A stretch of 64,000 nt of DNA from Gynuella sp. (GCA_028282465.1 JANQHX010000053.1:62001-126000), one strand, 5' to 3'; shown: positions 1-64,000, counted from the stretch's first letter. A program made the numbers and translations. Notes: generated by a model not told the origin, from the letters alone.

Positions 1-1130
1 CCACTTGCCTCGGCTTCAGCAATCCAATCTTTCAATGACTTAAGCATTTCATCAGCGCCAGATGATCTGTTCTGCCAAATTTCTAACAGCTTGTTTTTCA
101 TTAAATATAGTTGCTTCATCATTTGATTGTTATCAAGAACATGGTTTAGCTGTCGCATTTGATTCGTTTTCAGAAGACTCTCTTCAGTACTAATCAATGA
201 CTTGGCTCGTTTGAAAAGCCGACGCTGAGCTATATCCATTTTTCTGAGTTCTTTGTTGACCGTTGGGTCAATAACCTTGGCTTTAAAACTTGCCATAACC
301 TGGAATCGATCATTTGCCAGGGCTCTCGCAGTATCGAGATCTATCCATTTTTTATCTTTAATTTTATGAGCAACAGGTCCTTGTTTGATATTGCTTGCTA
401 AACCCAGAGCTTCAAACACTTTGATGTAAAACCACCCCAAGTCAAACTCATACCATTTCGAAGACAACTTAGCAGAATTTGGAAAGGTATGATGATTGTT
501 ATGAAGTTCCTCGCCTCCAATCAATATTCCCCAAGGCGAAATATTAGTCGCTGCATCTTTACACTCATAATTCCTGTACCCAAAATAATGACCAATGCCG
601 TTAATCACACCTGCAGCAAACAATGGAATCCAAATCATTTGAACAGCCCAAACGGTTAAACCAATAGGCCCTAATAGAAGCAGGTTAATGATCAGCATTA
701 GGCTGACACCCCAGAGGCTTATTTTTAATTTAGGATTACTGTAAACATAATTCTCTAGCCAATCCTCAGGTGTGCCTTTTCCATATCGTTGAACCAACTC
801 TTTATCGTCTGCGGCGGTTTGATAAAGCTCTGCGCCTTCTCTTAAAACTTTTCCTAAACCTAAAACCACAGGGCTATGAGGGTCTTCTTCTGTTTCACAT
901 TTGGCGTGATGTTTGCGGTGTACTGCTGTCCATTCTTTTGTGCTCATGCTCGTGGTGAGCCAAAGCCAAAATCTGAAGAAGTGAGACAAAATAGGGTGGA
1001 GGTCTAAAGCTCTGTGGGCCGAGTATCTATGAAGATAAACAGTAACACTAACTATGGTTATGTGTGTAAGAGCTAGGGTGTATAAAACTATTTGCGCGAT
1101 ATTGAATTCAAGTAGGCCATTAAAAAGCAT
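1..1130 (-). CDS. fatty-acid (acyl-CoA/acyl-lipid delta-9 type) desaturase, 3' end off window
   Basis: Membrane di-iron desaturase that introduces a double bond into fatty acyl chains, adjusting membrane fluidity. From the ATG at 1128-1130 (minus strand) about 376 codons lie in the window, and the reading frame runs off the left edge. The three histidine boxes of the family are visible: HRYSAH at residues 34-39, HRKHH at 71-75 and HNNHH at 210-214, with hydrophobic stretches around 10-30 and 135-180. The C-terminal part after residue 230 is charged and helical. This matches the DesA/OLE1-like FA_desaturase family, not soluble acyl-ACP desaturases. It is transcribed away from the DUF4266 gene across a 345-base gap. 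The exact regiospecificity cannot be read from sequence. Confidence 0.9.
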   Translation of the reverse strand, partial: MLFNGLLEFNIAQIVLYTLALTHITIVSVTVYLHRYSAHRALDLHPILSHFFRFWLWLTTSMSTKEWTAVHRKHHAKCETEEDPHSPVVLGLGKVLREGAELYQTAADDKELVQRYGKGTPEDWLENYVYSNPKLKISLWGVSLMLIINLLLLGPIGLTVWAVQMIWIPLFAAGVINGIGHYFGYRNYECKDAATNISPWGILIGGEELHNNHHTFPNSAKLSSKWYEFDLGWFYIKVFEALGLASNIKQGPVAHKIKDKKWIDLDTARALANDRFQVMASFKAKVIDPTVNKELRKMDIAQRRLFKRAKSLISTEESLLKTNQMRQLNHVLDNNQMMKQLYLMKNKLLEIWQNRSSGADEMLKSLKDWIAEAEAS

Positions 1131-1274
1131 GGGTAATTCCTGATAAAACGTTTGAGCTCCAATGTCATATTTCTGCATCGGATCAGATGTAAGAATAATA
1201 GTATGACATTCAAATCCTAGTTTTAATTTCTATTATTGCCATTTTGGAAATAATAGAAGGTTGGAAGAAAATGC

Positions 1275-1303
1275 CTAAATAGGGCAGTTTTGGCCCTATT
1301 TAG
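1275..1303. other. perfect 11-bp hairpin in the divergent intergenic region
   Basis: An 11-bp perfect inverted repeat (arms 1275-1285 and 1293-1303, loop AGTTTTG) lies in the 345-base gap between the desaturase and the DUF4266 gene. It has no U-tract on either strand, so it is not a clear terminator. It may be an operator or a leader hairpin. Nothing else in 1131-1475 could be assigned. Confidence 0.5.
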
Positions 1304-1475
1304 ACCTGTTATTTTATGTGAGGGTTTGAGCTATATCAATTGAATTGAGATCTTGTTCACACTCATAAAAATTAATGTTTCCTAGCATTCAGTAATTGAG
1401 AAACGGTTCAGCCAAAGTCTGAAAGCATGAGATTTATACTGAAAAATCTATTAGTGGGTAATCAAAAAATTAATC

Positions 1476-1709
1476 ATGAAAACTCTAATCCAAATTAGCT
1501 TGTCTGCAGTGCTCTTGGTGAGCGTCAGTGGATGTGCAATGTTTAAAATGGAAAAGGTCAGTGCCTGGGAAAAGGACATTTTAGCAAAAGACGAAATGCA
1601 ACCCGGTGGTGAAGTCATTGATGGTTATATTGATGACCACATTTATTTCAGTAAAGAAGCCTCCCATGGCGGCACAAGTGTAGGTGGAGGCGGTTGTGGC
1701 TGTAACTAA
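1476..1709 (+). CDS. DUF4266 small lipoprotein
   Basis: A 77-residue secreted lipoprotein. It has a basic start, a hydrophobic segment and a lipobox ending VSGC, so the mature protein begins at Cys20. The residue after Cys is Ala, which suggests outer-membrane sorting. The C-terminus is short and glycine/cysteine-rich (GGGGCGCN). The length, the 'KVSAWEKDILAKDEM' core and the Gly/Cys tail fit DUF4266, a family that usually sits directly before a DUF3570 gene, as it does here. The function is unknown; the family is often found near thioredoxin-like and ApbE genes, both of which lie within 6 kb here. The Cys-rich tail could bind metal or act in thiol chemistry, but that is inference. Confidence 0.8.
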   Translation: MKTLIQISLSAVLLVSVSGCAMFKMEKVSAWEKDILAKDEMQPGGEVIDGYIDDHIYFSKEASHGGTSVGGGGCGCN

Positions 1710-2973
1710 AAAGCAAAAGATCACAGGTTCGCTAGCCGCGGCAACAGCAGGTTTGCTAACAAGCACACCTGGGCAAGCAGCCGACTTATATAATAAGTGG
1801 AAAGTAGATCTCGCCTATTACAATTACTCAGAGAACGGCTCTTTCGAAGAGGGTGGAAATAACGATTTCGGAATCAGTGTCGATTCCTGGATTGGAAAAA
1901 TTAATGGCAATCTCAGTGACGACACCATTATCAATATAGGTATGACCCTCGACACCCTGTCAGGTGTTACACCCACAGGTGCTCTTCCAATTGAAGGTGT
2001 TACCTATACCGGTGCTTCTGGTGGCGGTGGATCCGGTGGTGCTGGCGCAGGTGCCACTGCTGAGTTTAATGATACCAGATTGGCTGTGGACGCCAGCATC
2101 ACTCATGATGTTACCAGACAATTCAGAACCTCTGTCGTTTCTTATGTGTCTGTTGAAACGGATTACAACTCCATTGGTGGTTCTTTAGGTTTTGAATACG
2201 ACGATCGAGGTAAAAACAATACGCTCTCTTTTGCCATAGGCGGTGCCACGGATAAGATTTTTAGAACAGGTGAGACGACCCCCGAACCGCTTTCCGCAGT
2301 TTCCGACGAAGAAATGAACACCGCAGGTCGTAAAAATGCCTTGGAGTTTATTACTGGCTGGACTCGAGTGATGAATCGTAGAACGGTTGCTCAATTTAAT
2401 TATAGCTACAGTCAATCCCTCGGATACCACACAGAACCCTACAAAGTATTTTCTGCAGCGGATGAAGAGGCTCAACCTGATACAGAGTTGTATTATGAGA
2501 GCCGACCTGACAGTCGTATTCGTCAGGTGTTTTTTACAAATTGGCGATTTGAAACTGGCAATCAAAATCACATTGGTTGGAATTATCGGTACTACACAGA
2601 TGACTGGGACATAGACTCCCACACATTGAATTTGAATTACGCCTTTACCAGACCTAATGGCAATGTGTTCGAACCATTTGTGCGGTTTTACACTCAGAGT
2701 GCTGCCTTCTTCCACGCTGATAGATTATTGATAGATCCTGGCAATGGCATCAGTGCAGACGACGCATTACAAGACGTGAACTACTTATCTTCTGATGGAC
2801 GTTTGGCTGAAATGTCTTCCTATTCTTTAGGCGCTAAATACATTATGAAAACCCGAAGATTTGGTGATATTAAAATCCGTGGCGGTTATATGGATCAAAC
2901 CTTCGTGGATGCTGTGTACGAAAAGAATAGGGCATTTTTCTTATCCTTTAACCTATTTAATGACTTTGAATAA
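1696..2973 (+). CDS. DUF3570 outer-membrane beta-barrel protein
   Basis: About 425 residues. I chose the GTG at 1696 because GGAGG at 1686-1690, inside the preceding lipoprotein gene, sits 5 bases before it and the protein then begins MAVTKKQKITGSLAAATAG, a plausible signal peptide cleaved near GQAA. A GTG at 1684 in the same frame is the alternative. The mature protein has alternating short hydrophobic and aromatic strands typical of an outer-membrane barrel, a Gly-rich loop (GGGGSGGAGAGA) near residue 115, and a terminal aromatic strand (FFLSFNLFNDFE). It overlaps the DUF4266 gene by 14 bases, implying coupled translation. The family is uncharacterised; context suggests an envelope redox or metal-export role. 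Confidence 0.8.
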   Translation: MAVTKKQKITGSLAAATAGLLTSTPGQAADLYNKWKVDLAYYNYSENGSFEEGGNNDFGISVDSWIGKINGNLSDDTIINIGMTLDTLSGVTPTGALPIEGVTYTGASGGGGSGGAGAGATAEFNDTRLAVDASITHDVTRQFRTSVVSYVSVETDYNSIGGSLGFEYDDRGKNNTLSFAIGGATDKIFRTGETTPEPLSAVSDEEMNTAGRKNALEFITGWTRVMNRRTVAQFNYSYSQSLGYHTEPYKVFSAADEEAQPDTELYYESRPDSRIRQVFFTNWRFETGNQNHIGWNYRYYTDDWDIDSHTLNLNYAFTRPNGNVFEPFVRFYTQSAAFFHADRLLIDPGNGISADDALQDVNYLSSDGRLAEMSSYSLGAKYIMKTRRFGDIKIRGGYMDQTFVDAVYEKNRAFFLSFNLFNDFE

Positions 2974-2993
2974 CACCTGTTTACCAGTCTAAT

Positions 2994-3029
2994 TAAAAAG
3001 CCAGTTGAGCGATCAACTGGCTTTTTTGT
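2994..3029 (+). terminator. Rho-independent terminator after DUF3570
   Basis: A 10-bp stem (AGCCAGTTGA / TCAACTGGCT) with loop GCGA, followed by TTTTT and preceded by an A-run, starts about 20 bases after the DUF3570 stop. The flanking A and T runs mean it could also work in the opposite direction. Confidence 0.85.
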
Positions 3030-3207
3030 TTCTGGTTGTTAAGGATCTACTTGTCATAAAAACTTGTCTTCAATAAATACTTTACCTTAGTTGATATGGT
3101 GGTCGTATTGTTTTAGAAGTAACTGTTATACATATCTAAAGATGGGCTCATTAGTTAATTAACTTACTTCTGTATTCGTAATTAATTTTTAAATACTACA
3201 GAAAAAG

Positions 3208-3232
3208 AAAAAGCCGCACTATGCGGCTTTAA
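3208..3232 (-). terminator. Rho-independent terminator of the DUF1501 operon
   Basis: On the minus strand AAGCCGCA and TGCGGCTT form an 8-bp stem with a very short loop, followed by TTTCTTTTTC. It lies about 55 bases beyond the DUF1501 stop codon. The rest of 2974-3285 is AT-rich and holds only this hairpin and the plus-strand terminator. Confidence 0.75.
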
Positions 3233-3285
3233 CTGTGAATGAATTAAATCTGTGAGAGAGCTATAAATGAGTCCACACTCGAATT

Positions 3286-4890
3286 TTATAATTCAAATAG
3301 TTGTGGGTTCCCAGGTAACGTTTCGTCTATTGGACTGTCTCCATTCGGGTTGTTTTCAGGGTCAGCAGTCATGAAATCTGGATTCTGAACTCCAAAATAT
3401 CCATATATACTTGAAGCAATACTCATCGGCTCGAATGTTGGGGAGTCGGAAGTTGGCACAGTATATTGATTGTTGGTTTTACTTGTTCCATTACGAACAG
3501 TGGTTCCCACCACCTTGCCTAATGCAGACTCACCGCCAGGGCGTATGCCTGCACCACCAAAAGTATATAGGTTTTGGTTGTTTGCATGATCCCAACCACC
3601 AGAATTGTTTAGATTCACCAAGCGACCGAAGTCACCAAAGATATTAATAATGATGTTGTCAGTACGGGTTCTTGGTTGGCCGTTAATGGTTGTTAACGAG
3701 TTACTACCAGTCACTGCATATTGAATATGTTTCATGGCAGCTCTCATGGTGGCCATTACATCACGCATCCTATTGGGGTATCGGTCAATACCATTGTTGT
3801 GATCATCCCAGCCCCCGAGGCCAGCAGTTCCAGCGGTTATATACATGGTTTGGGGGTTGGCTAGCGCCAAGGTCACTGCTGCTCGAATTTGGTTGGAGAA
3901 TGAATTGTTTGGATACTCTAGACGATTTCCATTGTTCCCGTTTGCATCTGGATCGCCAGCGGGAAGAATAGGCAAATCTAATTCAGCAATATCACCCAAC
4001 TGATTCATTTTTTCTTCTAATTCTTGGCGTTTATCAAACGCATCATAAGCTTTTTGATAACGGGACTTACTTAGGTCCTGAGCTAACCTTGCTTCCACGA
4101 AGGCTTGGATGTTTTCTGGAGTGCTATTGAAACGTGCGTGACCTTGATTGAGATCTCTTGTGTATGGGTTATCGAAGTTACTGTTCATGGTCAAACCGCG
4201 AAGGTTTAACGGAAGTGGATTATCTGGGTCTATTGAGTAAGACGTGGAATCCCCTTCAAATGAAATGAATGGGATAACCAATTCATTCATATCAGACGGC
4301 ATTACTGTGCCATCGGCGAAAACTGCACCAGCGTATGCGCTGGCGTTTTTGTAAAGTAGGTTGGCAACACGAGTACCAATTCCTGGAGTACCTTCTAAAT
4401 CTAGGCTGCCCTTATGAGACATGAAGATACTGTCTCGGTGCGATCTTGTTCGATTCTTTTGCTTATAGATTGTACGGTAAACGGACATGTGGTCAGAGGC
4501 TAGCATGTCTTCCATAAAGCTTCCGCCAGAACTTCTCCAAAAACCGTTCGGAGTGATTTCACCTCCAACCAATTGCCCATCGTTGTCCAAGCTGGCGTTC
4601 TCAAGAATTTCCGCCCTGAATGCATTGGAATTGACTGCGCTGTAATCATTTTGAGAGTTCTGGCTAATGTCTACAATGTTGGTAAGGTTTCCCGCTAACT
4701 CTGAAGCACCGCCATACATAAAAATGTTGATGACTTGTGGCATAACTTCAGGCACAACGATATTTGCGTTTGTGTAGTTTGGACTGAATGCATAAGCCTG
4801 ATTTGCTAAAAATGGTGCGCTGAATCCAAATGGAACCGCTCTGGAAGCACCAATTGCAGCGGCTGATTTCAAAAAGTTTCTACGTTTCAT
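3286..4890 (-). CDS. DUF1501 family Tat-exported protein
   Basis: A 534-residue protein with a twin-arginine signal (MKRRNFLKSAAAIG, with RRNFLK as the Tat box) and a signal region ending near AYAF, so it should be exported folded. The body has the DUF1501 pattern: an early GGASE segment, then GLGGWDDHNN around residue 355 and FGDFGR...GGWDHANN around 420, the Asp/His-rich motifs recalling the alkaline-phosphatase-like fold of this family. DUF1501 genes are usually paired with a DUF1800-type partner; here the partner position is held by a lipoprotein 11 bases upstream, so the two form an operon. The substrate is unknown. A Tat signal suggests a metal or cofactor bound before export. Confidence 0.75.
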   Translation of the reverse strand: MKRRNFLKSAAAIGASRAVPFGFSAPFLANQAYAFSPNYTNANIVVPEVMPQVINIFMYGGASELAGNLTNIVDISQNSQNDYSAVNSNAFRAEILENASLDNDGQLVGGEITPNGFWRSSGGSFMEDMLASDHMSVYRTIYKQKNRTRSHRDSIFMSHKGSLDLEGTPGIGTRVANLLYKNASAYAGAVFADGTVMPSDMNELVIPFISFEGDSTSYSIDPDNPLPLNLRGLTMNSNFDNPYTRDLNQGHARFNSTPENIQAFVEARLAQDLSKSRYQKAYDAFDKRQELEEKMNQLGDIAELDLPILPAGDPDANGNNGNRLEYPNNSFSNQIRAAVTLALANPQTMYITAGTAGLGGWDDHNNGIDRYPNRMRDVMATMRAAMKHIQYAVTGSNSLTTINGQPRTRTDNIIINIFGDFGRLVNLNNSGGWDHANNQNLYTFGGAGIRPGGESALGKVVGTTVRNGTSKTNNQYTVPTSDSPTFEPMSIASSIYGYFGVQNPDFMTADPENNPNGDSPIDETLPGNPQLFEL

Positions 4891-4901
4891 GGCTGCAATC
4901 C

Positions 4902-6710
4902 TTATTGAACAGTGCTGAAGTAATAAAATTCTGGAAGACGAGAAATGTAATCGAGCATAATTTCCATAATGTCGTCTGCATTATATTCTCGCTCTCCATC
5001 GCAACGACCATTATCAGTTCTGATGCAAATAGAATCATCGTCATCTGTATAGAACTTGCCCCGTCTTAGACCTTCCATTAAGAAAAACTCAAGCTCTCCA
5101 GTCACAGTGGTTGCGGCTGGTTGATTGTTTCCTCCTGAGTCCGATATGTAGTCAAACGTAATAGATTCTTCGGTGGTTGCTTTTCTTCCTAACGTCATTA
5201 GGAAAGTAAAGTTGATTAGATCCTCGGCATCAAAGTTTTCTATTGACGGTTTCAGTTTTTCCCAGCCTGCTTCATACAATGCGCCGTCATAGACAGGGAA
5301 AAGCTCATCATTTTCATCAGGGTGACGACTGCCTGACCAAGAGCTCTGACTAATTAAAATATCTTCACGCATGGCTTTATGGTAGGCAGCAAAACTTAAC
5401 ACATCCATTGGCACATCAGGATAGCGACCAATCTTATATTCCATGGGGGCTTGACCCATGTTGGTCATGTTCTTTTTATCATTGGTTCTGAAATTGTTGG
5501 ATCTAGACGCGAAAACATTTCTGATGCCATCTCTATTCATGTTGCCGCTGTTTGCTTGTGCGTTCCAGTGTGCACGGTGCAAAAAGGCCATGGCATTTTC
5601 TTCAAAAGATTTAGGTCTTCTGGTGTTTAATAAAAACTCTCTCGAGAAAATAATCCCAGTAAAAATCTGTTTAAAGGTGGTAGGTTCTTGTTCAACAATG
5701 GCGTTACGCAAAGAATGTCTCGCAGATTGAGGTCTACCACTTAAAAAGTAATTAATCAGTACTTCAGTAACTCGAGGGATGACGTTTGGATGCCCGGCAA
5801 CTATGTCGTAAACCTCTTCACAGGTTGTGACGTAATATCCTTGGAACAGCACCTGAGTTGTATTTTTATTTGCTGGGTCACTTCTTAGTGTGTAGTCCTC
5901 AGAATCGTCTGTTAAATAGTATTCTGAGCAAGCTTGAGCGCCGCTCTGAGTATCAGCAATTTCTTCTGGTAAATCGTTAAAGATACCTAAATAGTTTTCT
6001 TTAATTTCCAGTACTTGGTTTTCAGGAGATCTGGCTACACGAAATCTAGACTGTCTCGGCATCCATTTTCTAATGATGTCTCTAATCGGGGTCTCAGCGG
6101 ATAATTCAGTTTCAAGGAAACTTAAAACCGTATAAACGTCATTGCTGTCGGTACTTTCCATTTCGCGGGCAGGGGAAAACATGATTGTATTGGCAAGAAA
6201 GTAAGCCATCCAAGCGTTGAACTGATTTTTACTAATCGGCATTTCATACATGCGCGCAACCAGTTGTTGTTGCGGCTCGCTGCCATCGAAGCGATACTTG
6301 GATTGAACACTTAATGTATTGCCGTCCTCATCCATCATCGGAGTGCCATCATCATTAAGCAGGTCATAACCAAAAATATCTTGATTGATTGCGTTGATTT
6401 GCGCAGTTGAAAGATCTGTATTCAGGGCTGACAAAGTATTGTTGACAAAATTTGTTGCTTTAACATTTAAATTGTCTAAACCGTTAGAGGTTTCGAAGAA
6501 GTCATCAACAGCAATTCCTTTCATCATTGGCGCCAGTATTTTGTTGGCTACCATATACTGATCTTCTTTTGAAAGACTATTAAAAGAAGACTGGCTCAAC
6601 ATGAAGTCTCCGTCTAATAGTGCATTCTTCCTTTCCAAAGTTTCAGGTTGTTCAGGCTGACAGGCAACAAGAGCCAGCAAAGCCGTAACCAGCAAAGTAA
6701 GTTGACGCAT
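4902..6710 (-). CDS. large lipoprotein, operon partner of DUF1501 protein
   Basis: About 602 residues starting at the ATG at 6708-6710. This start gives a clean lipoprotein signal (MRQLTLLVTALLALVAC, mature Cys17 followed by Gln, compatible with outer-membrane sorting). A longer in-frame start 18 codons upstream would bury the signal and is less likely. I do not recognise a named domain with certainty. The mostly helical body with stretches such as FSREFLLNTRRP and FLMTLGRKATTEE resembles the DUF1800/PSD-type partners that accompany DUF1501 proteins. It contains several cysteines (for example ACSEYY, TTCEEVYD, ICIRTDNGRCDG). It precedes the DUF1501 gene by 11 bases and is probably co-transcribed from a promoter in the divergent gap 6711-6898. 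Confidence 0.6.
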   Translation of the reverse strand: MRQLTLLVTALLALVACQPEQPETLERKNALLDGDFMLSQSSFNSLSKEDQYMVANKILAPMMKGIAVDDFFETSNGLDNLNVKATNFVNNTLSALNTDLSTAQINAINQDIFGYDLLNDDGTPMMDEDGNTLSVQSKYRFDGSEPQQQLVARMYEMPISKNQFNAWMAYFLANTIMFSPAREMESTDSNDVYTVLSFLETELSAETPIRDIIRKWMPRQSRFRVARSPENQVLEIKENYLGIFNDLPEEIADTQSGAQACSEYYLTDDSEDYTLRSDPANKNTTQVLFQGYYVTTCEEVYDIVAGHPNVIPRVTEVLINYFLSGRPQSARHSLRNAIVEQEPTTFKQIFTGIIFSREFLLNTRRPKSFEENAMAFLHRAHWNAQANSGNMNRDGIRNVFASRSNNFRTNDKKNMTNMGQAPMEYKIGRYPDVPMDVLSFAAYHKAMREDILISQSSWSGSRHPDENDELFPVYDGALYEAGWEKLKPSIENFDAEDLINFTFLMTLGRKATTEESITFDYISDSGGNNQPAATTVTGELEFFLMEGLRRGKFYTDDDDSICIRTDNGRCDGEREYNADDIMEIMLDYISRLPEFYYFSTVQ

Positions 6711-6898
6711 AATTTGAATCCCGCTATGGATATTTTTTAATATAATTACTTTCAATGTACGCAATTACATTGCCAAAGTGCTTCCGCTGGTGAGGGATTT
6801 GTGTGAGACATTCTTCACAGATTTAAACTTTAACTATTTAGGTATTAGTGGCAAAAATATTGTCAACAGTTTGCTGACTATTGAATTCAAATTTTGAT

Positions 6899-7786
6899 AT
6901 GAAAATTTCTAAAAATGACGATTTGTTCCGCACTAAATTTTTTGCAATGGCTTCTCCGTGTGAAATTTTACTAGAGACTCACAATTATGATCTGGCAGAA
7001 CATATGTCACGAATTGTTATAAATGAGACCTATCGCATAGAACAGAAATTTAGTCGATTTAAATCTGACAGTATCTTGAGTCAAATCAATAGTAGTGCAG
7101 GTCATGAAGTGTCACTTGATGACGAAACACGTCAACTACTTGAGTTTTCTGCGCAATGCTTTCAGTTGAGCGATGGTCTATTTGACATTACCTCTGGTCA
7201 ATTAAAGAAGATTTGGAATTTCCAGAACCCTGAATTCCAACTACCAGAACCATCGACTATTGAATTAGCTTTAGAAAAAGTTGGTTTTAATAAAATCCAG
7301 TTAGAAGATTCCAATTTAATAATGCCGCCAGACATGGAGTTAGACTTTGGTGGAATCGGAAAAGAATATGCAGTGGATAGAGGTAAAATTCTTCTTGAGT
7401 TGAAATATGATATTCCATTTCTAATTAATTTCGGCGGAGACTTGATCGTCAGCGGGCCAAGAAAAAGCGACAGGCCGTGGAACAGTGGAATTGAATCTGT
7501 GATAGATTCAAATACTGCCTCCGCAATGGTGGGTCTAAAAAATGGGGCGTTAGCTACGAGTGGAAACGTAAAGCAACGTTTTCAACAAAACGGAAAAACC
7601 TATAGTCATATTATTAATCCAAAGAATGGATGGCCTGTTTTCGATACTCCTAAATCAGTAACCGTTGCAGCCGCGAGCTGTTTAGAAGCTGGATTTCTAA
7701 CAACATTGGCGATATTGCATGGCTCAGAAGCTAAAGATTTTTTGGAGCAACAAGAAGTTCCTTATTGGGTAATTTGGCCCAAATAA
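6899..7786 (+). CDS. ApbE-family FAD:protein FMN transferase without signal peptide
   Basis: About 295 residues from the ATG at 6899 (a TTG at 6881 would add six residues). ApbE enzymes attach FMN from FAD to a Thr/Ser of a target protein. Family landmarks are present: MASPCEI near the start, EQKFSRFKSDSILSQIN, SDGLFDITSG, LDFGGIGKEYAVDRG, INFGGDLIVSG, GALATSGNVKQRF and HIINPKNGWPV. Unlike the second ApbE in this window (34813), it has neither a signal peptide nor a lipobox, so it is predicted cytosolic unless the start is wrong. It is divergent from the lipoprotein/DUF1501 operon and 160 bases before dsbD. ApbE genes commonly accompany DUF4266/DUF3570 genes, so it may belong functionally with those. 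Its flavin-accepting target is not evident nearby. Confidence 0.85.
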   Translation: MKISKNDDLFRTKFFAMASPCEILLETHNYDLAEHMSRIVINETYRIEQKFSRFKSDSILSQINSSAGHEVSLDDETRQLLEFSAQCFQLSDGLFDITSGQLKKIWNFQNPEFQLPEPSTIELALEKVGFNKIQLEDSNLIMPPDMELDFGGIGKEYAVDRGKILLELKYDIPFLINFGGDLIVSGPRKSDRPWNSGIESVIDSNTASAMVGLKNGALATSGNVKQRFQQNGKTYSHIINPKNGWPVFDTPKSVTVAAASCLEAGFLTTLAILHGSEAKDFLEQQEVPYWVIWPK

Positions 7787-7949
7787 CTAGCGAAAAGAGC
7801 CTTAATAGATCCGTAAGCATTTTGTAATTTGCTGAACCCTATCAACACTTATCTAAAATTCTTACTTTAAAATGCAAAGATTAATAAGTGTTGGAACCCT
7901 ATTCTAATAAAAGGGTCAAAGCCACATTCACCTAACTGCGTATAAAACT

Positions 7950-9695
7950 ATGAGCCGTATTCTCACCAAACTTTCTGCTTCAATAGCAATATTAATAAGC
8001 ACACTTTTTTTGTCATTTTCGGCCAAGGCCTTTGACAATGATGTCGAATTTTTAAAGGTAGACGAGGCGTTCCAACTGTCTTATTACCTCGATGGAAATG
8101 AGCTAGTTTTGGATTGGATGATTGCTTCGAATTACTATCTTTACAGGGACAGGACTCTATTTAGTTCTAATAGTGGCTCATTATCCTCACCAGTTTTCTC
8201 AGACAACGTTATAGATAAGTACGACCCCAATTTTGATGAAGTGATGGCACTTTTTTATGACGTCATGGTGGCTCGCGTAAAGCTTGATCCTCAAGTTAAC
8301 GATTACGAAATTAACTTTGAGTACCAGGGCTGTGCTGATGAGGGGCTTTGCTATCCGCCTCAAAAGAAACAGCTGTTGGTGAGTTTAACCGACAGTAATG
8401 TTGAGCTTTCTGGGCCAGCGCCTAGAGCGGCAGTGTCATCCAATGATTTTGCATCACTGGATTTCACTGAAGCACCTGTTCAACAAACTCAAGCCTTAAA
8501 CTTAACTCAACTCATTTTTGCTATGGGAGCAGCGTTTTTAGGTGGATTGATCTTAAATCTGATGCCATGTGTTTTCCCGGTTCTATCCATTAAGGCTTTG
8601 CAAATTACGCAGATGTCAGAAGATTTGGCAAAAGCAAGAGTACATGGATGGGTATATACCCTGGGTGTTGTTGCTAGTTTTATGGCAGTGGCGGGTGCGT
8701 TAATTTTATTACGTCAGTTTGGAGATTGGGTTGGCTGGGGCTTTCAACTGCAAAATCCTTATTTTGTCGCTTTCTTAGTGCTGTTATTTACCTTGGTAGC
8801 ATTGAATATGGCTGGTTATTTTGAATTTGGTCAAAGCTTTATGGGAGTCGGGCAGGGCCTGACTCAAAAAGACGGACACTCTGGCTCGTTCTTTACTGGA
8901 GTATTAGCGGTTTTAGTGGCAACACCCTGTACTGCTCCTTTCATGGGATCTGCCATTGGTTTTGCGCTGGCCCAACCGGCTTATGTGAGCTTACTTATCT
9001 TTGCTGTGATGGGGTTGGGGTTAGCCTTCCCTGTACTGTTAATTTCTCTGATTCCAATGGTTTCAAAGGCCTTGCCTAAGCCTGGACCTTGGATGGAAAA
9101 CTTTAAACAGATTCTAGCATTTCCATTGTTTGCAACTGCGCTTTGGTTACTTTGGGTATTGGTTGAAATAAAAGGCACAGACGCTTTAGTTTCAGTGGGT
9201 GGTGGTCTAATCCTCTTAACCTTTGCTTTGTGGCAAGGCTTAGCAGTAAAGTCAGGCCATAAGCCAGCGTTCAATTGGTTCAAGCGTGGTGTGAAATATC
9301 TTTCGATATTAGTGGCATTCGTCCTGGTTATGGATCAAAGAGATCAAGTGGATCCATGGACTGCTTATACCCCTGATACGCTGGCGAAGTTGCAACAAAC
9401 CGGTAAGCCTATTTTTGTAGACGTGACAGCAGCTTGGTGTATTACCTGTAAAGCCAATAAACGAGTGGCATTGTCAGGTGAGGACTTTCACTCGATGGTG
9501 AAAGAAAAAGATGTGCAACTAGTGCAAGCCGATTGGACCAATCCATCACCTGCTGTTGATTCGTTAATTGCAGAGTATGGCTTTAACGGTGTACCCATGT
9601 ATTTATATTTTGAGCCAGGCGCGGCGGTGGCGAAAGTGCTACCCCAGATATTAACTCCGGCACTAATTGAAGAAACATTTGCATCCATTCCCTAA
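7950..9695 (+). CDS. dsbD: thiol:disulfide interchange protein DsbD
   Basis: A 581-residue inner-membrane protein that moves electrons from cytoplasmic thioredoxin to periplasmic thiol proteins. The domains run in the usual order: signal peptide (cleaved near AKA), N-terminal periplasmic domain with the Cys pair in GCADEGLCYPP (around 130), an eight-helix membrane domain with Cys in NLMPCVFPV and VATPCTAPF, and a C-terminal thioredoxin domain with WCITCK (around 500). All six redox cysteines are present and the length fits the family. It stands alone after a 163-base gap and is followed by a terminator. Its position beside DUF4266/DUF3570/ApbE suggests that it feeds reducing power to that envelope system, in addition to a housekeeping role. 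Confidence 0.93.
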   Translation: MSRILTKLSASIAILISTLFLSFSAKAFDNDVEFLKVDEAFQLSYYLDGNELVLDWMIASNYYLYRDRTLFSSNSGSLSSPVFSDNVIDKYDPNFDEVMALFYDVMVARVKLDPQVNDYEINFEYQGCADEGLCYPPQKKQLLVSLTDSNVELSGPAPRAAVSSNDFASLDFTEAPVQQTQALNLTQLIFAMGAAFLGGLILNLMPCVFPVLSIKALQITQMSEDLAKARVHGWVYTLGVVASFMAVAGALILLRQFGDWVGWGFQLQNPYFVAFLVLLFTLVALNMAGYFEFGQSFMGVGQGLTQKDGHSGSFFTGVLAVLVATPCTAPFMGSAIGFALAQPAYVSLLIFAVMGLGLAFPVLLISLIPMVSKALPKPGPWMENFKQILAFPLFATALWLLWVLVEIKGTDALVSVGGGLILLTFALWQGLAVKSGHKPAFNWFKRGVKYLSILVAFVLVMDQRDQVDPWTAYTPDTLAKLQQTGKPIFVDVTAAWCITCKANKRVALSGEDFHSMVKEKDVQLVQADWTNPSPAVDSLIAEYGFNGVPMYLYFEPGAAVAKVLPQILTPALIEETFASIP

Positions 9696-9714
9696 GACTC
9701 GTACTCTACTTTGA

Positions 9715-9739
9715 AAAGGTGCTTCGGCGCCTTTTTATT
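9715..9739 (+). terminator. Rho-independent terminator of dsbD
   Basis: An 8-bp stem, AAAGGTGC and GCGCCTTT with one G-T pair, closes a stable TTCG tetraloop and is followed by a T-rich tract, 20 bases after the dsbD stop. Confidence 0.85.
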
Positions 9740-9765
9740 TACCTAAAATAAACTAACAGCAGTAC

Positions 9766-10254
9766 ATGTCTCCAGTCATCATCGATATCGAAGCTTCAGG
9801 ATTTGGCAAAGGCAGCTATCCAATAGAAATTGGTGTTGCTATGCCAGATGAAAGCGTTCTCAGCTTTTTAATTTCCCCATTGGAAAATTGGACTCATTGG
9901 GATGACAGTGCAGAACAAATTCATGGTATCAGCAGAGAAGAGCTGTATTTGAATGGTAGAGATATCCTAGATGTGGCTAAAACGTTGAATGCAGTGTTAG
10001 AAGGTCAAGTGGTGTATACCGATGGTTGGGGATTCGATAGCACTTGGTTGTCTTTGTTGTTTTATCGGGCAGATTTGCGCCAAACATTTAAATTAGAAAC
10101 CCTAACTAGAATTTTGTCTGAAAAGCAGATGGAGTTTTGGGATGATACAAGAAAGCAAATTATGCAGGAGTGGGGAGTGAACAGACACAGAGCCCCCATT
10201 GACGCCCAGCTTCTGCAGGAAACCTATCGCAGAACCCGGGCTATGGAACGTTAA
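9766..10254 (+). CDS. DnaQ-like DEDDh 3'-5' exonuclease
   Basis: A 162-residue single-domain protein of the RNase H-like exonuclease fold. The four acidic positions and the general-base His are visible: IDIEASG (DxE) at residues 6-12, a HGIS motif around 50, YTDGWGFDS around 85-93 and HRAPIDAQ around 144-151. It probably removes nucleotides from the 3' ends of DNA or RNA; the natural substrate is not deducible. It lacks any polymerase or GIY-YIG fusion and is shorter than DnaQ or RNase T, matching small uncharacterised exonucleases of gammaproteobacteria. It starts 27 bases after the dsbD terminator and is probably monocistronic. Confidence 0.8.
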   Translation: MSPVIIDIEASGFGKGSYPIEIGVAMPDESVLSFLISPLENWTHWDDSAEQIHGISREELYLNGRDILDVAKTLNAVLEGQVVYTDGWGFDSTWLSLLFYRADLRQTFKLETLTRILSEKQMEFWDDTRKQIMQEWGVNRHRAPIDAQLLQETYRRTRAMER

Positions 10255-10264
10255 GCCTTCACCA

Positions 10265-10837
10265 TCAAAGAAACATACTTTCCATTTTAGTGCCTGCGGT
10301 TTCTACTTGAGATTCTTCCTCTGAAGCAACTAATTCTTCTGCAGGCGTATTATTTTTATCTTCATTAGTAGCGTTGTTTTCAGCTGGATCGTCGTTTTCG
10401 AGAGCTTCAACCTGCTTAGGCGCTTCGGTTTTCTTATCTTCTGTAGGCTCAGGTTTTTGATTCTCGACTTTCTTCTGTTCTTCTTGAGCTTGTAATTTCT
10501 TGAGTCGATTTTCTTCACGAGTGACTGCCCGGTCATTCATGACCCAAGCCACTGATTTGTCATCTCCTTCGCTAGGAGTGGTATCGTCCGCTTCTTTCGC
10601 TATTGATTTGCGCTCTTTTGAATCCAGTGCTTCAAACATATTGTAAATAGCCCCAGACAAAGCCTCTCGAGCTAAGGCCTCTTTACTAGTGCCGAAGCGA
10701 CTGGCTATGGCTTCTAGCATGGCAATGTCAGATTCTTTAAGGCTAACATTCACCTGAGAAAACGACTTTTCAAATTGCGCTTTTTGTTCTTCTTCCTGGT
10801 AAAACTGACTAATTAAAGCTTTGGCTTTATTATCCAT
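10265..10837 (-). CDS. ribbon-helix-helix-like protein with acidic low-complexity tail
   Basis: A 190-residue cytoplasmic protein I cannot name. Residues 27-65 (VNVSLKESDIAMLEAIASRFG and following) have the strand-helix-helix pattern of RHH or CopG-like DNA binders. The second half is a long Glu/Lys/Asn/Pro-rich segment with little hydrophobic content, probably disordered, ending in a short hydrophobic MESMFL. It converges on the exonuclease gene with a 10-base gap and diverges from bolA across 213 bases. It could be a transcriptional regulator or a DNA-organising protein; the fold call is pattern-based only. Confidence 0.55.
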   Translation of the reverse strand: MDNKAKALISQFYQEEEQKAQFEKSFSQVNVSLKESDIAMLEAIASRFGTSKEALAREALSGAIYNMFEALDSKERKSIAKEADDTTPSEGDDKSVAWVMNDRAVTREENRLKKLQAQEEQKKVENQKPEPTEDKKTEAPKQVEALENDDPAENNATNEDKNNTPAEELVASEEESQVETAGTKMESMFL

Positions 10838-11050
10838 TTCGAACCCTAACTTATTGATTATTTTGATAAAAAGAGGGCGTATTTATAACCAGTGAAGGTC
10901 TCGGATGTCAATAAGTCATGTACATTTTTACAGTATTTGCATGAGAGCTTTGCAGATAAAATGTTATTAGACAAATTCAGTAACCTCGGGTAAACCGAAG
11001 CTCTTTCTAACGGAAAGCCTGCCTGATCAAGCTTTGACTGGAGAACGCCA

Positions 11051-11359
11051 TTGAAAATACAAAATCAAATTGAACAAAAGATCAAACAATCACTGAACCC
11101 ACAAGAATTTCAGATATTAAATGAAAGCGGCAATCATAATGTGCCTGAGGGGTCTGAAAGCCACTTTAAACTGACCTTAGTGTCTGATCAATTTGCCGGT
11201 ATCACTAAGGTAAAAAGGCATCAAATGGTGTATTCCGTATTGAATGAGGAGCTTAGCGGCCCAGTTCATGCGCTTGCCTTACATTTGTATAGCCCTCAAG
11301 AATGGACTGATGCTGTGGTTCCAGACTCACCAAAGTGCCATGGCGGTACAGGTAAATAA
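11051..11359 (+). CDS. bolA: BolA family protein
   Basis: A 102-residue protein starting at TTG 11051, with GGAG at 11040-11043 seven bases upstream. BolA proteins work with monothiol glutaredoxins in Fe-S cluster trafficking and also influence cell morphology and stress responses. Family features are seen: N-terminal helix IEQKIKQSL, ESGNHNVPEGSESHFKLTLVSDQF, the KVKRHQMVYSVLNEEL helix and VHALALHLYSPQEW. The His residues available for cluster binding (HNV, SHF, HAL) are present. It is convergent with the YgfB-like gene (8-base gap). E. coli BolA is of similar length, favouring BolA over the shorter IbaG. Confidence 0.92.
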   Translation: MKIQNQIEQKIKQSLNPQEFQILNESGNHNVPEGSESHFKLTLVSDQFAGITKVKRHQMVYSVLNEELSGPVHALALHLYSPQEWTDAVVPDSPKCHGGTGK

Positions 11360-11367
11360 AATTGGCT

Positions 11368-11937
11368 CTAATGAGCCTTTTTCTTGTCTTGAGGTGCGTG
11401 AAAAAACAAGTACAAATCTGTGAGTACTTCTGGAATCTGATTAAGAATATTCATGAGAAGTTTCTTGTCGCTAATAATGGTTTGAAACTCATCTTCCGAT
11501 TCAAAAAGCCCAGAGCCTGTTTCAATGGGTAGCATTAGCGTAGAGGTGGTATCTTCATCACCACTGAACCATTGTTCTTGTACAAAAAACACAACTTCCA
11601 TAAAGCCACAACACCAAGCCTGCATATCTGAATCTTCAATTTCTGGTTCCGGATCGAAAGGAAGCTCTATGGTTTCTTCACTTAATAATTCTTCTTGAAC
11701 ATTCAGTTTCAACTTATTCAGTAGCAGCTTGGCTTCAATAAACCAGTCTTTTCTCTGTATGTTTGAGAGATCATCAAATATCATTTCCAGACGGTCGGTT
11801 TCTGCAATTGCGACAGGGCTGATTACCGCAGCCGTCATCAAGCCATGCACACTGTAAAAATCTAAGGTATCTTCCGGCACTAGGTCCGATTCCAAAAGGC
11901 TAAAAAGTTGGTCTAGTTCGGATTCTGTTATCGACAT
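11368..11937 (-). CDS. UPF0149 (YgfB/YecA) family protein
   Basis: A 189-residue acidic helical protein of the UPF0149 family. Landmarks are the YSVHGLMTAAVISP segment near residue 28 and AWCCGFMEVVF around 105. The family is cytoplasmic; YgfB of Pseudomonas is reported to influence gene regulation, while YecA members carry a C-terminal SEC-C zinc motif that is absent here, so this is nearer YgfB. Its start codon overlaps the ATG of an upstream extension of recQ on the other strand (11935-11937 against 11936), so the two genes share a very compact divergent promoter region. Confidence 0.8.
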   Translation of the reverse strand: MSITESELDQLFSLLESDLVPEDTLDFYSVHGLMTAAVISPVAIAETDRLEMIFDDLSNIQRKDWFIEAKLLLNKLKLNVQEELLSEETIELPFDPEPEIEDSDMQAWCCGFMEVVFFVQEQWFSGDEDTTSTLMLPIETGSGLFESEDEFQTIISDKKLLMNILNQIPEVLTDLYLFFHAPQDKKKAH

Positions 11938-11977
11938 GATTCATCGTTCTGTTAAATCTAAGGAGACAAGTGTAGCC

Positions 11978-14086
11978 ATGAACCATAGAGCACTGGAAGT
12001 GCTTTCAAACATTTATGGTTACTCGGAGTTCAGAAAACCTCAAGACGTAGTCATAAATGGATTGATAAATGGCCAAAATGCCATGCTCATCATGCCCACA
12101 GGTGGTGGTAAATCATTATGCTACCAATTGCCGGGTATTGTTCGTGATGGTGTGGGCATTGTCGTCAGTCCACTTATTGCGCTAATGCAAGATCAAGTGA
12201 ATGCGTTAAATGGATTAGGGGTTAAAGCCAGCTTTATTAATTCTAGCCTTTCAAATTATGAGATGGCGCAGCGCATTCAACGCACTGTGGCGGGTGAATA
12301 CGACTTGATCTATATGTCACCAGAACGTCTAGGAATGGAATCTACTTTGCAATGGTTAAGCCAAACCAGACTCGCCTTAATCGCGATTGATGAAGCCCAT
12401 TGCGTTTCCCAATGGGGGCATGATTTTCGAAAGGATTACTTAGCACTTTCGGATTTAATTGATTACTTTCCTCAGATTCCAAGAATTGCCTTAACAGCTA
12501 CGGCTGATGAAAAAACTCGTTCTGAAATTATTCAAAGACTTAGGCTTACCGACGCCAATCATTTTGTCTGTGGCTTCGATCGTCCAAATATTCAATATCG
12601 AATTGCTGAAGTAAATAATGAAAAACGTCAGGTAATTGAGTTCTTAAAGGAGCAGGGTTACCAGAGCTGCGGAGTTATTTATTGTCAGTCTAGAGCCAAA
12701 GTAGAGCGCATTGCCAGCTGGCTTCAAGATCAGGGTATTCAAGCTTTGCCCTACCACGCCGGAATGGATTCCCAGCAAAGACAAACGAATTTAGAACAGT
12801 TTTTAAGGCAAGACGGTATTGTGATGGTGGCCACCATTGCATTTGGAATGGGCATCGACAAGCCAGACGTTCGTTATGTGTTGCACTTGGGGATTCCAAA
12901 ATCTATTGAAGCTTATTACCAAGAGACCGGCAGAGCAGGGCGCGACGGGCTTCCCTCGGCGGCTTATTTGTTATACGGCGTGAATGACTTAGTACTTCAG
13001 CGTCGAAGGTTGGACGAGTCGGAAGCCCCGGAGGAAAGAAAAAGGGTAGAGCGATATCAACTAGACACCATGCAAGGTTTGTGTGAAACCAGTCAGTGTC
13101 GAAGGCAAGTTCTCTTGGGTTACTTTGGTGATCATCTGGAAAAACCCTGTGGAAACTGTGATACCTGCCTTAACCCTCCAGAATCCTGGGATGCCACTGA
13201 ACCCGTTCGCAAAGCTTTGTCTTGTGTTTATCGTACCGGTCAACGATTTGGTGTGAACTACCTAATTAAGGTGTTATTAGGTGAATCGGACCAGCGAATC
13301 GAATCATTTGAGCATCATCAACTCAACGTATTTGGAGTTGGTTCAGAGCTCAATCAAATGGAATGGAAATCCATTTTTCGTCAAATCATCGCTTTAGGTT
13401 TAGTCAGTGTGGACGACCATGGTGGATTAAAACTCCTAGAGAAATGCCGTGAGATATTAAAAGGCAACGAAAAGCTTGAACTTAAAAAGTCAGTGCTAAA
13501 AACGGAAGCTTCCCCAAGAAAAACAAAGTCCAATATGAGAAGTGTGAGTGAATCAGACCAAGCCCTATGGCAAGCATTACGTGCACTGAGAAAGTCTTTG
13601 GCAGACCAACAAGGTGTGCCCGCGTATACTGTTTTTCATGACGCCACACTGATGGATATGGTTGAACAAAAGCCACAATCGCGCGAACAGTTTTCAATGA
13701 TCAGTGGTGTGGGAGCAAGAAAATTAGAAAAGTATGCCGATGATTTTTTAGCAATATTAAACGGTCAATCACTGAATCAAAGTGACCACTCGGGCCTGCT
13801 GAAAAACAAGGTTATGGCGTTACATAAATCTGGAGTGCCAGCAGCAAATATTGCCAGTGAATTAGAAGTGCCAAGAGAAGAGGTTTATAAAATATTTGCA
13901 GTCAAAATCAGGCAAGGGTTTTTGTCGCTGCGAGATGTCGTAAACCTTTCTGAAAACAGTATTCAAAAAGTCGCTCAATTATTAGCTCAAAACAAAAGCA
14001 ATAGTCTTGAAAAGATTTATGAAGAATTGGGCGGCAGTATTAGTAAAGGAGAAATACGCTGCATCAAAGCCAGCATTGAGTCTTAA
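11978..14086 (+). CDS. recQ: ATP-dependent DNA helicase RecQ
   Basis: A 702-residue SF2 helicase that unwinds DNA 3'-5' in RecF-pathway repair. I chose the ATG at 11978, preceded by AAGGAG 12 bases upstream; the ATG at 11936 has no ribosome site. Motifs: TGGGKS at 41-46, DEAHCVSQWGHDFR at 138-151, LTATAD near 187, TIAFGMGIDKPDVR near 292 and QETGRAGRDG near 318. A zinc domain follows (CRRQ...CGNCDTC near 378-402), then an RQC winged helix and an HRDC domain (SLADQQGVPAYTVFHDATL, about 545-620). The last 90 residues hold an extra helix-turn-helix-like segment, making it longer than the 609-residue E. coli enzyme. The gene lies just outside the tRNA-Arg island. Confidence 0.92.
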   Translation: MNHRALEVLSNIYGYSEFRKPQDVVINGLINGQNAMLIMPTGGGKSLCYQLPGIVRDGVGIVVSPLIALMQDQVNALNGLGVKASFINSSLSNYEMAQRIQRTVAGEYDLIYMSPERLGMESTLQWLSQTRLALIAIDEAHCVSQWGHDFRKDYLALSDLIDYFPQIPRIALTATADEKTRSEIIQRLRLTDANHFVCGFDRPNIQYRIAEVNNEKRQVIEFLKEQGYQSCGVIYCQSRAKVERIASWLQDQGIQALPYHAGMDSQQRQTNLEQFLRQDGIVMVATIAFGMGIDKPDVRYVLHLGIPKSIEAYYQETGRAGRDGLPSAAYLLYGVNDLVLQRRRLDESEAPEERKRVERYQLDTMQGLCETSQCRRQVLLGYFGDHLEKPCGNCDTCLNPPESWDATEPVRKALSCVYRTGQRFGVNYLIKVLLGESDQRIESFEHHQLNVFGVGSELNQMEWKSIFRQIIALGLVSVDDHGGLKLLEKCREILKGNEKLELKKSVLKTEASPRKTKSNMRSVSESDQALWQALRALRKSLADQQGVPAYTVFHDATLMDMVEQKPQSREQFSMISGVGARKLEKYADDFLAILNGQSLNQSDHSGLLKNKVMALHKSGVPAANIASELEVPREEVYKIFAVKIRQGFLSLRDVVNLSENSIQKVAQLLAQNKSNSLEKIYEELGGSISKGEIRCIKASIES

Positions 14087-14171
14087 CTGATTTGGATTGC
14101 TTGAAAAATATACTGTGGCTAACTTTATTTGAAACTTAAATTTAATTGCGGCAGTATCTTCCCGCCTCCTA

Positions 14172-14247
14172 CTCCCCATAGCTCAACAGGATAGAGCAGC
14201 CGCCTCCTAAGCGGCCGATGAGGGTTCGAGTCCTTCTGGGGAGGCCA
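14172..14247 (+). tRNA. tRNA-Arg (anticodon CCU)
   Basis: A 76-base cloverleaf. The acceptor CTCCCCA pairs with TGGGGAG, the D arm is GCTC/GAGC, the anticodon stem is CCGC/GCGG around the loop CTCCTAA (anticodon CCT), and the T arm carries GGTTCGAGTCC. The discriminator is G and the CCA is encoded. tRNA-Arg(CCU) is a frequent integration target. Its 3' half is duplicated twice downstream, marking a genomic island. Confidence 0.96.
14202..14247 (+). repeat. attL-like repeat (3' half of tRNA-Arg)
   Basis: The 46 bases from the anticodon arm to the CCA end of the tRNA. They are repeated exactly at 17866-17911, and with one mismatch over 44 bases at 16706-16749. This is the classical footprint of tyrosine-recombinase integration at a tRNA 3' end. 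Confidence 0.9.
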
Positions 14248-14552
14248 AGTTTAACGCAAATGCCTCCATTTTTACAGAACTTGGCGCAACTTTATCTAAA
14301 CCTCTTCAAAAAAAATGTCACTTCATGGTGTGATAAGAATTTCTGGCTTCATAAAAAAAATCATTCTTTTATGATATGAAATCTGGGATTTCATTATAAT
14401 TTTTTAAAGAGTTACAAATGTCAATTAGTCATGATTGACGCGCTTCAGATAAATCTCATTTAAACCATTTTGATTTCTTGATTCCTAGTGTTAGCGTGTT
14501 CGAACAAAGTTCGGCATTTGCCGAATAATTCGAATTTTCAGGGATTGTGTTC

Positions 14553-15623
14553 ATGGTTGAAATTGGGTTTGAAAACTTAAACTTTAAGCGCTTAATTATT
14601 CATAATGTCTATAGGCCTAATGATGAAGGAGCTGTGGCCCCTTTTCTAAGTCAGAAGTTAAGTATTCTGGACGCTGCTGCAATAAAGAAGATAGAGGAGA
14701 GAATTAGCTCTGTTCTTGGTGTTGGGTCAAGCAGTCTAGAAATGGAAATTCTTGAGTCGAAAGCAGAGACTAGTTTTAAAGTTGCTTCGAATTTGCTCTC
14801 AATGAAAGATAAAGAATTTATCTTAGAGTCCCATAAGATAGCTGAATTACATACCAAGGCGCATGCAAGCAAGAGATGGCCTGGAGGGACACTCGTTATA
14901 ATTGAAGCAACAGCGGGAGTTCACAATAACCGTTGTATAATTGTTATAAAGGCTGAATCTCAAGCTGGATTCATGGAAGAAGAAGTGGGTGATGAAGTAA
15001 ATCTCCGATATTTTGAGAACTTAATTCTAACTCCCCAATCCCGTTTATATAAAATCGGGGTATTTATAGAGGTTTCCAAAAAAACGATTAAGAAAGACGT
15101 ACGGGGAGAAGAGGACTTTAGGTCAGTAGTATTTGATAGCAACATTAAAGCTGATGATAGTCGCCAAGCAGCTAAGTATTTTTATTCTGGCTTTCTAGGT
15201 TTAAAAATACCTGATAACGAAAAACATAAAACTCGAGATTTCTACGAGTATACGAGGGAATTTATACAAAGCTCAGACTTAAGTGCTGAAGAAAAGGTAG
15301 ATGCACACAATGCACTATACACCTATTTGAAATTGGATAATTCAAAAGTTATCGGTTCTAGAAAATTCTCAAAGAAATACCTTAGTGAGGATATTCAAGA
15401 CGACTATAATACATTCATGGATCGTAAGGGATTTCCGAATGCCTCAATTAACAAAGACACATCCTTGCTTAATAAAAGGTTAAAAATACGGAAAATAACA
15501 TTTTCATCAAGAGTGAAAATTACTGCTCCTGCAGATGATTTTAGTGACCTTGTTGAAGTTGTAGAGGCTGATGAGCAAAGCACACTAATTCGAATAAAAG
15601 GACAGGTAAAAGACCAAGCGTGA
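14553..15623 (+). CDS. 37-kDa nucleoid-associated protein (NdpA/YejK-like)
   Basis: About 356 residues from the ATG at 14553 (an in-frame GTG is at 14547; AGGGA lies about 9 bases before the ATG). It resembles the NdpA/YejK family, which binds the nucleoid in E. coli. The similarity I can see is the two-part layout: an N-terminal half with TLVIIEATAG...RCIIVIKAE strands, the segment AAKYFYSGFLGLKIPD followed by TREFIQSSDLSAEEKVDAHNALYTYL, and a C-terminal VKITAPADDFSDLVEVVEADEQ region ending in IRIKG. Its stop codon overlaps the start of the RelA/SpoT gene (TGATG at 15621-15625), so the two are translationally coupled. In this setting it may be a sensor, antitoxin or DNA-binding partner of the synthetase; that is inference. 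Confidence 0.65.
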   Translation: MVEIGFENLNFKRLIIHNVYRPNDEGAVAPFLSQKLSILDAAAIKKIEERISSVLGVGSSSLEMEILESKAETSFKVASNLLSMKDKEFILESHKIAELHTKAHASKRWPGGTLVIIEATAGVHNNRCIIVIKAESQAGFMEEEVGDEVNLRYFENLILTPQSRLYKIGVFIEVSKKTIKKDVRGEEDFRSVVFDSNIKADDSRQAAKYFYSGFLGLKIPDNEKHKTRDFYEYTREFIQSSDLSAEEKVDAHNALYTYLKLDNSKVIGSRKFSKKYLSEDIQDDYNTFMDRKGFPNASINKDTSLLNKRLKIRKITFSSRVKITAPADDFSDLVEVVEADEQSTLIRIKGQVKDQA

Positions 15624-16624
15624 TGGATCAAAAAGAGTTTGCTGAATTATACGAATCAGAAAAGCCTATGTATGAAGCATGGGCTAAATATGTTCGTTCA
15701 TATGTAGTGGATTCTTTAAGATCTGTTCTTGGTTCATCAGAGAAATTTAACGAATTTATTAAAGTTGAGCCTTCATACAGAATTAAAACTACCGACTCGC
15801 TTTTAACAAAGGCTTTTATTAGGAAAAAGGATAAATACAAGAATCCTTATAATGAAATTGAAGATAAAGCTGGAGTTCGATTCATTTGTCTATTGACTAG
15901 CCAAATTCTCATTATTCAAAAAATAATAATGGAGTGTGACAGTTGGACTTATACTCTTGATAAGCAGATTGATTGGTGGAAGGAGGATGATCCGAGAGCC
16001 TTTGATTATCAGTCTGTGCATTTTGTTATAAAGGCAAGCAAAGATTTAGTACTAGAGGATGGCTCTACAGTGCAATATGGAACGCCATGTGAAATACAAG
16101 TAAGGACTCTGTTACAGCATGCTTACGCAGAAATGGCACATGACACAATTTACAAAGGAGAGGTCGAATATTCTACGGATATTCAAAGAAGCTTTGCTAG
16201 AAGTATGGCTTTGCTGGAAACAACAGATTCACTTCTTTGTGAAGTAAAAGAATCAGTCGATGAGTTAACAGCGAGTCGCGAATCTTGGAAGAGGGAAGTT
16301 GACAAAGCTGCAACCATCTTGGTTGAAGATAGTTTAGATGATCGAGGATCTACAGATAAGATCCTGAATGATCTACAGGGTATTGTCAAAAAAGCGGATA
16401 TTGATGAGTTTCGAAAGTTCTATCTTGATGATAATAACAAATTCTTAGCAAAGAAGATTAAGGAAAACTCTACGCGAGTCGAGTTTAGATGTAAGTTTAT
16501 TGTTTTAATTTACTTCTTTGTCAAAAGATATTCTGCACTTATCTATAGACAATGGCCATTGGCAGAAGAGGTTTTAGAGAGAATTTATGCTGATATGGGA
16601 GTGGCTTTCCCAAATTCACATTAA
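15623..16624 (+). CDS. RelA/SpoT-type nucleotide (pyrophosphokinase) synthetase
   Basis: A 333-residue protein with a single RelA/SpoT synthetase domain. It has no HD hydrolase domain and no TGS or ACT domains. Core motifs: RIKTTDSLLTKAF (53-65), EDKAGVRF (80-87, with the metal-binding Asp), FDYQSVHF (127-134, replacing the usual GYRSIH) and EIQVRTLLQHAYAEMAHD (157-174). The synthetase thus looks intact. A helical C-terminal extension (residues 200-333) is atypical of ordinary small alarmone synthetases and recalls toxic SAS enzymes, which either make alarmones or pyrophosphorylate tRNA. It starts at ATG 15623, overlapping the NdpA-like stop by one base (a GTG at 15620 is possible). It could be a toxin or abortive-infection effector restrained by its partner. 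Confidence 0.85.
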   Translation: MDQKEFAELYESEKPMYEAWAKYVRSYVVDSLRSVLGSSEKFNEFIKVEPSYRIKTTDSLLTKAFIRKKDKYKNPYNEIEDKAGVRFICLLTSQILIIQKIIMECDSWTYTLDKQIDWWKEDDPRAFDYQSVHFVIKASKDLVLEDGSTVQYGTPCEIQVRTLLQHAYAEMAHDTIYKGEVEYSTDIQRSFARSMALLETTDSLLCEVKESVDELTASRESWKREVDKAATILVEDSLDDRGSTDKILNDLQGIVKKADIDEFRKFYLDDNNKFLAKKIKENSTRVEFRCKFIVLIYFFVKRYSALIYRQWPLAEEVLERIYADMGVAFPNSH

Positions 16625-16650
16625 CTCCCCTAATTAATGTCACAGGAAGA

Positions 16651-16671
16651 GAGGGTTTCTCCGAAACCCTC
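16651..16671 (+). terminator. stem-loop after the synthetase gene
   Basis: GAGGGTTTC and GAAACCCTC form a perfect 9-bp stem with loop TCC, 26 bases after the stop codon. No U-tract follows, so termination is plausible but unproven. Confidence 0.45.
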
Positions 16672-16705
16672 ATTGTAGAGCCTTCGATCGTTCCGCTTAA
16701 AACTT

Positions 16706-16749
16706 CTCCTAAGCGGTCGATGAGGGTTCGAGTCCTTCTGGGGAGGCCA
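16706..16749 (+). repeat. internal att-like copy of the tRNA-Arg 3' end
   Basis: 44 bases from CTCCTAAGCGG to GGCCA, matching the tRNA with one substitution (T at 16717 for C). It separates the two island segments and shows that there were at least two integration events at this site. Confidence 0.88.
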
Positions 16750-17041
16750 CTACAAGCGTCAAGGATAGTGGTTCTACAAACAAAATTCTGAATGACTGAG
16801 AAGTTATTATTAATAAGGCTGCATTGAAGAATTTAGAGAGTTTTATTTGAGTAAAGATAACCGCTACTTGATTGAGCGAATTTCAAGTAATGCTGAAGAT
16901 ATTGAGTTTAGAAGCAAATTCATTATTTTGATTTTTTGTTAGAAGACATCAAGACTTATTACATCGAGAGTGGGAATTGGTGAAGATGTGTTAGAAAGAA
17001 TTTATTCTTATCTTGGAGTTGCGTTCCCTAATCCGCATTAG
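16750..17041 (+). pseudogene. decayed C-terminal remnant of a second RelA/SpoT-island synthetase
   Basis: Translating through frameshifts and stops gives segments aligning with the last ~95 residues of the intact synthetase: SGSTNKILND against RGSTDKILND, KAALKNLESF against KADIDEFRKF, IEFRSKFIILIF against VEFRCKFIVLIY, and EDVLERIYSYLGVAFPNPH against EEVLERIYADMGVAFPNSH. Homology begins almost directly after the internal att copy and ends at the same C-terminus. The divergence is substantial, so this is a relict of a related island and not a fresh duplication. Its end overlaps the doc stop codon, tail to tail. Confidence 0.8.
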
Positions 17042-17427
17042 CTCGCCTCAGAATGACTTGCTAACCAGTTTGCCAAAGTGCTTTCATCCATTAGATCATT
17101 CGAGACATTTACAAGCACGTCCTCAAGCTCCTTTTGAGTACTTGTAATTTTAATTCCATTAACTTTAAGAATGGCTGCCATCACAGTTAAGGCTGTTCGT
17201 TTATTCGCGTCATTAAAAGCATGGGCTTTTACAATGGCAACACAACAGTCTGCGGAATGATCATAAACGTTATTTGTAAGGCCGTACTCAATTTTATTGA
17301 ATGGTCTTGCTAAGGCGGAATCTAAAGACTTGTCTGGAGCAAAGCCTTGAAGCTCTTCTGGCTGGATAACTGCTTCGTGGGCTTTCTTGGTTAAAAGAAC
17401 TAGCTTCTCAAACTCAAAGTATTTCAA
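17038..17427 (-). CDS. doc: Doc family toxin (Fic fold)
   Basis: A 129-residue toxin starting at TTG 17425-17427. The Doc signature HAFNDANKRT sits at residues 69-78 (His69, Phe71, Asp73, Asn75, Lys76, Arg77), followed by the helical C-terminus. P1 Doc phosphorylates EF-Tu and so stops translation; the intact motif suggests the same activity. It follows the antitoxin by six bases, and AAGG/AAAGGG directly before the TTG overlaps the antitoxin stop, so expression is coupled. It lies in the distal island segment, tail-to-tail with the synthetase remnant, and may serve to stabilise the island. Confidence 0.9.
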   Translation of the reverse strand: MKYFEFEKLVLLTKKAHEAVIQPEELQGFAPDKSLDSALARPFNKIEYGLTNNVYDHSADCCVAIVKAHAFNDANKRTALTVMAAILKVNGIKITSTQKELEDVLVNVSNDLMDESTLANWLASHSEAS

Positions 17428-17433
17428 TTCCCT

Positions 17434-17685
17434 TTACCTTGTTCTTAAGCCATTCAGTGCTTCTGTGTTTTCTTCGACTACTGTAGAAATCAAAGAGTCC
17501 ATATCTGAGTCGTTCAAGTCCACAGGCTCATTTCTGTGAACGGCTGAGGCAGGCACTAGATAGGCTACTGGCTCATTTCTATTAAGAATTGCGACTGCAT
17601 CACCTTGAGATCCTTCTACAACAGCCATTGGGGCTTTTCGAAGCTCAGAAACACTGACGGTGGTGTTTGCATAAATTTTCTTCAT
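17434..17685 (-). CDS. phd: Phd/YefM family antitoxin
   Basis: An 83-residue antitoxin. The N-terminal Phd/YefM fold is seen in TTVSVSELRKAP, AVAILNRNEPVAYLVPA (residues 8-51). The acidic C-terminus (DLNDSDMDSLISTVVEENTEAL) is the part expected to wrap and inhibit Doc. It is first in the two-gene operon, the usual Phd-Doc order, and probably represses its own promoter through the TGTACA-containing dyad just upstream at 17712-17745. Confidence 0.88.
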   Translation of the reverse strand: MKKIYANTTVSVSELRKAPMAVVEGSQGDAVAILNRNEPVAYLVPASAVHRNEPVDLNDSDMDSLISTVVEENTEALNGLRTR

Positions 17686-17711
17686 TTCAGACTCTCCCTA
17701 CAGAGATTATT

Positions 17712-17745
17712 AGTGTACAAGCAATGGTACGTTAAAGAGTACACT
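17712..17745. promoter_or_regulatory. probable Phd operator
   Basis: AGTGTAC (17712-17718) and GTACACT (17739-17745) form an inverted repeat with a 20-base spacer, 27 bases before the antitoxin start. TGTACA at 17714-17719 matches the core of YefM-type operators. The rest of 17746-17865 is AT-rich and holds a short TTTTTTCG/CGAAAAAA hairpin at 17847-17865. Confidence 0.55.
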
Positions 17746-17865
17746 ATAAGTCTGTTCTATAGTTTTGTATAGGATGGTATTGCTTAGGAAAATGCCACAG
17801 AAGTGTTATAAATTTAGAAAAATTCTAATAAGGCCCTAAAACATGGTTTTTTCGTCGCGAAAAAA

Positions 17866-17911
17866 GCCTCCTAAGCGGCCGATGAGGGTTCGAGTCCTTC
17901 TGGGGAGGCCA
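17866..17911 (+). repeat. attR-like distal copy of the tRNA-Arg 3' end
   Basis: 46 bases identical to 14202-14247, including the CCA. No 5' half of a tRNA lies before it, so it is the displaced original 3' end and marks the chromosomal junction of the island. Confidence 0.9.
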
Positions 17912-17930
17912 TACTTAAATTTCTGATACA

Positions 17931-18176
17931 TCAATGAGCATGTAGCCTTTTAATAAAGGTAGTCATGTGTGGCAATGTGATGAAAACGAAGTAAGCAAAG
18001 CCTGCCATAAAATCTGCTGGCGCAGCCACCTCTAAATTGCCATCAATGGTTCGGCTGAACAGCACTCCCATGATGAACATATCAATGCAAAGCAGGAATA
18101 CTATTTTGGCAAGTGGTTTAAAGTAGTCTTGCAGTTCCGACATCATGACTTTGGTTTCACTTTGAGCGGCTTTCAT
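17931..18176 (-). CDS. small two-helix membrane protein
   Basis: An 81-residue protein with two hydrophobic segments (about 22-42 and 54-72) and a short polar N-terminus. I do not recognise a family. It is the first chromosomal gene after the island's distal att copy and ends 20 bases from it. The 306 bases upstream (18177-18482) contain AT-rich sequence with no gene or convincing hairpin that I can see. Confidence 0.5.
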   Translation of the reverse strand: MKAAQSETKVMMSELQDYFKPLAKIVFLLCIDMFIMGVLFSRTIDGNLEVAAPADFMAGFAYFVFITLPHMTTFIKRLHAH

Positions 18177-18482
18177 AGGTTAGTTCCTTTGCAATTTTTA
18201 CGTCAGTTATTCTGTTATTCTGGACTCTTAGAATCAGAAATCTAGTGATCAAATAGGTTCAAAACTGCCTTAAAATCTTCATGCCATAAACTGTAAAATA
18301 ATATGTCGGTATAACCCGTTTTGGGTATGAGATTTGCCAAATTATCGACGTAATACCTTTAAATGCATAACGACAAACCGCTCAATCAAAGCATTTTCAA
18401 ATGAAATGTGTATCTGCGGTTAGGAATAATTAGATAACAAATAAATACAAATTATCTAGCTATTGGAGAACTCTAAAAGAGG

Positions 18483-19319
18483 CTAAGGTTCTGTTTTCCA
18501 ATAATAGTGATGGCTAATCAAGGACAATATTTCCATAGAAAAAATTGAGTTGGCTTCAGGTTTTCGTAGGCAGGGTTTTAATTGGTGATATTTATCTTCA
18601 GCAGTCTTAGTTATTAACCATAGATATTTTTGGCAGTGGCCTGTGGTTAAATGACAGTCTAAGTGAAATACCCAGTAAGGCGTTTTCTTAAATTCGATAC
18701 ACCCAACTAAATCTAACGAAAACTGCTGAGCCAGCGAAGAAGATTCAGGTAATAGGTAAATCAATTGATCGAGATTTACTTCAAATGGCGGAGATTTTTT
18801 TTCGTCGTAAATATGCCAATGGCCAGGTTCAAATTTTATAAAGTCTGTGTCCTTCAGTTCTAATGGGAAGCTAATGAGCACATCCGGTTTATGTGTGTGG
18901 TAGTGCCTTTGTATTACTTCCCAATGATCTCTCAGTTCTGATTTAAAGCTAAACTTCCGGGCTCTTTGATAAACCAGCAACATGAAATTTATCAAACTGG
19001 TATTTTCAGGGCACTTTATGAGGGACTCGGCTAAGCATTCTATTAATAAAGGGATTTCGTGGTCATTGCATTTAAGCAATCGCTGTAGAGTCCATTCCAC
19101 ACTGTATTTTGCTAAGTGTGGTGTGAGGCTGTGGTAATAATCTTCGAGGGGGCTGTATTTCCAAATGAAATCTGAAACCTGTGGGCCAGAATTCCATTGT
19201 TGTCGAATAGTCAGCAATGAATTAAATTCTTCCTGCCTAGGAAAAATTTTTAGCCTTTGAATAATTGATTTACCTGGAGCTTCATCAATTCTTGGCTTTA
19301 AGGTATTTACAAATCCCAA
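18483..19319 (-). CDS. hypothetical protein, 278 aa
   Basis: A cytoplasmic protein without a signal peptide or clear membrane segment. It has a helical first half (residues 60-130, with Leu- and Cys-containing repeats) and a strand-rich second half ending in SLISHHYYWKTEP. It has no recognised motif. It stands alone, divergent from the RMF-like gene across 121 bases. A coding role is supported by length and amino-acid composition only. Confidence 0.6.
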   Translation of the reverse strand: MGFVNTLKPRIDEAPGKSIIQRLKIFPRQEEFNSLLTIRQQWNSGPQVSDFIWKYSPLEDYYHSLTPHLAKYSVEWTLQRLLKCNDHEIPLLIECLAESLIKCPENTSLINFMLLVYQRARKFSFKSELRDHWEVIQRHYHTHKPDVLISFPLELKDTDFIKFEPGHWHIYDEKKSPPFEVNLDQLIYLLPESSSLAQQFSLDLVGCIEFKKTPYWVFHLDCHLTTGHCQKYLWLITKTAEDKYHQLKPCLRKPEANSIFSMEILSLISHHYYWKTEP

Positions 19320-19440
19320 TGAGTACTCCTATGGTGGTTGTGCCAACTTAGGTTGTGTCACTGATATTTAACAATCTACTGCCAAACTCTCTCTAAATCC
19401 ACAAAAATTTCTATAATCTGGCTTGCGCCAAGGTGTCACA

Positions 19441-19647
19441 ATGTTTATCCCAAAAACCTGTGTGAACGAGTTGAATGCAATATGGAAAGCTGGTTACGAA
19501 GCTGGCGCTGAGGGAAAGCCAGCGCAAGATAATCCGTTCCTTGATTCTGACGAGTTGAGCAGAGTGTCCGCTTGGGTGGATGGTTGGCACTCAGGTGTGG
19601 TTAATAAAAAGAGCGGAAACGACGGGTTAGAGTTTATTAATTCCTAA
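19441..19647 (+). CDS. RMF-like (ribosome modulation factor family) small protein
   Basis: A 68-residue protein starting at ATG 19441, with AAGGTG five bases upstream. The pattern AWKAGYEAGAEGKPAQDNPF...AWVDGWHSG resembles the GYxAG...P...W..GW core of Rmf/CrpP-type proteins, which bind ribosomes and promote 100S dimers in stationary phase. The C-terminal KKSGNDGLEFINS is unlike E. coli RMF. A TTG at 19423 would extend the frame by six residues. It is convergent with the next membrane-protein gene, overlapping by 11 bases. The assignment rests on a short motif. Confidence 0.6.
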   Translation: MFIPKTCVNELNAIWKAGYEAGAEGKPAQDNPFLDSDELSRVSAWVDGWHSGVVNKKSGNDGLEFINS

Positions 19648-20098
19648 ATATATTTCGACTCTTTACCGTCATAAATATGGTTCCGGTCACGGCTAAAATC
19701 AGCCAGTTGATCCCTTCAAATATTAGTAGATCACTAATTGCATTCAGGCTTTGGCCTGCCCAAAAAATTTCTGCGCTGTGGCTAACTGAGGAAAACACTA
19801 AACCAGCCAGTATCACACTTGAAAATCTTCGGTTGCCCGATGCTCGGTGAAGCCCAGAAATAACCAGAAAAACTCCACAGAAAATGGCGGTGACTAAATT
19901 AAAAAACCACACAAATAGTATTTTTTTTGCTGTTGTAAGAATTGGGCTGCTTTGATTTGAAGTTAGAAGCGCTAAGGATTCAGCAGTGTTATGAAAACTG
20001 GCCGGAAGTTCTGAAAATAGATTCCAAAACAGAAAGTGGAAACCGGTCATCAATAATGAAGAAATAGCCAGAAATGTGATCAACTGAGAGTTGCGCAT
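19637..20098 (-). CDS. four-helix membrane protein, hypothetical
   Basis: A 153-residue protein with four predicted membrane segments (about 7-28, 60-84, 92-112 and 128-147) and small loops; no signal peptide is needed. I do not recognise the family. It overlaps the end of the RMF-like gene, tail to tail, and diverges from the DUF2288 gene across 115 bases. Confidence 0.6.
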   Translation of the reverse strand: MRNSQLITFLAISSLLMTGFHFLFWNLFSELPASFHNTAESLALLTSNQSSPILTTAKKILFVWFFNLVTAIFCGVFLVISGLHRASGNRRFSSVILAGLVFSSVSHSAEIFWAGQSLNAISDLLIFEGINWLILAVTGTIFMTVKSRNIFRN

Positions 20099-20213
20099 AG
20101 AATTAGATAAAGAATAACAAAGACCTTATTTCATTAAATTTGATGAGGGAATTCAATGCTTAAACTGGATATTTCAAATCAAATTACCATAATGTGCGGC
20201 CTTTAACCTTATC

Positions 20214-20522
20214 GTGGTAGTTCCTTTGTCTCAAATTGACCCAAATAAAAAGAAACTGATTGGAGAAACGGCGAAAATAAAGTGGAGCGAGCTGCAAACA
20301 TTTTTTGCTAAAGGTCAGGTCATACAGGTTTCAGACTCACTGGATTTAATTGAAGTAGCCGATGTTATTTCTAAAGACGACAAACAGCGGGTTGAAGTAT
20401 GGCTTGCTTCCGAGGAGGTGGCCCAAGTGTCAGATGAGCAAGCGCTAGCATGGTTCGAGTCTGACGCAGTCCTTTGGTCTGTTGTGGTTAGACCCTGGAT
20501 TTTGGTTCAGGATAAGTCTTGA
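20214..20522 (+). CDS. DUF2288 family protein
   Basis: A 102-residue cytoplasmic protein starting at GTG 20214. It carries the DUF2288 signature: KWSELQTFFAKGQVIQVSDSLDLIEVA, DDKQRVEVWLASEEVAQVSDEQALAWFESDAVLWSVVVRPWILVQ. The function of the family is unknown. It is convergent with algH with no gap (stop at 20522, algH stop from 20523). Confidence 0.85.
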   Translation: MVVPLSQIDPNKKKLIGETAKIKWSELQTFFAKGQVIQVSDSLDLIEVADVISKDDKQRVEVWLASEEVAQVSDEQALAWFESDAVLWSVVVRPWILVQDKS

Positions 20523-21074
20523 TTAGGCTCTTCCGGGCTCACCGGTAAACATCTCTGGATTAATACCTAGCTTTTTAATCGCCAATTCATATTTGTCATA
20601 GGGGTCGGTACCGAATAAAAGCTCTCTATCCGCTTCAACGGTCAACCAAGAGTTTTGCTTAATTTCTTGTTCCAGTTGACCAGGGCCCCAACCCGAATAC
20701 CCTAATGAAACCAAATAATTTTCAGGCCCAAATCTCTGACAAATAGCTTCTAGAATGTCCCCAGAGGTGGTGACAGCAAAATGATTGTTTTTTAAACAAT
20801 GCGCCCAGGTAAAAGGTGCAGTGTGCAATACAAAGCCATGCTCTTTGTTCACCGGGCCGCCAAACACTGCTTGCTGGCCCTCAAATACTTTTGTATCCAA
20901 ACTACTGTCGTCTTGTGCCTGAACTAAATCAGCCAGATCGGTTGCCAATGGTTTGTTAATAATTAATCCAAAGGCTCCTTCTGAGTCATGCTGAAGCAAG
21001 TAGACCACGGCTTTTGAAAAATAAGCGTCTTGCATGGCAGGCATGGCAATCAAACAATGGTTAGATAGATTCAT
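20523..21074 (-). CDS. algH: YqgE/AlgH family protein (UPF0301)
   Basis: About 183 residues from the ATG at 21072-21074 (MNLSNHCLIAMPAMQD, the usual N-terminus; an upstream in-frame start adds eight residues). Family motifs are present: F..AVVYLLQHDSEGAFGLIINKP, GGPVNKEHGFVLHT and SLGYSGWGPGQLEQEI. AlgH/YqgE proteins are cytoplasmic and implicated in regulation, but the biochemistry is unsettled. The start overlaps the end of the MFS gene by 14 bases, so translation is probably coupled. Confidence 0.9.
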   Translation of the reverse strand: MNLSNHCLIAMPAMQDAYFSKAVVYLLQHDSEGAFGLIINKPLATDLADLVQAQDDSSLDTKVFEGQQAVFGGPVNKEHGFVLHTAPFTWAHCLKNNHFAVTTSGDILEAICQRFGPENYLVSLGYSGWGPGQLEQEIKQNSWLTVEADRELLFGTDPYDKYELAIKKLGINPEMFTGEPGRA

Positions 21075-22251
21075 GGTCTGTTTTAAATCCCTTTCCAAGT
21101 GCGATAAAACCCAAAATCGGGCCAGGCAATAGTACTAAGGTAATCCAGTGTTCGGCCACTTGCCAATACTCCATGGTTATAAAAATGGTGACCATACTGA
21201 TACTGAAGCCAATTGAATTCTGAAGGCTCAAGGCACTAGCTAGATTTTCTTTTGACACATTGTTTGAGGAAAGCGCAGAGAACATGGGTGAGTCTGATAC
21301 CACAGTCGCCCCCCAAACTAGCAAAATCAATAGCCCGAGATAGCCACTGTATTCAACATTAGCAATGCTAACCATTGTCGGAAAAATTAGGCAGCATGCG
21401 CCAGAAACTAAGAGGCTGACCCGTGCAACCTTGAAGCTGGAACGTTGTGACATTTGACCTTTGGAGACACTTTTATAGCCCCCCACTATGCAGCCTAGGG
21501 TACCAATTGCAATTACCACAAAGCTTAGGAGTGACACCGAATCAACATTCAGTGTTGAAATAAGTAAAGGTACCAATGCCCAAAAGGCATAGAGCTCCCA
21601 CATGTGGCCAAAATAACCGAGAGCAGCAGCTCGAAACCTGAGGTTTTTAAATGCCTTAAATGCGTTAAGGTTAAAAGTCTGCACATTGACCTGATAGCCT
21701 TCAGGTAAACCAATAGCAAAAACTAAAATAGCGCCGGTGATTGCTAAAGCAGAAACCGACCATAACGTGATACCTGCATTAAAGCCTCCTGCTAGCGCTT
21801 GAAGCCCATGGGGTAGGGCAGTTCCCAGCACCAGCATGCCAACCAGCCAACCCAAGGCTAAACTGGCGTTCTGTGGATTCCAAACCACCGCTAACTTCAT
21901 TCCCACTGGGTAGATTCCCGCTAAACAGAGTCCAATAACAAAACGCAGCAATGCCAATTGAACCATGCTGTCAGCACCGAGCATCAGTAAGTTACCTGCC
22001 GCGCCGATCAAGCTAGCAACGGCAAATACACGGTTGGCTTTAAATCGGTCTGAAAGTCCGGTAGCGGCAAACACCAGTGTCCCGGTAATAAAGCCAGCCA
22101 AGGTGAGATTGGTGATGATTGAGATATCAGACGCAGCACTGTTTGGAATTAATTGCTCAATAACTGCGTTGCCGGCAAACCAGAGAGAGGTACCAAAGCA
22201 TTGAGCAATAGCGATGACAAGAATTGAGTTATTTTTAAGCAGCTGTTGCAA
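21061..22251 (-). CDS. MFS transporter
   Basis: A 396-residue inner-membrane carrier with twelve hydrophobic segments and a central loop near 190-205. The first half has the MFS motif A-like loop GLSDRFKANRVF between helices 2 and 3, and RFVIGLCLAGIYPVGMKLA follows in helices 4-5. It resembles the CynX/NimT and YbfB-like drug or small-molecule carriers, but the substrate cannot be told. It is operon-linked with algH. The gene starts 89 bases from the divergent 22341 gene. Confidence 0.85.
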   Translation of the reverse strand: MQQLLKNNSILVIAIAQCFGTSLWFAGNAVIEQLIPNSAASDISIITNLTLAGFITGTLVFAATGLSDRFKANRVFAVASLIGAAGNLLMLGADSMVQLALLRFVIGLCLAGIYPVGMKLAVVWNPQNASLALGWLVGMLVLGTALPHGLQALAGGFNAGITLWSVSALAITGAILVFAIGLPEGYQVNVQTFNLNAFKAFKNLRFRAAALGYFGHMWELYAFWALVPLLISTLNVDSVSLLSFVVIAIGTLGCIVGGYKSVSKGQMSQRSSFKVARVSLLVSGACCLIFPTMVSIANVEYSGYLGLLILLVWGATVVSDSPMFSALSSNNVSKENLASALSLQNSIGFSISMVTIFITMEYWQVAEHWITLVLLPGPILGFIALGKGFKTDHESI

Positions 22252-22340
22252 AGCAAAATCCTGAATATTTATGTATCGAAAAGACTACCTTCTGCTTTAC
22301 TTAGATTTAGGATTAAAGATCGAGTTAGGCGAAGCGTATC

Positions 22341-23240
22341 TTGAAAGTAATAGTTAAGCGCAGATTACTTTGGTTGTTTTTATTTCTTATTAGTTCCCCA
22401 ATTTGTGCGAGAGATTTGCCCGAAAATGGCGGGTTAAGCTACTTTGCCGCATTTGGGGTCGAGAACATTTATTTCACAGAAAAAGCCTCCATTCTGCCGG
22501 TAGAAAGTGAAGTGACCGTCACCAACCCCATATTAAATTCTGGTGGTCTGTTTGTGCTCAGTGATCTTTGGTACTTCTCCATTGATAACACCACCACTAT
22601 GTATCCTTATACCTCCGAAGAAAGCTGGCACATTGAAGATGGAAAATCCATTGCTTTTGTTGACCCTAACAGTGGCAATACCCTGGCTGAATACGACAGC
22701 TCCGATAACCCAATTCAGCAAAACAGTCTTAGTTATGGTTTAACCACTCACACCACCATGGCTCATAGACGACTTACGCGTACTTTCGATGTAATGACTG
22801 GGCTGAGATACAGGTTTCATTTGTTTAAACGATTTGATCCCAGATCGGATCTACCCGAGATTCAGCAAAACTGGGAAATTGTTGAAGAAACCGTAGGCGA
22901 ATTAATTGGCGTAGTGGGTTTTGGGTATAAGTCTGGCCCATTGGAAGGGCGAAGGTACCGAGTGGAAACTCGATTTGTTTATGGCCATCCGTTATTAAGC
23001 CGAGTGGAAAATACAAATTATCCAGGCACGGTATTCACTGAAACTTCTGGCCAGGATTTAGAAGTGGCAGGTTTTTTCAGCTGGGCTGCTACTCAAAAAT
23101 TTCACACCGGATTAATGCTGCAAGCGGATGCCCGTTGGCGCGACGCACAAAGAAAAATGGTGGGCAACCGAGAGGTAGAAATTCCTGAGAATTTTACTCT
23201 CGCTTATCGCGCGGCATTCTCTGTGAGTTGGAATAACTAA
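22341..23240 (+). CDS. secreted, probably outer-membrane barrel protein
   Basis: A 299-residue protein starting at TTG 22341 (no closer ATG fits the signal peptide). The signal peptide is MKVIVKRRLLWLFLFLISSPICA. The mature part has alternating aromatic strands (YRVETRFVYGH, FFSWAATQKFHTGLMLQADARW) and ends YRAAFSVSWNN, close to a barrel's terminal strand. It has no recognised named family. It stands alone between the MFS gene and the methylthioinosine phosphorylase gene. The weak start codon suggests low expression. Confidence 0.55.
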   Translation: MKVIVKRRLLWLFLFLISSPICARDLPENGGLSYFAAFGVENIYFTEKASILPVESEVTVTNPILNSGGLFVLSDLWYFSIDNTTTMYPYTSEESWHIEDGKSIAFVDPNSGNTLAEYDSSDNPIQQNSLSYGLTTHTTMAHRRLTRTFDVMTGLRYRFHLFKRFDPRSDLPEIQQNWEIVEETVGELIGVVGFGYKSGPLEGRRYRVETRFVYGHPLLSRVENTNYPGTVFTETSGQDLEVAGFFSWAATQKFHTGLMLQADARWRDAQRKMVGNREVEIPENFTLAYRAAFSVSWNN

Positions 23241-23343
23241 TTGACTCTGAACAATATCCACTAAGTCTGCGTTTTTCATCGCTTGCAGCCATTCATAAAG
23301 CCCTTAATAATGATTGGCTTATCGCATAATAAAAATGGAGTAG

Positions 23344-24096
<753 letters not shown>

Positions 24097-24125
24097 GTGA
24101 TAGATTAGAGCACTAGAACTAACAG

Positions 24126-24151
24126 AAAAGCCGGTTAAGCCGGCTTTTTTA
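24126..24151. terminator. bidirectional terminator between methylthioinosine phosphorylase and csiV
   Basis: AAAAGCCGG and CCGGCTTTT form a strong stem with T-run on the plus strand and an A-run (T-run on the minus strand) on the other side. It serves two convergent genes and overlaps the csiV stop codon region. Confidence 0.85.
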
Positions 24152-25054
24152 TTGTTCGTTTGTTTCTGCGGGCTTTTGAATTTCAATAGGAATGAAATAC
24201 ACCAACATGCCAAATTTTGGGTTATCAAAGTAATGTAATTCCCTTGATCTCATTCTTCTATCAATTTTCATATGGGCTGCATTGACGGACACAAAATAAT
24301 CTTTGCTGCCTTCAGAAACTGGGGAAATAAGCGAATCAGCGTCAGTGGTAAATAGGTCTAATCCACCAAAAGATTCCAAATCTCCGAGTAATTGCTCTTC
24401 CTCTGCTGGATCAAAACTAGCGTCGCCAGTCATGAGAGAAAGCGGTGAGTCACTGGCTACGACCTCGGTTAAATACAAATCCGTTTCTACGTGTAAGTAA
24501 CGACTGATATGAATTTTAACTAGACCAGATAGTTCTTTGATGGTACCGAAGTCTTCACCGCCGGCAATTTCGAGAGGCAAGGCTTGCTCTTCTGATAACA
24601 CTGGGTGATTCCAAGTTTCATGGAACAAAATGTCGTATCGATAATCTCTTTCGAGTTTTTCTGCATAGGGAGTTAAATACTGTTCTTCGGGTAACAGGGA
24701 CACGAAGGCTTGTGGTAAATGACTGTCAGACGGGCGAACCTCATCTGTGCCTGACTCCGTAGCAATCTCCACATCGTTCAGTTCCACTTCAATACCCGAT
24801 GCTTCCAGCAGAGCCAGTTCTTCTTCAGTGAGTAACGGCTGATCGGGTTGTTCTTCCAAATCCGCATTCAGCCGAATGGTGTTGCCTTTATAATCAATGT
24901 AAGGAAAGGTAGGCCAGGTTTCAGGGTTTCGCTCTTTAATAGTATTTTGGCTGAAAATGAGCACATTCACCTGGTACCAGCGGGGTTCGGCAGCCAGAGT
25001 TAAGGTTGACGCGAGGAAAGTAAGGCTTAGTAAAACAACTCTGAAGAAATGCAT
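24149..25054 (-). CDS. csiV: CsiV-like periplasmic protein
   Basis: A 301-residue exported protein: signal peptide MHFFRVVLLSLTFLASTLTLAAE, then RWYQVNVLIFSQ, the opening of the CsiV family. CsiV of Vibrio is a periplasmic peptidoglycan-binding protein acting with D-amino acids and lipoprotein factors. The C-terminus has FDNPKFGMLVYFIPIEI, and RRMRSRELHYFDNP is conserved in the family as I recall it. The middle is acidic and variable. It overlaps mfd by one base (TAATG), so the two are translationally coupled, an arrangement known in many gammaproteobacteria. Confidence 0.85.
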   Translation of the reverse strand: MHFFRVVLLSLTFLASTLTLAAEPRWYQVNVLIFSQNTIKERNPETWPTFPYIDYKGNTIRLNADLEEQPDQPLLTEEELALLEASGIEVELNDVEIATESGTDEVRPSDSHLPQAFVSLLPEEQYLTPYAEKLERDYRYDILFHETWNHPVLSEEQALPLEIAGGEDFGTIKELSGLVKIHISRYLHVETDLYLTEVVASDSPLSLMTGDASFDPAEEEQLLGDLESFGGLDLFTTDADSLISPVSEGSKDYFVSVNAAHMKIDRRMRSRELHYFDNPKFGMLVYFIPIEIQKPAETNEQ

Positions 25055-28000
25055 TAACTGGGCTTCTTGGTTAACAACTTAATTATCTGGTCTATGGTGC
25101 CAAAACGTTCTGTGGCTGTCGAAGACTCTATCTCAAATTTTACCTGGTCACCTCGGTTTAGCTTGAACTTATCTGGCATGGCTTGAACCAACTGGATGAT
25201 GGTAAAAGGATCAATGGTGGTTTCCTGGCTAAAGGTAATGGTGCCGCCTTTGGGGCCAGCATCTATTTTGTCGATCCCCAGGGGTTCGACTTTGTGGCGC
25301 AGCTCCGTTAGCTGGAATAGGTTTTTAACCGGGTCTGGCAGCAAGCCGAATCTGTCTATCATTTCCACTTGCATTTCTTTCAGTTCGTTACCGTCCGATG
25401 TGTTTGAAATGCGCTTGTAGAGCGTTAACCGGCTGTTCACATCGGGAATATAATCCTCAGGAATCATGGCTGGAATATGAAGACTGATTTCAGCACCTGT
25501 ATCCAGGGGTTTATCAAGGTTTGGTTCCTTGCCTTCTCGTATGGCTTTTACCGCACGCTCCAGCATTTCCATATACAGGCTAAAACCAATGCCTTCGATA
25601 TGACCTGATTGCTCTTCACCTAATAATTCACCTGCACCACGAATCTCTAAATCATGAGTTGCCAGAGTAAAACCGGCGCCTAAATCATGGGCTTCTTCAA
25701 TGGCGAGTAAGCGTTTTTCGGCATCTTTGGTGAGGGTTTTGGGTGGGGGTGTTAATAAATAAGCATAGGCTTGGTGATGACTACGACCCACGCGTCCTCT
25801 TAACTGATGCAGTTGAGCCAAGCCAAATTTGTCAGCTCTATCAATAATAATGGTATTGGCGGTGGGCACATCAATACCGGTTTCAATAATGGTGGTACAA
25901 ACCAATACATTGAAGCGCTTGTGGTAAAAGTCAGACATCACCCGCTCAAGCTGACGTTCATTCATTTGGCCATGACCAATCACAACCCGAGCTTCAGGCA
26001 CCAGTTCTTCAATTTTCTTAGCGGTTTTCTCAATGGTGGCGATGTCATTATGCAGATAATAAACCTGACCACCACGAAGAATCTCACGAAGAATGGCCTC
26101 TTTTACCTGGGCGTTGTCGTGTTGGCGAACAAAGGTTTTAACCGATAATCGTTTAGCCGGTGGCGTGGCAATAATGGATAAATCCCGGATACTGGCCATG
26201 GCCATGTTCAATGTTCGTGGAATCGGGGTTGCCGTCAGGGTCAGAATATCCACTTGAGATCGGAAAGATTTAATTCTTTCTTTTTGTTGAACGCCAAAAC
26301 GATGCTCCTCATCAATAATCAATAAACCCATGTTTTTGAATTTGAGCTTTTGCTGAATCAGTTTGTGGGTGCCGACAACAATATCGACTTTGCCTTCTTC
26401 AATGCCGGCTAAAATCTGGTCGGTTTGCTTGCCAGTTCTAAAACGCGACAACACTTCGACCTTCACCGGCCAGTCGGCAAAGCGGTCTTGAAAATTCTCA
26501 AAATGCTGCTGCGCCAAAAGGGTGGTGGGCACCAATACAGCAACTTGCTTTCCTGATTGCACGGCCATGAATGTTGCCCGCATAGCAACTTCAGTTTTAC
26601 CAAAGCCCACATCACCACACACCAGACGATCCATAGGGCGCTGTGATTGCATGTCCATAATGACGTTATGAATGGCTTGGGCTTGATCTGGTGTTTCTTC
26701 AAACGGGAAACCTGCTGCAAAGATGTCATAGTCTTCTTTTGGGTAAGGAAAGCTGAAACCCACTTGAGCATTGCGGCGTGCATAAATGTCTAGCAACTCA
26801 GCCGCGACGTCGCGAATTTTTTCCGCTGCTTTGCGTTTTGCTGCACTCCATTTTTCTGTTCCCAGTTTGTGCAGTGGCGCGTGATCTTCTGCGCCTCCAC
26901 TGTACCGTGCAATTAGGTGTAGATTAGAAACCGGCACATACAGTTTTGAACCACTGGCATATTCCAAGGTTAAAAACTCTTCCTTGTTGCCGTCTACTTC
27001 AAGTGTCTGCAAACCTCGATAGCGTCCTACCCCGTGATCCAGATGCACCACGGGCGCGTCAATTCTTAACTCAGTGAGATTTTTTACTAGGTTATCGCTG
27101 GCTTCCTTAGAGGCTTTGCGACGTCGACGCTGCATCACCTGAGTTTGGCCGAACAGTTGGCTTTCGGTAATTAAGGTGACTTTATCTTGAGGCAGGGTTA
27201 AACCATGCTCGATGGGTGCTACCACGATAGCAGCGGATTCTTTCGAATTTAGAAACTCTTGCCAGGTTTCAAAAATGGTGGGTGTCAGACGAATGCGACC
27301 TAACAGATCTAACAAGCTTTCTCGACGACCGGCACTTTCGGCGGCAAACAAAACCCGGTGATCTGTTTCTAATAGAAAGCTCTCTAATGCGTTAAGAGGA
27401 TTTTCTAATCGACTGTCGATGGGATATTCCTTTGGCACTTCACAGGCAAAATTTTCTCTACCGGCTTTTTCAGAAATAGTGTCTTGATGAAGCACCAGTT
27501 GAGGTAGGGTTTTGATGGCTCCAAATATTTCGTCCTTTGCTAAAAACAAACTATTTGGTTTACAAATGGGTTGAAGAATGTCGTGTCGACGATTCTCATA
27601 ACGGCTTTCTGCATCCTCTAGAAATCTGTCCATAGCCGTTTCAATTTCTGACTGGTGAATGACCTGAGTGTTTTCAGGTAAATAAGACAGTACCGAAGCC
27701 AGCTCTTCAAAGAACAATGGTAAATAGTATTCAATACCCGCTGGTGCCAGCCCCGTGCTGACATCTTGGTAAACGGGGCAATCCTTAAAGGACACATCAA
27801 ACTCTTCTCTGAATTTTTGCCGAAAGGTGTTAATGCCGTCTTGAGTTAATGGAAACTCTTTCGCTGGTAATACTTCAATGCGGTCTAATTGCTCAAGGGA
27901 TCTTTGATTGTCTGGGTTGAAGGTTCTAAGGGTGTCAATTTCGTCGTCGAATAAATCAATTCGAACAGGGTCATCCAAACCCATGGGGAAAATATCCATG

Positions 28001-28506
28001 AGCGAGCCCCTGACTGCGTATTCGCCATGCTCATAAACTGTGTCTACTGAGTTGTAACCGGCCTGTTCCAACACAGTTCTCATGTTGTTGATATCAAACT
28101 GCTGGCCTTTGCTTAGTACCAAACTATGGCCCTGAACATAGGCTGGGGGTGCAGTTCTGTGCATCAAAGTCGATACCGGAATAATTAGAACACCGGTTTT
28201 AGTCTGAGGTAGGCGGTACAGTGTGAGTAATCGTTGGGAAATAATGTCTTGGTGCGGAGAAAAATTATCAAAGGGTAGGGTTTCCCAGTCAGGGAATGAA
28301 AAAATAGGCAGATCGCTATGGGCATAAACTTCAGTTTCAGCTCTTAATTTTTCGGCTGATGTTGTGTTATTAGCGATTACTAAAGTTAGCCCGGAAAAAT
28401 CATTGGCGAGGTTGGCAATGACAAGACCGGATGATGACCCTTTTAAAGACCCAAGATGTTTTGTGTCTGATTTTCCCTTAGGTTTTAAAAATTTTGTTGT
28501 TAACAT
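25054..28506 (-). CDS. mfd: transcription-repair coupling factor Mfd
   Basis: A 1150-residue ATP-dependent translocase that removes RNA polymerase stalled at lesions and recruits UvrA. Length matches E. coli (1148). Domain order: UvrB-like N-terminal part (DLPIFSFPDWETLPFDNFSPHQD), RNA-polymerase interaction domain around 480-550 (PVVHLDHGVGRYRGLQTLE), helicase domain with GDVGFGKTEVAMRA (Walker A, about 630-645) and IIDEEHRFGVQQKERIK (DEEH), LTATPIPRTLNMA, and RVGRSHHQAYAYLL. The TRCF C-terminal domain follows. It heads a two-gene operon with csiV. The upstream gap to the nqr leader carries promoters for both directions. Confidence 0.97.
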   Translation of the reverse strand: MLTTKFLKPKGKSDTKHLGSLKGSSSGLVIANLANDFSGLTLVIANNTTSAEKLRAETEVYAHSDLPIFSFPDWETLPFDNFSPHQDIISQRLLTLYRLPQTKTGVLIIPVSTLMHRTAPPAYVQGHSLVLSKGQQFDINNMRTVLEQAGYNSVDTVYEHGEYAVRGSLMDIFPMGLDDPVRIDLFDDEIDTLRTFNPDNQRSLEQLDRIEVLPAKEFPLTQDGINTFRQKFREEFDVSFKDCPVYQDVSTGLAPAGIEYYLPLFFEELASVLSYLPENTQVIHQSEIETAMDRFLEDAESRYENRRHDILQPICKPNSLFLAKDEIFGAIKTLPQLVLHQDTISEKAGRENFACEVPKEYPIDSRLENPLNALESFLLETDHRVLFAAESAGRRESLLDLLGRIRLTPTIFETWQEFLNSKESAAIVVAPIEHGLTLPQDKVTLITESQLFGQTQVMQRRRRKASKEASDNLVKNLTELRIDAPVVHLDHGVGRYRGLQTLEVDGNKEEFLTLEYASGSKLYVPVSNLHLIARYSGGAEDHAPLHKLGTEKWSAAKRKAAEKIRDVAAELLDIYARRNAQVGFSFPYPKEDYDIFAAGFPFEETPDQAQAIHNVIMDMQSQRPMDRLVCGDVGFGKTEVAMRATFMAVQSGKQVAVLVPTTLLAQQHFENFQDRFADWPVKVEVLSRFRTGKQTDQILAGIEEGKVDIVVGTHKLIQQKLKFKNMGLLIIDEEHRFGVQQKERIKSFRSQVDILTLTATPIPRTLNMAMASIRDLSIIATPPAKRLSVKTFVRQHDNAQVKEAILREILRGGQVYYLHNDIATIEKTAKKIEELVPEARVVIGHGQMNERQLERVMSDFYHKRFNVLVCTTIIETGIDVPTANTIIIDRADKFGLAQLHQLRGRVGRSHHQAYAYLLTPPPKTLTKDAEKRLLAIEEAHDLGAGFTLATHDLEIRGAGELLGEEQSGHIEGIGFSLYMEMLERAVKAIREGKEPNLDKPLDTGAEISLHIPAMIPEDYIPDVNSRLTLYKRISNTSDGNELKEMQVEMIDRFGLLPDPVKNLFQLTELRHKVEPLGIDKIDAGPKGGTITFSQETTIDPFTIIQLVQAMPDKFKLNRGDQVKFEIESSTATERFGTIDQIIKLLTKKPS

Positions 28507-28758
28507 TTTTCGAGACGATTCCAGAAGCTAAAACTTAAAGCCACAACGTTTAGATGTTTTTTGAGGGCGGGCATTCTAACAATCCAAAATGGCAGGCGGC
28601 ACTAAACATTTTAAAAAATCGTGCGTATGAATTTTTCTTTTCTACACTGACAAAAACATCAGTTGAGTAATATTTAAGCGAAAATTAAAAAAAGATCATT
28701 TATTTCAATGGTGTATTTGTAAGGACCTGTAGCATGAAGTAAGCCAGATACTTATACT

Positions 28759-28930
28759 GTGCACGATTTTTGGGAGGTGTATCAATTGACAGATCAAATA
28801 ATGATCAGGGTGCACCTAAAACACAAAGCGAATTCAAAGATTGTTAGCAACACCATCAAAAGAGGCGGAGGACTTGAGCAAAAAAGAGCTTGAGGTAGCG
28901 ATCCTCAAAAGGATCTTAGTGTTGCCAATC
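28759..28930 (+). promoter_or_regulatory. structured 5' leader of the nqr operon (candidate cis-regulatory RNA)
   Basis: Within the 459-base gap between mfd and nqrA, several helices can form. GTGCAC (28759-28764) pairs with GTGCAC (28810-28815). GATTG (28839-28843) and GCAACAC (28847-28853) pair with CAATC (28926-28930) and GTGTTGC (28919-28925), making a 12-bp helix with a 3-base bulge. It encloses TTGAGC/GCTTGA (with two G-U pairs) and GATCC/GGATC (28900-28915) hairpins. Such a multibranched leader is typical of a riboswitch or attenuator. Breaker-laboratory surveys list RNA motifs upstream of nqrA, and Na+ riboswitches are known; I cannot confirm class membership. The remaining gap sequence (28507-28758) is AT-rich and presumably carries the divergent promoters. 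Confidence 0.55.
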
Positions 28931-28965
28931 TATAGACTTCTAAAAACAGTAATTGGACTAATCTT

Positions 28966-30303
28966 ATGATTGAAATCAAAAAAGGTCTCGACCTACCAAT
29001 TACTGGTGCACCTGCTTCAACGGTTGAAGAAGGTAAGCCAGTAACTGAGGTAGCAGTGATCGGTTTTGACTATCATGGCATGAAGCCCACAATGGCTGTT
29101 AAGGTTGGTGACCAGGTTAAAACTGGTCAGGTTCTTTTCACTGATAAGAAAAATCCTGAAGTGAAATACACATCTCCAGGCGCAGGAACGGTTAAAGAAA
29201 TTAACCGCGGTGCCCGTCGTGTATTTCAATCTTTAGTGATTGAACTTAATGGCGATGAGAAAGAAACCTTTACATCCTACAGCTCTGCAGATTTAAGCGG
29301 ACTGACCTCTGAGCAGGTTCAGGAAAATCTTGTAGAGTCTGGTGTGTGGACTGCTTTGAGAACAAGACCCTTCTCCAAAGTTCCGGTTCCAGGAACCAAG
29401 CCGAACGCAATATTTGTAAGTGCAATGGATACCAACCCATTGGCTGCCGACCCGGCGCAAATCATTGCTGAAAATACTCAGGCCTTTGAAGATGGTTTAA
29501 CTGTTTTAAGTAAGTTGACTGAAGGCAAGTTGTACCTGACCAAAAAATCGGGTTCAAGTGTGACTTCAAATGTGGCCACCATTGAAGAATTTTCTGGTGT
29601 TCACCCTGCAGGAAATGTGGGAACTCATATTCACTTTATCGAACCTGTCAGTGCCAACAAAGTTGCCTGGACCATTGGTTATCAAGACGTGATCATGGTG
29701 GGTAAATTATTCACAACCGGTGTTTTAGACGTTAGCCGTGTGGTGTCATTAGCTGGCCCTCAGGTGTCTAATCCTCGTTTAGTTCGCACGCGCATTGGTG
29801 CTAATGTGGCAGAGTTAGCCGAAGGTGAAACCAAAGAAGGTGAAAATAGATTAATTTCGGGATCTGTTTTCGGTGGTCGTACTGCTACTTCTGGCCCATT
29901 CAGTTATTTGGGTCGTTACCACCATCAGATTTCAGTGTTAGCTGAGGATTATTCTCGACCACTCCTGCATTATATTCGTCCAGGGGTGAACAACTTTTCC
30001 GTGCTAAACACTTTCATTGCTAAATTAAATCCAAGCAAATTATTCGATTTCACAACCTCATCCAATGGCTCTGAACGTTGTATTTTACCTTTGGGTAATT
30101 TCGAAAAAGTCATGCCGATGGATATTCTTCCAACTCAACTTTTACGTGCTTTAGTCGTAGGTGATTTGGATTCCGCTGAAAAGTTAGGTGCATTAGAGCT
30201 AGACGAAGAAGATCTGGCGCTTTGCACTTATGTATGTACAGGTAAATACGAATACGGCCCGGTGCTGCGTACTAACTTGTCACGAATTGAAGCGGAGGGT
30301 TGA
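28966..30303 (+). CDS. nqrA: Na+-translocating NADH:quinone reductase subunit A
   Basis: A 445-residue peripheral subunit of Na+-NQR, the respiratory complex that oxidises NADH, reduces ubiquinone and pumps Na+ out. The N-terminus [12 protein letters not shown] is the standard NqrA opening. Other landmarks are [39 protein letters not shown] (near 140) and [28 protein letters not shown]. Length equals the family's usual 445-450. It is the first gene of an eight-gene operon preceded by the structured leader. No strong ribosome site is seen before its ATG, which fits control by the leader RNA. Confidence 0.97.
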
Positions 30304-30308
30304 TCCAA

Positions 30309-31505
30309 ATGAGAAAATTACTCGACTCTATGGAACACCACTTCGAAAAAGGTGGTAAGTTCGAAAAATGGTATGCCCTGTATGAAGCAGTGGATACCGC
30401 TCTATACAAGCCTGCGATTGTTACTCATGGTACTTCTCATGTTCGTGATTCTAACGACATGAAGCGCATCATGATTATCGTTTGGTTCGCTGCATTACTG
30501 CCCATGGCAGTGGGCATGCATAACCTGGGTTTCCAAGCGAACTCAGCCATTGCTGCTGGCATTCCAGTTGGAGATGGCTGGAGAGAAGCCATCATTGGAT
30601 TGCTGTCTGGTTATAATCCTGCCAGCTTTTGGGACAACATGGTGTATGGTGCTGTCTACTTCCTGCCAATCTACGCCGTAGTATTTATTGTGGGTGGCTT
30701 TTGGGAAGTGTTATTTGCTTCCGTTCGTGGCCATGAAGTAAACGAAGGATTCTTTGTTACCTCAATTCTGTTTGCCCTTTCTTGTCCTCCTACTTTGCCT
30801 TTATGGGCAGCCGCAATGGGTATTACCTTCGGTGTGATATTCGGCAAAGAAGTGTTTGGGGGTACAGGTAAAAACTTCCTTAACCCTGCATTAACTGGTC
30901 GTGCTTTCCTATTCTTCGCATACCCAGCGTTTATGTCTGGTGATGCGGTTTGGGTCGGTGTTGACGGATTCTCTGGCGCAACTGCATTAAGTGTTGCTGC
31001 TTCAGAAGGTTTAGATGCAGCCGCTACCCTTGGTGGCTTAAGCTGGTTCGATGCCTTGATAGGCAACATGGCCGGATCTGTTGGTGAGACATCAACTCTG
31101 GCAATTCTTATCTCCGGTGCGTTCTTGATGATTACCGGTGTTGCCAGCTGGCGCATTATCCTGGGTGTGTTCTTAGGCATGGTGGGTACTGCCGTGTTGT
31201 TTAATTTGATTGGCTCAGATACCAACCCAATGTTTAGCCTACCTTGGTATTGGCACCTAACGATTGGTGGTTTTGCCTTCGGTATGATCTTTATGGCAAC
31301 TGACCCCGTATCTGCGTCCATGACGAATAAAGGGAAAATGTATTACGGACTCTTGATTGGTTTTATGGTGGTAATGATTCGAGTGGTGAATCCAGCATTC
31401 CCGGAAGGAATGATGCTAGCCATTTTATTTGCAAACCTGTTTGCACCATTGATCGATCATTTCGTAGTTCAATCCAACATTAAGCGGAGGGTTGCACGTG
31501 GCTAA
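30309..31505 (+). CDS. nqrB: Na+-NQR subunit B
   Basis: A 398-residue integral membrane subunit holding riboflavin and a covalently bound FMN. The start at ATG 30309 is supported by GGAGGG nine bases upstream and the N-terminus [17 protein letters not shown]. The ApbE target motif SGATALS places the flavinylated Thr at residue 225 (codon 30981-30983). About ten membrane segments, including the quinone-region [30 protein letters not shown] segment [13 protein letters not shown] is also typical. It overlaps nqrC by eight bases. Confidence 0.97.
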
Positions 31506-32289
31506 TAAAGATTCTATTACCAATACCGTAAAAATTGCCTTTCTAGTGTGTTTGGCTTGTTCAATTGTTGTGTCTGTTTCAGCGGTCTCCCTTCGCCCTT
31601 TGCAAAAGCAAAACGAAGTAGTAGAGGTTAAAAAGAACATTCTTGCTGCGGCAGGTTTGCTTGAATCTGGAGATACCAGTGCCAAGGCCATTGTTGAACA
31701 GTTTCAGCAGATAGACACTATGTTGGTGAATTTAAATACCGGCAAGTTTTCTAATGAAATTGAAGATCTTGAACTTTATGACCAATTTAAAGCGGCTAAA
31801 GATCCTAGCCAATCTGTGGCATTAACCAAAGATCAAGACATCGCCTCAATCGGACGCATGGAAAACCTGTCTAAGGTTTATGCCGTGATGGACGGTGATG
31901 ATATTAAAACATTGATCTTGCCTGTCCGAGGTTATGCGCTTTGGTCGACCCTGTATGGATTTATCGCACTTGAATCAGACCTCAACACCGTTGTTGGTTT
32001 GGGTTTTTATGCGCATGCAGAAACCCCAGGCTTGGGTGGAGAAATTGATAACCCTAAGTGGAAGGCGCAGTGGATCGGCAAGAAAGTTTTTGACGACGCT
32101 GGAGAAATTCAAGCCGGTGTTAAAAAAGGCACGGTTAACCCAGCCATTGCTTATGAAGTTGATCATTTAGTTGATGGATTAGCGGGTGCGACCTTAACCA
32201 GTAATGGTGTTACCAATTTGGTGAACTACTGGTTAGGTGACTTAGCCTTTGGTCCATTCTTGAAGAATTTAAAAGCAGGGGAGGCATAA
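31498..32289 (+). CDS. nqrC: Na+-NQR subunit C
   Basis: A 263-residue subunit with one N-terminal membrane helix and a periplasmic FMN-binding domain. I chose GTG 31498 because GGAGG lies 7 bases upstream and the product begins [12 protein letters not shown], as in known NqrC; a TTG at 31492 is less likely. The flavinylation motif AGATLTS places the modified Thr at residue 232 (codon at 32191); the first residue is Ala instead of the commoner Ser. The reading overlaps nqrB by eight bases. ApbE encoded downstream should attach the FMN. Confidence 0.96.
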
Positions 32290-32292
32290 AAA

Positions 32293-32952
32293 ATGTCTGA
32301 AACGAAAAAAGTATTGGTGCAACCGATCTTTTCGAACAACCCAGTTGCTTTACAGATACTGGGTGTATGTTCTGCTCTAGCGGTTACCACCTCTATGCAA
32401 GTTACCTTGGTCATGTGTATTGCACTGACCTCGGTAACGGCATTTTCTAACCTATCTATTTCGATGATTCGAAATCAAATTCCTAGCAGTATTCGAATCA
32501 TTGTACAGATGACTATTATTGCGTCGTTAGTGATTGTAGTAGACCAACTTCTGAAGGCATTTGCGTTTGATATTTCAAAACAGCTTTCGGTGTTTGTTGG
32601 TCTCATTATTACCAACTGTATTGTAATGGGTCGTGCTGAAGCCTACGCAATGGCTAATCCACCGGGGATGAGTTTCATTGACGGTATCGGTAATGGTCTG
32701 GGCTATTCCGTGGTTCTTATTTTTGTGGCCTTCTTTAGAGAATTATTTGGCGCGGGTAAATTGTTTGGTATTACCATCATGCCATTGGTAAACGATGGTG
32801 GTTGGTATATTCCAAATGGCTTGCTGTTGTTACCCCCAAGCGCGTTCTTTTTAATTGGCATGTTCATCTGGATCTTAAGAACTTGGAAAACTGACCAAGT
32901 TGAAAGCTCAGAGTACAAAATTATGCCGCACGTGAACAAGGAGTCCGCATAA
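32293..32952 (+). CDS. nqrD: Na+-NQR subunit D
   Basis: A 219-residue membrane subunit with six helices, homologous to RnfE/RnfA. Landmarks: [33 protein letters not shown] at the start and [24 protein letters not shown]. The paired Cys ([10 protein letters not shown] and [13 protein letters not shown]) are those that share an intramembrane [2Fe-2S] centre with NqrE. It starts four bases after nqrC and its stop overlaps the nqrE start by one base. Confidence 0.96.
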
Positions 32953-33560
32953 TGGAAGCATTGTTAAGCCTCTTTGTTAAGGCCGTCTTTGTAGAAAACT
33001 CAGCCCTGGCGTTCTTCCTAGGCATGTGTACTTTCTTAGCTTTGTCTAAAAAAATTGAAACCGCTATTGGGTTGGGTATTGCAGTTGTTGTGGTACTGGC
33101 CATTACGGTTCCAGTAAATAACCTATTGTTTAACTATGTATTAGCCGAAGGTGCGCTAGCATGGGCAGGTTTCCCAGAAGCAGATCTAAGTTTCTTGGGC
33201 TATTTGTCATACATAGGCGTAATTGCTGCGATGGTTCAAATCCTAGAAATGTTCTTGGATAAATTTGTTCCTGCTCTTTATAACGCTTTGGGTGTATTCC
33301 TACCTCTGATTACGGTGAACTGTGCCATTCTGGGTGCGTCGTTATTCATGGTTGAACGTGATTACACTTTTACAGAAAGTGTGGTGTACGGTTTCGGTAA
33401 TGGCGTCGGTTGGGCGTTGGCAATCGTATTATTAGCAGGCATTCGAGAGAAATTGAAATACAGTGATGCGCCAAAGGGCTTAGAAGGTTTAGGCATTGCG
33501 TTTATTACTGTAGGTCTAATGTCTCTTGGTTTTATGTCATTCTCTGGCGTAAGTCTGTAA
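32952..33560 (+). CDS. nqrE: Na+-NQR subunit E
   Basis: A 202-residue six-helix membrane subunit related to NqrD and RnfA, in inverted topology. [34 protein letters not shown] is the typical N-terminus, with the Cys in GMCTF; the second conserved Cys is in [14 protein letters not shown]. It completes the NqrD/E channel and intramembrane cluster. It overlaps nqrD by one base and precedes nqrF by 18 bases containing GGGAGG. Confidence 0.96.
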
Positions 33561-33578
33561 TTGGGAGGTCGCAAATAA

Positions 33579-34805
33579 ATGAGTACAGAGATTATTCTCG
33601 GCGTTGTAATGTTCATTGTGATCGTGTTCGCCCTTGTTGCGGTGATCTTGTTTGCACGTTCAAAACTGGTGAGCTCTGGCGACGTTAAAATTGAAATTAA
33701 CGATGATCCGGAAAAAACCTTAACCGTGGCTGCGGGTGGTAAGCTGCTACAAACTCTGGCTGATGCGAATATATTTCTGTCTTCAGCTTGTGGTGGTGGC
33801 GGTACCTGTGCCCAGTGTCGTTGTCAGGTTCATGATGGCGGTGGCTCCATGCTGCCCACGGAAGAACCTCACTTCACTAAGGGTCAAGCAAAAGAAGGTT
33901 GGCGTCTAGCTTGTCAGGTTGCTGTTAAGCAAGACATGAAGATTGAAGTTGAACCTGAATTCTTCGGAGTGAAACGTTGGACGACCACGGTTGAATCAAA
34001 CCCCAACGTAGCCACTTTTATTAAGGAACTAACACTTCGCCTGCCTGAAGGTGAGGACGTTGATTTCCGTGCTGGTGGTTATGTGCAATTGGTTTGTCCT
34101 CCGCACGAAGTTAAATACTCTGATTTCGATATTGAAGAAGAGTATCGTGGCGATTGGGAAAAGTTTGGCTTATTCAACATTGTTTCAAAAGTGGATGAAG
34201 AAACGGTTCGTGCCTATTCCATGGCGAACTATCCAGAAGAAAAGGGTGTGGTTAAATTCAACATCCGTATTGCTTCACCACCTCCAGGAACAAATCACCC
34301 ACCGGGCAAAATGTCTTCTTACGTGTTTAACCTGAAAGAAGGTGACACCATGGAAGTGTATGGCCCATTCGGTGAATTTTTCGCGAAAGAAACAGAAGCT
34401 GAAATGGTATTCATTGGTGGCGGTGCCGGTATGGCTCCAATGCGTTCACATATCTTTGATCAGCTGAAACGATTGAATTCTGATCGTAAGATGAGCTTCT
34501 GGTACGGTGCTCGGTCTCTTCGTGAGTGTTTCTACAACGAAGAATACGACATGCTGGAAGAAGAAAACGATAACTTCAATTGGCATCTCGCCTTGTCTGA
34601 TCCTCAACCCGAAGACAATTGGGATGGGTTAACGGGTTTCATTCACAATGTGCTTTATGAACAGTATTTGAAAGATCATGACGCCCCTGAAGATTGCGAG
34701 TACTACATGTGTGGGCCGCCAATGATGAACGCAGCAGTGATCAAAATGCTAAAAGACTTGGGTGTGGAAGACGAGAACATCCTATTGGATGACTTCGGAG
34801 GCTAA
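33579..34805 (+). CDS. nqrF: Na+-NQR subunit F (NADH dehydrogenase component)
   Basis: A 408-residue electron-input subunit. Order: N-terminal membrane helix (about 5-27), plant-type [2Fe-2S] domain with [14 protein letters not shown] (about 69-82) and a later LACQV, then FAD domain with [11 protein letters not shown] (about 210), and NADH domain with [19 protein letters not shown] and the C-terminal [14 protein letters not shown]. It oxidises NADH and passes electrons to the D/E cluster. A GGGAGG ribosome site precedes the ATG. The end overlaps the region used as ribosome site for apbE. Confidence 0.97.
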
Positions 34806-34812
34806 TTTCGAA

Positions 34813-35859
34813 GTGATCAAACAACGCAGCAAGCTGCTAAAACAGCCTGCTGCTGCCTTCGGAGTAATATTCATTACCTTGTTGGCAGCGGCGGGCTGTT
34901 CTGATTTTAAGAAGCCAGAAATTCAGGTGCTCTATGGCAGCACTATGGGTACTAGTTATTCCGTTAGAGTATTAGCCACTCAATCAGAAGCTCAGTCATT
35001 AAAGTCTGGTATTGATTATGTGCTTGAAGACATCAATCAATCTATGTCTACCTATATTGAAGACTCAGAGCTGAACAAACTGAATAACTCTTTTAGTACC
35101 GATTGGTATGAAGTAACTGACGGGCTTTTTAATGTGCTAGAGCTGGCCCAGCAGGTGAGCGAACAAACCAACGGGGCATTCGACATAACTGTTGCACCTC
35201 TGGTAGATATTTGGGGCTTCGGCCCACAAGCTCGGCGGGAACAAATTCCTCATCCCATTGAGTTAAGCTCTATTCTTTCCGGTACTGGCTTTGAGGCTAT
35301 TGAACTAGACTCAAATAAAAGTTCAGTTAGAAAAACTGAACCCAGACGGTTAGACCTTTCAGCCATTGCCAAAGGTTACGGCGTAGACCTAATTGCAGAT
35401 TATTTGGATGCTCAGAGTGTTCAGAGTTATCTGATAGAAGTAGGCGGAGAAATGCGCCTAAAAGGACTTAAGCCAGGGGATCAGTCTTGGCGAATTGCTG
35501 TGGAGACTCCAGACTCTGGTGCAAGAGAGGTTTATAAAATTATTGAGTTGACTGATGCTGCATTAGCTACATCAGGGGATTATCGAAACTACTTTGAAGT
35601 GGATGGTGTTCGCTATTCCCATACCATTGATCCGGCTACCGGGTATCCCATCAGCCACAACTTGGTTTCTGTGACTGTAATAACTGAGCAATGTGCCATG
35701 GCAGATGCCTACGCCACTGGTATGATGGTAATGGGTGTTGAAAAATCATTAACCTTAGCGGAGCAGCAAGGGTTAGCTGTGTTTTTAATTGAAAAACACA
35801 ATGGTGAGTTTGTTGAACACTCGAGTTCAGCGTTTAAAGAATTAATTGGAGAAATATGA
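34813..35859 (+). CDS. apbE: FAD:protein FMN transferase ApbE (lipoprotein)
   Basis: About 348 residues from GTG 34813, with GGAGG at 34797-34801 in the nqrF end; an ATG at 34789 and one at 34762 are alternatives. A lipoprotein signal with lipobox AAGC anchors it to the periplasmic face, where it can flavinylate NqrB and NqrC. Motifs: GSTMGTSYSVRV, FDITVAPLVDIWGFGPQ, DLSAIAKGYGVDLIADYL, EVGGEMRLKG, ALATSGDYRNYF and HTIDPATGYPI, with Mg-binding acidic residues. It is co-transcribed with nqrF and overlaps nqrM by four bases (ATGA). Confidence 0.95.
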   Translation: MIKQRSKLLKQPAAAFGVIFITLLAAAGCSDFKKPEIQVLYGSTMGTSYSVRVLATQSEAQSLKSGIDYVLEDINQSMSTYIEDSELNKLNNSFSTDWYEVTDGLFNVLELAQQVSEQTNGAFDITVAPLVDIWGFGPQARREQIPHPIELSSILSGTGFEAIELDSNKSSVRKTEPRRLDLSAIAKGYGVDLIADYLDAQSVQSYLIEVGGEMRLKGLKPGDQSWRIAVETPDSGAREVYKIIELTDAALATSGDYRNYFEVDGVRYSHTIDPATGYPISHNLVSVTVITEQCAMADAYATGMMVMGVEKSLTLAEQQGLAVFLIEKHNGEFVEHSSSAFKELIGEI

Positions 35860-36095
35860 TGGCAACTTTTGTAGCGGTATTAGCAGCCATGTTATTGCTT
35901 ACAGCAGCGATGGCTATCGGTGTTATTTTAGGAAGAAAGCCTATCTCTGGTTCTTGCGGTGGCATGAGCGCATTAGGTATGGACGTGGCCTGTGATATTT
36001 GTGGTGGCGACAAAAGCAAATGCGAAAAAGAAGTTGATAAACTACAAAAGGCTGAGGTCAATAAAGATCTTGGTCATGATGTGGGCAACAAGTAA
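35856..36095 (+). CDS. nqrM: Na+-NQR maturation factor NqrM
   Basis: A 79-residue protein (former DUF539) with one N-terminal membrane helix and a small Cys-rich domain (SGSCGGMSALGMDVACDICGGDKSKCEKE). NqrM is required to assemble active Na+-NQR, probably by delivering iron to the NqrD/E site. The start ATG at 35856 has a second in-frame ATG three bases on, and a GGAG upstream; it overlaps apbE by four bases. Last gene of the nqr operon, followed by a terminator at 36137. Confidence 0.95.
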   Translation: MMATFVAVLAAMLLLTAAMAIGVILGRKPISGSCGGMSALGMDVACDICGGDKSKCEKEVDKLQKAEVNKDLGHDVGNK

Positions 36096-36136
36096 TAGCT
36101 ATTTATTTGGCCACTGAAATACAAACGTCGGTTATT

Positions 36137-36177
36137 AAAAAGGCTCCAACTGTTTTAAACAGGGGAGCCTTTTTTTG
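36137..36177 (+). terminator. terminator of the nqr operon, copy 1 of a repeated hairpin
   Basis: AAAAAGGCTCC and GGAGCCTTTTT form an 11-bp stem with a loop containing AACTGTTTTAAACAGG, followed by more T. The same hairpin with its loop sequence recurs at 36939 and 39113. Confidence 0.88.
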
Positions 36178-36272
36178 TTTTATTAGTAATTCCGATCTTA
36201 GTTTTAAAGAAACAGCCGAGATCATTAGAAGCAGTTTAGCGGTTCCATTGAACAGAACAGTTTGGTGCAAGG

Positions 36273-36710
36273 ATGCAAACGAATTCATTCTTGAATAAAA
36301 AGTTAATAATCTATGCATTAACCATATTATATTGGGCAGGCGTTGCTTTATTTTTGAGATTTCAATATCAATCTGAACTGATAGATACGATATATCCTGT
36401 CACTCAAATTGTTTGTTCGGAAAAAAAAGAAAGTAGGCTTAGAGTACAGGAAGGTGGTCAAATAATCGTAACAGGATTTTGGTTGAAGAGAGACGAGTGC
36501 GAATCCTTAAAATCGGGCAGTGCGAACATTGTATTGAGTCGTAATGACCGAGGAATGATACATGGGATTACTGTGGGTGAGAAAACTTTGCTATCAGTAG
36601 AGAAACACGTTTTTGTATTATTTGTATTTTTCTTGATGGTTTTTTTCATGTTAACGAAGATTTTTCTTCGAATTTCTAATCATGTTCGGCAACGGAAAGA
36701 AGATACATGA
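36273..36710 (+). CDS. small two-helix membrane protein, hypothetical
   Basis: A 145-residue protein with a membrane helix near residues 11-29, a soluble domain of about 80 residues with two Cys (IVCSEKK and DECESL) that could form a disulfide, and a second helix near 112-134, ending in a basic tail. No family recognised. It lies between two copies of the repeated terminator hairpin, suggesting a small inserted cassette. The function is unknown. Confidence 0.55.
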   Translation: MQTNSFLNKKLIIYALTILYWAGVALFLRFQYQSELIDTIYPVTQIVCSEKKESRLRVQEGGQIIVTGFWLKRDECESLKSGSANIVLSRNDRGMIHGITVGEKTLLSVEKHVFVLFVFFLMVFFMLTKIFLRISNHVRQRKEDT

Positions 36711-36938
36711 GACAAGTCAATTAGGGTAGGCCTTGTCTTTTGTTTAGTCTGAAATTGTCGATTATTTGAAAGGGATTATTCAATTCTCAGACTAAAAAGA
36801 CGTTTTATAAATTTCTTATTGAATGAAATGAGTGTGAAGTGAGTATTTTCTATGGATATCGAGTGTTGATGGAAAATGGATGAAGAGTCAAATTCGCTTT
36901 GGCGATGCACCTAAAAGATTGGAATAATAGATTAGATT

Positions 36939-36976
36939 AAAAGGCTCCAACTGTTTTAAAGCAGAGAAGCCTTTTT
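36939..36976 (+). repeat. repeated terminator hairpin, copy 2
   Basis: AAAAGGCTCC AACTGTTTTAA... GAAGCCTTTTTT. The loop half matches copies 1 and 3 nearly base for base, but the right arm has GAAG in place of GGAG, so the stem is weakened. It is the only structured feature I see in the 634-base gap 36711-37344. Confidence 0.75.
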
Positions 36977-37344
36977 TGATTATTTGAAATTATGGTTGGC
37001 AGCATACAAAGGCCTTCCAGGTTGATGACGGTTTATACCTATCGAATCTACCTCCGTTGCTTATAGCAAATGATCTAAATAAATCAAAATTAAGGCTTTG
37101 TTTCTTGGGTAGTCCTTCCTTTTATATGTAAACAATCCAGAACAAGACTTTTTAGTTACCAAAACCATTAACTTTGTTTTACCTACATAGGGTTACCTAG
37201 CAGTCTTCTCAAACAAGGTAACTCTGCTCTGGCATCGGGCAATGCTAGCCTTACTTGATATATCAAAAACTTTATCTAGTCTTCTACTAGAAAGCGTTGA
37301 TGTACTAAAACGTTGTTTTGGACGATATGGATGGAAACTCAACA

Positions 37345-38385
37345 ATGACTAGCCGAAATTATCTTTGCCTAATATTTAGCTTAGTTTTCTGTTGTTTCAG
37401 TGCTGTTGCACAAGCAGATGATTTAAGAATAAATGGATTTTTGACCGTGGGTGCGGGCCAAACTGATAGTGATGAATTTGACAGTACTGGCGGTGTTGCA
37501 GGCTACAGTGATGAATTTTCAATTAATGAAGATACGACTTTAGGCTTACAGTTTACCCAACCAATTAATAAAAAATTTACCCTCAATGCACAGCTACTTG
37601 GTACTCAAGGCAAGTCTAGATATGATTTAGAGGCCTCTTGGGTATTTTTTAGTTTTGATGCTACCGATGAATTGAGTTTTCAAGGTGGCCGCATTCGTAT
37701 TCCTTATTTTATGTACTCTCAGTTTGTAGATGTCAGCTACGCCTATCCTTGGATTCGCCCTCCTAAGGCATTTGACCTTCCTTTTTCGGAGATTGATGGT
37801 TTAACCGCTTATTATTCAAAACCATTGGATGTATTTGATGTATCGGTTGAAGCCTACATGGGGGAGCTTGAAGTATACGATAACCCGATGGGAAGCTTTC
37901 ATCTAAAAGACATATCTGGTGTCGTGCTAACAGCCAATACGTTAGATCTGACACTTAGAGCTAGTACTCACCTCATGACTTTTCAAATTGATTCAATAGG
38001 CGGGTTCGACGTGGGTATCGACCCAGAGCCATCTTCATTCACTGAGCTGGGCTTTATTTATGACAATGGAAAGATTTTTAGTTTTGTTGAAGCAACATTG
38101 CGTAGGCAGCCAGATGAATTAAAACAGACAGGTATTTTTTCTGATGTTAATACTTACATCGCTACCTTGGGTTACCGAATTGAAAAAATAATGCCACATG
38201 TAACGTACGATTTATCTGATAACCAAGATATCGAGGAGGAAGCTACTTCAATCATATTGGGAGTAAGGTGGGATTTAGAGCCATCAACCGCAGCTAAGTT
38301 TCAATACCAAATGGAAGCTTTAGATAGAGACGGTAATGAGACCGAAGCCAATCTAATTAGCGCATCCATCGACTTGGTTTTTTAA
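37345..38385 (+). CDS. outer-membrane porin-like protein
   Basis: About 346 residues from ATG 37345 (in-frame ATG 37327 and TTG 37318 are longer options). The signal peptide MTSRNYLCLIFSLVFCCFSAVAQA is followed by DDLRINGFLTVGAGQ, the opening strand of many gammaproteobacterial porins, and the chain ends with the aromatic strand LISASIDLVF. Many Asp/Glu residues in loops. It lies 13 bases before the PstS-like gene, forming an operon, so both may handle phosphate or another oxyanion. I see no Pho box upstream. Confidence 0.8.
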   Translation: MTSRNYLCLIFSLVFCCFSAVAQADDLRINGFLTVGAGQTDSDEFDSTGGVAGYSDEFSINEDTTLGLQFTQPINKKFTLNAQLLGTQGKSRYDLEASWVFFSFDATDELSFQGGRIRIPYFMYSQFVDVSYAYPWIRPPKAFDLPFSEIDGLTAYYSKPLDVFDVSVEAYMGELEVYDNPMGSFHLKDISGVVLTANTLDLTLRASTHLMTFQIDSIGGFDVGIDPEPSSFTELGFIYDNGKIFSFVEATLRRQPDELKQTGIFSDVNTYIATLGYRIEKIMPHVTYDLSDNQDIEEEATSIILGVRWDLEPSTAAKFQYQMEALDRDGNETEANLISASIDLVF

Positions 38386-38398
38386 GGAGAAATAGAAA

Positions 38399-38812
38399 AT
38401 GAAACAATTAATTGTCTCTTTGTTCTTGATGGGCTCTATTTTTCAGTCGGCATTAGCCGAGGTTGTATTGATTGTTCATCCAGAAAACAACTCCAGTTTT
38501 AATGCCTCTTCCATCTCTAAGATTTTCCTCGGAAAGGTGAAGAGTTTTGAAAATGGAACCAAAATAACCCTATATTCGTTGCCAGAAGGAAACGCCATAA
38601 CAGACGAGTTTAATCAGTCTGCCTTAGGTAGAGATTCAACGCAGCTTAAGGCTTATTGGTCTAAGTTAGTGTTTACCGGTAAAGGTACACCACCAAAAGA
38701 GATTGAATCTGAGTCAGCAATTATCGCAGAAATCGCGAAAGATCCCTCTGGAATTGGGTTTGTCTCAGCAGGAGCGGCAACCGGTGATGTGAAGGTGGTT
38801 GGTACTTATTAA
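38399..38812 (+). CDS. single-domain PstS-like periplasmic binding protein
   Basis: A 137-residue secreted protein with signal peptide ending ALA. The sequence EVVLIVHPENNSSFNASSISKIFLGKVKSFENGTKITLYSLPEG...FNQSALGRDSTQLKAYWSKLVFTGKG matches the PBP-like (PstS-type) domain in its second half, but it is about half the length of full PstS. Such short versions are common beside porins and signalling proteins. AAGGAG lies before the ATG. Binding of phosphate is possible but uncertain as the full two-lobed cleft is missing. Confidence 0.8.
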   Translation: MKQLIVSLFLMGSIFQSALAEVVLIVHPENNSSFNASSISKIFLGKVKSFENGTKITLYSLPEGNAITDEFNQSALGRDSTQLKAYWSKLVFTGKGTPPKEIESESAIIAEIAKDPSGIGFVSAGAATGDVKVVGTY

Positions 38813-39195
38813 ACCTAATATCTTTTGAAAAGTAGTAATAATAGTAAATGGAACTGAATAGTAATAATAAATAAAGAAAAAACAGAGTTTTCTAACTGCT
38901 CCGGGTTCTCTGCCAGCCATGTTGGAAAGAAGCCCATTAACTATCTCTGCAATTAGCGATCGCCTATTTGGCTTATATACTAAGTATCTAGATAAATCAG
39001 AAAACTGGTTAAGTTCCAATTCGACAGATATATTTCTATTTACCGTATGAAAGTGGTTTGTAAATTAACCACGTTAGAATTGCTGTCAGCCAAGGTCTAA
39101 AGATTTATAATTAAAAGGCTCCAACTGTTTTAATGCAGAGGAGCCTTTTTGATTATTGAGGATTAATACAAGCTCAATACTAAAGATCTACTGGA
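38813..39195. other. intergenic region between PstS-like and katG genes
   Basis: 383 bases, AT-rich, with no open reading frame I can support. It holds the third copy of the repeated terminator hairpin near its right end, between two convergent genes. Confidence 0.5.
39113..39150. terminator. repeated terminator hairpin, copy 3 (bidirectional)
   Basis: AAAAGGCTCC and GGAGCCTTTT pair perfectly around AACTGTTTTAATGCAGA. The T-run exists on both strands, so it can end the PstS-like operon and, on the minus strand, katG, whose stop lies 46 bases away. Confidence 0.85.
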
Positions 39196-41545
<2,350 letters not shown>

Positions 41546-41709
41546 GATAGGAAAAACCGAATAATGGCTGATAATTGAACCAGAGCACATTTTCAGTGCT
41601 GACCCCAAAGGCGAGTTATAACCAATATAAGGGCCGTGGACTTTCAATTCACTCAATCTCATCGCATCATCTAGACTATACAAAGCTTAACAATTACTAG
41701 GGGTTTGCC

Positions 41710-43101
41710 TTGGCTGATCACAAGTTCGATGTATTGGTAATAGGTGCCGGTCCAGCCGGTGAAAGTGCGGCAATGAATGCCATCAAAAATGGTAAAACGG
41801 TTGCCATTGTAGATCTGCGAAAGGAGGTTGGCGGCAACTGCACTCATCAGGGTACTATACCTTCGAAAGCATTGCGTCATGCGGTGCATCAGCTTATGAG
41901 GTTTAATCGCTACAGCTTATTTCGTGCCATTGCAGAACCTAAGTATCTTTCTTTTGGAGACGTGCTGACCTCAGCTCATACGGTTATGAATAAACAAGTG
42001 AGTATGCGTGGGCGATTTTACAGTCGTAACCATGTGCCCATGTTTAATGGTGTTGCTGAGTTTTTAGAGGCTAATAAAGTTCAGGTGGATACCGGTACTG
42101 CGTCGAAAGAAGTAATAGTTGCTGAGAACATCATTATTGCCACTGGGTCTCGACCTTACCGTCCAGAGAATGTGAACTTTGATCATCCTAGAGTCTTTGA
42201 TTCAGACAAGATTTTAACCCTAGCCGATACCCCAAAGCGCATTATTATTTTTGGGGCCGGTGTGATTGGTTGTGAATATGCCTCAATATTTTCGGGGCTC
42301 GGGGCCAAGGTAGACTTGGTTAACCCTGGTTCAAATCTGTTGTCCTTTCTGGACGATGAAGTGTCAGATGCCTTGAGTTATCACATGAGAAGTACCGGTG
42401 TAACCGTGCGCCACAATGAGAGTTTCAAAGCCTTAAACACAGAGAATGAACATGTGGTGCTTGAATTAGAGAGCGGAAAAAAATTAAAAGCGGAAGCATT
42501 TTTATGGGCCAATGGCAGAACCGGGAACACTGACCAGCTTAACTTGAAAGCAGTGGGGTTAGAGCCTAATTCCCGTGGTCAATTAGCGGTCAATGAACGC
42601 TATCAAACCAATGTTGAAAACATCTATGCGGCAGGTGATGTGATTGGTTGGCCGAGCTTAGCCAGTGCAGCTTATGACCAGGGTAGGGAAGCCATTGGTG
42701 CGGTATTGAAGCAAGATGTGGTTAACCGTTTGGGGGATATACCTTCAGGCATTTATACCATTCCAGAAATTTCATCCGTCGGAAAAACTGAAAAACAACT
42801 GACAGAAGCCAAGGTGCCTTATGAAGTGGGTAAGGCATACTTTAAAGACACCGCCCGGGGTCAGATAACTGGTGAAGATGTGGGGATGTTAAAAATCCTT
42901 TTCCATTGCGAAACTCTGGAGCTGCTCGGCATTCATTGTTTTGGTGATCAAGCTGCAGAAATTTTACACATTGGTCAGGCAATTATGGCCCAGAAGAATG
43001 GCGGAAATACTTTAAACTACTTCGTTACTCATACCTTTAATTATCCCACCATGGCTGAGGCCTATCGAGTGGCGGCGTTAAACGGTTTGAATCGTTTATA
43101 A
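41710..43101 (+). CDS. sthA: soluble pyridine nucleotide transhydrogenase SthA
   Basis: A 463-residue FAD flavoprotein that equilibrates NADPH and NADH. TTG start at 41710, with AGGGG about 7 bases before. FAD motif [18 protein letters not shown] at the N-terminus, then [19 protein letters not shown] (single Cys, as in SthA, where dihydrolipoamide dehydrogenase has CxxxxC), NAD motif [21 protein letters not shown], and the FAD end [20 protein letters not shown]. The C-terminal dimer interface follows. Divergent from katG; both serve redox balance. The downstream hydrolase gene starts 16 bases later, so an operon is probable. Confidence 0.95.
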
Positions 43102-43117
43102 CTAAATAGAAGACTTT

Positions 43118-43768
43118 ATGGCTCTGCAATTTAAAATCATTCCGGTGACTCAGTTCCAACAAAATTGTTCGTTAATTTGGTGCGACCAAACTCATAAAGC
43201 TGCTCTGGTCGACCCAGGGGGAGATGTGGATGTGCTCGCGCAAGCAATTAAAGAACAAGGTGTTGAACTGGAATCCATTCTACTGACTCATGGGCATTTG
43301 GATCATGCCGGTGGTGCTAACGGTATTAAAGCGCAATTTGATGTGCCGATTATTGGCCCTCAAAAAGAGGAGCAATTTTGGTTGGGCCAAATGGCCATGC
43401 AGTGTCAGATGTTTGGTTTCCCTGAAACGGATAATGTTGAACCCGATCAATGGTTAGAAGATGGCGATACCGTTTCATTAGGCAATGAAATACTCAATGT
43501 CATTTTCACACCTGGGCATACACCGGGTCATATCGTGTTTTATTCTGAATCTGAGAATCTGGTTTTTGTGGGTGATGTTTTATTTGCGGGTTCCATTGGG
43601 CGAACAGACTTTCCGAAAGGACATCACCAAACCCTTATTCAGTCCATCACACAAAAATTGTTTCCATTAGGGGATGAAGTAAAATTTGTACCTGGTCATG
43701 GGCCTATGTCAACTTTGGGAAGAGAAAGACAAACCAACCCATTTGTGTCCGATTCAATTTTTGGCTAA
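43118..43768 (+). CDS. metallo-beta-lactamase-fold hydrolase (YcbL/glyoxalase II-like)
   Basis: A 216-residue zinc hydrolase. The metal motif is LTHGHLDHAGG near 58-68; further ligands are in FTPGHTPGHIVFY (His) and FVGDVLFAGSIGRTDFP (Asp) and PGHGPMST (His). The size and N-terminus (PVTQFQQNCSLIWC) match YcbL, a type II glyoxalase-like thiolesterase, not the longer GloB. It follows sthA by 16 bases. The substrate is not certain. Confidence 0.88.
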   Translation: MALQFKIIPVTQFQQNCSLIWCDQTHKAALVDPGGDVDVLAQAIKEQGVELESILLTHGHLDHAGGANGIKAQFDVPIIGPQKEEQFWLGQMAMQCQMFGFPETDNVEPDQWLEDGDTVSLGNEILNVIFTPGHTPGHIVFYSESENLVFVGDVLFAGSIGRTDFPKGHHQTLIQSITQKLFPLGDEVKFVPGHGPMSTLGRERQTNPFVSDSIFG

Positions 43769-43798
43769 CAGCAAAGACACAATTAATATAAATAGGCC

Positions 43799-44536
43799 CT
43801 AAGACAACGACAGCAAATTTCGAATGCTGTCATCATGACCCATCACTTTTGAGAGAGTTTCTTGAAGCAAACGGTTCAAAGCTGTATGGGTTAGTTTTTG
43901 TTCAGACAGCGCTTGGTTTTGACTATTAAGCGCTTCTTGTAAAACGGCTTTGATAATCCGTTGGTCATCTGCATCTATGTCCATATGGTCAAGGGTCTCA
44001 GGTAACTCAAGTTCAATACGTTCAGCCTGATTTTCATAACAATTTTTCAGTTCTATATGTGAACGATCCAAAGCATCCAGTGCATCTGTGAGTTGTTGGA
44101 TGAGCATAATTTTTTCTTGATTGAACTTCTGAAAGTTTTCCGCTTTAGATACATAGTTTTCTATCCAAGCTTGAATTAAAAGGCTCAGATAATTGAGAGA
44201 TTTTTCCAAAGTTTGCTTTTCAGACAGAGACATTTTTCTTGAGTCGATAATGATTAAAAAGTTCTCTTGTTCAAGATAGATGATTTCTTTGACATCAAGA
44301 TAAGTGTCGGCGTTGTACAAACCTAAATAGTGGCAATATTTTTTCCCCAAAATATTTGCCTGGGTCATCCCGTTAAGATAAAGGCTGTTCAGAAAATCAT
44401 TGATGGTTTCGGTGACGGCCACAGGTGAATCCGTTGAAACCAGGTTGATTGATAAATCAGCTAAGAATTGGTTAATAGCCATCTCCAGCTCATGGTCTTC
44501 AAGTCCGTCAAACTGAGTACTTAAGGAGATGCTCAT
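43799..44536 (-). CDS. helical protein of unknown function, 245 aa
   Basis: From ATG 44534-44536 (GAGGCG about 8 bases upstream; an upstream in-frame start would add 13 residues). Cytoplasmic, acidic, mostly helical, with likely coiled-coil runs in residues 120-190 (LEKSLNYLSLLIQAWIENYVSKAENFQKFNQEK) and no catalytic motif I can recognise. The middle ENFLIIIDSRKMSL hints at a small sensory (PAS- or GAF-like) fold, which is a guess. It is convergent with the YcbL-like gene; 321 bases of apparently featureless DNA (44537-44857) separate it from the antiporter. Confidence 0.55.
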   Translation of the reverse strand: MSISLSTQFDGLEDHELEMAINQFLADLSINLVSTDSPVAVTETINDFLNSLYLNGMTQANILGKKYCHYLGLYNADTYLDVKEIIYLEQENFLIIIDSRKMSLSEKQTLEKSLNYLSLLIQAWIENYVSKAENFQKFNQEKIMLIQQLTDALDALDRSHIELKNCYENQAERIELELPETLDHMDIDADDQRIIKAVLQEALNSQNQALSEQKLTHTALNRLLQETLSKVMGHDDSIRNLLSLS

Positions 44537-44857
44537 ATTTAGTTCGCCTCTAAAAATTGATAATGAAATAATCAATTAATTGAAGGTCACCAAACAGGAA
44601 TAAACCAGTCAGTACTGTTAACCTGTGTAAGAAATATCTTGTCTTGTGTTACCACTTAATGGGTAATGAATTTAGGTCTACACAAAAATGACTCCAGGGT
44701 CGTATCCCCTTTAAATCCGATAGCAAAACCGATTTGTAACCTAACAGATACAGTTAGCTTGCTAATCTTATGATTGTTAACAGCCCCTAGTTGAATCTTT
44801 GATTATAAAACGGTTAACTGCCAGTAAATTGCACCCTACAAAACGGAATTGATTCCT

Positions 44858-46744
44858 ATGACCGACTTTCTCTTACTAGCTACTGTTCTATTGATCTCTG
44901 GAGTAGTGGCTGTTCCCATTGCAACAAAATTAGGGCTAGGGTCCGTTCTGGGTTACCTCATCGCGGGTATAGCCATTAGCCCAGTATTGGCATGGCTCCA
45001 TGTCGATGTGGTGTCCATACAGCATTTCGCCGAATTTGGTGTGGTCATGATGCTATTTCTAGTGGGGTTAGAACTGGAACCGTCCATGCTCTGGAAAATG
45101 CGAAATAAGCTACTGGGCTTGGGAGGCCTGCAAGTTGGCGGAACGGCATTGATTGTAATGGCCATTGCGATGGTCTTCGGTCAGCCATGGTCAATTGCAT
45201 TGGCTATTGGGCTGGTATTTGCACTTTCATCAACGGCTATTGTGTTACAGACACTGAATGAAAAAGGCCTAATGAAAAGTGATGGTGGGCAATCTAGTTT
45301 TTCGGTTCTGCTGTTTCAAGACATTGCCGTCATTCCTATGCTGGCGTTAATTCCGTTATTAGCCATGCCAGAATTGGTGTCTGAGGCACATCATGCCACT
45401 GACGATCATGGCCATGGCGCTTCACTGAGTTTGGTGGATAATCTAAATGGCTGGCAGACCGCCGTTGTTACCGTTGGGGCCATCGCCTTCGTATTGTTTG
45501 TTGGCAGCTATTTAACTCGACCCCTGTTTCGCTTTATCGCAGTAGCTAGATTAAGAGAGTTGTTTACCGCAACGGCCCTTATGATTGTGATTGGCATTGC
45601 TTTGCTGATGTCTCTGGTGGGTTTGTCACCGGCATTAGGGACCTTTTTAGCAGGTGTGGTGCTGGCTAACAGTGAATACCGGCATGAGTTGGAGTCTGAC
45701 ATTGAACCCTTCAAAGGATTATTGTTGGGCTTATTCTTCATTACCGTCGGTGCCAGTATCAATTTCTCCCTGTTAGCAGAAAACCTAGCGGTCATTCTGT
45801 GTTTAACCATTGGGCTTATGCTGATCAAGGCTCTTGTTCTAGCGGTGTTGGCCATTGTGTTTAAGGTAAGAGGCCAAGATCGCTGGCTAATGGCCATCGG
45901 TTTGGCCCAGGCCGGTGAGTTTGGGTTTGTGCTCTTAAGCTTCACCGTTGCTAACTCAGTTATTCCCAAAGAAATCGCCGATCAACTAATGCTGGTGGTG
46001 GCTTTGTCTATGCTACTCACGCCATTGCTTTTCATTATTTTCGATAAAGTCATCGTGCCAAAATATGCAGATTCTCAGCAAGAAGCGGATGAGATTACCG
46101 AGTCTGGTGACATTATTATTATTGGGCATGGTCGTGTGGGCGGTATTGTAAACCGAGTATTACGAGCCTCGGGTCACGAGACTACGGTGATAGATTACAG
46201 CTCCACTCAACTGGAAATGCTCAGAAGGTTTGGGGTGAAAGTATTTTTCGGTGACGGTACCCGACCTGATTTACTCCATGCAGCTGGAATAGAGAATGCC
46301 AAGCTGCTCGTTATTGCCATAGACAATAAAGAACACATCACCTCTTTAGTGAGTTATGTTTCCAAGAACTATCCTAAGGTGCATATGGTAGCTCGGGCCA
46401 TCGACCGAACCCATGTTTATGACCTTTGGGCAGCTGGGTGTAGAGACATAGTTAGGGAAACCTATGATAGTTCTTTGAGAATGGGCCGTTCAGCTCTGGA
46501 AGGAATAGGTTACAGCCGGGAAGACTCCGAAAATGCGGTTAAAGACTTTAATGACCGCGATCGAGAAGCCATGGTTGCAGTGGCAGATTTGTACAAGCCA
46601 GGTGTGCCACTGGCAGAAAATGTTGAATACATTGAAAAAATAAAAGCGGTATTAGGTCAGTGGGAGTTAGAGATCTATAACGCGAAGCCCAATGATTCTG
46701 AGCATCCTAATGCTGAGACTTCACCTTCTCAACCTCAAGGCTAG
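44858..46744 (+). CDS. CPA2 monovalent cation:proton antiporter, Kef type
   Basis: A 628-residue inner-membrane protein, start at ATG 44858 (an upstream TTG adds three residues). Residues 1-390 form the Na/H-exchanger membrane domain; Asp in LLFQDIAVIPMLA and GLELEP, and LSSTAIVLQTLNEKG are typical. From about 420 a TrkA-N/RCK domain follows (IIIIGHGRVGGIVNRVLR, then VIDYSS), binding NAD(H). The His-rich insertion AHHATDDHGHGAS near residue 175 is unusual. It resembles KefC/KefB K+ efflux systems and YbaL; ion choice is uncertain. It ends 20 bases before the next barrel gene. Confidence 0.9.
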   Translation: MTDFLLLATVLLISGVVAVPIATKLGLGSVLGYLIAGIAISPVLAWLHVDVVSIQHFAEFGVVMMLFLVGLELEPSMLWKMRNKLLGLGGLQVGGTALIVMAIAMVFGQPWSIALAIGLVFALSSTAIVLQTLNEKGLMKSDGGQSSFSVLLFQDIAVIPMLALIPLLAMPELVSEAHHATDDHGHGASLSLVDNLNGWQTAVVTVGAIAFVLFVGSYLTRPLFRFIAVARLRELFTATALMIVIGIALLMSLVGLSPALGTFLAGVVLANSEYRHELESDIEPFKGLLLGLFFITVGASINFSLLAENLAVILCLTIGLMLIKALVLAVLAIVFKVRGQDRWLMAIGLAQAGEFGFVLLSFTVANSVIPKEIADQLMLVVALSMLLTPLLFIIFDKVIVPKYADSQQEADEITESGDIIIIGHGRVGGIVNRVLRASGHETTVIDYSSTQLEMLRRFGVKVFFGDGTRPDLLHAAGIENAKLLVIAIDNKEHITSLVSYVSKNYPKVHMVARAIDRTHVYDLWAAGCRDIVRETYDSSLRMGRSALEGIGYSREDSENAVKDFNDRDREAMVAVADLYKPGVPLAENVEYIEKIKAVLGQWELEIYNAKPNDSEHPNAETSPSQPQG

Positions 46745-46764
46745 CATCATAAAAAGGCAAAGTT

Positions 46765-47424
46765 ATGAAACGGATGACTGTTTTGATTATCACACTATTA
46801 TGTTCGACTTGGGTGTCTGCAGATGGTTTGAGCATTAAACTATTTACCGGTAGTGCTAATTTGAATCTTAGTGAAATTGAAGACCCAGTCGTAGACGACG
46901 TTTCTGAAAGATTTGCCAATGAATTCCCTGGAGCCACTTTTTCATTCTCTAGTTACAGCTTTGAAGACAGCCCTGACCTGTTTGGTTTTAAAGCCAGCTA
47001 TCAAGTTTCTCAGTGGATAGTCAATTTTGGCTATCACACTTATTCAGATTTATTATTTAATGGCGAACAATCCAATATCTCTGGCACCCAGCAGGTGACA
47101 GTTTCAGGTAAACTGGAAAGCTCTAGTTACCAAGCTTCTCTGGGTTATGAATTTATTTTAAACCCTAGATTTAAAGTGATTCCAGAAGGGGGTATTTACG
47201 TGCTTGATGCCACTTCAACCTACGAGCTAAATACGGTTGTCAATAATGTTTCCACATCTACTGAAAAGGTTGAAACAGATTTTTCTAGCACCAGCTACAT
47301 TGCTGGAGTAAATACTGAATTAAAAATCTCCACTAATGCCTATGTTGGTTTTCATTATTTTATTATGGGCTCAGGGTTATATAGCTCGTCTCTCGGATTT
47401 AGTTTGGGGTTAGGGAGCTTCTGA
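46765..47424 (+). CDS. outer-membrane beta-barrel protein (porin family)
   Basis: A 219-residue protein with signal peptide MKRMTVLIITLLCSTWVSA and eight or so amphipathic strands (for example FKASYQVSQWIVNFGYHTY, SSYQASLGYEFIL, YIAGVNTELKIS, FGFSLGLGSF). It ends with Phe, the signature residue for BAM assembly. It follows the Kef antiporter by 20 bases and could be co-transcribed. Its last codons (from 47410) and stop lie inside the left inverted repeat of a MITE-like element, so the C-terminus may have been altered by insertion. Confidence 0.75.
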   Translation: MKRMTVLIITLLCSTWVSADGLSIKLFTGSANLNLSEIEDPVVDDVSERFANEFPGATFSFSSYSFEDSPDLFGFKASYQVSQWIVNFGYHTYSDLLFNGEQSNISGTQQVTVSGKLESSSYQASLGYEFILNPRFKVIPEGGIYVLDATSTYELNTVVNNVSTSTEKVETDFSSTSYIAGVNTELKISTNAYVGFHYFIMGSGLYSSSLGFSLGLGSF

Positions 47425-47676
47425 TAATTCCAGTATCACTCTGGCTTTCAGGCGGGTTCTGAATCAAGGCGCCTTTTTGCAGGAATGTCTGGACCTTTCA
47501 AAAGAAAGCAACACTGAGTCAGGACTCGCCTGCAAGCCCCGAAGGGCGGATCTAAACGCGTTTTTCTCTTTGTTGAAACTCTTGAAAAGGTCTAGACATT
47601 CCCTACGAGTTTCGCCGCGACAAAATCACGTTTAGACATCCGCAGAGCAATGCTGGAGTTATCAGAGGCTCCCTAA
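47410..47676. mobile_element. MITE-like element with 36-bp terminal inverted repeats
   Basis: A 267-bp non-coding element. Terminal repeats TTAGGGAGC... (47410-47445) and its complement (47641-47676) match at 29 of the first 34 positions. Inside, a motif close to GGTCTAGACATTCC occurs four times, two in each orientation: 47483-47496 (complement), 47546-47560 (complement, shortened), 47588-47602 and 47627-47643. It has no transposase. A target-site duplication is not clear. Strong folding potential of the RNA could give transcription-stop activity for the preceding gene. Confidence 0.6.
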
Positions 47677-47838
47677 GGTTTTAAAAAAACATCCTTTCTT
47701 CAAATATCAGTTTTTGGAAGTTTGAGTAATATTTGCTCATATAACTGATGTTTTCCATTTTTAATTCAAACTTCCAATTGATTCACAAAAATAATTGGAA
47801 CTATAGGTGTTTAATCAATCAAATCTCCCTGGCTATCC

Positions 47839-48549
47839 ATGACACAGGCATATAATAAAATGAAAAAATATTTGATTGTTGAAGACGATGAAGACATAGC
47901 CCAGCTAATTACCCTTAACCTCAGACGCAATGACGTAGATATTCACCAAGTCCATGATGGTGACGAAGCCTTAAAAATAATAACAAAGCAAGACTGGGAC
48001 TTAATTCTTCTGGATATAAATTTACCCGGTGCTGATGGACTAGAAATATGTAAAACCGTCCGAAGCCAATGTCCTTATTTACCAGTCATTATGATTACCT
48101 CCAGAGACACCGAGCTAGACCGAGTGTTAGGTCTTGAACTCGGTGCTGACGATTACCTAACGAAACCTTTCTCAATACTTGAGCTACAGGCTCGAATTAA
48201 ATCAGTGTTTCGTCGAATAGATCATCACTCAAATTCAGAGCCTTCGAACTCAGTACTCAAGATTCATGACATATTGTTAAATAGAGAACAGCACAGGGCT
48301 CAGATAAAAAACCAAGGCATTAACTTAACTGCAAAAGAATTTGATTTACTGTGGCATTTAGCATCACATCCTATGACGGTGTTTAGTCGATCAGAACTAT
48401 TGGAAAAGGTATGGGGTTATGGTCATGACGGTTATGAGCACACGGTAAATTCCCATATTAATCGACTAAGGTCAAAAATAGAGGTTGATCCGAATAAACC
48501 AGAATATGTTCAGACAGTTTGGGGCGTGGGTTATCGTTTTGCTGGGTAA
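47839..48549 (+). CDS. OmpR-family response regulator
   Basis: A 236-residue regulator. Receiver domain: VEDDEDIAQLI acidic pair near residue 16, phosphoacceptor Asp in LILLDINLPGADGLE (about 57), Thr in MITSRD and Lys in YLTKPFS. C-terminal winged helix (LTAKEFDLLWHLASHP, HTVNSHINRLRSKIE, VWGVGYRF). An in-frame ATG at 47860 gives a product starting MKKYLIVEDDED, more typical of the family; TATAAT just before it could even be a -10 box. It precedes its kinase by six bases. The regulated genes are not known; nothing links it to a neighbouring target. Confidence 0.93.
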   Translation: MTQAYNKMKKYLIVEDDEDIAQLITLNLRRNDVDIHQVHDGDEALKIITKQDWDLILLDINLPGADGLEICKTVRSQCPYLPVIMITSRDTELDRVLGLELGADDYLTKPFSILELQARIKSVFRRIDHHSNSEPSNSVLKIHDILLNREQHRAQIKNQGINLTAKEFDLLWHLASHPMTVFSRSELLEKVWGYGHDGYEHTVNSHINRLRSKIEVDPNKPEYVQTVWGVGYRFAG

Positions 48550-48555
48550 TGTTTA

Positions 48556-50031
48556 ATGGATCTTAGAAGTAAAATACCTTTTTTTATTAAACTCACCATT
48601 GTTCAAATTTTACTTGTGATTGTTTTTTGTATTGTAGTTATCAATTTTGGCAAACAACAAATTCAAAAATACAACCAAGAATATGTTCAACGGTTATACG
48701 AGAATTTAGCAAGTTATATTTTAGATCATAGCAAGCAGCCGCTATTAAACGAGCAAGGGGAGCCAAATAAGAAGGCGCTTTCAGACATAGCTATGCATAC
48801 TATGATGATCAACCCACTGGTTGAGGTCTATTTGTTGGATGACCAGGGTAAAGTGCTGGGCCATGCTTTGCCAGTTGAACGTCAGGTCTCTGATCAAATA
48901 AATGTGAGCGCCATTGATTTAAGGTTGAATAGCTCAAGTAACACTTTAGTCATAGGTGAAAACCCAGGGTCACCTGGAGTGAACAGTACTTTTTCAGTGG
49001 CCGAAATCAATGCTGATTCAGGCACGCTAATGGGTTACTTATACGTAGTTTTAAGTAGTTCAGTGGCTGGGCAGGTAAATGAAGGCATTCAAACCAGTTA
49101 CGTATTAAAAAGCACTTTGTTTTTTGTGTTTGCATTGTTTTTATTGGTGATGATCACGCTGTGGGTCTATTTATTTGTGGTTACCTTGCCCATAAAAAGA
49201 CTCGCTTTGTCGGTACGCCAGTTTTTTGCTGACGAACTCAAAGAGACTACAGAGCCAGACTCAGTGGATGAGGTTAAAGACCTGGAGTTGGCATTTTATT
49301 CAATGCAAGAACGCATAAAAACTCAAATAAAGCTGATTAAGCAAGCCGACTTAGACCGAAGAGATCTTATCTCAAACATCAGTCATGATTTACGAACACC
49401 TTTGGCTTCTATTCAAGGTTATGTCGAGTCTGTGTTAGTCAAATCAAAATCCTTGAGTGAACATGACAAAAAAGAATACCTAGAAATAGCGTTAAAAAAC
49501 TGCATCAAACTGAATAAACTAATCGGTCAATTGTTTGAACTGTCCAAACTCGATTCTTCTGGAATTAAACCTAAGATGGAAGTTTTTTCACTGAGTGAGC
49601 TGGTGAGTGATGTGATTCAGTCTTATCGGCTTCAATCCGAAAACAAGTTGATCCATTTAAATGTTAATATCGAAGATAATTTCCATACTCAGGGTGACAT
49701 TTATTTAATTAATCGGGTATTTCAAAACCTATTAGACAATGCACTTAAACATACCCATCAAGGTGGGCAGGTGGATGTCTCTGTCTATCGTAAAATGGAG
49801 ACTGTGGTGGTAGAAGTAGCGGACGATGGTGTAGGCATGTCACATTGTCATCAACAAAGAATTTTTGAAAGTTACTACACGGGTGATAATTCTGTTGCTG
49901 ATGATCAGCCCGGCACTGGGCTAGGTCTTGCTATTGTGAAGAGAATACTAGAACTGCATCAGTCCCATATTGAAGTTGAATCGGCTCCTCAGGAAGGTGC
50001 CAATTTTAAATTTACTCTGTCACTTGCATAA
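48556..50031 (+). CDS. sensor histidine kinase
   Basis: A 491-residue inner-membrane kinase, partner of the upstream regulator. Order: membrane helix 1 (about 10-28), periplasmic domain of about 150 residues, helix 2 (about 190-210), HAMP, dimerisation/phosphoacceptor ISNISHDLRTPLASIQGY (His near 277), N-box NLLDNALKH near 391, G1 VADDGVGM and G2 PGTGLGLAIVKR. The periplasmic domain begins FGKQQIQKYNQEYVQRLYENLASYI and has LVEVYLLDDQGKVLGHALP, an extracellular PAS-like (Cache-type) pattern. Signal unknown. Confidence 0.93.
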   Translation: MDLRSKIPFFIKLTIVQILLVIVFCIVVINFGKQQIQKYNQEYVQRLYENLASYILDHSKQPLLNEQGEPNKKALSDIAMHTMMINPLVEVYLLDDQGKVLGHALPVERQVSDQINVSAIDLRLNSSSNTLVIGENPGSPGVNSTFSVAEINADSGTLMGYLYVVLSSSVAGQVNEGIQTSYVLKSTLFFVFALFLLVMITLWVYLFVVTLPIKRLALSVRQFFADELKETTEPDSVDEVKDLELAFYSMQERIKTQIKLIKQADLDRRDLISNISHDLRTPLASIQGYVESVLVKSKSLSEHDKKEYLEIALKNCIKLNKLIGQLFELSKLDSSGIKPKMEVFSLSELVSDVIQSYRLQSENKLIHLNVNIEDNFHTQGDIYLINRVFQNLLDNALKHTHQGGQVDVSVYRKMETVVVEVADDGVGMSHCHQQRIFESYYTGDNSVADDQPGTGLGLAIVKRILELHQSHIEVESAPQEGANFKFTLSLA

Positions 50032-50129
50032 TGCCCAATAAGCCCTTCTAGATAAAGGATCTAAGGCCGGGCATCTGAGTTGGATAATCAAATGATCACC
50101 AACTCAGACAAAGAGATTAAGAAAGAAGT

Positions 50130-50897
50130 CTATTTACCTGTGAATACCGGTTTGCGTTTATTAAAGAACGCATCCATTCCTTCTTTTTGATCCTCAGTAG
50201 CAAACAACGAGTGGAAAATACGACGCTCGATCACCAAGCCCTCTTTAAGTCCTACCTCAAGTGCTAAATCCACACACTCTTTTCCAGCAGTGACTGCGGT
50301 TGGGCTAAACTCGGCAATTTCTTTTGCCACAGACATAGTTTCCTCAAGCAGCTCATCATTGCTGAACATTCTAGAGGCCAGTCCAATCCTTAATGCTTCT
50401 TCAGCGGTAATGTTTCTGCCGGTAAGAATTAGATCCATGGCAACAGATTTTCCAACTAATTGAGTAAGACGTTGAGACGCCCCTATGCCTGAAATGACAC
50501 CAAGCTTAATTTCCGGTTGACCAAACTGTGCAATATCAGAAGTAAAAATCAGATCACACATCATTGCCAGTTCACAACCGCCGCCCAAAGCCAACCCATT
50601 AACGGCAGCAATTTTTGGTTTTCTTGAATCGCAGAATCTGTCCCAGCCCGAAAAGAAATCTGACTTAAACATATCTAAAAACGTTTTTTCTCTCATTTCA
50701 GATATATCGGCACCTGCAGAAAAAAACTTGCCTTTGCCTGTGATAATGATGCAACCAATACCATCGTCGGCTTCGCATTCATTAACTGCACTAATCAGTT
50801 GAAGCATTAGCTCTGTACTCAAAGCATTACCACGATCTGTGCGATTTAACGTTAAGGTTGCTACGCGATCTTCCACTCGTTTTTCAATTAACATCAT
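50130..50897 (-). CDS. enoyl-CoA hydratase/isomerase family protein (crotonase)
   Basis: A 255-residue crotonase. Oxyanion-hole and catalytic region: SAGADISEM near residue 63, NGLALGGGCELAMMCDL (Gly-Gly-Gly and Glu), FGQPEIKLGVISGIGASQRL (second Glu). The ISGIGASQRL stretch differs slightly from the usual IPGGGGTQRL. AGGAA precedes the ATG by about 7 bases. Last gene of the three-gene minus-strand operon with the membrane oxidoreductase and the adenylation enzyme (nine-base gap), so it may act on the CoA- or enzyme-bound acyl intermediate of that pathway instead of general beta-oxidation. Confidence 0.85.
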   Translation of the reverse strand: MMLIEKRVEDRVATLTLNRTDRGNALSTELMLQLISAVNECEADDGIGCIIITGKGKFFSAGADISEMREKTFLDMFKSDFFSGWDRFCDSRKPKIAAVNGLALGGGCELAMMCDLIFTSDIAQFGQPEIKLGVISGIGASQRLTQLVGKSVAMDLILTGRNITAEEALRIGLASRMFSNDELLEETMSVAKEIAEFSPTAVTAGKECVDLALEVGLKEGLVIERRIFHSLFATEDQKEGMDAFFNKRKPVFTGK

Positions 50898-50905
50898 TCA
50901 ATTCC

Positions 50906-52243
50906 TCATGAATCCCAGATGGCGCCGTACGCTGGAATACCTCTTGATTCCATGCCGTACACAACCTGATTGGTTAGTTTTTGATTTGAAATACAAATTA
51001 CCGCTTCAGCGTCAAACTGTTTATAAGCTCGATAAGCCAGTTCGACCATGTCAGGCTTTCCTTGAGTGGTGGTATCCCAAATAATTGCATCCGGTTGAGC
51101 TTGTTTTATTTCGTCTACTAATTCTTGGCCATAGGTTTTTTCGGGGGTGCGAGTAGACCAAACCAAGAGAGAGGGGACCTCTTTTGCCAAAAGATGAGGT
51201 AGGCAAGGGCCAATACCACTTCCCGTTGCGACATAAACAACACGTTTGAATAGCACCTCAATGTTGGCAACGCCAGCTGTTGGAATGCCTTTAACCCAAA
51301 CTTTTTCGGGAAGATCATCAATGTATTGTCCTGTCCAATCACCAGCCCTTGAAATGGTCAGTCTAAATCCATCTTCGTTAGGTGATGGAACATTTGCGAA
51401 CGCATGCCATTCAAATAGGGGGTTTCGGCTGATGGCGGTGGAAGAACCAGCAAATGGTTTGACCCCATAATTAAATCGAGATAAAGCAACATGATTAGAT
51501 GGGCTAAGCTGTTCTACTTTCACCTTTTTTAATCTTAACCATGGCAAGGCGATACTAAAGGTAATGACCATTAAGGCAATGGCAGTGGGCTCTCTAAAGA
51601 AGCCCAGTACAGATGCATCAACACTCGCTTCCAAATAGCTGCCGACACTCAGTGTCCAAAACAGTATTAATGAAAACCAGCCGCCAAACCTATGAGTCTT
51701 TTCAAATGAGTTATGAAATTTTCCACGGACTTTTGGTAGAGACATGATACAGATGCCAATCAAAGTTACAGTTAACAGCAGGCTTGAAACTGAAACTAAG
51801 TCAATACCTCGGGAACCATTAATTAATTGATAGCTTAGGCTTCCGAAAAATATCACAAACCAAGACGTACCCATGGTTGCGGCACTACTGTGAATGCCGC
51901 CAAAGTGATACACCTTGCCCAATGTCCATCTTATTCTAAGAGGCCATGAGGTGGGCGCTCGGGTTGCTGCCCAAAATAAGAAATTAATTACGTACTGCTG
52001 TCGGATGATGATGGCCGCAAAAAAATTACCGATCACCATGTTTTGTAGGTAATCCAATCTTACTTGTCCTGGTTGCCACCAGTTCCAAATAAAAATTGCT
52101 TGATAGGCAATGATTAAATTAACCATAACAACAAACACAAATAAGCGTTTGTATTGTTCAAGCATGGGGCGACGAAAAATACGTTTTAAAAAAGGCTTTT
52201 CGTTTGGTAGTTCAAACTCTGAGGGTGGGTAATACAAACTCAT
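50906..52243 (-). CDS. membrane flavin/NAD(P)-type oxidoreductase, TmpL-like C-terminal half
   Basis: A 445-residue protein with about six membrane segments in residues 30-235, then a cytosolic ferredoxin-reductase-like part: GDWTGQYIDDLPEKVWVKG (substrate or flavin region) and VVYVATGSGIGPCLPHLLAKE (about 335-352), the nucleotide-binding glycine motif, then LVWSTRTPEK and AVICISNQKLTNQVVYGMESRGIPAYGAIWD. His residues in the helices (YHFGGIHSSAAT, KTHRFGGW) could bind haem, as in ferric reductases. It overlaps the adenylation gene by four bases. Fungal TmpL/TmpA proteins join or resemble these two parts; here they are split. Confidence 0.65.
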   Translation of the reverse strand: MSLYYPPSEFELPNEKPFLKRIFRRPMLEQYKRLFVFVVMVNLIIAYQAIFIWNWWQPGQVRLDYLQNMVIGNFFAAIIIRQQYVINFLFWAATRAPTSWPLRIRWTLGKVYHFGGIHSSAATMGTSWFVIFFGSLSYQLINGSRGIDLVSVSSLLLTVTLIGICIMSLPKVRGKFHNSFEKTHRFGGWFSLILFWTLSVGSYLEASVDASVLGFFREPTAIALMVITFSIALPWLRLKKVKVEQLSPSNHVALSRFNYGVKPFAGSSTAISRNPLFEWHAFANVPSPNEDGFRLTISRAGDWTGQYIDDLPEKVWVKGIPTAGVANIEVLFKRVVYVATGSGIGPCLPHLLAKEVPSLLVWSTRTPEKTYGQELVDEIKQAQPDAIIWDTTTQGKPDMVELAYRAYKQFDAEAVICISNQKLTNQVVYGMESRGIPAYGAIWDS

Positions 52244-53823
52244 CCTATTGCCTCCATGGTTTGCTCATTCAATGCAATTTTTAGAAGCTCCCGTTTGTCA
52301 GCTTTTCCCCTGTCGGTGATGGGTATTTCGTCAATAGCTATTACCCTTTGTGGCACTGCGTAGTAGGGCAGAGAGCTGTCAAGTTGTTGTTGTATGGAAT
52401 CCAGGTTAGCGCTTGCCGGAGTACAGAAGGCAATTAATGCATCATTATTAAGTTTCAGAGTCACCGCTTTTTCACAGCTTTGATCTTTTTCAATGGTCTT
52501 AGACACCCCATCTAGCTCAACTCTAAAGCCTTTTACTTTGACTTGATCGTCTGAGCGACCTAAATGTTCAAGTTCACCATTTTCAGTCCATCGACCCAGG
52601 TCGCGGGTTTTAAACATGTATTTTCCGTCACCTAGGAATGGGTCTGGTAGGTATCGTTGATTGGTCAATTCTGGGTTATTTAAATACCCTTGAGTCACGC
52701 AATCACCGCCTGCCCACATTTCACCGGTTTCTCCAATGGCACAGGGCAGTAAATTATCATCTAATACATAAACGGTATTGTTAGGAGTGGGTTTTCCAAT
52801 GGTTAATGGTTTGCCAGGTTCAAACAACTGCAGAGTGTTGATGATGGTGGTTTCGGTAGGGCCACAGCTGTTATTGAATTCACAGTAGTTTGACCAGAGC
52901 TCCGCCAGTGGCAGCGGGCAGGGCTCACCTGCGACTGCAACTCTTTTTAAGTCTGTGCAGGTTTCAGGATTGAGTCGGCCGAGTATCGAAGGAGTCGCAA
53001 TAATGACATTGGCTTTATTGGCTGTTTGTTGAAAATCCTTACCTCGAATCAATAGGGTGCCACCATTAGCTAAGCAACCCAGTATTTCCCAAGCGGCCAT
53101 ATCAAAAGCAATATTAAGAATATGTGCCACTTTTATTCCAGGTTGAATGCCGAGATTTCCGGGATGAGTCAGCAAAATATTGCACAGATTTTTTTGGCTG
53201 ACTCTTACGCCATTCGGCTTACCTGTAGTGCCAGAGGTAAACAAAATGAAACTGGTCGCATGGCCAGGGTCTATGACTTCGGGTAGAGAGTTCAGTTTAC
53301 CGTTAGTGGTAATGGCTGTTTGAATGTCTGTTAGTTCTACACCTTGCAGTTCACTGAGTTTTTCAAAGTGCTTTGACTCAGATAGAACCATACGGGTCTC
53401 TGTGTTGTTGACTATATGTTGCAGAGTGGTGATGGGAGAAATTTCAGCATCTTGAGGAATATAAGCTGCACCTATTTTTAAGCATGCCATTATTGCAATG
53501 ACTAAACTTGGAGAGCGTTTCAAGAACAGGCCAACAGAGTCTCCTTGTTGTATGCCTTTTTCGATTAAGTAATTTGCCAAAATAGTGGCTTGCGTGTCTA
53601 CCTCCCCATAGGTGACACGAGTATCTCCAAACTCAACTGCAATAGCATTGGGTTGTGACTTAGCGAACGCTTCAAATGATTGGTGAATAGTTGGAAATGT
53701 CGGCTCAACGCTTGGACCGGTTCCAAAGTTCCAAAATAAATCGCGTTCGGTTGATGTTAAGCAAGAAATTGGATCGTTAGCCAATTCAATACTTGGGTAA
53801 ATCTCAATAGACTGTTTTGTCAT
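52240..53823 (-). CDS. NRPS-like adenylation (AMP-binding) enzyme, stand-alone
   Basis: About 527 residues from ATG 53821-53823, with AAGGAT eight bases upstream. It activates an amino or carboxylic acid as the adenylate. Core motifs: FILFTSGTTGKPNGV (A3), NIAFDMAAWEIL (A4), NSCGPTETTI (A5), KTRDLGRW (A7), LGRSDDQVKVKGFRVEL (A8) and TDRGKADKREL with the catalytic Lys (A10). No condensation, thioesterase or carrier (DSL) motif is present, and the carrier domain is missing. The Asp of A4 suggests an amino-acid-like substrate. First of the three-gene operon. Confidence 0.85.
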   Translation of the reverse strand: MTKQSIEIYPSIELANDPISCLTSTERDLFWNFGTGPSVEPTFPTIHQSFEAFAKSQPNAIAVEFGDTRVTYGEVDTQATILANYLIEKGIQQGDSVGLFLKRSPSLVIAIMACLKIGAAYIPQDAEISPITTLQHIVNNTETRMVLSESKHFEKLSELQGVELTDIQTAITTNGKLNSLPEVIDPGHATSFILFTSGTTGKPNGVRVSQKNLCNILLTHPGNLGIQPGIKVAHILNIAFDMAAWEILGCLANGGTLLIRGKDFQQTANKANVIIATPSILGRLNPETCTDLKRVAVAGEPCPLPLAELWSNYCEFNNSCGPTETTIINTLQLFEPGKPLTIGKPTPNNTVYVLDDNLLPCAIGETGEMWAGGDCVTQGYLNNPELTNQRYLPDPFLGDGKYMFKTRDLGRWTENGELEHLGRSDDQVKVKGFRVELDGVSKTIEKDQSCEKAVTLKLNNDALIAFCTPASANLDSIQQQLDSSLPYYAVPQRVIAIDEIPITDRGKADKRELLKIALNEQTMEAIG

Positions 53824-54760
53824 GGTTTCTATCCTTTTGGGCGAACAGTAACCATGAGACCCGAAGGGCGATTTCAAGTTATCACAAAAGTATCACGATT
53901 TTCTAAAATCATCGTGATTCGTTAACTCATCCTATTTCCTAAATTAGATGTTTCCTTCTACCATTTAAATTCACTAATTTAAAATTTTTTGTTCTTAATT
54001 TTGTAATCAAGTAATGCTGGCCACAAAGTATGATCAAAAAAAAATCTGTAAGTTGCGTTTTAGCTATGAATAATACTTTTTGAGAAATTAGTGTTACCGA
54101 AACCATTTGAATTCGACTAAACTGCTAAATAGATCCATCTAAATAGTTCCATTGATTACTAATTTGTTAGTGAATAATCAGTTTCCTCTACATTAGCCTT
54201 TTTTGGCAGGGCTACCTATTTAGTAATACTCTTAGTATTAAATAAATAATCTTTTATATTTCAACTAATAAATGGCAATGAAATAGTTAAAAATGGCACT
54301 TCATTGTTAAAATATTATTCAATATTTTGTGGATAGATCGTAAAAAATATTCGAATTGGTATAAAAAATAGTCTGATGGGCTGTCAATTTTGACAGGTTT
54401 CTTGGGTGTTGAATTTAACTATATTTAAAAAACTTAATTCAAAGGGCATGCGAGCTGGTTCACAATTCAACAGCGTAACCGCACGCAAAAAGAGAAAATC
54501 GAATTGGCCTTTAGATCTCAGTCATGTTTGACAAAGATTGGAATTAAGTAAACAGAATTAAGAGTTAAGTAAGAACGGGTAGGTTAGGCAAAGATTTTCT
54601 GACTTCGGTGAGTAGCATTTAGATAGTTGTTTACTTAATTGAAGTGTGAGTTTTGATGTTTAACTTGAATATTCGTTAGAAAGGATGCCGATTAAATATT
54701 TCTTTTCAAAATAATATTAATTGGATTTTTCATCTACATTCGAGTCGTTGGGATACTGCC
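53824..54760. other. 937-base AT-rich gene-free region
   Basis: Two divergent transcription units (adenylation operon and the 54761 gene) flank an unusually long AT-rich stretch with no open frame that I can support. One perfect dyad is noted separately at 54381-54396. It may carry promoters, a small RNA or a horizontally acquired regulatory region; I cannot tell which. Confidence 0.5.
54381..54396. promoter_or_regulatory. perfect dyad, operator-like
   Basis: CTGTCAATTTTGACAG, two 7-base arms around TT. Found in the middle of the long gene-free gap; too short to be a terminator, so an operator is the simplest idea. Confidence 0.35.
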
Positions 54761-55558
54761 GTGGAAAAGTCAGATTATTTTAATATAGGGCGTAACTATT
54801 TATTGTCGTTTGAAAACATTACTGAAAGCATGATTGATGCTCATCTTAATGCTTGGAAGCAACAAACATTGACGTCATTGCCTGAGGTTTTCAAAGGCAT
54901 TTTAAACCATGTCAAAAATCGCAGAGGCATGGCTGCAAGCATTGGCTGTCTAGAACGAATCGAACACATCCTGTTTGATTATGACCATGTGAAAGTCATG
55001 GAAAACTTCTCAGATTGGAAAGAAATATTCAAAGCCATTGAAGAAGACGATTACACTCCACCAGGGAAGATGGACATCCGCATTGGCAAGAATCTCTGGG
55101 TAGTCTATTGCAAAGCCATATACTCCACCTGTGAGTTTCTAACTTTGTTTAAGTCTTTTGATGATTTTACAACCTTCATTGAAAGCTTTTGGACTTCAGA
55201 GTTCACCAAATTATCCTTGCCATTGCTATTGTCCGAAAAGATTTATGGCTTAGGGTTTTCGCTAGCCTGTGACTTCATTAAGGAAAATATTTCACCGGAA
55301 TTCCTAAAACCTGATACTCATATTAGGGAAATCGCAAAGGGCTTAGAAATTACCAGCTCCAATGATGATTTCATTGTTTATCGAGATGTTGAAGAGTATT
55401 GCAAGGGCATTGATAAACTCCCCTATGAGGTTGATAAACTATTTTGGCTGATTGGCAGTGGTGATTTTTACTTGTTTAACGTTGAAATCAAGTCGGATAA
55501 AAACAAGTATCTTAACTTGGTGAATACCATGAAGGGTCAGGAAGAGGTCGCGCAATAA
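54761..55558 (+). CDS. hypothetical protein with weak HhH-GPD-like features
   Basis: A 265-residue protein starting at GTG 54761. No signal peptide or membrane helix. In the C-terminal half KIYGLGFSLACDFIKENISPEFLKPDTHIREIAKGL (about 165-200) recalls the helix-hairpin-helix and catalytic-Asp region of DNA glycosylases (GxG...PDxHV), and KLFWLIGSGDFYLF follows. The first half has no motif I know. The resemblance is by eye only. The gene is AT-rich and flanked by long non-coding stretches (937 bases before, 351 after, the latter apparently empty), suggesting acquisition by transfer. Confidence 0.5.
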   Translation: MEKSDYFNIGRNYLLSFENITESMIDAHLNAWKQQTLTSLPEVFKGILNHVKNRRGMAASIGCLERIEHILFDYDHVKVMENFSDWKEIFKAIEEDDYTPPGKMDIRIGKNLWVVYCKAIYSTCEFLTLFKSFDDFTTFIESFWTSEFTKLSLPLLLSEKIYGLGFSLACDFIKENISPEFLKPDTHIREIAKGLEITSSNDDFIVYRDVEEYCKGIDKLPYEVDKLFWLIGSGDFYLFNVEIKSDKNKYLNLVNTMKGQEEVAQ

Positions 55559-55909
55559 AGCAAATCCATTAGAGCCAGTATTGAGGTTTCAGGTGGAAAA
55601 GGAAATCCGCCTGTGACTGTAATGTAACACCACAACTTTTTTTGTTCCGCACTCTAACTATATCTTTATTCTTAAGTCCTGACTTTTAGCCCTAGGTTAA
55701 ACAGGGGCATTCATCATTACTTATACATGGTTTCGACTTTTCTCTATAGTCTGATTGACTGTCCAACCTTTTTCTTCTGAGCTTAAACAATTCTGATCTA
55801 AAACGTCATTCACGTTGTAAAAACAATGAAATCGCAATGGCAACCGAGATGTTCTTGCCGAAAATAATCATTAATTGAAATATTGAATACAAGCAAATGG
55901 AGCTGGTTC

Positions 55910-57460
55910 ATGGACAAAGCGGTAATTGCAAACAATCGTCCTGCGAAGGTGTCATTAACTGAGGGTGAAGAATACTATTTTTGCGCCTGTGGACGATCCA
56001 AAAACCAACCTTTTTGCGACGGCTCACATAAAAGAACAAGCATTAAGCCTAAAAAGTTTACTGCGAATGAAACAGGCGATGCCTATCTTTGCCAATGTAA
56101 ACAAACCGGAAATGCACCCTACTGTGACGGTACCCATAAACAGATACCTTCTGAATTAGTAGGGCAAGAGTCAAACTCTAAACACTTGATTGCCACAGAT
56201 TCGGTCAATGCTCAATCCACACCTGAAGAACCGACTGTTGAACTCATTCATGAATTGGCTAAGAACGGCCTTACTGAGACAGGTCATCATGGCCCAATGA
56301 CTTCCATGGGTGTGCCCAGAGCACAACTTCCCCATTGGGATGATATTCAAATCATGGTCGCTCAAATGGCCACCAAGCCTTTGGCTGAAGAAATTAATAT
56401 TGATACTCAATTAGTGATTGGGCCTGAGGCGAAGAAACCTTTGTTACTTGATATTCCTCTTTTTGTGTCTGATATGAGTTTTGGTGCACTGTCAGAAGAA
56501 GCCAAAATAGCCATGGCAAAAGGCGCTGAATTAGCGGGCACAGGTATTTGTTCTGGTGAAGGTGGTATGTTGCCAGAAGAACAAGAAGCCAATTCGAAAT
56601 ACTTTTATGAACTAGCCAGTGCTGAGTTTGGTTATAAAGAGGAACTTCTGACGAAAGTTCAAGCTTTCCATTTTAAGGGAGGGCAGGGTGCCAAGACGGG
56701 TACCGGTGGACACCTGCCAGGTAATAAAAACAAAGGAAAAATCTCGCAAGTCAGAGGAATCAAAGAGGGCACTTCTGCTATTTCGCCACCAACATTTAAA
56801 AATCTTTCAAGTATTGAAGACTTTCAACAATTTGGCGACCGAGTAAGAGAATTGACAGGCGGAATTCCAATTGGTTTTAAACTGAGTGCCAATCATATTG
56901 AAAAGGACATTCAATTTGCGCTCGACGCCGGTGCGGATTACCTCATATTAGATGGTCGAGGTGGAGGAACTGGGGCGGCCCCGGAAATTTTTCGAGATCA
57001 CATCAGTGTACCGACCATTCCTGCGTTGGCCCGCGCACGGAGATACCTTGATCAACAAGGAGCCAGTGGCCGAGTCACATTAATTATTACGGGCGGCTTA
57101 CGTATGCCCATGGATTTCGTAAAAGCAATGGCATTAGGCGCCGACGGAATTGCCTTGGCTAACAGCGCTATGCAGGCTATTGGCTGTGTTGCCGCGAGAA
57201 TGTGTAATACCAATAATTGCCCATCCGGTATTGCTACCCAAAAAGAAGAGTTGAGAAAAAGGCTGGATGTTGACAAATCTGCTAACCAACTTAATAACTT
57301 TTTTAATGCCTCAACTGAGCTTATGAAAGTAATGGCACGAGCTTGCGGACATAACAAGTTGAGTGAGTTTAACAAAGAAGATTTATCTACCTGGCACCGA
57401 GAAGTGGCATTGCTCACTGGCATCAATTTTTCAGGGTTTGCTAACAAGTCTGAACTGTAA
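55910..57460 (+). CDS. double-CDGSH iron-sulfur / glutamate-synthase-domain fusion protein
   Basis: About 516 residues from ATG 55910, with GGAG at 55899-55902; a TTG at 55883 is less likely. Two CDGSH [2Fe-2S] motifs open the protein: CACGRSKNQPFCDGSH (25-40) and CQCKQTGNAPYCDGTH (61-76). From about 140 the FMN-binding domain of glutamate synthase follows: PLFVSDMSFGALSEEAKIAMAKGAELAGT, SGEGGML, GQGAKTGTGGHLPG, LDGRGGGTGAAPE and ITGGLRMPMDFVKAMALGADG. A Cys-rich patch (CVAARMCNTNNCPSGIATQ) near 435-455 could ligate the usual [3Fe-4S] cluster. It lacks the glutaminase domain, so ammonia- or other-electron-transfer chemistry is likely. Confidence 0.85.
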   Translation: MDKAVIANNRPAKVSLTEGEEYYFCACGRSKNQPFCDGSHKRTSIKPKKFTANETGDAYLCQCKQTGNAPYCDGTHKQIPSELVGQESNSKHLIATDSVNAQSTPEEPTVELIHELAKNGLTETGHHGPMTSMGVPRAQLPHWDDIQIMVAQMATKPLAEEINIDTQLVIGPEAKKPLLLDIPLFVSDMSFGALSEEAKIAMAKGAELAGTGICSGEGGMLPEEQEANSKYFYELASAEFGYKEELLTKVQAFHFKGGQGAKTGTGGHLPGNKNKGKISQVRGIKEGTSAISPPTFKNLSSIEDFQQFGDRVRELTGGIPIGFKLSANHIEKDIQFALDAGADYLILDGRGGGTGAAPEIFRDHISVPTIPALARARRYLDQQGASGRVTLIITGGLRMPMDFVKAMALGADGIALANSAMQAIGCVAARMCNTNNCPSGIATQKEELRKRLDVDKSANQLNNFFNASTELMKVMARACGHNKLSEFNKEDLSTWHREVALLTGINFSGFANKSEL

Positions 57461-57524
57461 ATTGGCTCGTATAAAGAAGTCGATAATAAATGGATTACTA
57501 GATTAAATTCATTGGATTGCAAAA

Positions 57525-57866
57525 ATGCTTCAAAAAACAACAACTCACAGCAAAACCAAAACTTCATTTTATAGAAGGCTTCTTGTCACGTTCTTAATAG
57601 ATAGTGGCGTTAATTCGGTACCCAAAATAATGAAAGAAACCGGGATGCCGAGGCGAACTGCTCAAGACACCATAAAAAATCTGTCCGAATTGGGGATAGC
57701 TGTAAAATTTGTGGGCGGAACGAAAAACGGAAATTATGTCATTGAAAACTGGGGTGCTATTTCTAAAACCTGGGTTAAACGCAATGTGTCACATCTGAAA
57801 GATGTGTTGCAGTATAACGTTCAAACATTAGAACCAGCAACAAACCCTGAAGACCAAGCCCATTGA
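57525..57866 (+). CDS. winged helix-turn-helix protein
   Basis: A 113-residue basic protein. VNSVPKIMKETGMPRRTAQDTIKNLSELGIAVKFVGGTKNGNYVIENWG shows a helix-turn-helix followed by a wing. It is probably a DNA-binding regulator, perhaps of the upstream CDGSH/glutamate-synthase gene, whose stop lies 64 bases before it. Its last 46 bases overlap the convergent flavoprotein gene. Confidence 0.7.
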   Translation: MLQKTTTHSKTKTSFYRRLLVTFLIDSGVNSVPKIMKETGMPRRTAQDTIKNLSELGIAVKFVGGTKNGNYVIENWGAISKTWVKRNVSHLKDVLQYNVQTLEPATNPEDQAH

Positions 57867-59050
57867 AAATTAAATCCACCCAAGTGGCCGGTTACGTCCA
57901 ACACTTCACCGATAAAGAACAAACCTGGATGGTTGGTTAGTTCCATAGTTCTGGAGCTAACTCCATCTGTATTAACCCCTCCCAAGGTCACCTCAGCGGT
58001 TCGATAGCCTTCGGTAGCAGAGGGTTTTACTATCCAGTTATTCAATATTCCTCCGATCTTTCGCAGCGCTTTGTCATTAAACTCAGCGACTGGTTTTTCA
58101 GAATACTCATGCCAATACAAAGTTTGGAGTTCTTTAACTAAAGGTTTAGCAAGTTTCAGGGTTAGCAAGTTTTTGAGTTGGCTTTTCCCATTTGATTTTT
58201 TCAGGCCTATGAGCCATTCAGTTGCATCAATGCCTGGAAGTAAGTCGATATGCACTTCATCTCCTGGCTTCCAATAGTTAGAAATCTGCAGTACCGAAGG
58301 CCCACTAATACCACGATGAGTAAACAGCATATTCTCAGTAAATGAATGCTGGTGGCAGCTGATTGTCACTTCTAAGGCCAGGCCAGATAATCGCTCGCAG
58401 ATTTCTTTAGTCTTATCACTGAACATAAAAGGTACCAAACCTGCTTGGCGCTCAACGAGCTCTAACCCAAATTGTTGTGCAACTTCATACCCAAACCCAC
58501 TGCCACCCAGTGTGGGTATCGACAATGCTCCGGTGGCAATCACCACTGAAGTGCACTGAATGGGTTGGATTTGTTTTTGGCGATGTTGATAGCTTATTTG
58601 AAAACCAGAGCTTCCATTATTTACTCGACACGATATCACTGCTTCAACATCGCAATGGGTCTGGATAGTAACGTTCTCTTTCTCGCATTCATCCAATAAC
58701 ATTTGCAGAATCTGTTTCGAAGAATGGATGCAAAATAATTGACCATGAGATCTCTCCTCATACTCAATATTATGTTCCATGACCATTCTTATGAAGTCCC
58801 ACTGAGTAAACTGAGACAAGGCTGATTTGACAAAGTGTGGGTTTCGACAAACGAAGTTTTCAGGTTCGACATAGAGGTTAGTAAAATTACATTTACCGCC
58901 ACCCGACATTAATATTTTTTTACCAACTTTGTTTGACTTCTCCAGTACTAAAACACTCTTTCCACGGCGAGCCGCAGTGAAAGCGCTGAATAAACCAGCT
59001 GCACCAGCACCTATGACTACAACGTCATAATCAATCTTAGGGTTCGACAT
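57821..59050 (-). CDS. BaiN/YhiN (HI0933) family FAD-dependent oxidoreductase
   Basis: A 409-residue flavoprotein. The N-terminal FAD motif VVVIGAGAAGLFSAFTAARRG, then KILMSGGGKCNFTN (the family's hallmark) near 45-58, and the C-terminal FIGEVLDVTGHLGGFNFQWAWSSG, also diagnostic. The substrate is not settled for the E. coli YhiN. It ends inside the winged-HTH gene and starts three bases from the end of the RluF gene, so rluF and this gene form an operon. Confidence 0.92.
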   Translation of the reverse strand: MSNPKIDYDVVVIGAGAAGLFSAFTAARRGKSVLVLEKSNKVGKKILMSGGGKCNFTNLYVEPENFVCRNPHFVKSALSQFTQWDFIRMVMEHNIEYEERSHGQLFCIHSSKQILQMLLDECEKENVTIQTHCDVEAVISCRVNNGSSGFQISYQHRQKQIQPIQCTSVVIATGALSIPTLGGSGFGYEVAQQFGLELVERQAGLVPFMFSDKTKEICERLSGLALEVTISCHQHSFTENMLFTHRGISGPSVLQISNYWKPGDEVHIDLLPGIDATEWLIGLKKSNGKSQLKNLLTLKLAKPLVKELQTLYWHEYSEKPVAEFNDKALRKIGGILNNWIVKPSATEGYRTAEVTLGGVNTDGVSSRTMELTNHPGLFFIGEVLDVTGHLGGFNFQWAWSSGFVAGSNV

Positions 59051-59053
59051 GGT

Positions 59054-60031
59054 CTAACGGGTTCTTCTGTTTTTACTTGGACGATTGGAAGACTTAGGCC
59101 CTGGTTTAGATCTATTCCGTTGAGGTTTAGATTTGTTGGCGTTTTTGCCGCCGGAGCTATTTTTAGAATGGTGACCGCCCGAACTTTTGCCACCTTTGGT
59201 GCGATTGGGTGTTTTTGAGCGGTTCTGTCCGGAGGGCTTTGAATCTCGATTACCTGAACCGCTTTTTACTGGCCGCCTATTTGTATTGGGTTTCGAATTT
59301 TTAGTTTCGTTTGAAGAATTGGCAATGGCATCAGAAAGAACCGCAAGCTCCTGTTTGGTTAAATTGCGCCACTGACCAGAGCGTAATTTACCCAACTCAA
59401 TATTCATTATTCGAGTTCTGACCAATTGCACGACTTCATAGCCCAGATACTCGCACATTCTTCTGATTTGCCTGTTAAGACCCTGGGTAAGAATTATTTT
59501 AAAGCTGGAGCGATTCACAAGGGTCACTTTGCAGGGCTTGGTGACTTGCCCAAGTATGGGTATTCCCGATGACATTTTAGCTGCAAAGCTACTGTCTAAA
59601 GCTTTGTTAACCGTTACCAAATACTCTTTGTCATGGGCGTTTTCAGCTCGAAGAATTTTATTGACGATGTTGCCATCGCTGGTCAGCAGAATTAGGCCCT
59701 CTGATGGTTTATCTAGCCGTCCAATAGGAAAGACTCGTTCATCATGATCAACCGCATCAACAATATTGCCTTTCACATTTTGTTCAGTGGTGCAGGTGAT
59801 CCCCACAGGTTTGTGGTAGGCGATGTAAACTCGACTACTTTTTGTTGAGCCATAAATAGGTTGACCATCAACCGTTACTTCATCACCTTCAGCAATTCGA
59901 GTACCTAAATCCGGCTTAAAGCCATTTACCTTAACTCTGTTGTTTTCTATGAGCTTATCGGCCTCTCGTCGGCTGCAATAGCCTGAGTCACTGATGAATT
60001 TATTGAGTCGAACGGAGGAGGAAAGGGACAT
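59054..60031 (-). CDS. rluF: 23S rRNA pseudouridine(2604) synthase RluF
   Basis: About 325 residues from ATG 60029-60031 (AAGG upstream; an in-frame upstream start adds 21 residues). An S4 RNA-binding domain (RLNKFISDSGYCSRREADKLIENNRVKVNG) leads the catalytic domain with FPIGRLDKPSEGLILLTSDG, the catalytic Asp in GRLDK, and LTQGLNRQIRRMCEYLGY. The last 90 residues form a basic Ser/Asn/Lys/Arg-rich tail (about 235-325), probably disordered and RNA-binding. RluF also modifies tRNA-Tyr in E. coli. The tail is longer than in E. coli. Confidence 0.88.
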   Translation of the reverse strand: MSLSSSVRLNKFISDSGYCSRREADKLIENNRVKVNGFKPDLGTRIAEGDEVTVDGQPIYGSTKSSRVYIAYHKPVGITCTTEQNVKGNIVDAVDHDERVFPIGRLDKPSEGLILLTSDGNIVNKILRAENAHDKEYLVTVNKALDSSFAAKMSSGIPILGQVTKPCKVTLVNRSSFKIILTQGLNRQIRRMCEYLGYEVVQLVRTRIMNIELGKLRSGQWRNLTKQELAVLSDAIANSSNETKNSKPNTNRRPVKSGSGNRDSKPSGQNRSKTPNRTKGGKSSGGHHSKNSSGGKNANKSKPQRNRSKPGPKSSNRPSKNRRTR

Positions 60032-60328
60032 TTTCAGCCTTAAGTAGATGAAACCAAATGCGGGGCGCGATTCTACCATTTCGCTGTAGAGCATAAATAG
60101 TAAAGAGTTAACTAGTGGTTAACTAGTCTTTGTAAGGGACTGTTAAGAAAATCTCAGATAGGCCCTAAAACAGACCCTTCTAGTGGTGTGCTGCTTATTT
60201 TGGTTACAGTTTTTTCAAGTCAATTTATAAGGAGTGGCTACACTAAAATAAATTGTATTGGCTGACTAAAACTTCGTTTTTGGTATACGCCTAGTTTGCT
60301 ACTCACAAAGTAAATAAGAGAAAGGCCT

Positions 60329-62359
60329 GTGAATTTACTCAACCAATTTGCCATTAAAACCAAATTAATTGTTGGTTTCGCCATTATTCTATTGCTAATG
60401 GTCATTGTATCCGCAGTGGTATTTTTGAACGTTCAAAGAATGGTTAATTCGTCCAAATGGGTTAATCATACCTATGAAGTTATCCGAGTAGCTGAGTCGG
60501 TAGGCGCTTCCATGGTTGATATGGAAACCGGGCAGAGAGGCTTCATGATTACCGGAGCTGAAGAATACTTGGAACCCTTCAATAGCGGCCAACAATCTAT
60601 TGATGATTTGATTTTAAAAGGTTCAACTCTTACCAGCGATAATCCAGAACAAGGGATTAGGTGGCAAGAAATTTCGGATTTAAAGCAGCAATGGCTGCAA
60701 GAAGCAGCTCTACCGGAAATTGAGCAAAGAAGAGAAGTTACCAAAAGTTTGGAAGCGGTAAATTATTTTAGAGAAGTCTCTTCGCGTATTGTAGGTAAAC
60801 AAATTTTTGACAGCATACGAGTGATGCTTGGTTCCCTGGAAGAAAAGCTTAGCTTCAATAGGCAAGGCATACTATTAGTGACCTCCATAACCCTGGATTT
60901 GGTCAACATGGAAACAGGCCAACGGGGATTTTTATTATCTGGCCAAGAAGTGTCCTTAGAACCCTATATAGGCGGTCAACAATCACTGGCTGAACACATA
61001 AATGAATTGAGAGGCATGGTTTATCTTGGGGCCATAACCGATGCAGAAATTACCCAGCTTGAAAGTCGTATAAAGGACTGGATCGATCAAGCAGCTCAGC
61101 CAGAAATAGACGCTCGTAGAGCCATGAATGAGAACTCTGCGACCATTGAAGACTTATCAATCCTGATGAGAAACGGCCCTGGAAAATCCATTATGGACAG
61201 TATTCGAGTCAAGCTGGATGAAATCGTCAAAGCCGAAGAAGTGCTCATTGCTGTGCGCTCTCAGGAGCAGCAAGACAGCTCAAGTTTTACCAATGGTTTT
61301 ACACTTATTGGAACGCTAGTCGCCATTGTGATTGGGTTAAGCATCGCGTTAATTGTTACTAGAGGCATTTTAGTGCCAGTTAATGCTACTAATCGAATCC
61401 TTGAAGACATTGCTGATGGTGAAGGGGATTTGACCATTAGAGTTCCAGTGAAATCAAAGGATGAAATTGGCACTCTGGGTAAGAACTTCAATCGATTTGT
61501 GGAAAAGCTTCATGGCATTATTAAAGACATTTCGGAATCCAGTTCAAAACTAGAGAGTTCTACTTCAAATATGAATATCGTGATGGAGCAAACCATGACT
61601 GCGGTGTCTAATCAAAAACTCGAAACCACCACAGTTGCCACCGCCATTACTGAAATGACCGCTACCATTAAGGAGGTTGCTCAGAGCGCAGAAGGGGCCT
61701 CAGAAGCGGCGAATCAAGCTAATGACGAATCCATATCAGGTCGAGCAATTGTGGATGAAACGGTCAAGTCCATTACCGAACTGGCGACAGACCTTGAGAA
61801 ATCTTCTGAAGTAATTAGCAAAGTAAAAAGTGACAGTGAGAACATTGGCACTGTGTTAGACGTGATAAAAAGCATTGCGGAACAAACCAATCTTTTGGCC
61901 TTAAATGCTGCTATTGAAGCCGCGCGGGCAGGTGAGCAAGGTAGGGGATTTGCTGTTGTGGCCGACGAAGTGAGAAGTCTTGCCCAGCGTACCCAAACCT
62001 CTACTACTGAAATTGAAACCCTAATTGAAAATCTGCAGTCGGGCTCAGAACATGCGGTAGAGGTAATGTTGCGTAGCCAAAAATTAGTCACTACCAGTGT
62101 TGAAAAAACCCAGCACGCTGGTGAATCACTGCATGCAATTGCCAACTCGGTAGATAATATTCAGCAGCTCAATACTCAGATAGCTGCGGCTTCTGAAGAG
62201 CAGAGTTCTGTGTCTGAAGATATTCAGCGTAACATCGTAAATATTCAATCCATTTCAGAAGACACTACTCACACTGCTGAAAAAACTAAAGAAGCCAGTA
62301 ACGAGCTTGCAGAACTTGGCAGAACGTTAAGTAATTTAGTGGGGCAGTTTAAGCTCTAA
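60329..62359 (+). CDS. methyl-accepting chemotaxis protein with two CHASE3-like segments
   Basis: A 676-residue chemoreceptor starting at GTG 60329 with GAAAGG upstream. Membrane helix 1 at about 11-33; two related ligand-domain segments follow, each with [22 protein letters not shown] (about 60-85) and [22 protein letters not shown] (about 195-218), recalling CHASE3. Helix 2 lies at about 323-345, then HAMP ([24 protein letters not shown]). The cytoplasmic signalling hairpin tip is [38 protein letters not shown]. The C-terminus has no CheR-binding pentapeptide. Ligand unknown. Confidence 0.92.
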
Positions 62360-62417
62360 CGTTAAAGCTTAAAGTACTGCAGCTGCATTTAATACTTGCC
62401 CCATGTTTTAAAAGAAT

Positions 62418-63302
62418 TTAAAAGTGACCGAGCTTTTTTTCTTTTAGATAAAAACTATGAATGCTATTTAGCAGGCTTAACTCATTTTTATTTGTCAGCC
62501 GAAAACCTGTGCTCTTATCATACTGCATCATGGCGGGGTGAGTCGGCTCAAGTGCTAGCAAAATGTTTGAAATAGCATCCATGTCTTTTTGATCAAGCTC
62601 TCTTGAAAACAATTCCAGTGCCCGGGGGTATTGAGCTGTCTGAACAATAGGTTGAGTCTTGCTTTTCAGTAGATCGGGGAAGAATTTACTGTCCTGATAA
62701 TCAAGATCGCTAAATATGGCTGCATCAACTAGCCCATGTTTCAGCCACATCAGATTATTTTTCTCACCATTGCTGAATACGATGTTGACAGAGCTGTTGT
62801 GTTCCTGGTCTCGAATATTACCGAGTTGATTTATAGGCAACCCTGATTCCCTTAGCTGCATATAAATTAAAAAATAGCCACTAAAACTATCTGGGTCTTC
62901 CGCTGCGATCTTTTTACCAAGCAAATCATTCAGGCTACTAGTTTCAGAAAGGCTTACAAGCACCGAACCATAACTGTGTTGACCCTTTTTAAACCTTGCA
63001 AGCTTTGCAGTCATACCAGCTTCATTAATTAACCTGCTGGCTGCAAAGGCGCTCTCAGTTACCCAATGCACTTCACCGGCATTAACCCATGCAATCAATT
63101 GATTAAGGTCTTGGGCAACTCTAACTATTACTGAGTCAAACCTAGTGCTGCCTAAATGGGCTTGCACAAGGTTAGCAATGGGCTCCAGGGATTTAACTGT
63201 TTTCGTGATATTGCTACTCACTCTGCCAATCACCAGTGGCTCTGCGACGGCGAAAGCAGAGAAAATCCAAAGAACAATTAGCAGATAGGGTCTAAACAGC
63301 AT
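62418..63302 (-). CDS. PhnD-like periplasmic substrate-binding protein
   Basis: A 294-residue secreted protein (signal peptide ending FAVAEP). It resembles phosphate/phosphite/phosphonate binding proteins of the PhnD type: LVIGRVSSN, GEVHWVTESAFAASRLINEAG, YGSVLVSLSETSSLNDLLGKKIAAEDPDSFSGYFLIYMQLRESGL and the YQDSKFFPDLLKSKTQ region. There is no transporter gene alongside it; instead a membrane sensor gene starts 115 bases away in the opposite direction, suggesting a ligand-presenting partner for that sensor. A Pho box-like sequence lies 47 bases upstream. Confidence 0.75.
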   Translation of the reverse strand: MLFRPYLLIVLWIFSAFAVAEPLVIGRVSSNITKTVKSLEPIANLVQAHLGSTRFDSVIVRVAQDLNQLIAWVNAGEVHWVTESAFAASRLINEAGMTAKLARFKKGQHSYGSVLVSLSETSSLNDLLGKKIAAEDPDSFSGYFLIYMQLRESGLPINQLGNIRDQEHNSSVNIVFSNGEKNNLMWLKHGLVDAAIFSDLDYQDSKFFPDLLKSKTQPIVQTAQYPRALELFSRELDQKDMDAISNILLALEPTHPAMMQYDKSTGFRLTNKNELSLLNSIHSFYLKEKKLGHF

Positions 63303-63348
63303 GATGAGCCTGTAGGGAAAATAACTATTTCAAGGTTACTAATGTTGC

Positions 63349-63366
63349 ATAACCGTAATATGACAG
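63349..63366 (-). promoter_or_regulatory. Pho-box-like direct repeat
   Basis: Minus strand: CTGTCAT ATTA CGGTTAT, two 7-base units with a 4-base spacer; the first is a perfect PhoB half-site, the second matches 5 of 7. It lies about 47 bases before the PhnD-like start and could also act on the divergent sensor. Confidence 0.35.
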
Positions 63367-63416
63367 TCATAAAAAATTCATATATTTCTCTACGGTCATA
63401 CTAAACGGTTCAAATA

Positions 63417-64000
63417 ATGGTCTTTGAAAACAAATATATCCGGCCACTAGAGCGCAGATACTTTAGGTGGTTGTTGCTGATAGTCGCGTCTAATGCGGTA
63501 GTTGCAGCTTTACTGTCGGCATCTGGAACCGGTTGGGCTCTCTGGGAAAATGCCAAGAGCAGTGAAAGAGCATTAATTGAACAGGCACAGCATATTGCAA
63601 TTGTGTCTCTGAATTCTGCCAAAGAGGACATTTACCAAATTGATTTTTCTGCCATTGAAGACCAATTGGAAACCACTGTAGACCTAGCCACAGGTAATAG
63701 CGCTCATCTGAATATGTGTATCCGGTTAAATGTGACTCATCAAATCACCGCAGACCCCATTCTATTTGTTAGTTGTAATAAACCGAGTTTGATGGACTTC
63801 ATTCAAGAAGAGGGGATTCAAAAACAAGAAGAGCTAGTGTTAGGGAATCGATCTATCGCTACAACCGACATCTTTATTAAGTTGCAAAATGATGGTTCAG
63901 TTTGGGTGAGTAAGGCTTTGTTGGTTGCCTTTTTAGTCATACTGAGTCAGATTCCAATTTTTATGGCAGTTAATTACAACTTTCTTTATCGGCGTCTCTT
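63417..64000 (+). CDS. membrane sensor protein, N-terminal part only
   Basis: About 194 codons in the window, open at the right edge. From ATG 63417: cytoplasmic basic start, membrane helix near 18-40, periplasmic domain of about 120 residues with two Cys (NMCIRLN and VSCNK), and a second helix near 165-188, ending YNFLYRRL. The layout (helix, small periplasmic domain, helix) is that of a histidine kinase or GGDEF/EAL sensor; the catalytic part lies outside the window. It is divergent from the PhnD-like gene, so the two probably form a sensory pair. Confidence 0.7.
   Translation, partial: MVFENKYIRPLERRYFRWLLLIVASNAVVAALLSASGTGWALWENAKSSERALIEQAQHIAIVSLNSAKEDIYQIDFSAIEDQLETTVDLATGNSAHLNMCIRLNVTHQITADPILFVSCNKPSLMDFIQEEGIQKQEELVLGNRSIATTDIFIKLQNDGSVWVSKALLVAFLVILSQIPIFMAVNYNFLYRRL

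Follow-up and report, generated by a model that had tools for sequence, protein, structure and literature searches.

The main finding of our analysis was that the minus strand of the window (the whole stretch of DNA that was analysed, 64,000 nucleotides of Gynuella sp.) carries what we take, with a probability of roughly 55%, to be a biosynthetic cassette of three genes, rare and patchy in its distribution, which represents the bacterial form, in most cases split, of fungal TmpL/TmpB (ChNPS12) together with its crotonase and operates by the mechanism proposed below. According to the ORF listing the genes occupy positions 50130-53823, all on the minus strand, in the order AD (adenylation enzyme), MEM (membrane oxidoreductase) and ECH (crotonase). 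The features of the locus are as follows:

52240-53823, minus strand: AD, a stand-alone NRPS-type adenylation enzyme of 527 aa that has no carrier domain (ORF, profile and alignment)
53086-53106, minus strand: AD core FDMAAWE, in which D241 and W245 correspond to D235/W239 of PheA and D238/W242 of TmpB (alignment)
50906-52243, minus strand: MEM (445 aa), a flavoprotein oxidoreductase of NOX/FRE fold with six TM helices, split counterpart of the C-terminal half of TmpL (model and fold match)
51890-51907, minus strand: MEM H113-FGGI-H118, where TM3 starts on the cytoplasmic side, with no His 14 residues further
51689-51715, minus strand: MEM H177-NSFEKT-H184-R at the start of TM5, with no His 13 residues further
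51206-51223, minus strand: MEM GSGIGP, NAD(P)-binding motif, residues 341-346, identical to the motif printed for TmpL
50130-50897, minus strand: ECH, a crotonase-fold enoyl-CoA hydratase of 255 aa
50074-50108, no strand assigned: perfect inverted repeat of 10 bp (TCTGAGTTGG/CCAACTCAGA) in the space between ECH and HK, which are convergent
48556-50031, plus strand: HK, a sensor histidine kinase with an extracytoplasmic PAS/Cache-like sensor
47839-48549, plus strand: RR, an OmpR-type response regulator, partner of HK

The start of AD was set at the ATG at 53823 (the ORF listing extends upstream to a TTG at 53877). AD and MEM overlap by four bases (ATGA), as the sequence-only reading of this stretch had it, and the gap between MEM and ECH, given there as nine bases, actually measures 8 (50898-50905). 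Both MEM and ECH are preceded by a Shine-Dalgarno-like sequence. The inverted repeat is a possible shared terminator for ECH and HK, although the terminator scan did not score it as such.

The same gene order was found in 26 loci from at least four phyla (Gamma- and Alphaproteobacteria, Bacteroidota, Chloroflexota and Calditrichota), which shows that the three genes form a real conserved unit and no chance neighbourhood. Each of the 26 loci inspected has AD immediately ahead of MEM, and ECH comes right behind MEM in 24 of the 25 where this could be judged (L016, which stops at a contig end, was left out), the exception being genome G015 (L085). Identity across phyla amounts to about 50-62%, and in six loci of Flavobacteriia AD and MEM are fused into a single ORF of 1006 aa. 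The pairwise distances of AD, MEM and ECH are correlated (r 0.65-0.72, with none of 2000 permutations reaching values as high). That three unrelated genes simply lie together in an ordinary neighbourhood might be proposed since ECH and A-domain genes are common among bacteria; given one order in at least four phyla, split as well as fused architectures and correlated divergence, this explanation retains next to no probability and can be regarded as already refuted.

MEM homologues were searched for in one genome per species and turned up in about 1-2% of the genomes: 6/293 in the order, 4/398 in the phylum, 2/247 in the phylum of Aquimarina and 2/201 in that of the Chloroflexi host, each count including the genome on which the search was centred. 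MEM occurs in a scattered set of hosts (Vibrio, Veronia, Enterovibrio, Hahella, Oceanospirillales, Pelagibius, Aquimarina, Chloroflexota and Calditrichota), and the Enterovibrio copy (L017) is disrupted by frameshifts. Such a patchy distribution in combination with a kept gene order points to horizontal transfer of the cassette as a unit, as far as can be read from the sequences. No relative was found in viral contigs and no cassette in the plasmids searched; the plasmids yielded homologues of MEM only (46% identity in Pantoea and distant ones, 28-29%, in cyanobacteria). A full-text search of open-access papers returned no paper on the bacterial cassette.

AD matched the Pfam family AMP-binding (E=2e-63) and, weakly, AMP-binding_C, and the Pfam profile search detected no carrier or condensation domain, which confirms the earlier description of a carrier-less NRPS-type adenylation enzyme. 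With K507 as catalytic Lys, the pocket code of AD in the window reads DMWTAASIIK, as compared to DAWTIAAICK for PheA of gramicidin S synthetase 1 (GrsA; pocket segment checked against 1amu). Thus 6 of the 10 pocket residues are the same as in PheA (7 of 10 in Aquimarina), including those at D235, W239, T278, I330 and K517, where the assignment of position 278 varies with the placement of a two-residue gap just after it; AD differs at 236 (M), 299 (A), 322 (S) and 331 (I/V). The pattern D-M-W-T-(A/I)-A-(S/A/C)-I-(I/V)-K holds for all 19 cassette ADs and is near-invariant across phyla. The substrate is therefore likely to be an aromatic or large hydrophobic alpha-amino acid, to the extent that a pocket code can predict it. 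Cassette ADs scored 846-980 bits, whereas no further A domain in their genomes exceeded 383 bits, and, judged by these comparisons, they form a clade far from other A domains. Against NCBIfam, AD stayed under every equivalog cut-off shown, so that the match to a known siderophore or other pathway family that would have spoken against the sequence-only reading did not emerge.

PheA is part of an NRPS module with a carrier domain, whereas AD stands alone, and AD might load in trans an NRPS encoded elsewhere in the genome (for a siderophore or peptide), with MEM and ECH tailoring the amino acid. The enzyme is of the NRPS type with an intact pocket, NRPS clusters occur in many hosts, the genome of the window has one further A domain, and stand-alone A domains working in trans are known (PMC2823734). 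Nevertheless, in two of the cassette genomes, G667 and G015, the search at E<=1e-60 gave no A domain besides AD, so that an NRPS partner is dispensable; among the loci inspected, neither NRPS nor carrier-protein genes recur next to the cassette; and some hosts have AD and MEM as one fused protein. We consider loading in trans quite improbable, and as a general role it was rejected because of these two genomes at the cut-off used.

For MEM no Pfam or NCBIfam family was found above threshold (NAD_binding_1 gave E=0.045), so that profile-based annotation would call it hypothetical. The AlphaFold2 model (pLDDT 84.8) consists of six membrane helices and a two-domain dehydrogenase and resembles SpNOX (Z 22.1 over 368 residues) and NOX2 (Z 20.7). 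Sequence comparison with the PDB gave weak local matches to NOX2 only, and the fold assignment thus rests on the model. The six helices that had been noticed in the sequence hold up in the model, and the GSGIGP nucleotide site, noticed there too, is invariant across 17 MEM homologues.

In NOX2, the expected ligands are His-101 and His-209 for the cytoplasm-side haem and His-115 and His-222 for the surface-side haem (PMC3591440). H113 of MEM is likely the equivalent of His-101, and H184 aligns with His-209, in a segment where the alignment is weak; Hahella MEM lacks H184. The second haem His of TM3 and of TM5 is absent in all 17 aligned homologues. Bacterial NOX proteins such as SpNOX (FRD superfamily) have the six TM helices and the FAD/NAD(P)H dehydrogenase fold in common with MEM but carry two His-X12/14-His haem motifs, of which MEM lacks the second His in both TM3 and TM5. 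When held against the published criteria for bacterial NOX (PMC5676040), which include these two haem motifs, MEM failed all three filters (FAD, NADPH and His), its motifs HAFAN and GSGIGP deviating from the FAD and NADPH motifs of bacterial NOX. With the surface-side His missing and the NOX filters failed, the chemistry of MEM probably takes place on the cytoplasmic side, with no export of electrons. Short forms of the YedZ/STEAP type retain the surface haem (PMC3591440), whereas MEM would retain the cytoplasmic one only and might represent an FRD variant that is the reverse of YedZ/STEAP in having its redox site on the cytoplasmic side alone. Its haem content is itself predicted from these residues, and the set H113/H118/H177/H184 might instead serve a structural purpose or coordinate a different metal.

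These observations bear on a role in redox defence, in which MEM, as an NADPH oxidase or ferric reductase, would carry electrons through the membrane and AD and ECH would have a side role. The NOX fold of MEM and the oxidant sensitivity of fungal tmpL mutants (PMC2766074) are in line with it, as are the MsrA/MsrB genes adjoining homologues of HK elsewhere and a catalase gene near one of the cassettes. However, the equivalents of NOX2 His-115/His-222 are missing in all cassette-type homologues aligned, the published filters are failed, AD and ECH are conserved together with MEM, and tmpB mutants of A. nidulans are not sensitive to H2O2. We regard redox defence as an unlikely explanation, and the link to redox homeostasis that had been drawn from TmpL is not supported by these results. 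That MEM is a plain NOX or ferric reductase was rejected because of the absent haem ligands and the deviating motifs.

The presence of a crotonase after the membrane gene, also read from the sequence before, is supported by a strong match of ECH to the Pfam family ECH_1 (E=2.6e-69) and by the catalytic pair E109 and E129, which is invariant in the family. In a quick tree the cassette ECHs of several phyla form one clade apart from the paralogues of their hosts (SH-aLRT 96). In Hahella an unrelated crotonase occupies the ECH slot, which suggests that the activity is needed. The succession of a ligase, a flavoprotein and a hydratase, the last with both catalytic Glu kept, is the one with which beta-oxidation starts, and a degradative operon could be envisaged with AD as acyl-CoA ligase, MEM as acyl dehydrogenase and ECH as hydratase. 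All 19 ADs, however, have the Asp that binds the alpha-amino group and a phenylalanine-like pocket, MEM is an NAD(P)H-dehydrogenase module and not of the acyl-CoA dehydrogenase fold, and no other gene cluster was found conserved next to the cassette across phyla; a degradative operon seems unlikely to us.

The architecture is that of the fungal TmpL group, i.e. TmpL of A. brassicicola and A. fumigatus, TmpB of A. nidulans and ChNPS12 (group 1). In TmpL (1025 and 994 aa) an A domain is followed by six TM helices and by an FAD/NAD(P) domain that contains GSGIGP (Kim et al. 2009, PMC2766074), and its recombinant FAD/NAD(P)-binding region binds flavin (PMC2766074); the carrier-less A domain, the six helices and the motif all match AD and MEM. 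In TmpL both halves are on one polypeptide and in the window they are encoded by separate genes, hence 'split counterpart' and not TmpL protein, while the fused AD-MEM of Flavobacteriia has the order and size of TmpL (989-1025 aa). The pocket residues D238, W242, C307, G309, I315 and K495 of TmpB (PMC4804170) correspond to D241, W245, S319, G321, I327 and K507 of AD (S319 is C in Veronia and Hahella), so that all five of Asp, Trp, Gly, Ile and Lys of the PheA-like pocket of TmpB are present. The spacing from Gly to Lys is 186 in both AD and TmpB and 193 in PheA, and that from Asp to Gly is 80 in AD, 71 in TmpB and 89 in PheA. Furthermore, an enoyl-CoA hydratase/isomerase gene adjoins tmpB and is kept in several Aspergilli (PMC4804170), which indicates that the crotonase belongs to the set too; in bacteria ECH lies directly downstream in an operon-like array. 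The fused forms, the pocket residues reported for TmpB, GSGIGP and the hydratase neighbour together support, at the level of architecture, the split bacterial TmpL that had been proposed from the sequence. We infer common descent with TmpL/TmpB from the shared features as published, not from the sequences of the fungal proteins.

A similar arrangement exists for TmpA of A. nidulans, a stand-alone membrane oxidoreductase, to which the Pantoea plasmid homologue of MEM without AD can be compared; tmpA adjoins and acts with AfeA, which is coumarate-ligase-like, whereas the partner in the cassette is an NRPS-type A domain. Bacterial single A domains have been reported to nest within the ChNPS12 clade, with no partner named in the accessible text of that report (Bushley and Turgeon 2010, PMC2823734). 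These may be the AD family, in which case MEM and ECH would be their partners, and a membrane partner and a crotonase are what the present analysis adds to that text.

In the mechanism that we propose for the cassette, AD would convert an aromatic or large hydrophobic alpha-amino acid, as predicted by its pocket, into the aminoacyl-AMP. Lacking a carrier domain, it would hand the acyl group over either to CoA or to some acceptor on MEM. MEM would transfer electrons from NAD(P)H via FAD to a site close to the cytoplasmic leaflet, either a haem or a His-metal site, and would do its redox chemistry at this place, with no export of electrons across the membrane; the fold comes from the model, and a single inner site is suggested by the kept and missing His. 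ECH would then hydrate, dehydrate or isomerise a CoA-thioester intermediate, for which its Glu pair is observed and its substrate presumed. The product is most likely a small metabolite derived from an aromatic amino acid, plausibly a signal. To our knowledge there is no precedent for a chain of aminoacyl-AMP, NOX-type flavoprotein and enoyl-CoA hydratase, which counts against this explanation, as do the lack of an adjacent ECH in G015 and the occurrence of MEM alone on the Pantoea plasmid.

The cassette may be connected to signal transduction in several gammaproteobacteria. A kinase/response-regulator pair abuts it in five loci (the window, L007, L014, L018 and L084), which is far beyond chance, and lies about 6 kb from it in L017. 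The kinases linked to the cassette have an extracytoplasmic PAS/Cache-like sensor in common; the model of the HK sensor (AlphaFold/Foldseek) is generic PAS/Cache-like and matched citrate, formate and dicarboxylate sensors with moderate confidence. The HK family occurs in 3 of the 6 cassette genomes versus 45 of the 293 genomes of the order, mostly at sites other than the cassette, and this co-occurrence is weak by itself, only the physical adjacency being telling. In sampled loci without the cassette, members of the family lie beside MsrAB genes (L087, L090 and L093) or Spondin_N lipoprotein genes (L088, L089 and L094). From the adjacency, the pair may control the cassette or sense its product.

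A bolder version of the proposed biosynthetic role, which we consider a long shot, is that of a cross-kingdom signalling cassette: bacteria and fungi would make related signals derived from aromatic amino acids, the gammaproteobacterial kinase would sense the product in a new autoinducer circuit, and MEM would have a NOX fold with an inner redox site only, acting on an activated amino acid. If so, the bacterial product would identify the conidiation signal of TmpB. TmpL and TmpB have been studied since 2006-2009 for their effects on fungal sporulation, oxidant tolerance and virulence, and a compact bacterial operon of three genes, whose subunits are split and can be expressed one by one, opens substrate, acceptor and product to direct tests. 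The interest thus lies in an orphan enzyme set that spans kingdoms and has a putative function. Beside the cassette we also observed other regulators, for instance a Crp-like regulator in Aquimarina, a hybrid kinase with an AraC domain (L021) and a LysR regulator (L020); the catalase gene mentioned above is near the cassette of L084.

Fusion of the adenylation enzyme (AD) with the six-helix NOX-fold flavoprotein (MEM) was found in Aquimarina and its relatives, where a gene for a Crp-like regulator lies upstream of the fused gene and a DUF6733 gene follows that of the crotonase (ECH).

L009, L010, L015, L022, L011, L012: 6300-9320, fused AD-MEM protein, 1006 aa

A different form of AD, with an N-terminal extension of about 170 aa, was seen in three genomes of one family (L082 (5842-6390), L083 and L096). 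The extension contains a coiled-coil-like stretch and had no Pfam match, and its start recalls the DNA-binding domains of the KfrA type.

Homologues of MEM also occur on plasmids.

L023:9917-11272, MEM homologue (46%), Pantoea piersonii plasmid
L024:6475-7767 and L025:11875-13167, distant MEM-like proteins (28-29%), cyanobacterial plasmids

The Pantoea homologue is solitary, with neither AD nor ECH, like fungal TmpA. Both cyanobacterial proteins have a histidine near the position of His-222 of NOX2, which is absent from the MEMs of the cassette (the AD-MEM-ECH trio), and in L024 an HlyD-type gene comes next after the MEM-like gene.

Two other genes of the window were noted, the first of which gave no matches when its product was searched against Pfam.

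54761-55558, 265-aa protein
55883-57460, glutamate-synthase-type FMN domain protein with CDGSH iron-sulfur motifs at the N-terminus

In cassette-free genomes, kinases of the family of HK, the sensor histidine kinase adjoining the cassette, are neighboured by MsrA/MsrB or Spondin_N lipoprotein genes (L087, L090, L093, L088, L089 and L094), which suggests that this family consists of envelope-stress sensors. Genomes G667 and G659 also have crotonase genes that are not part of the cassette (L113 and L114) and that the tree places immediately next to, but not within, the clade of cassette ECHs.
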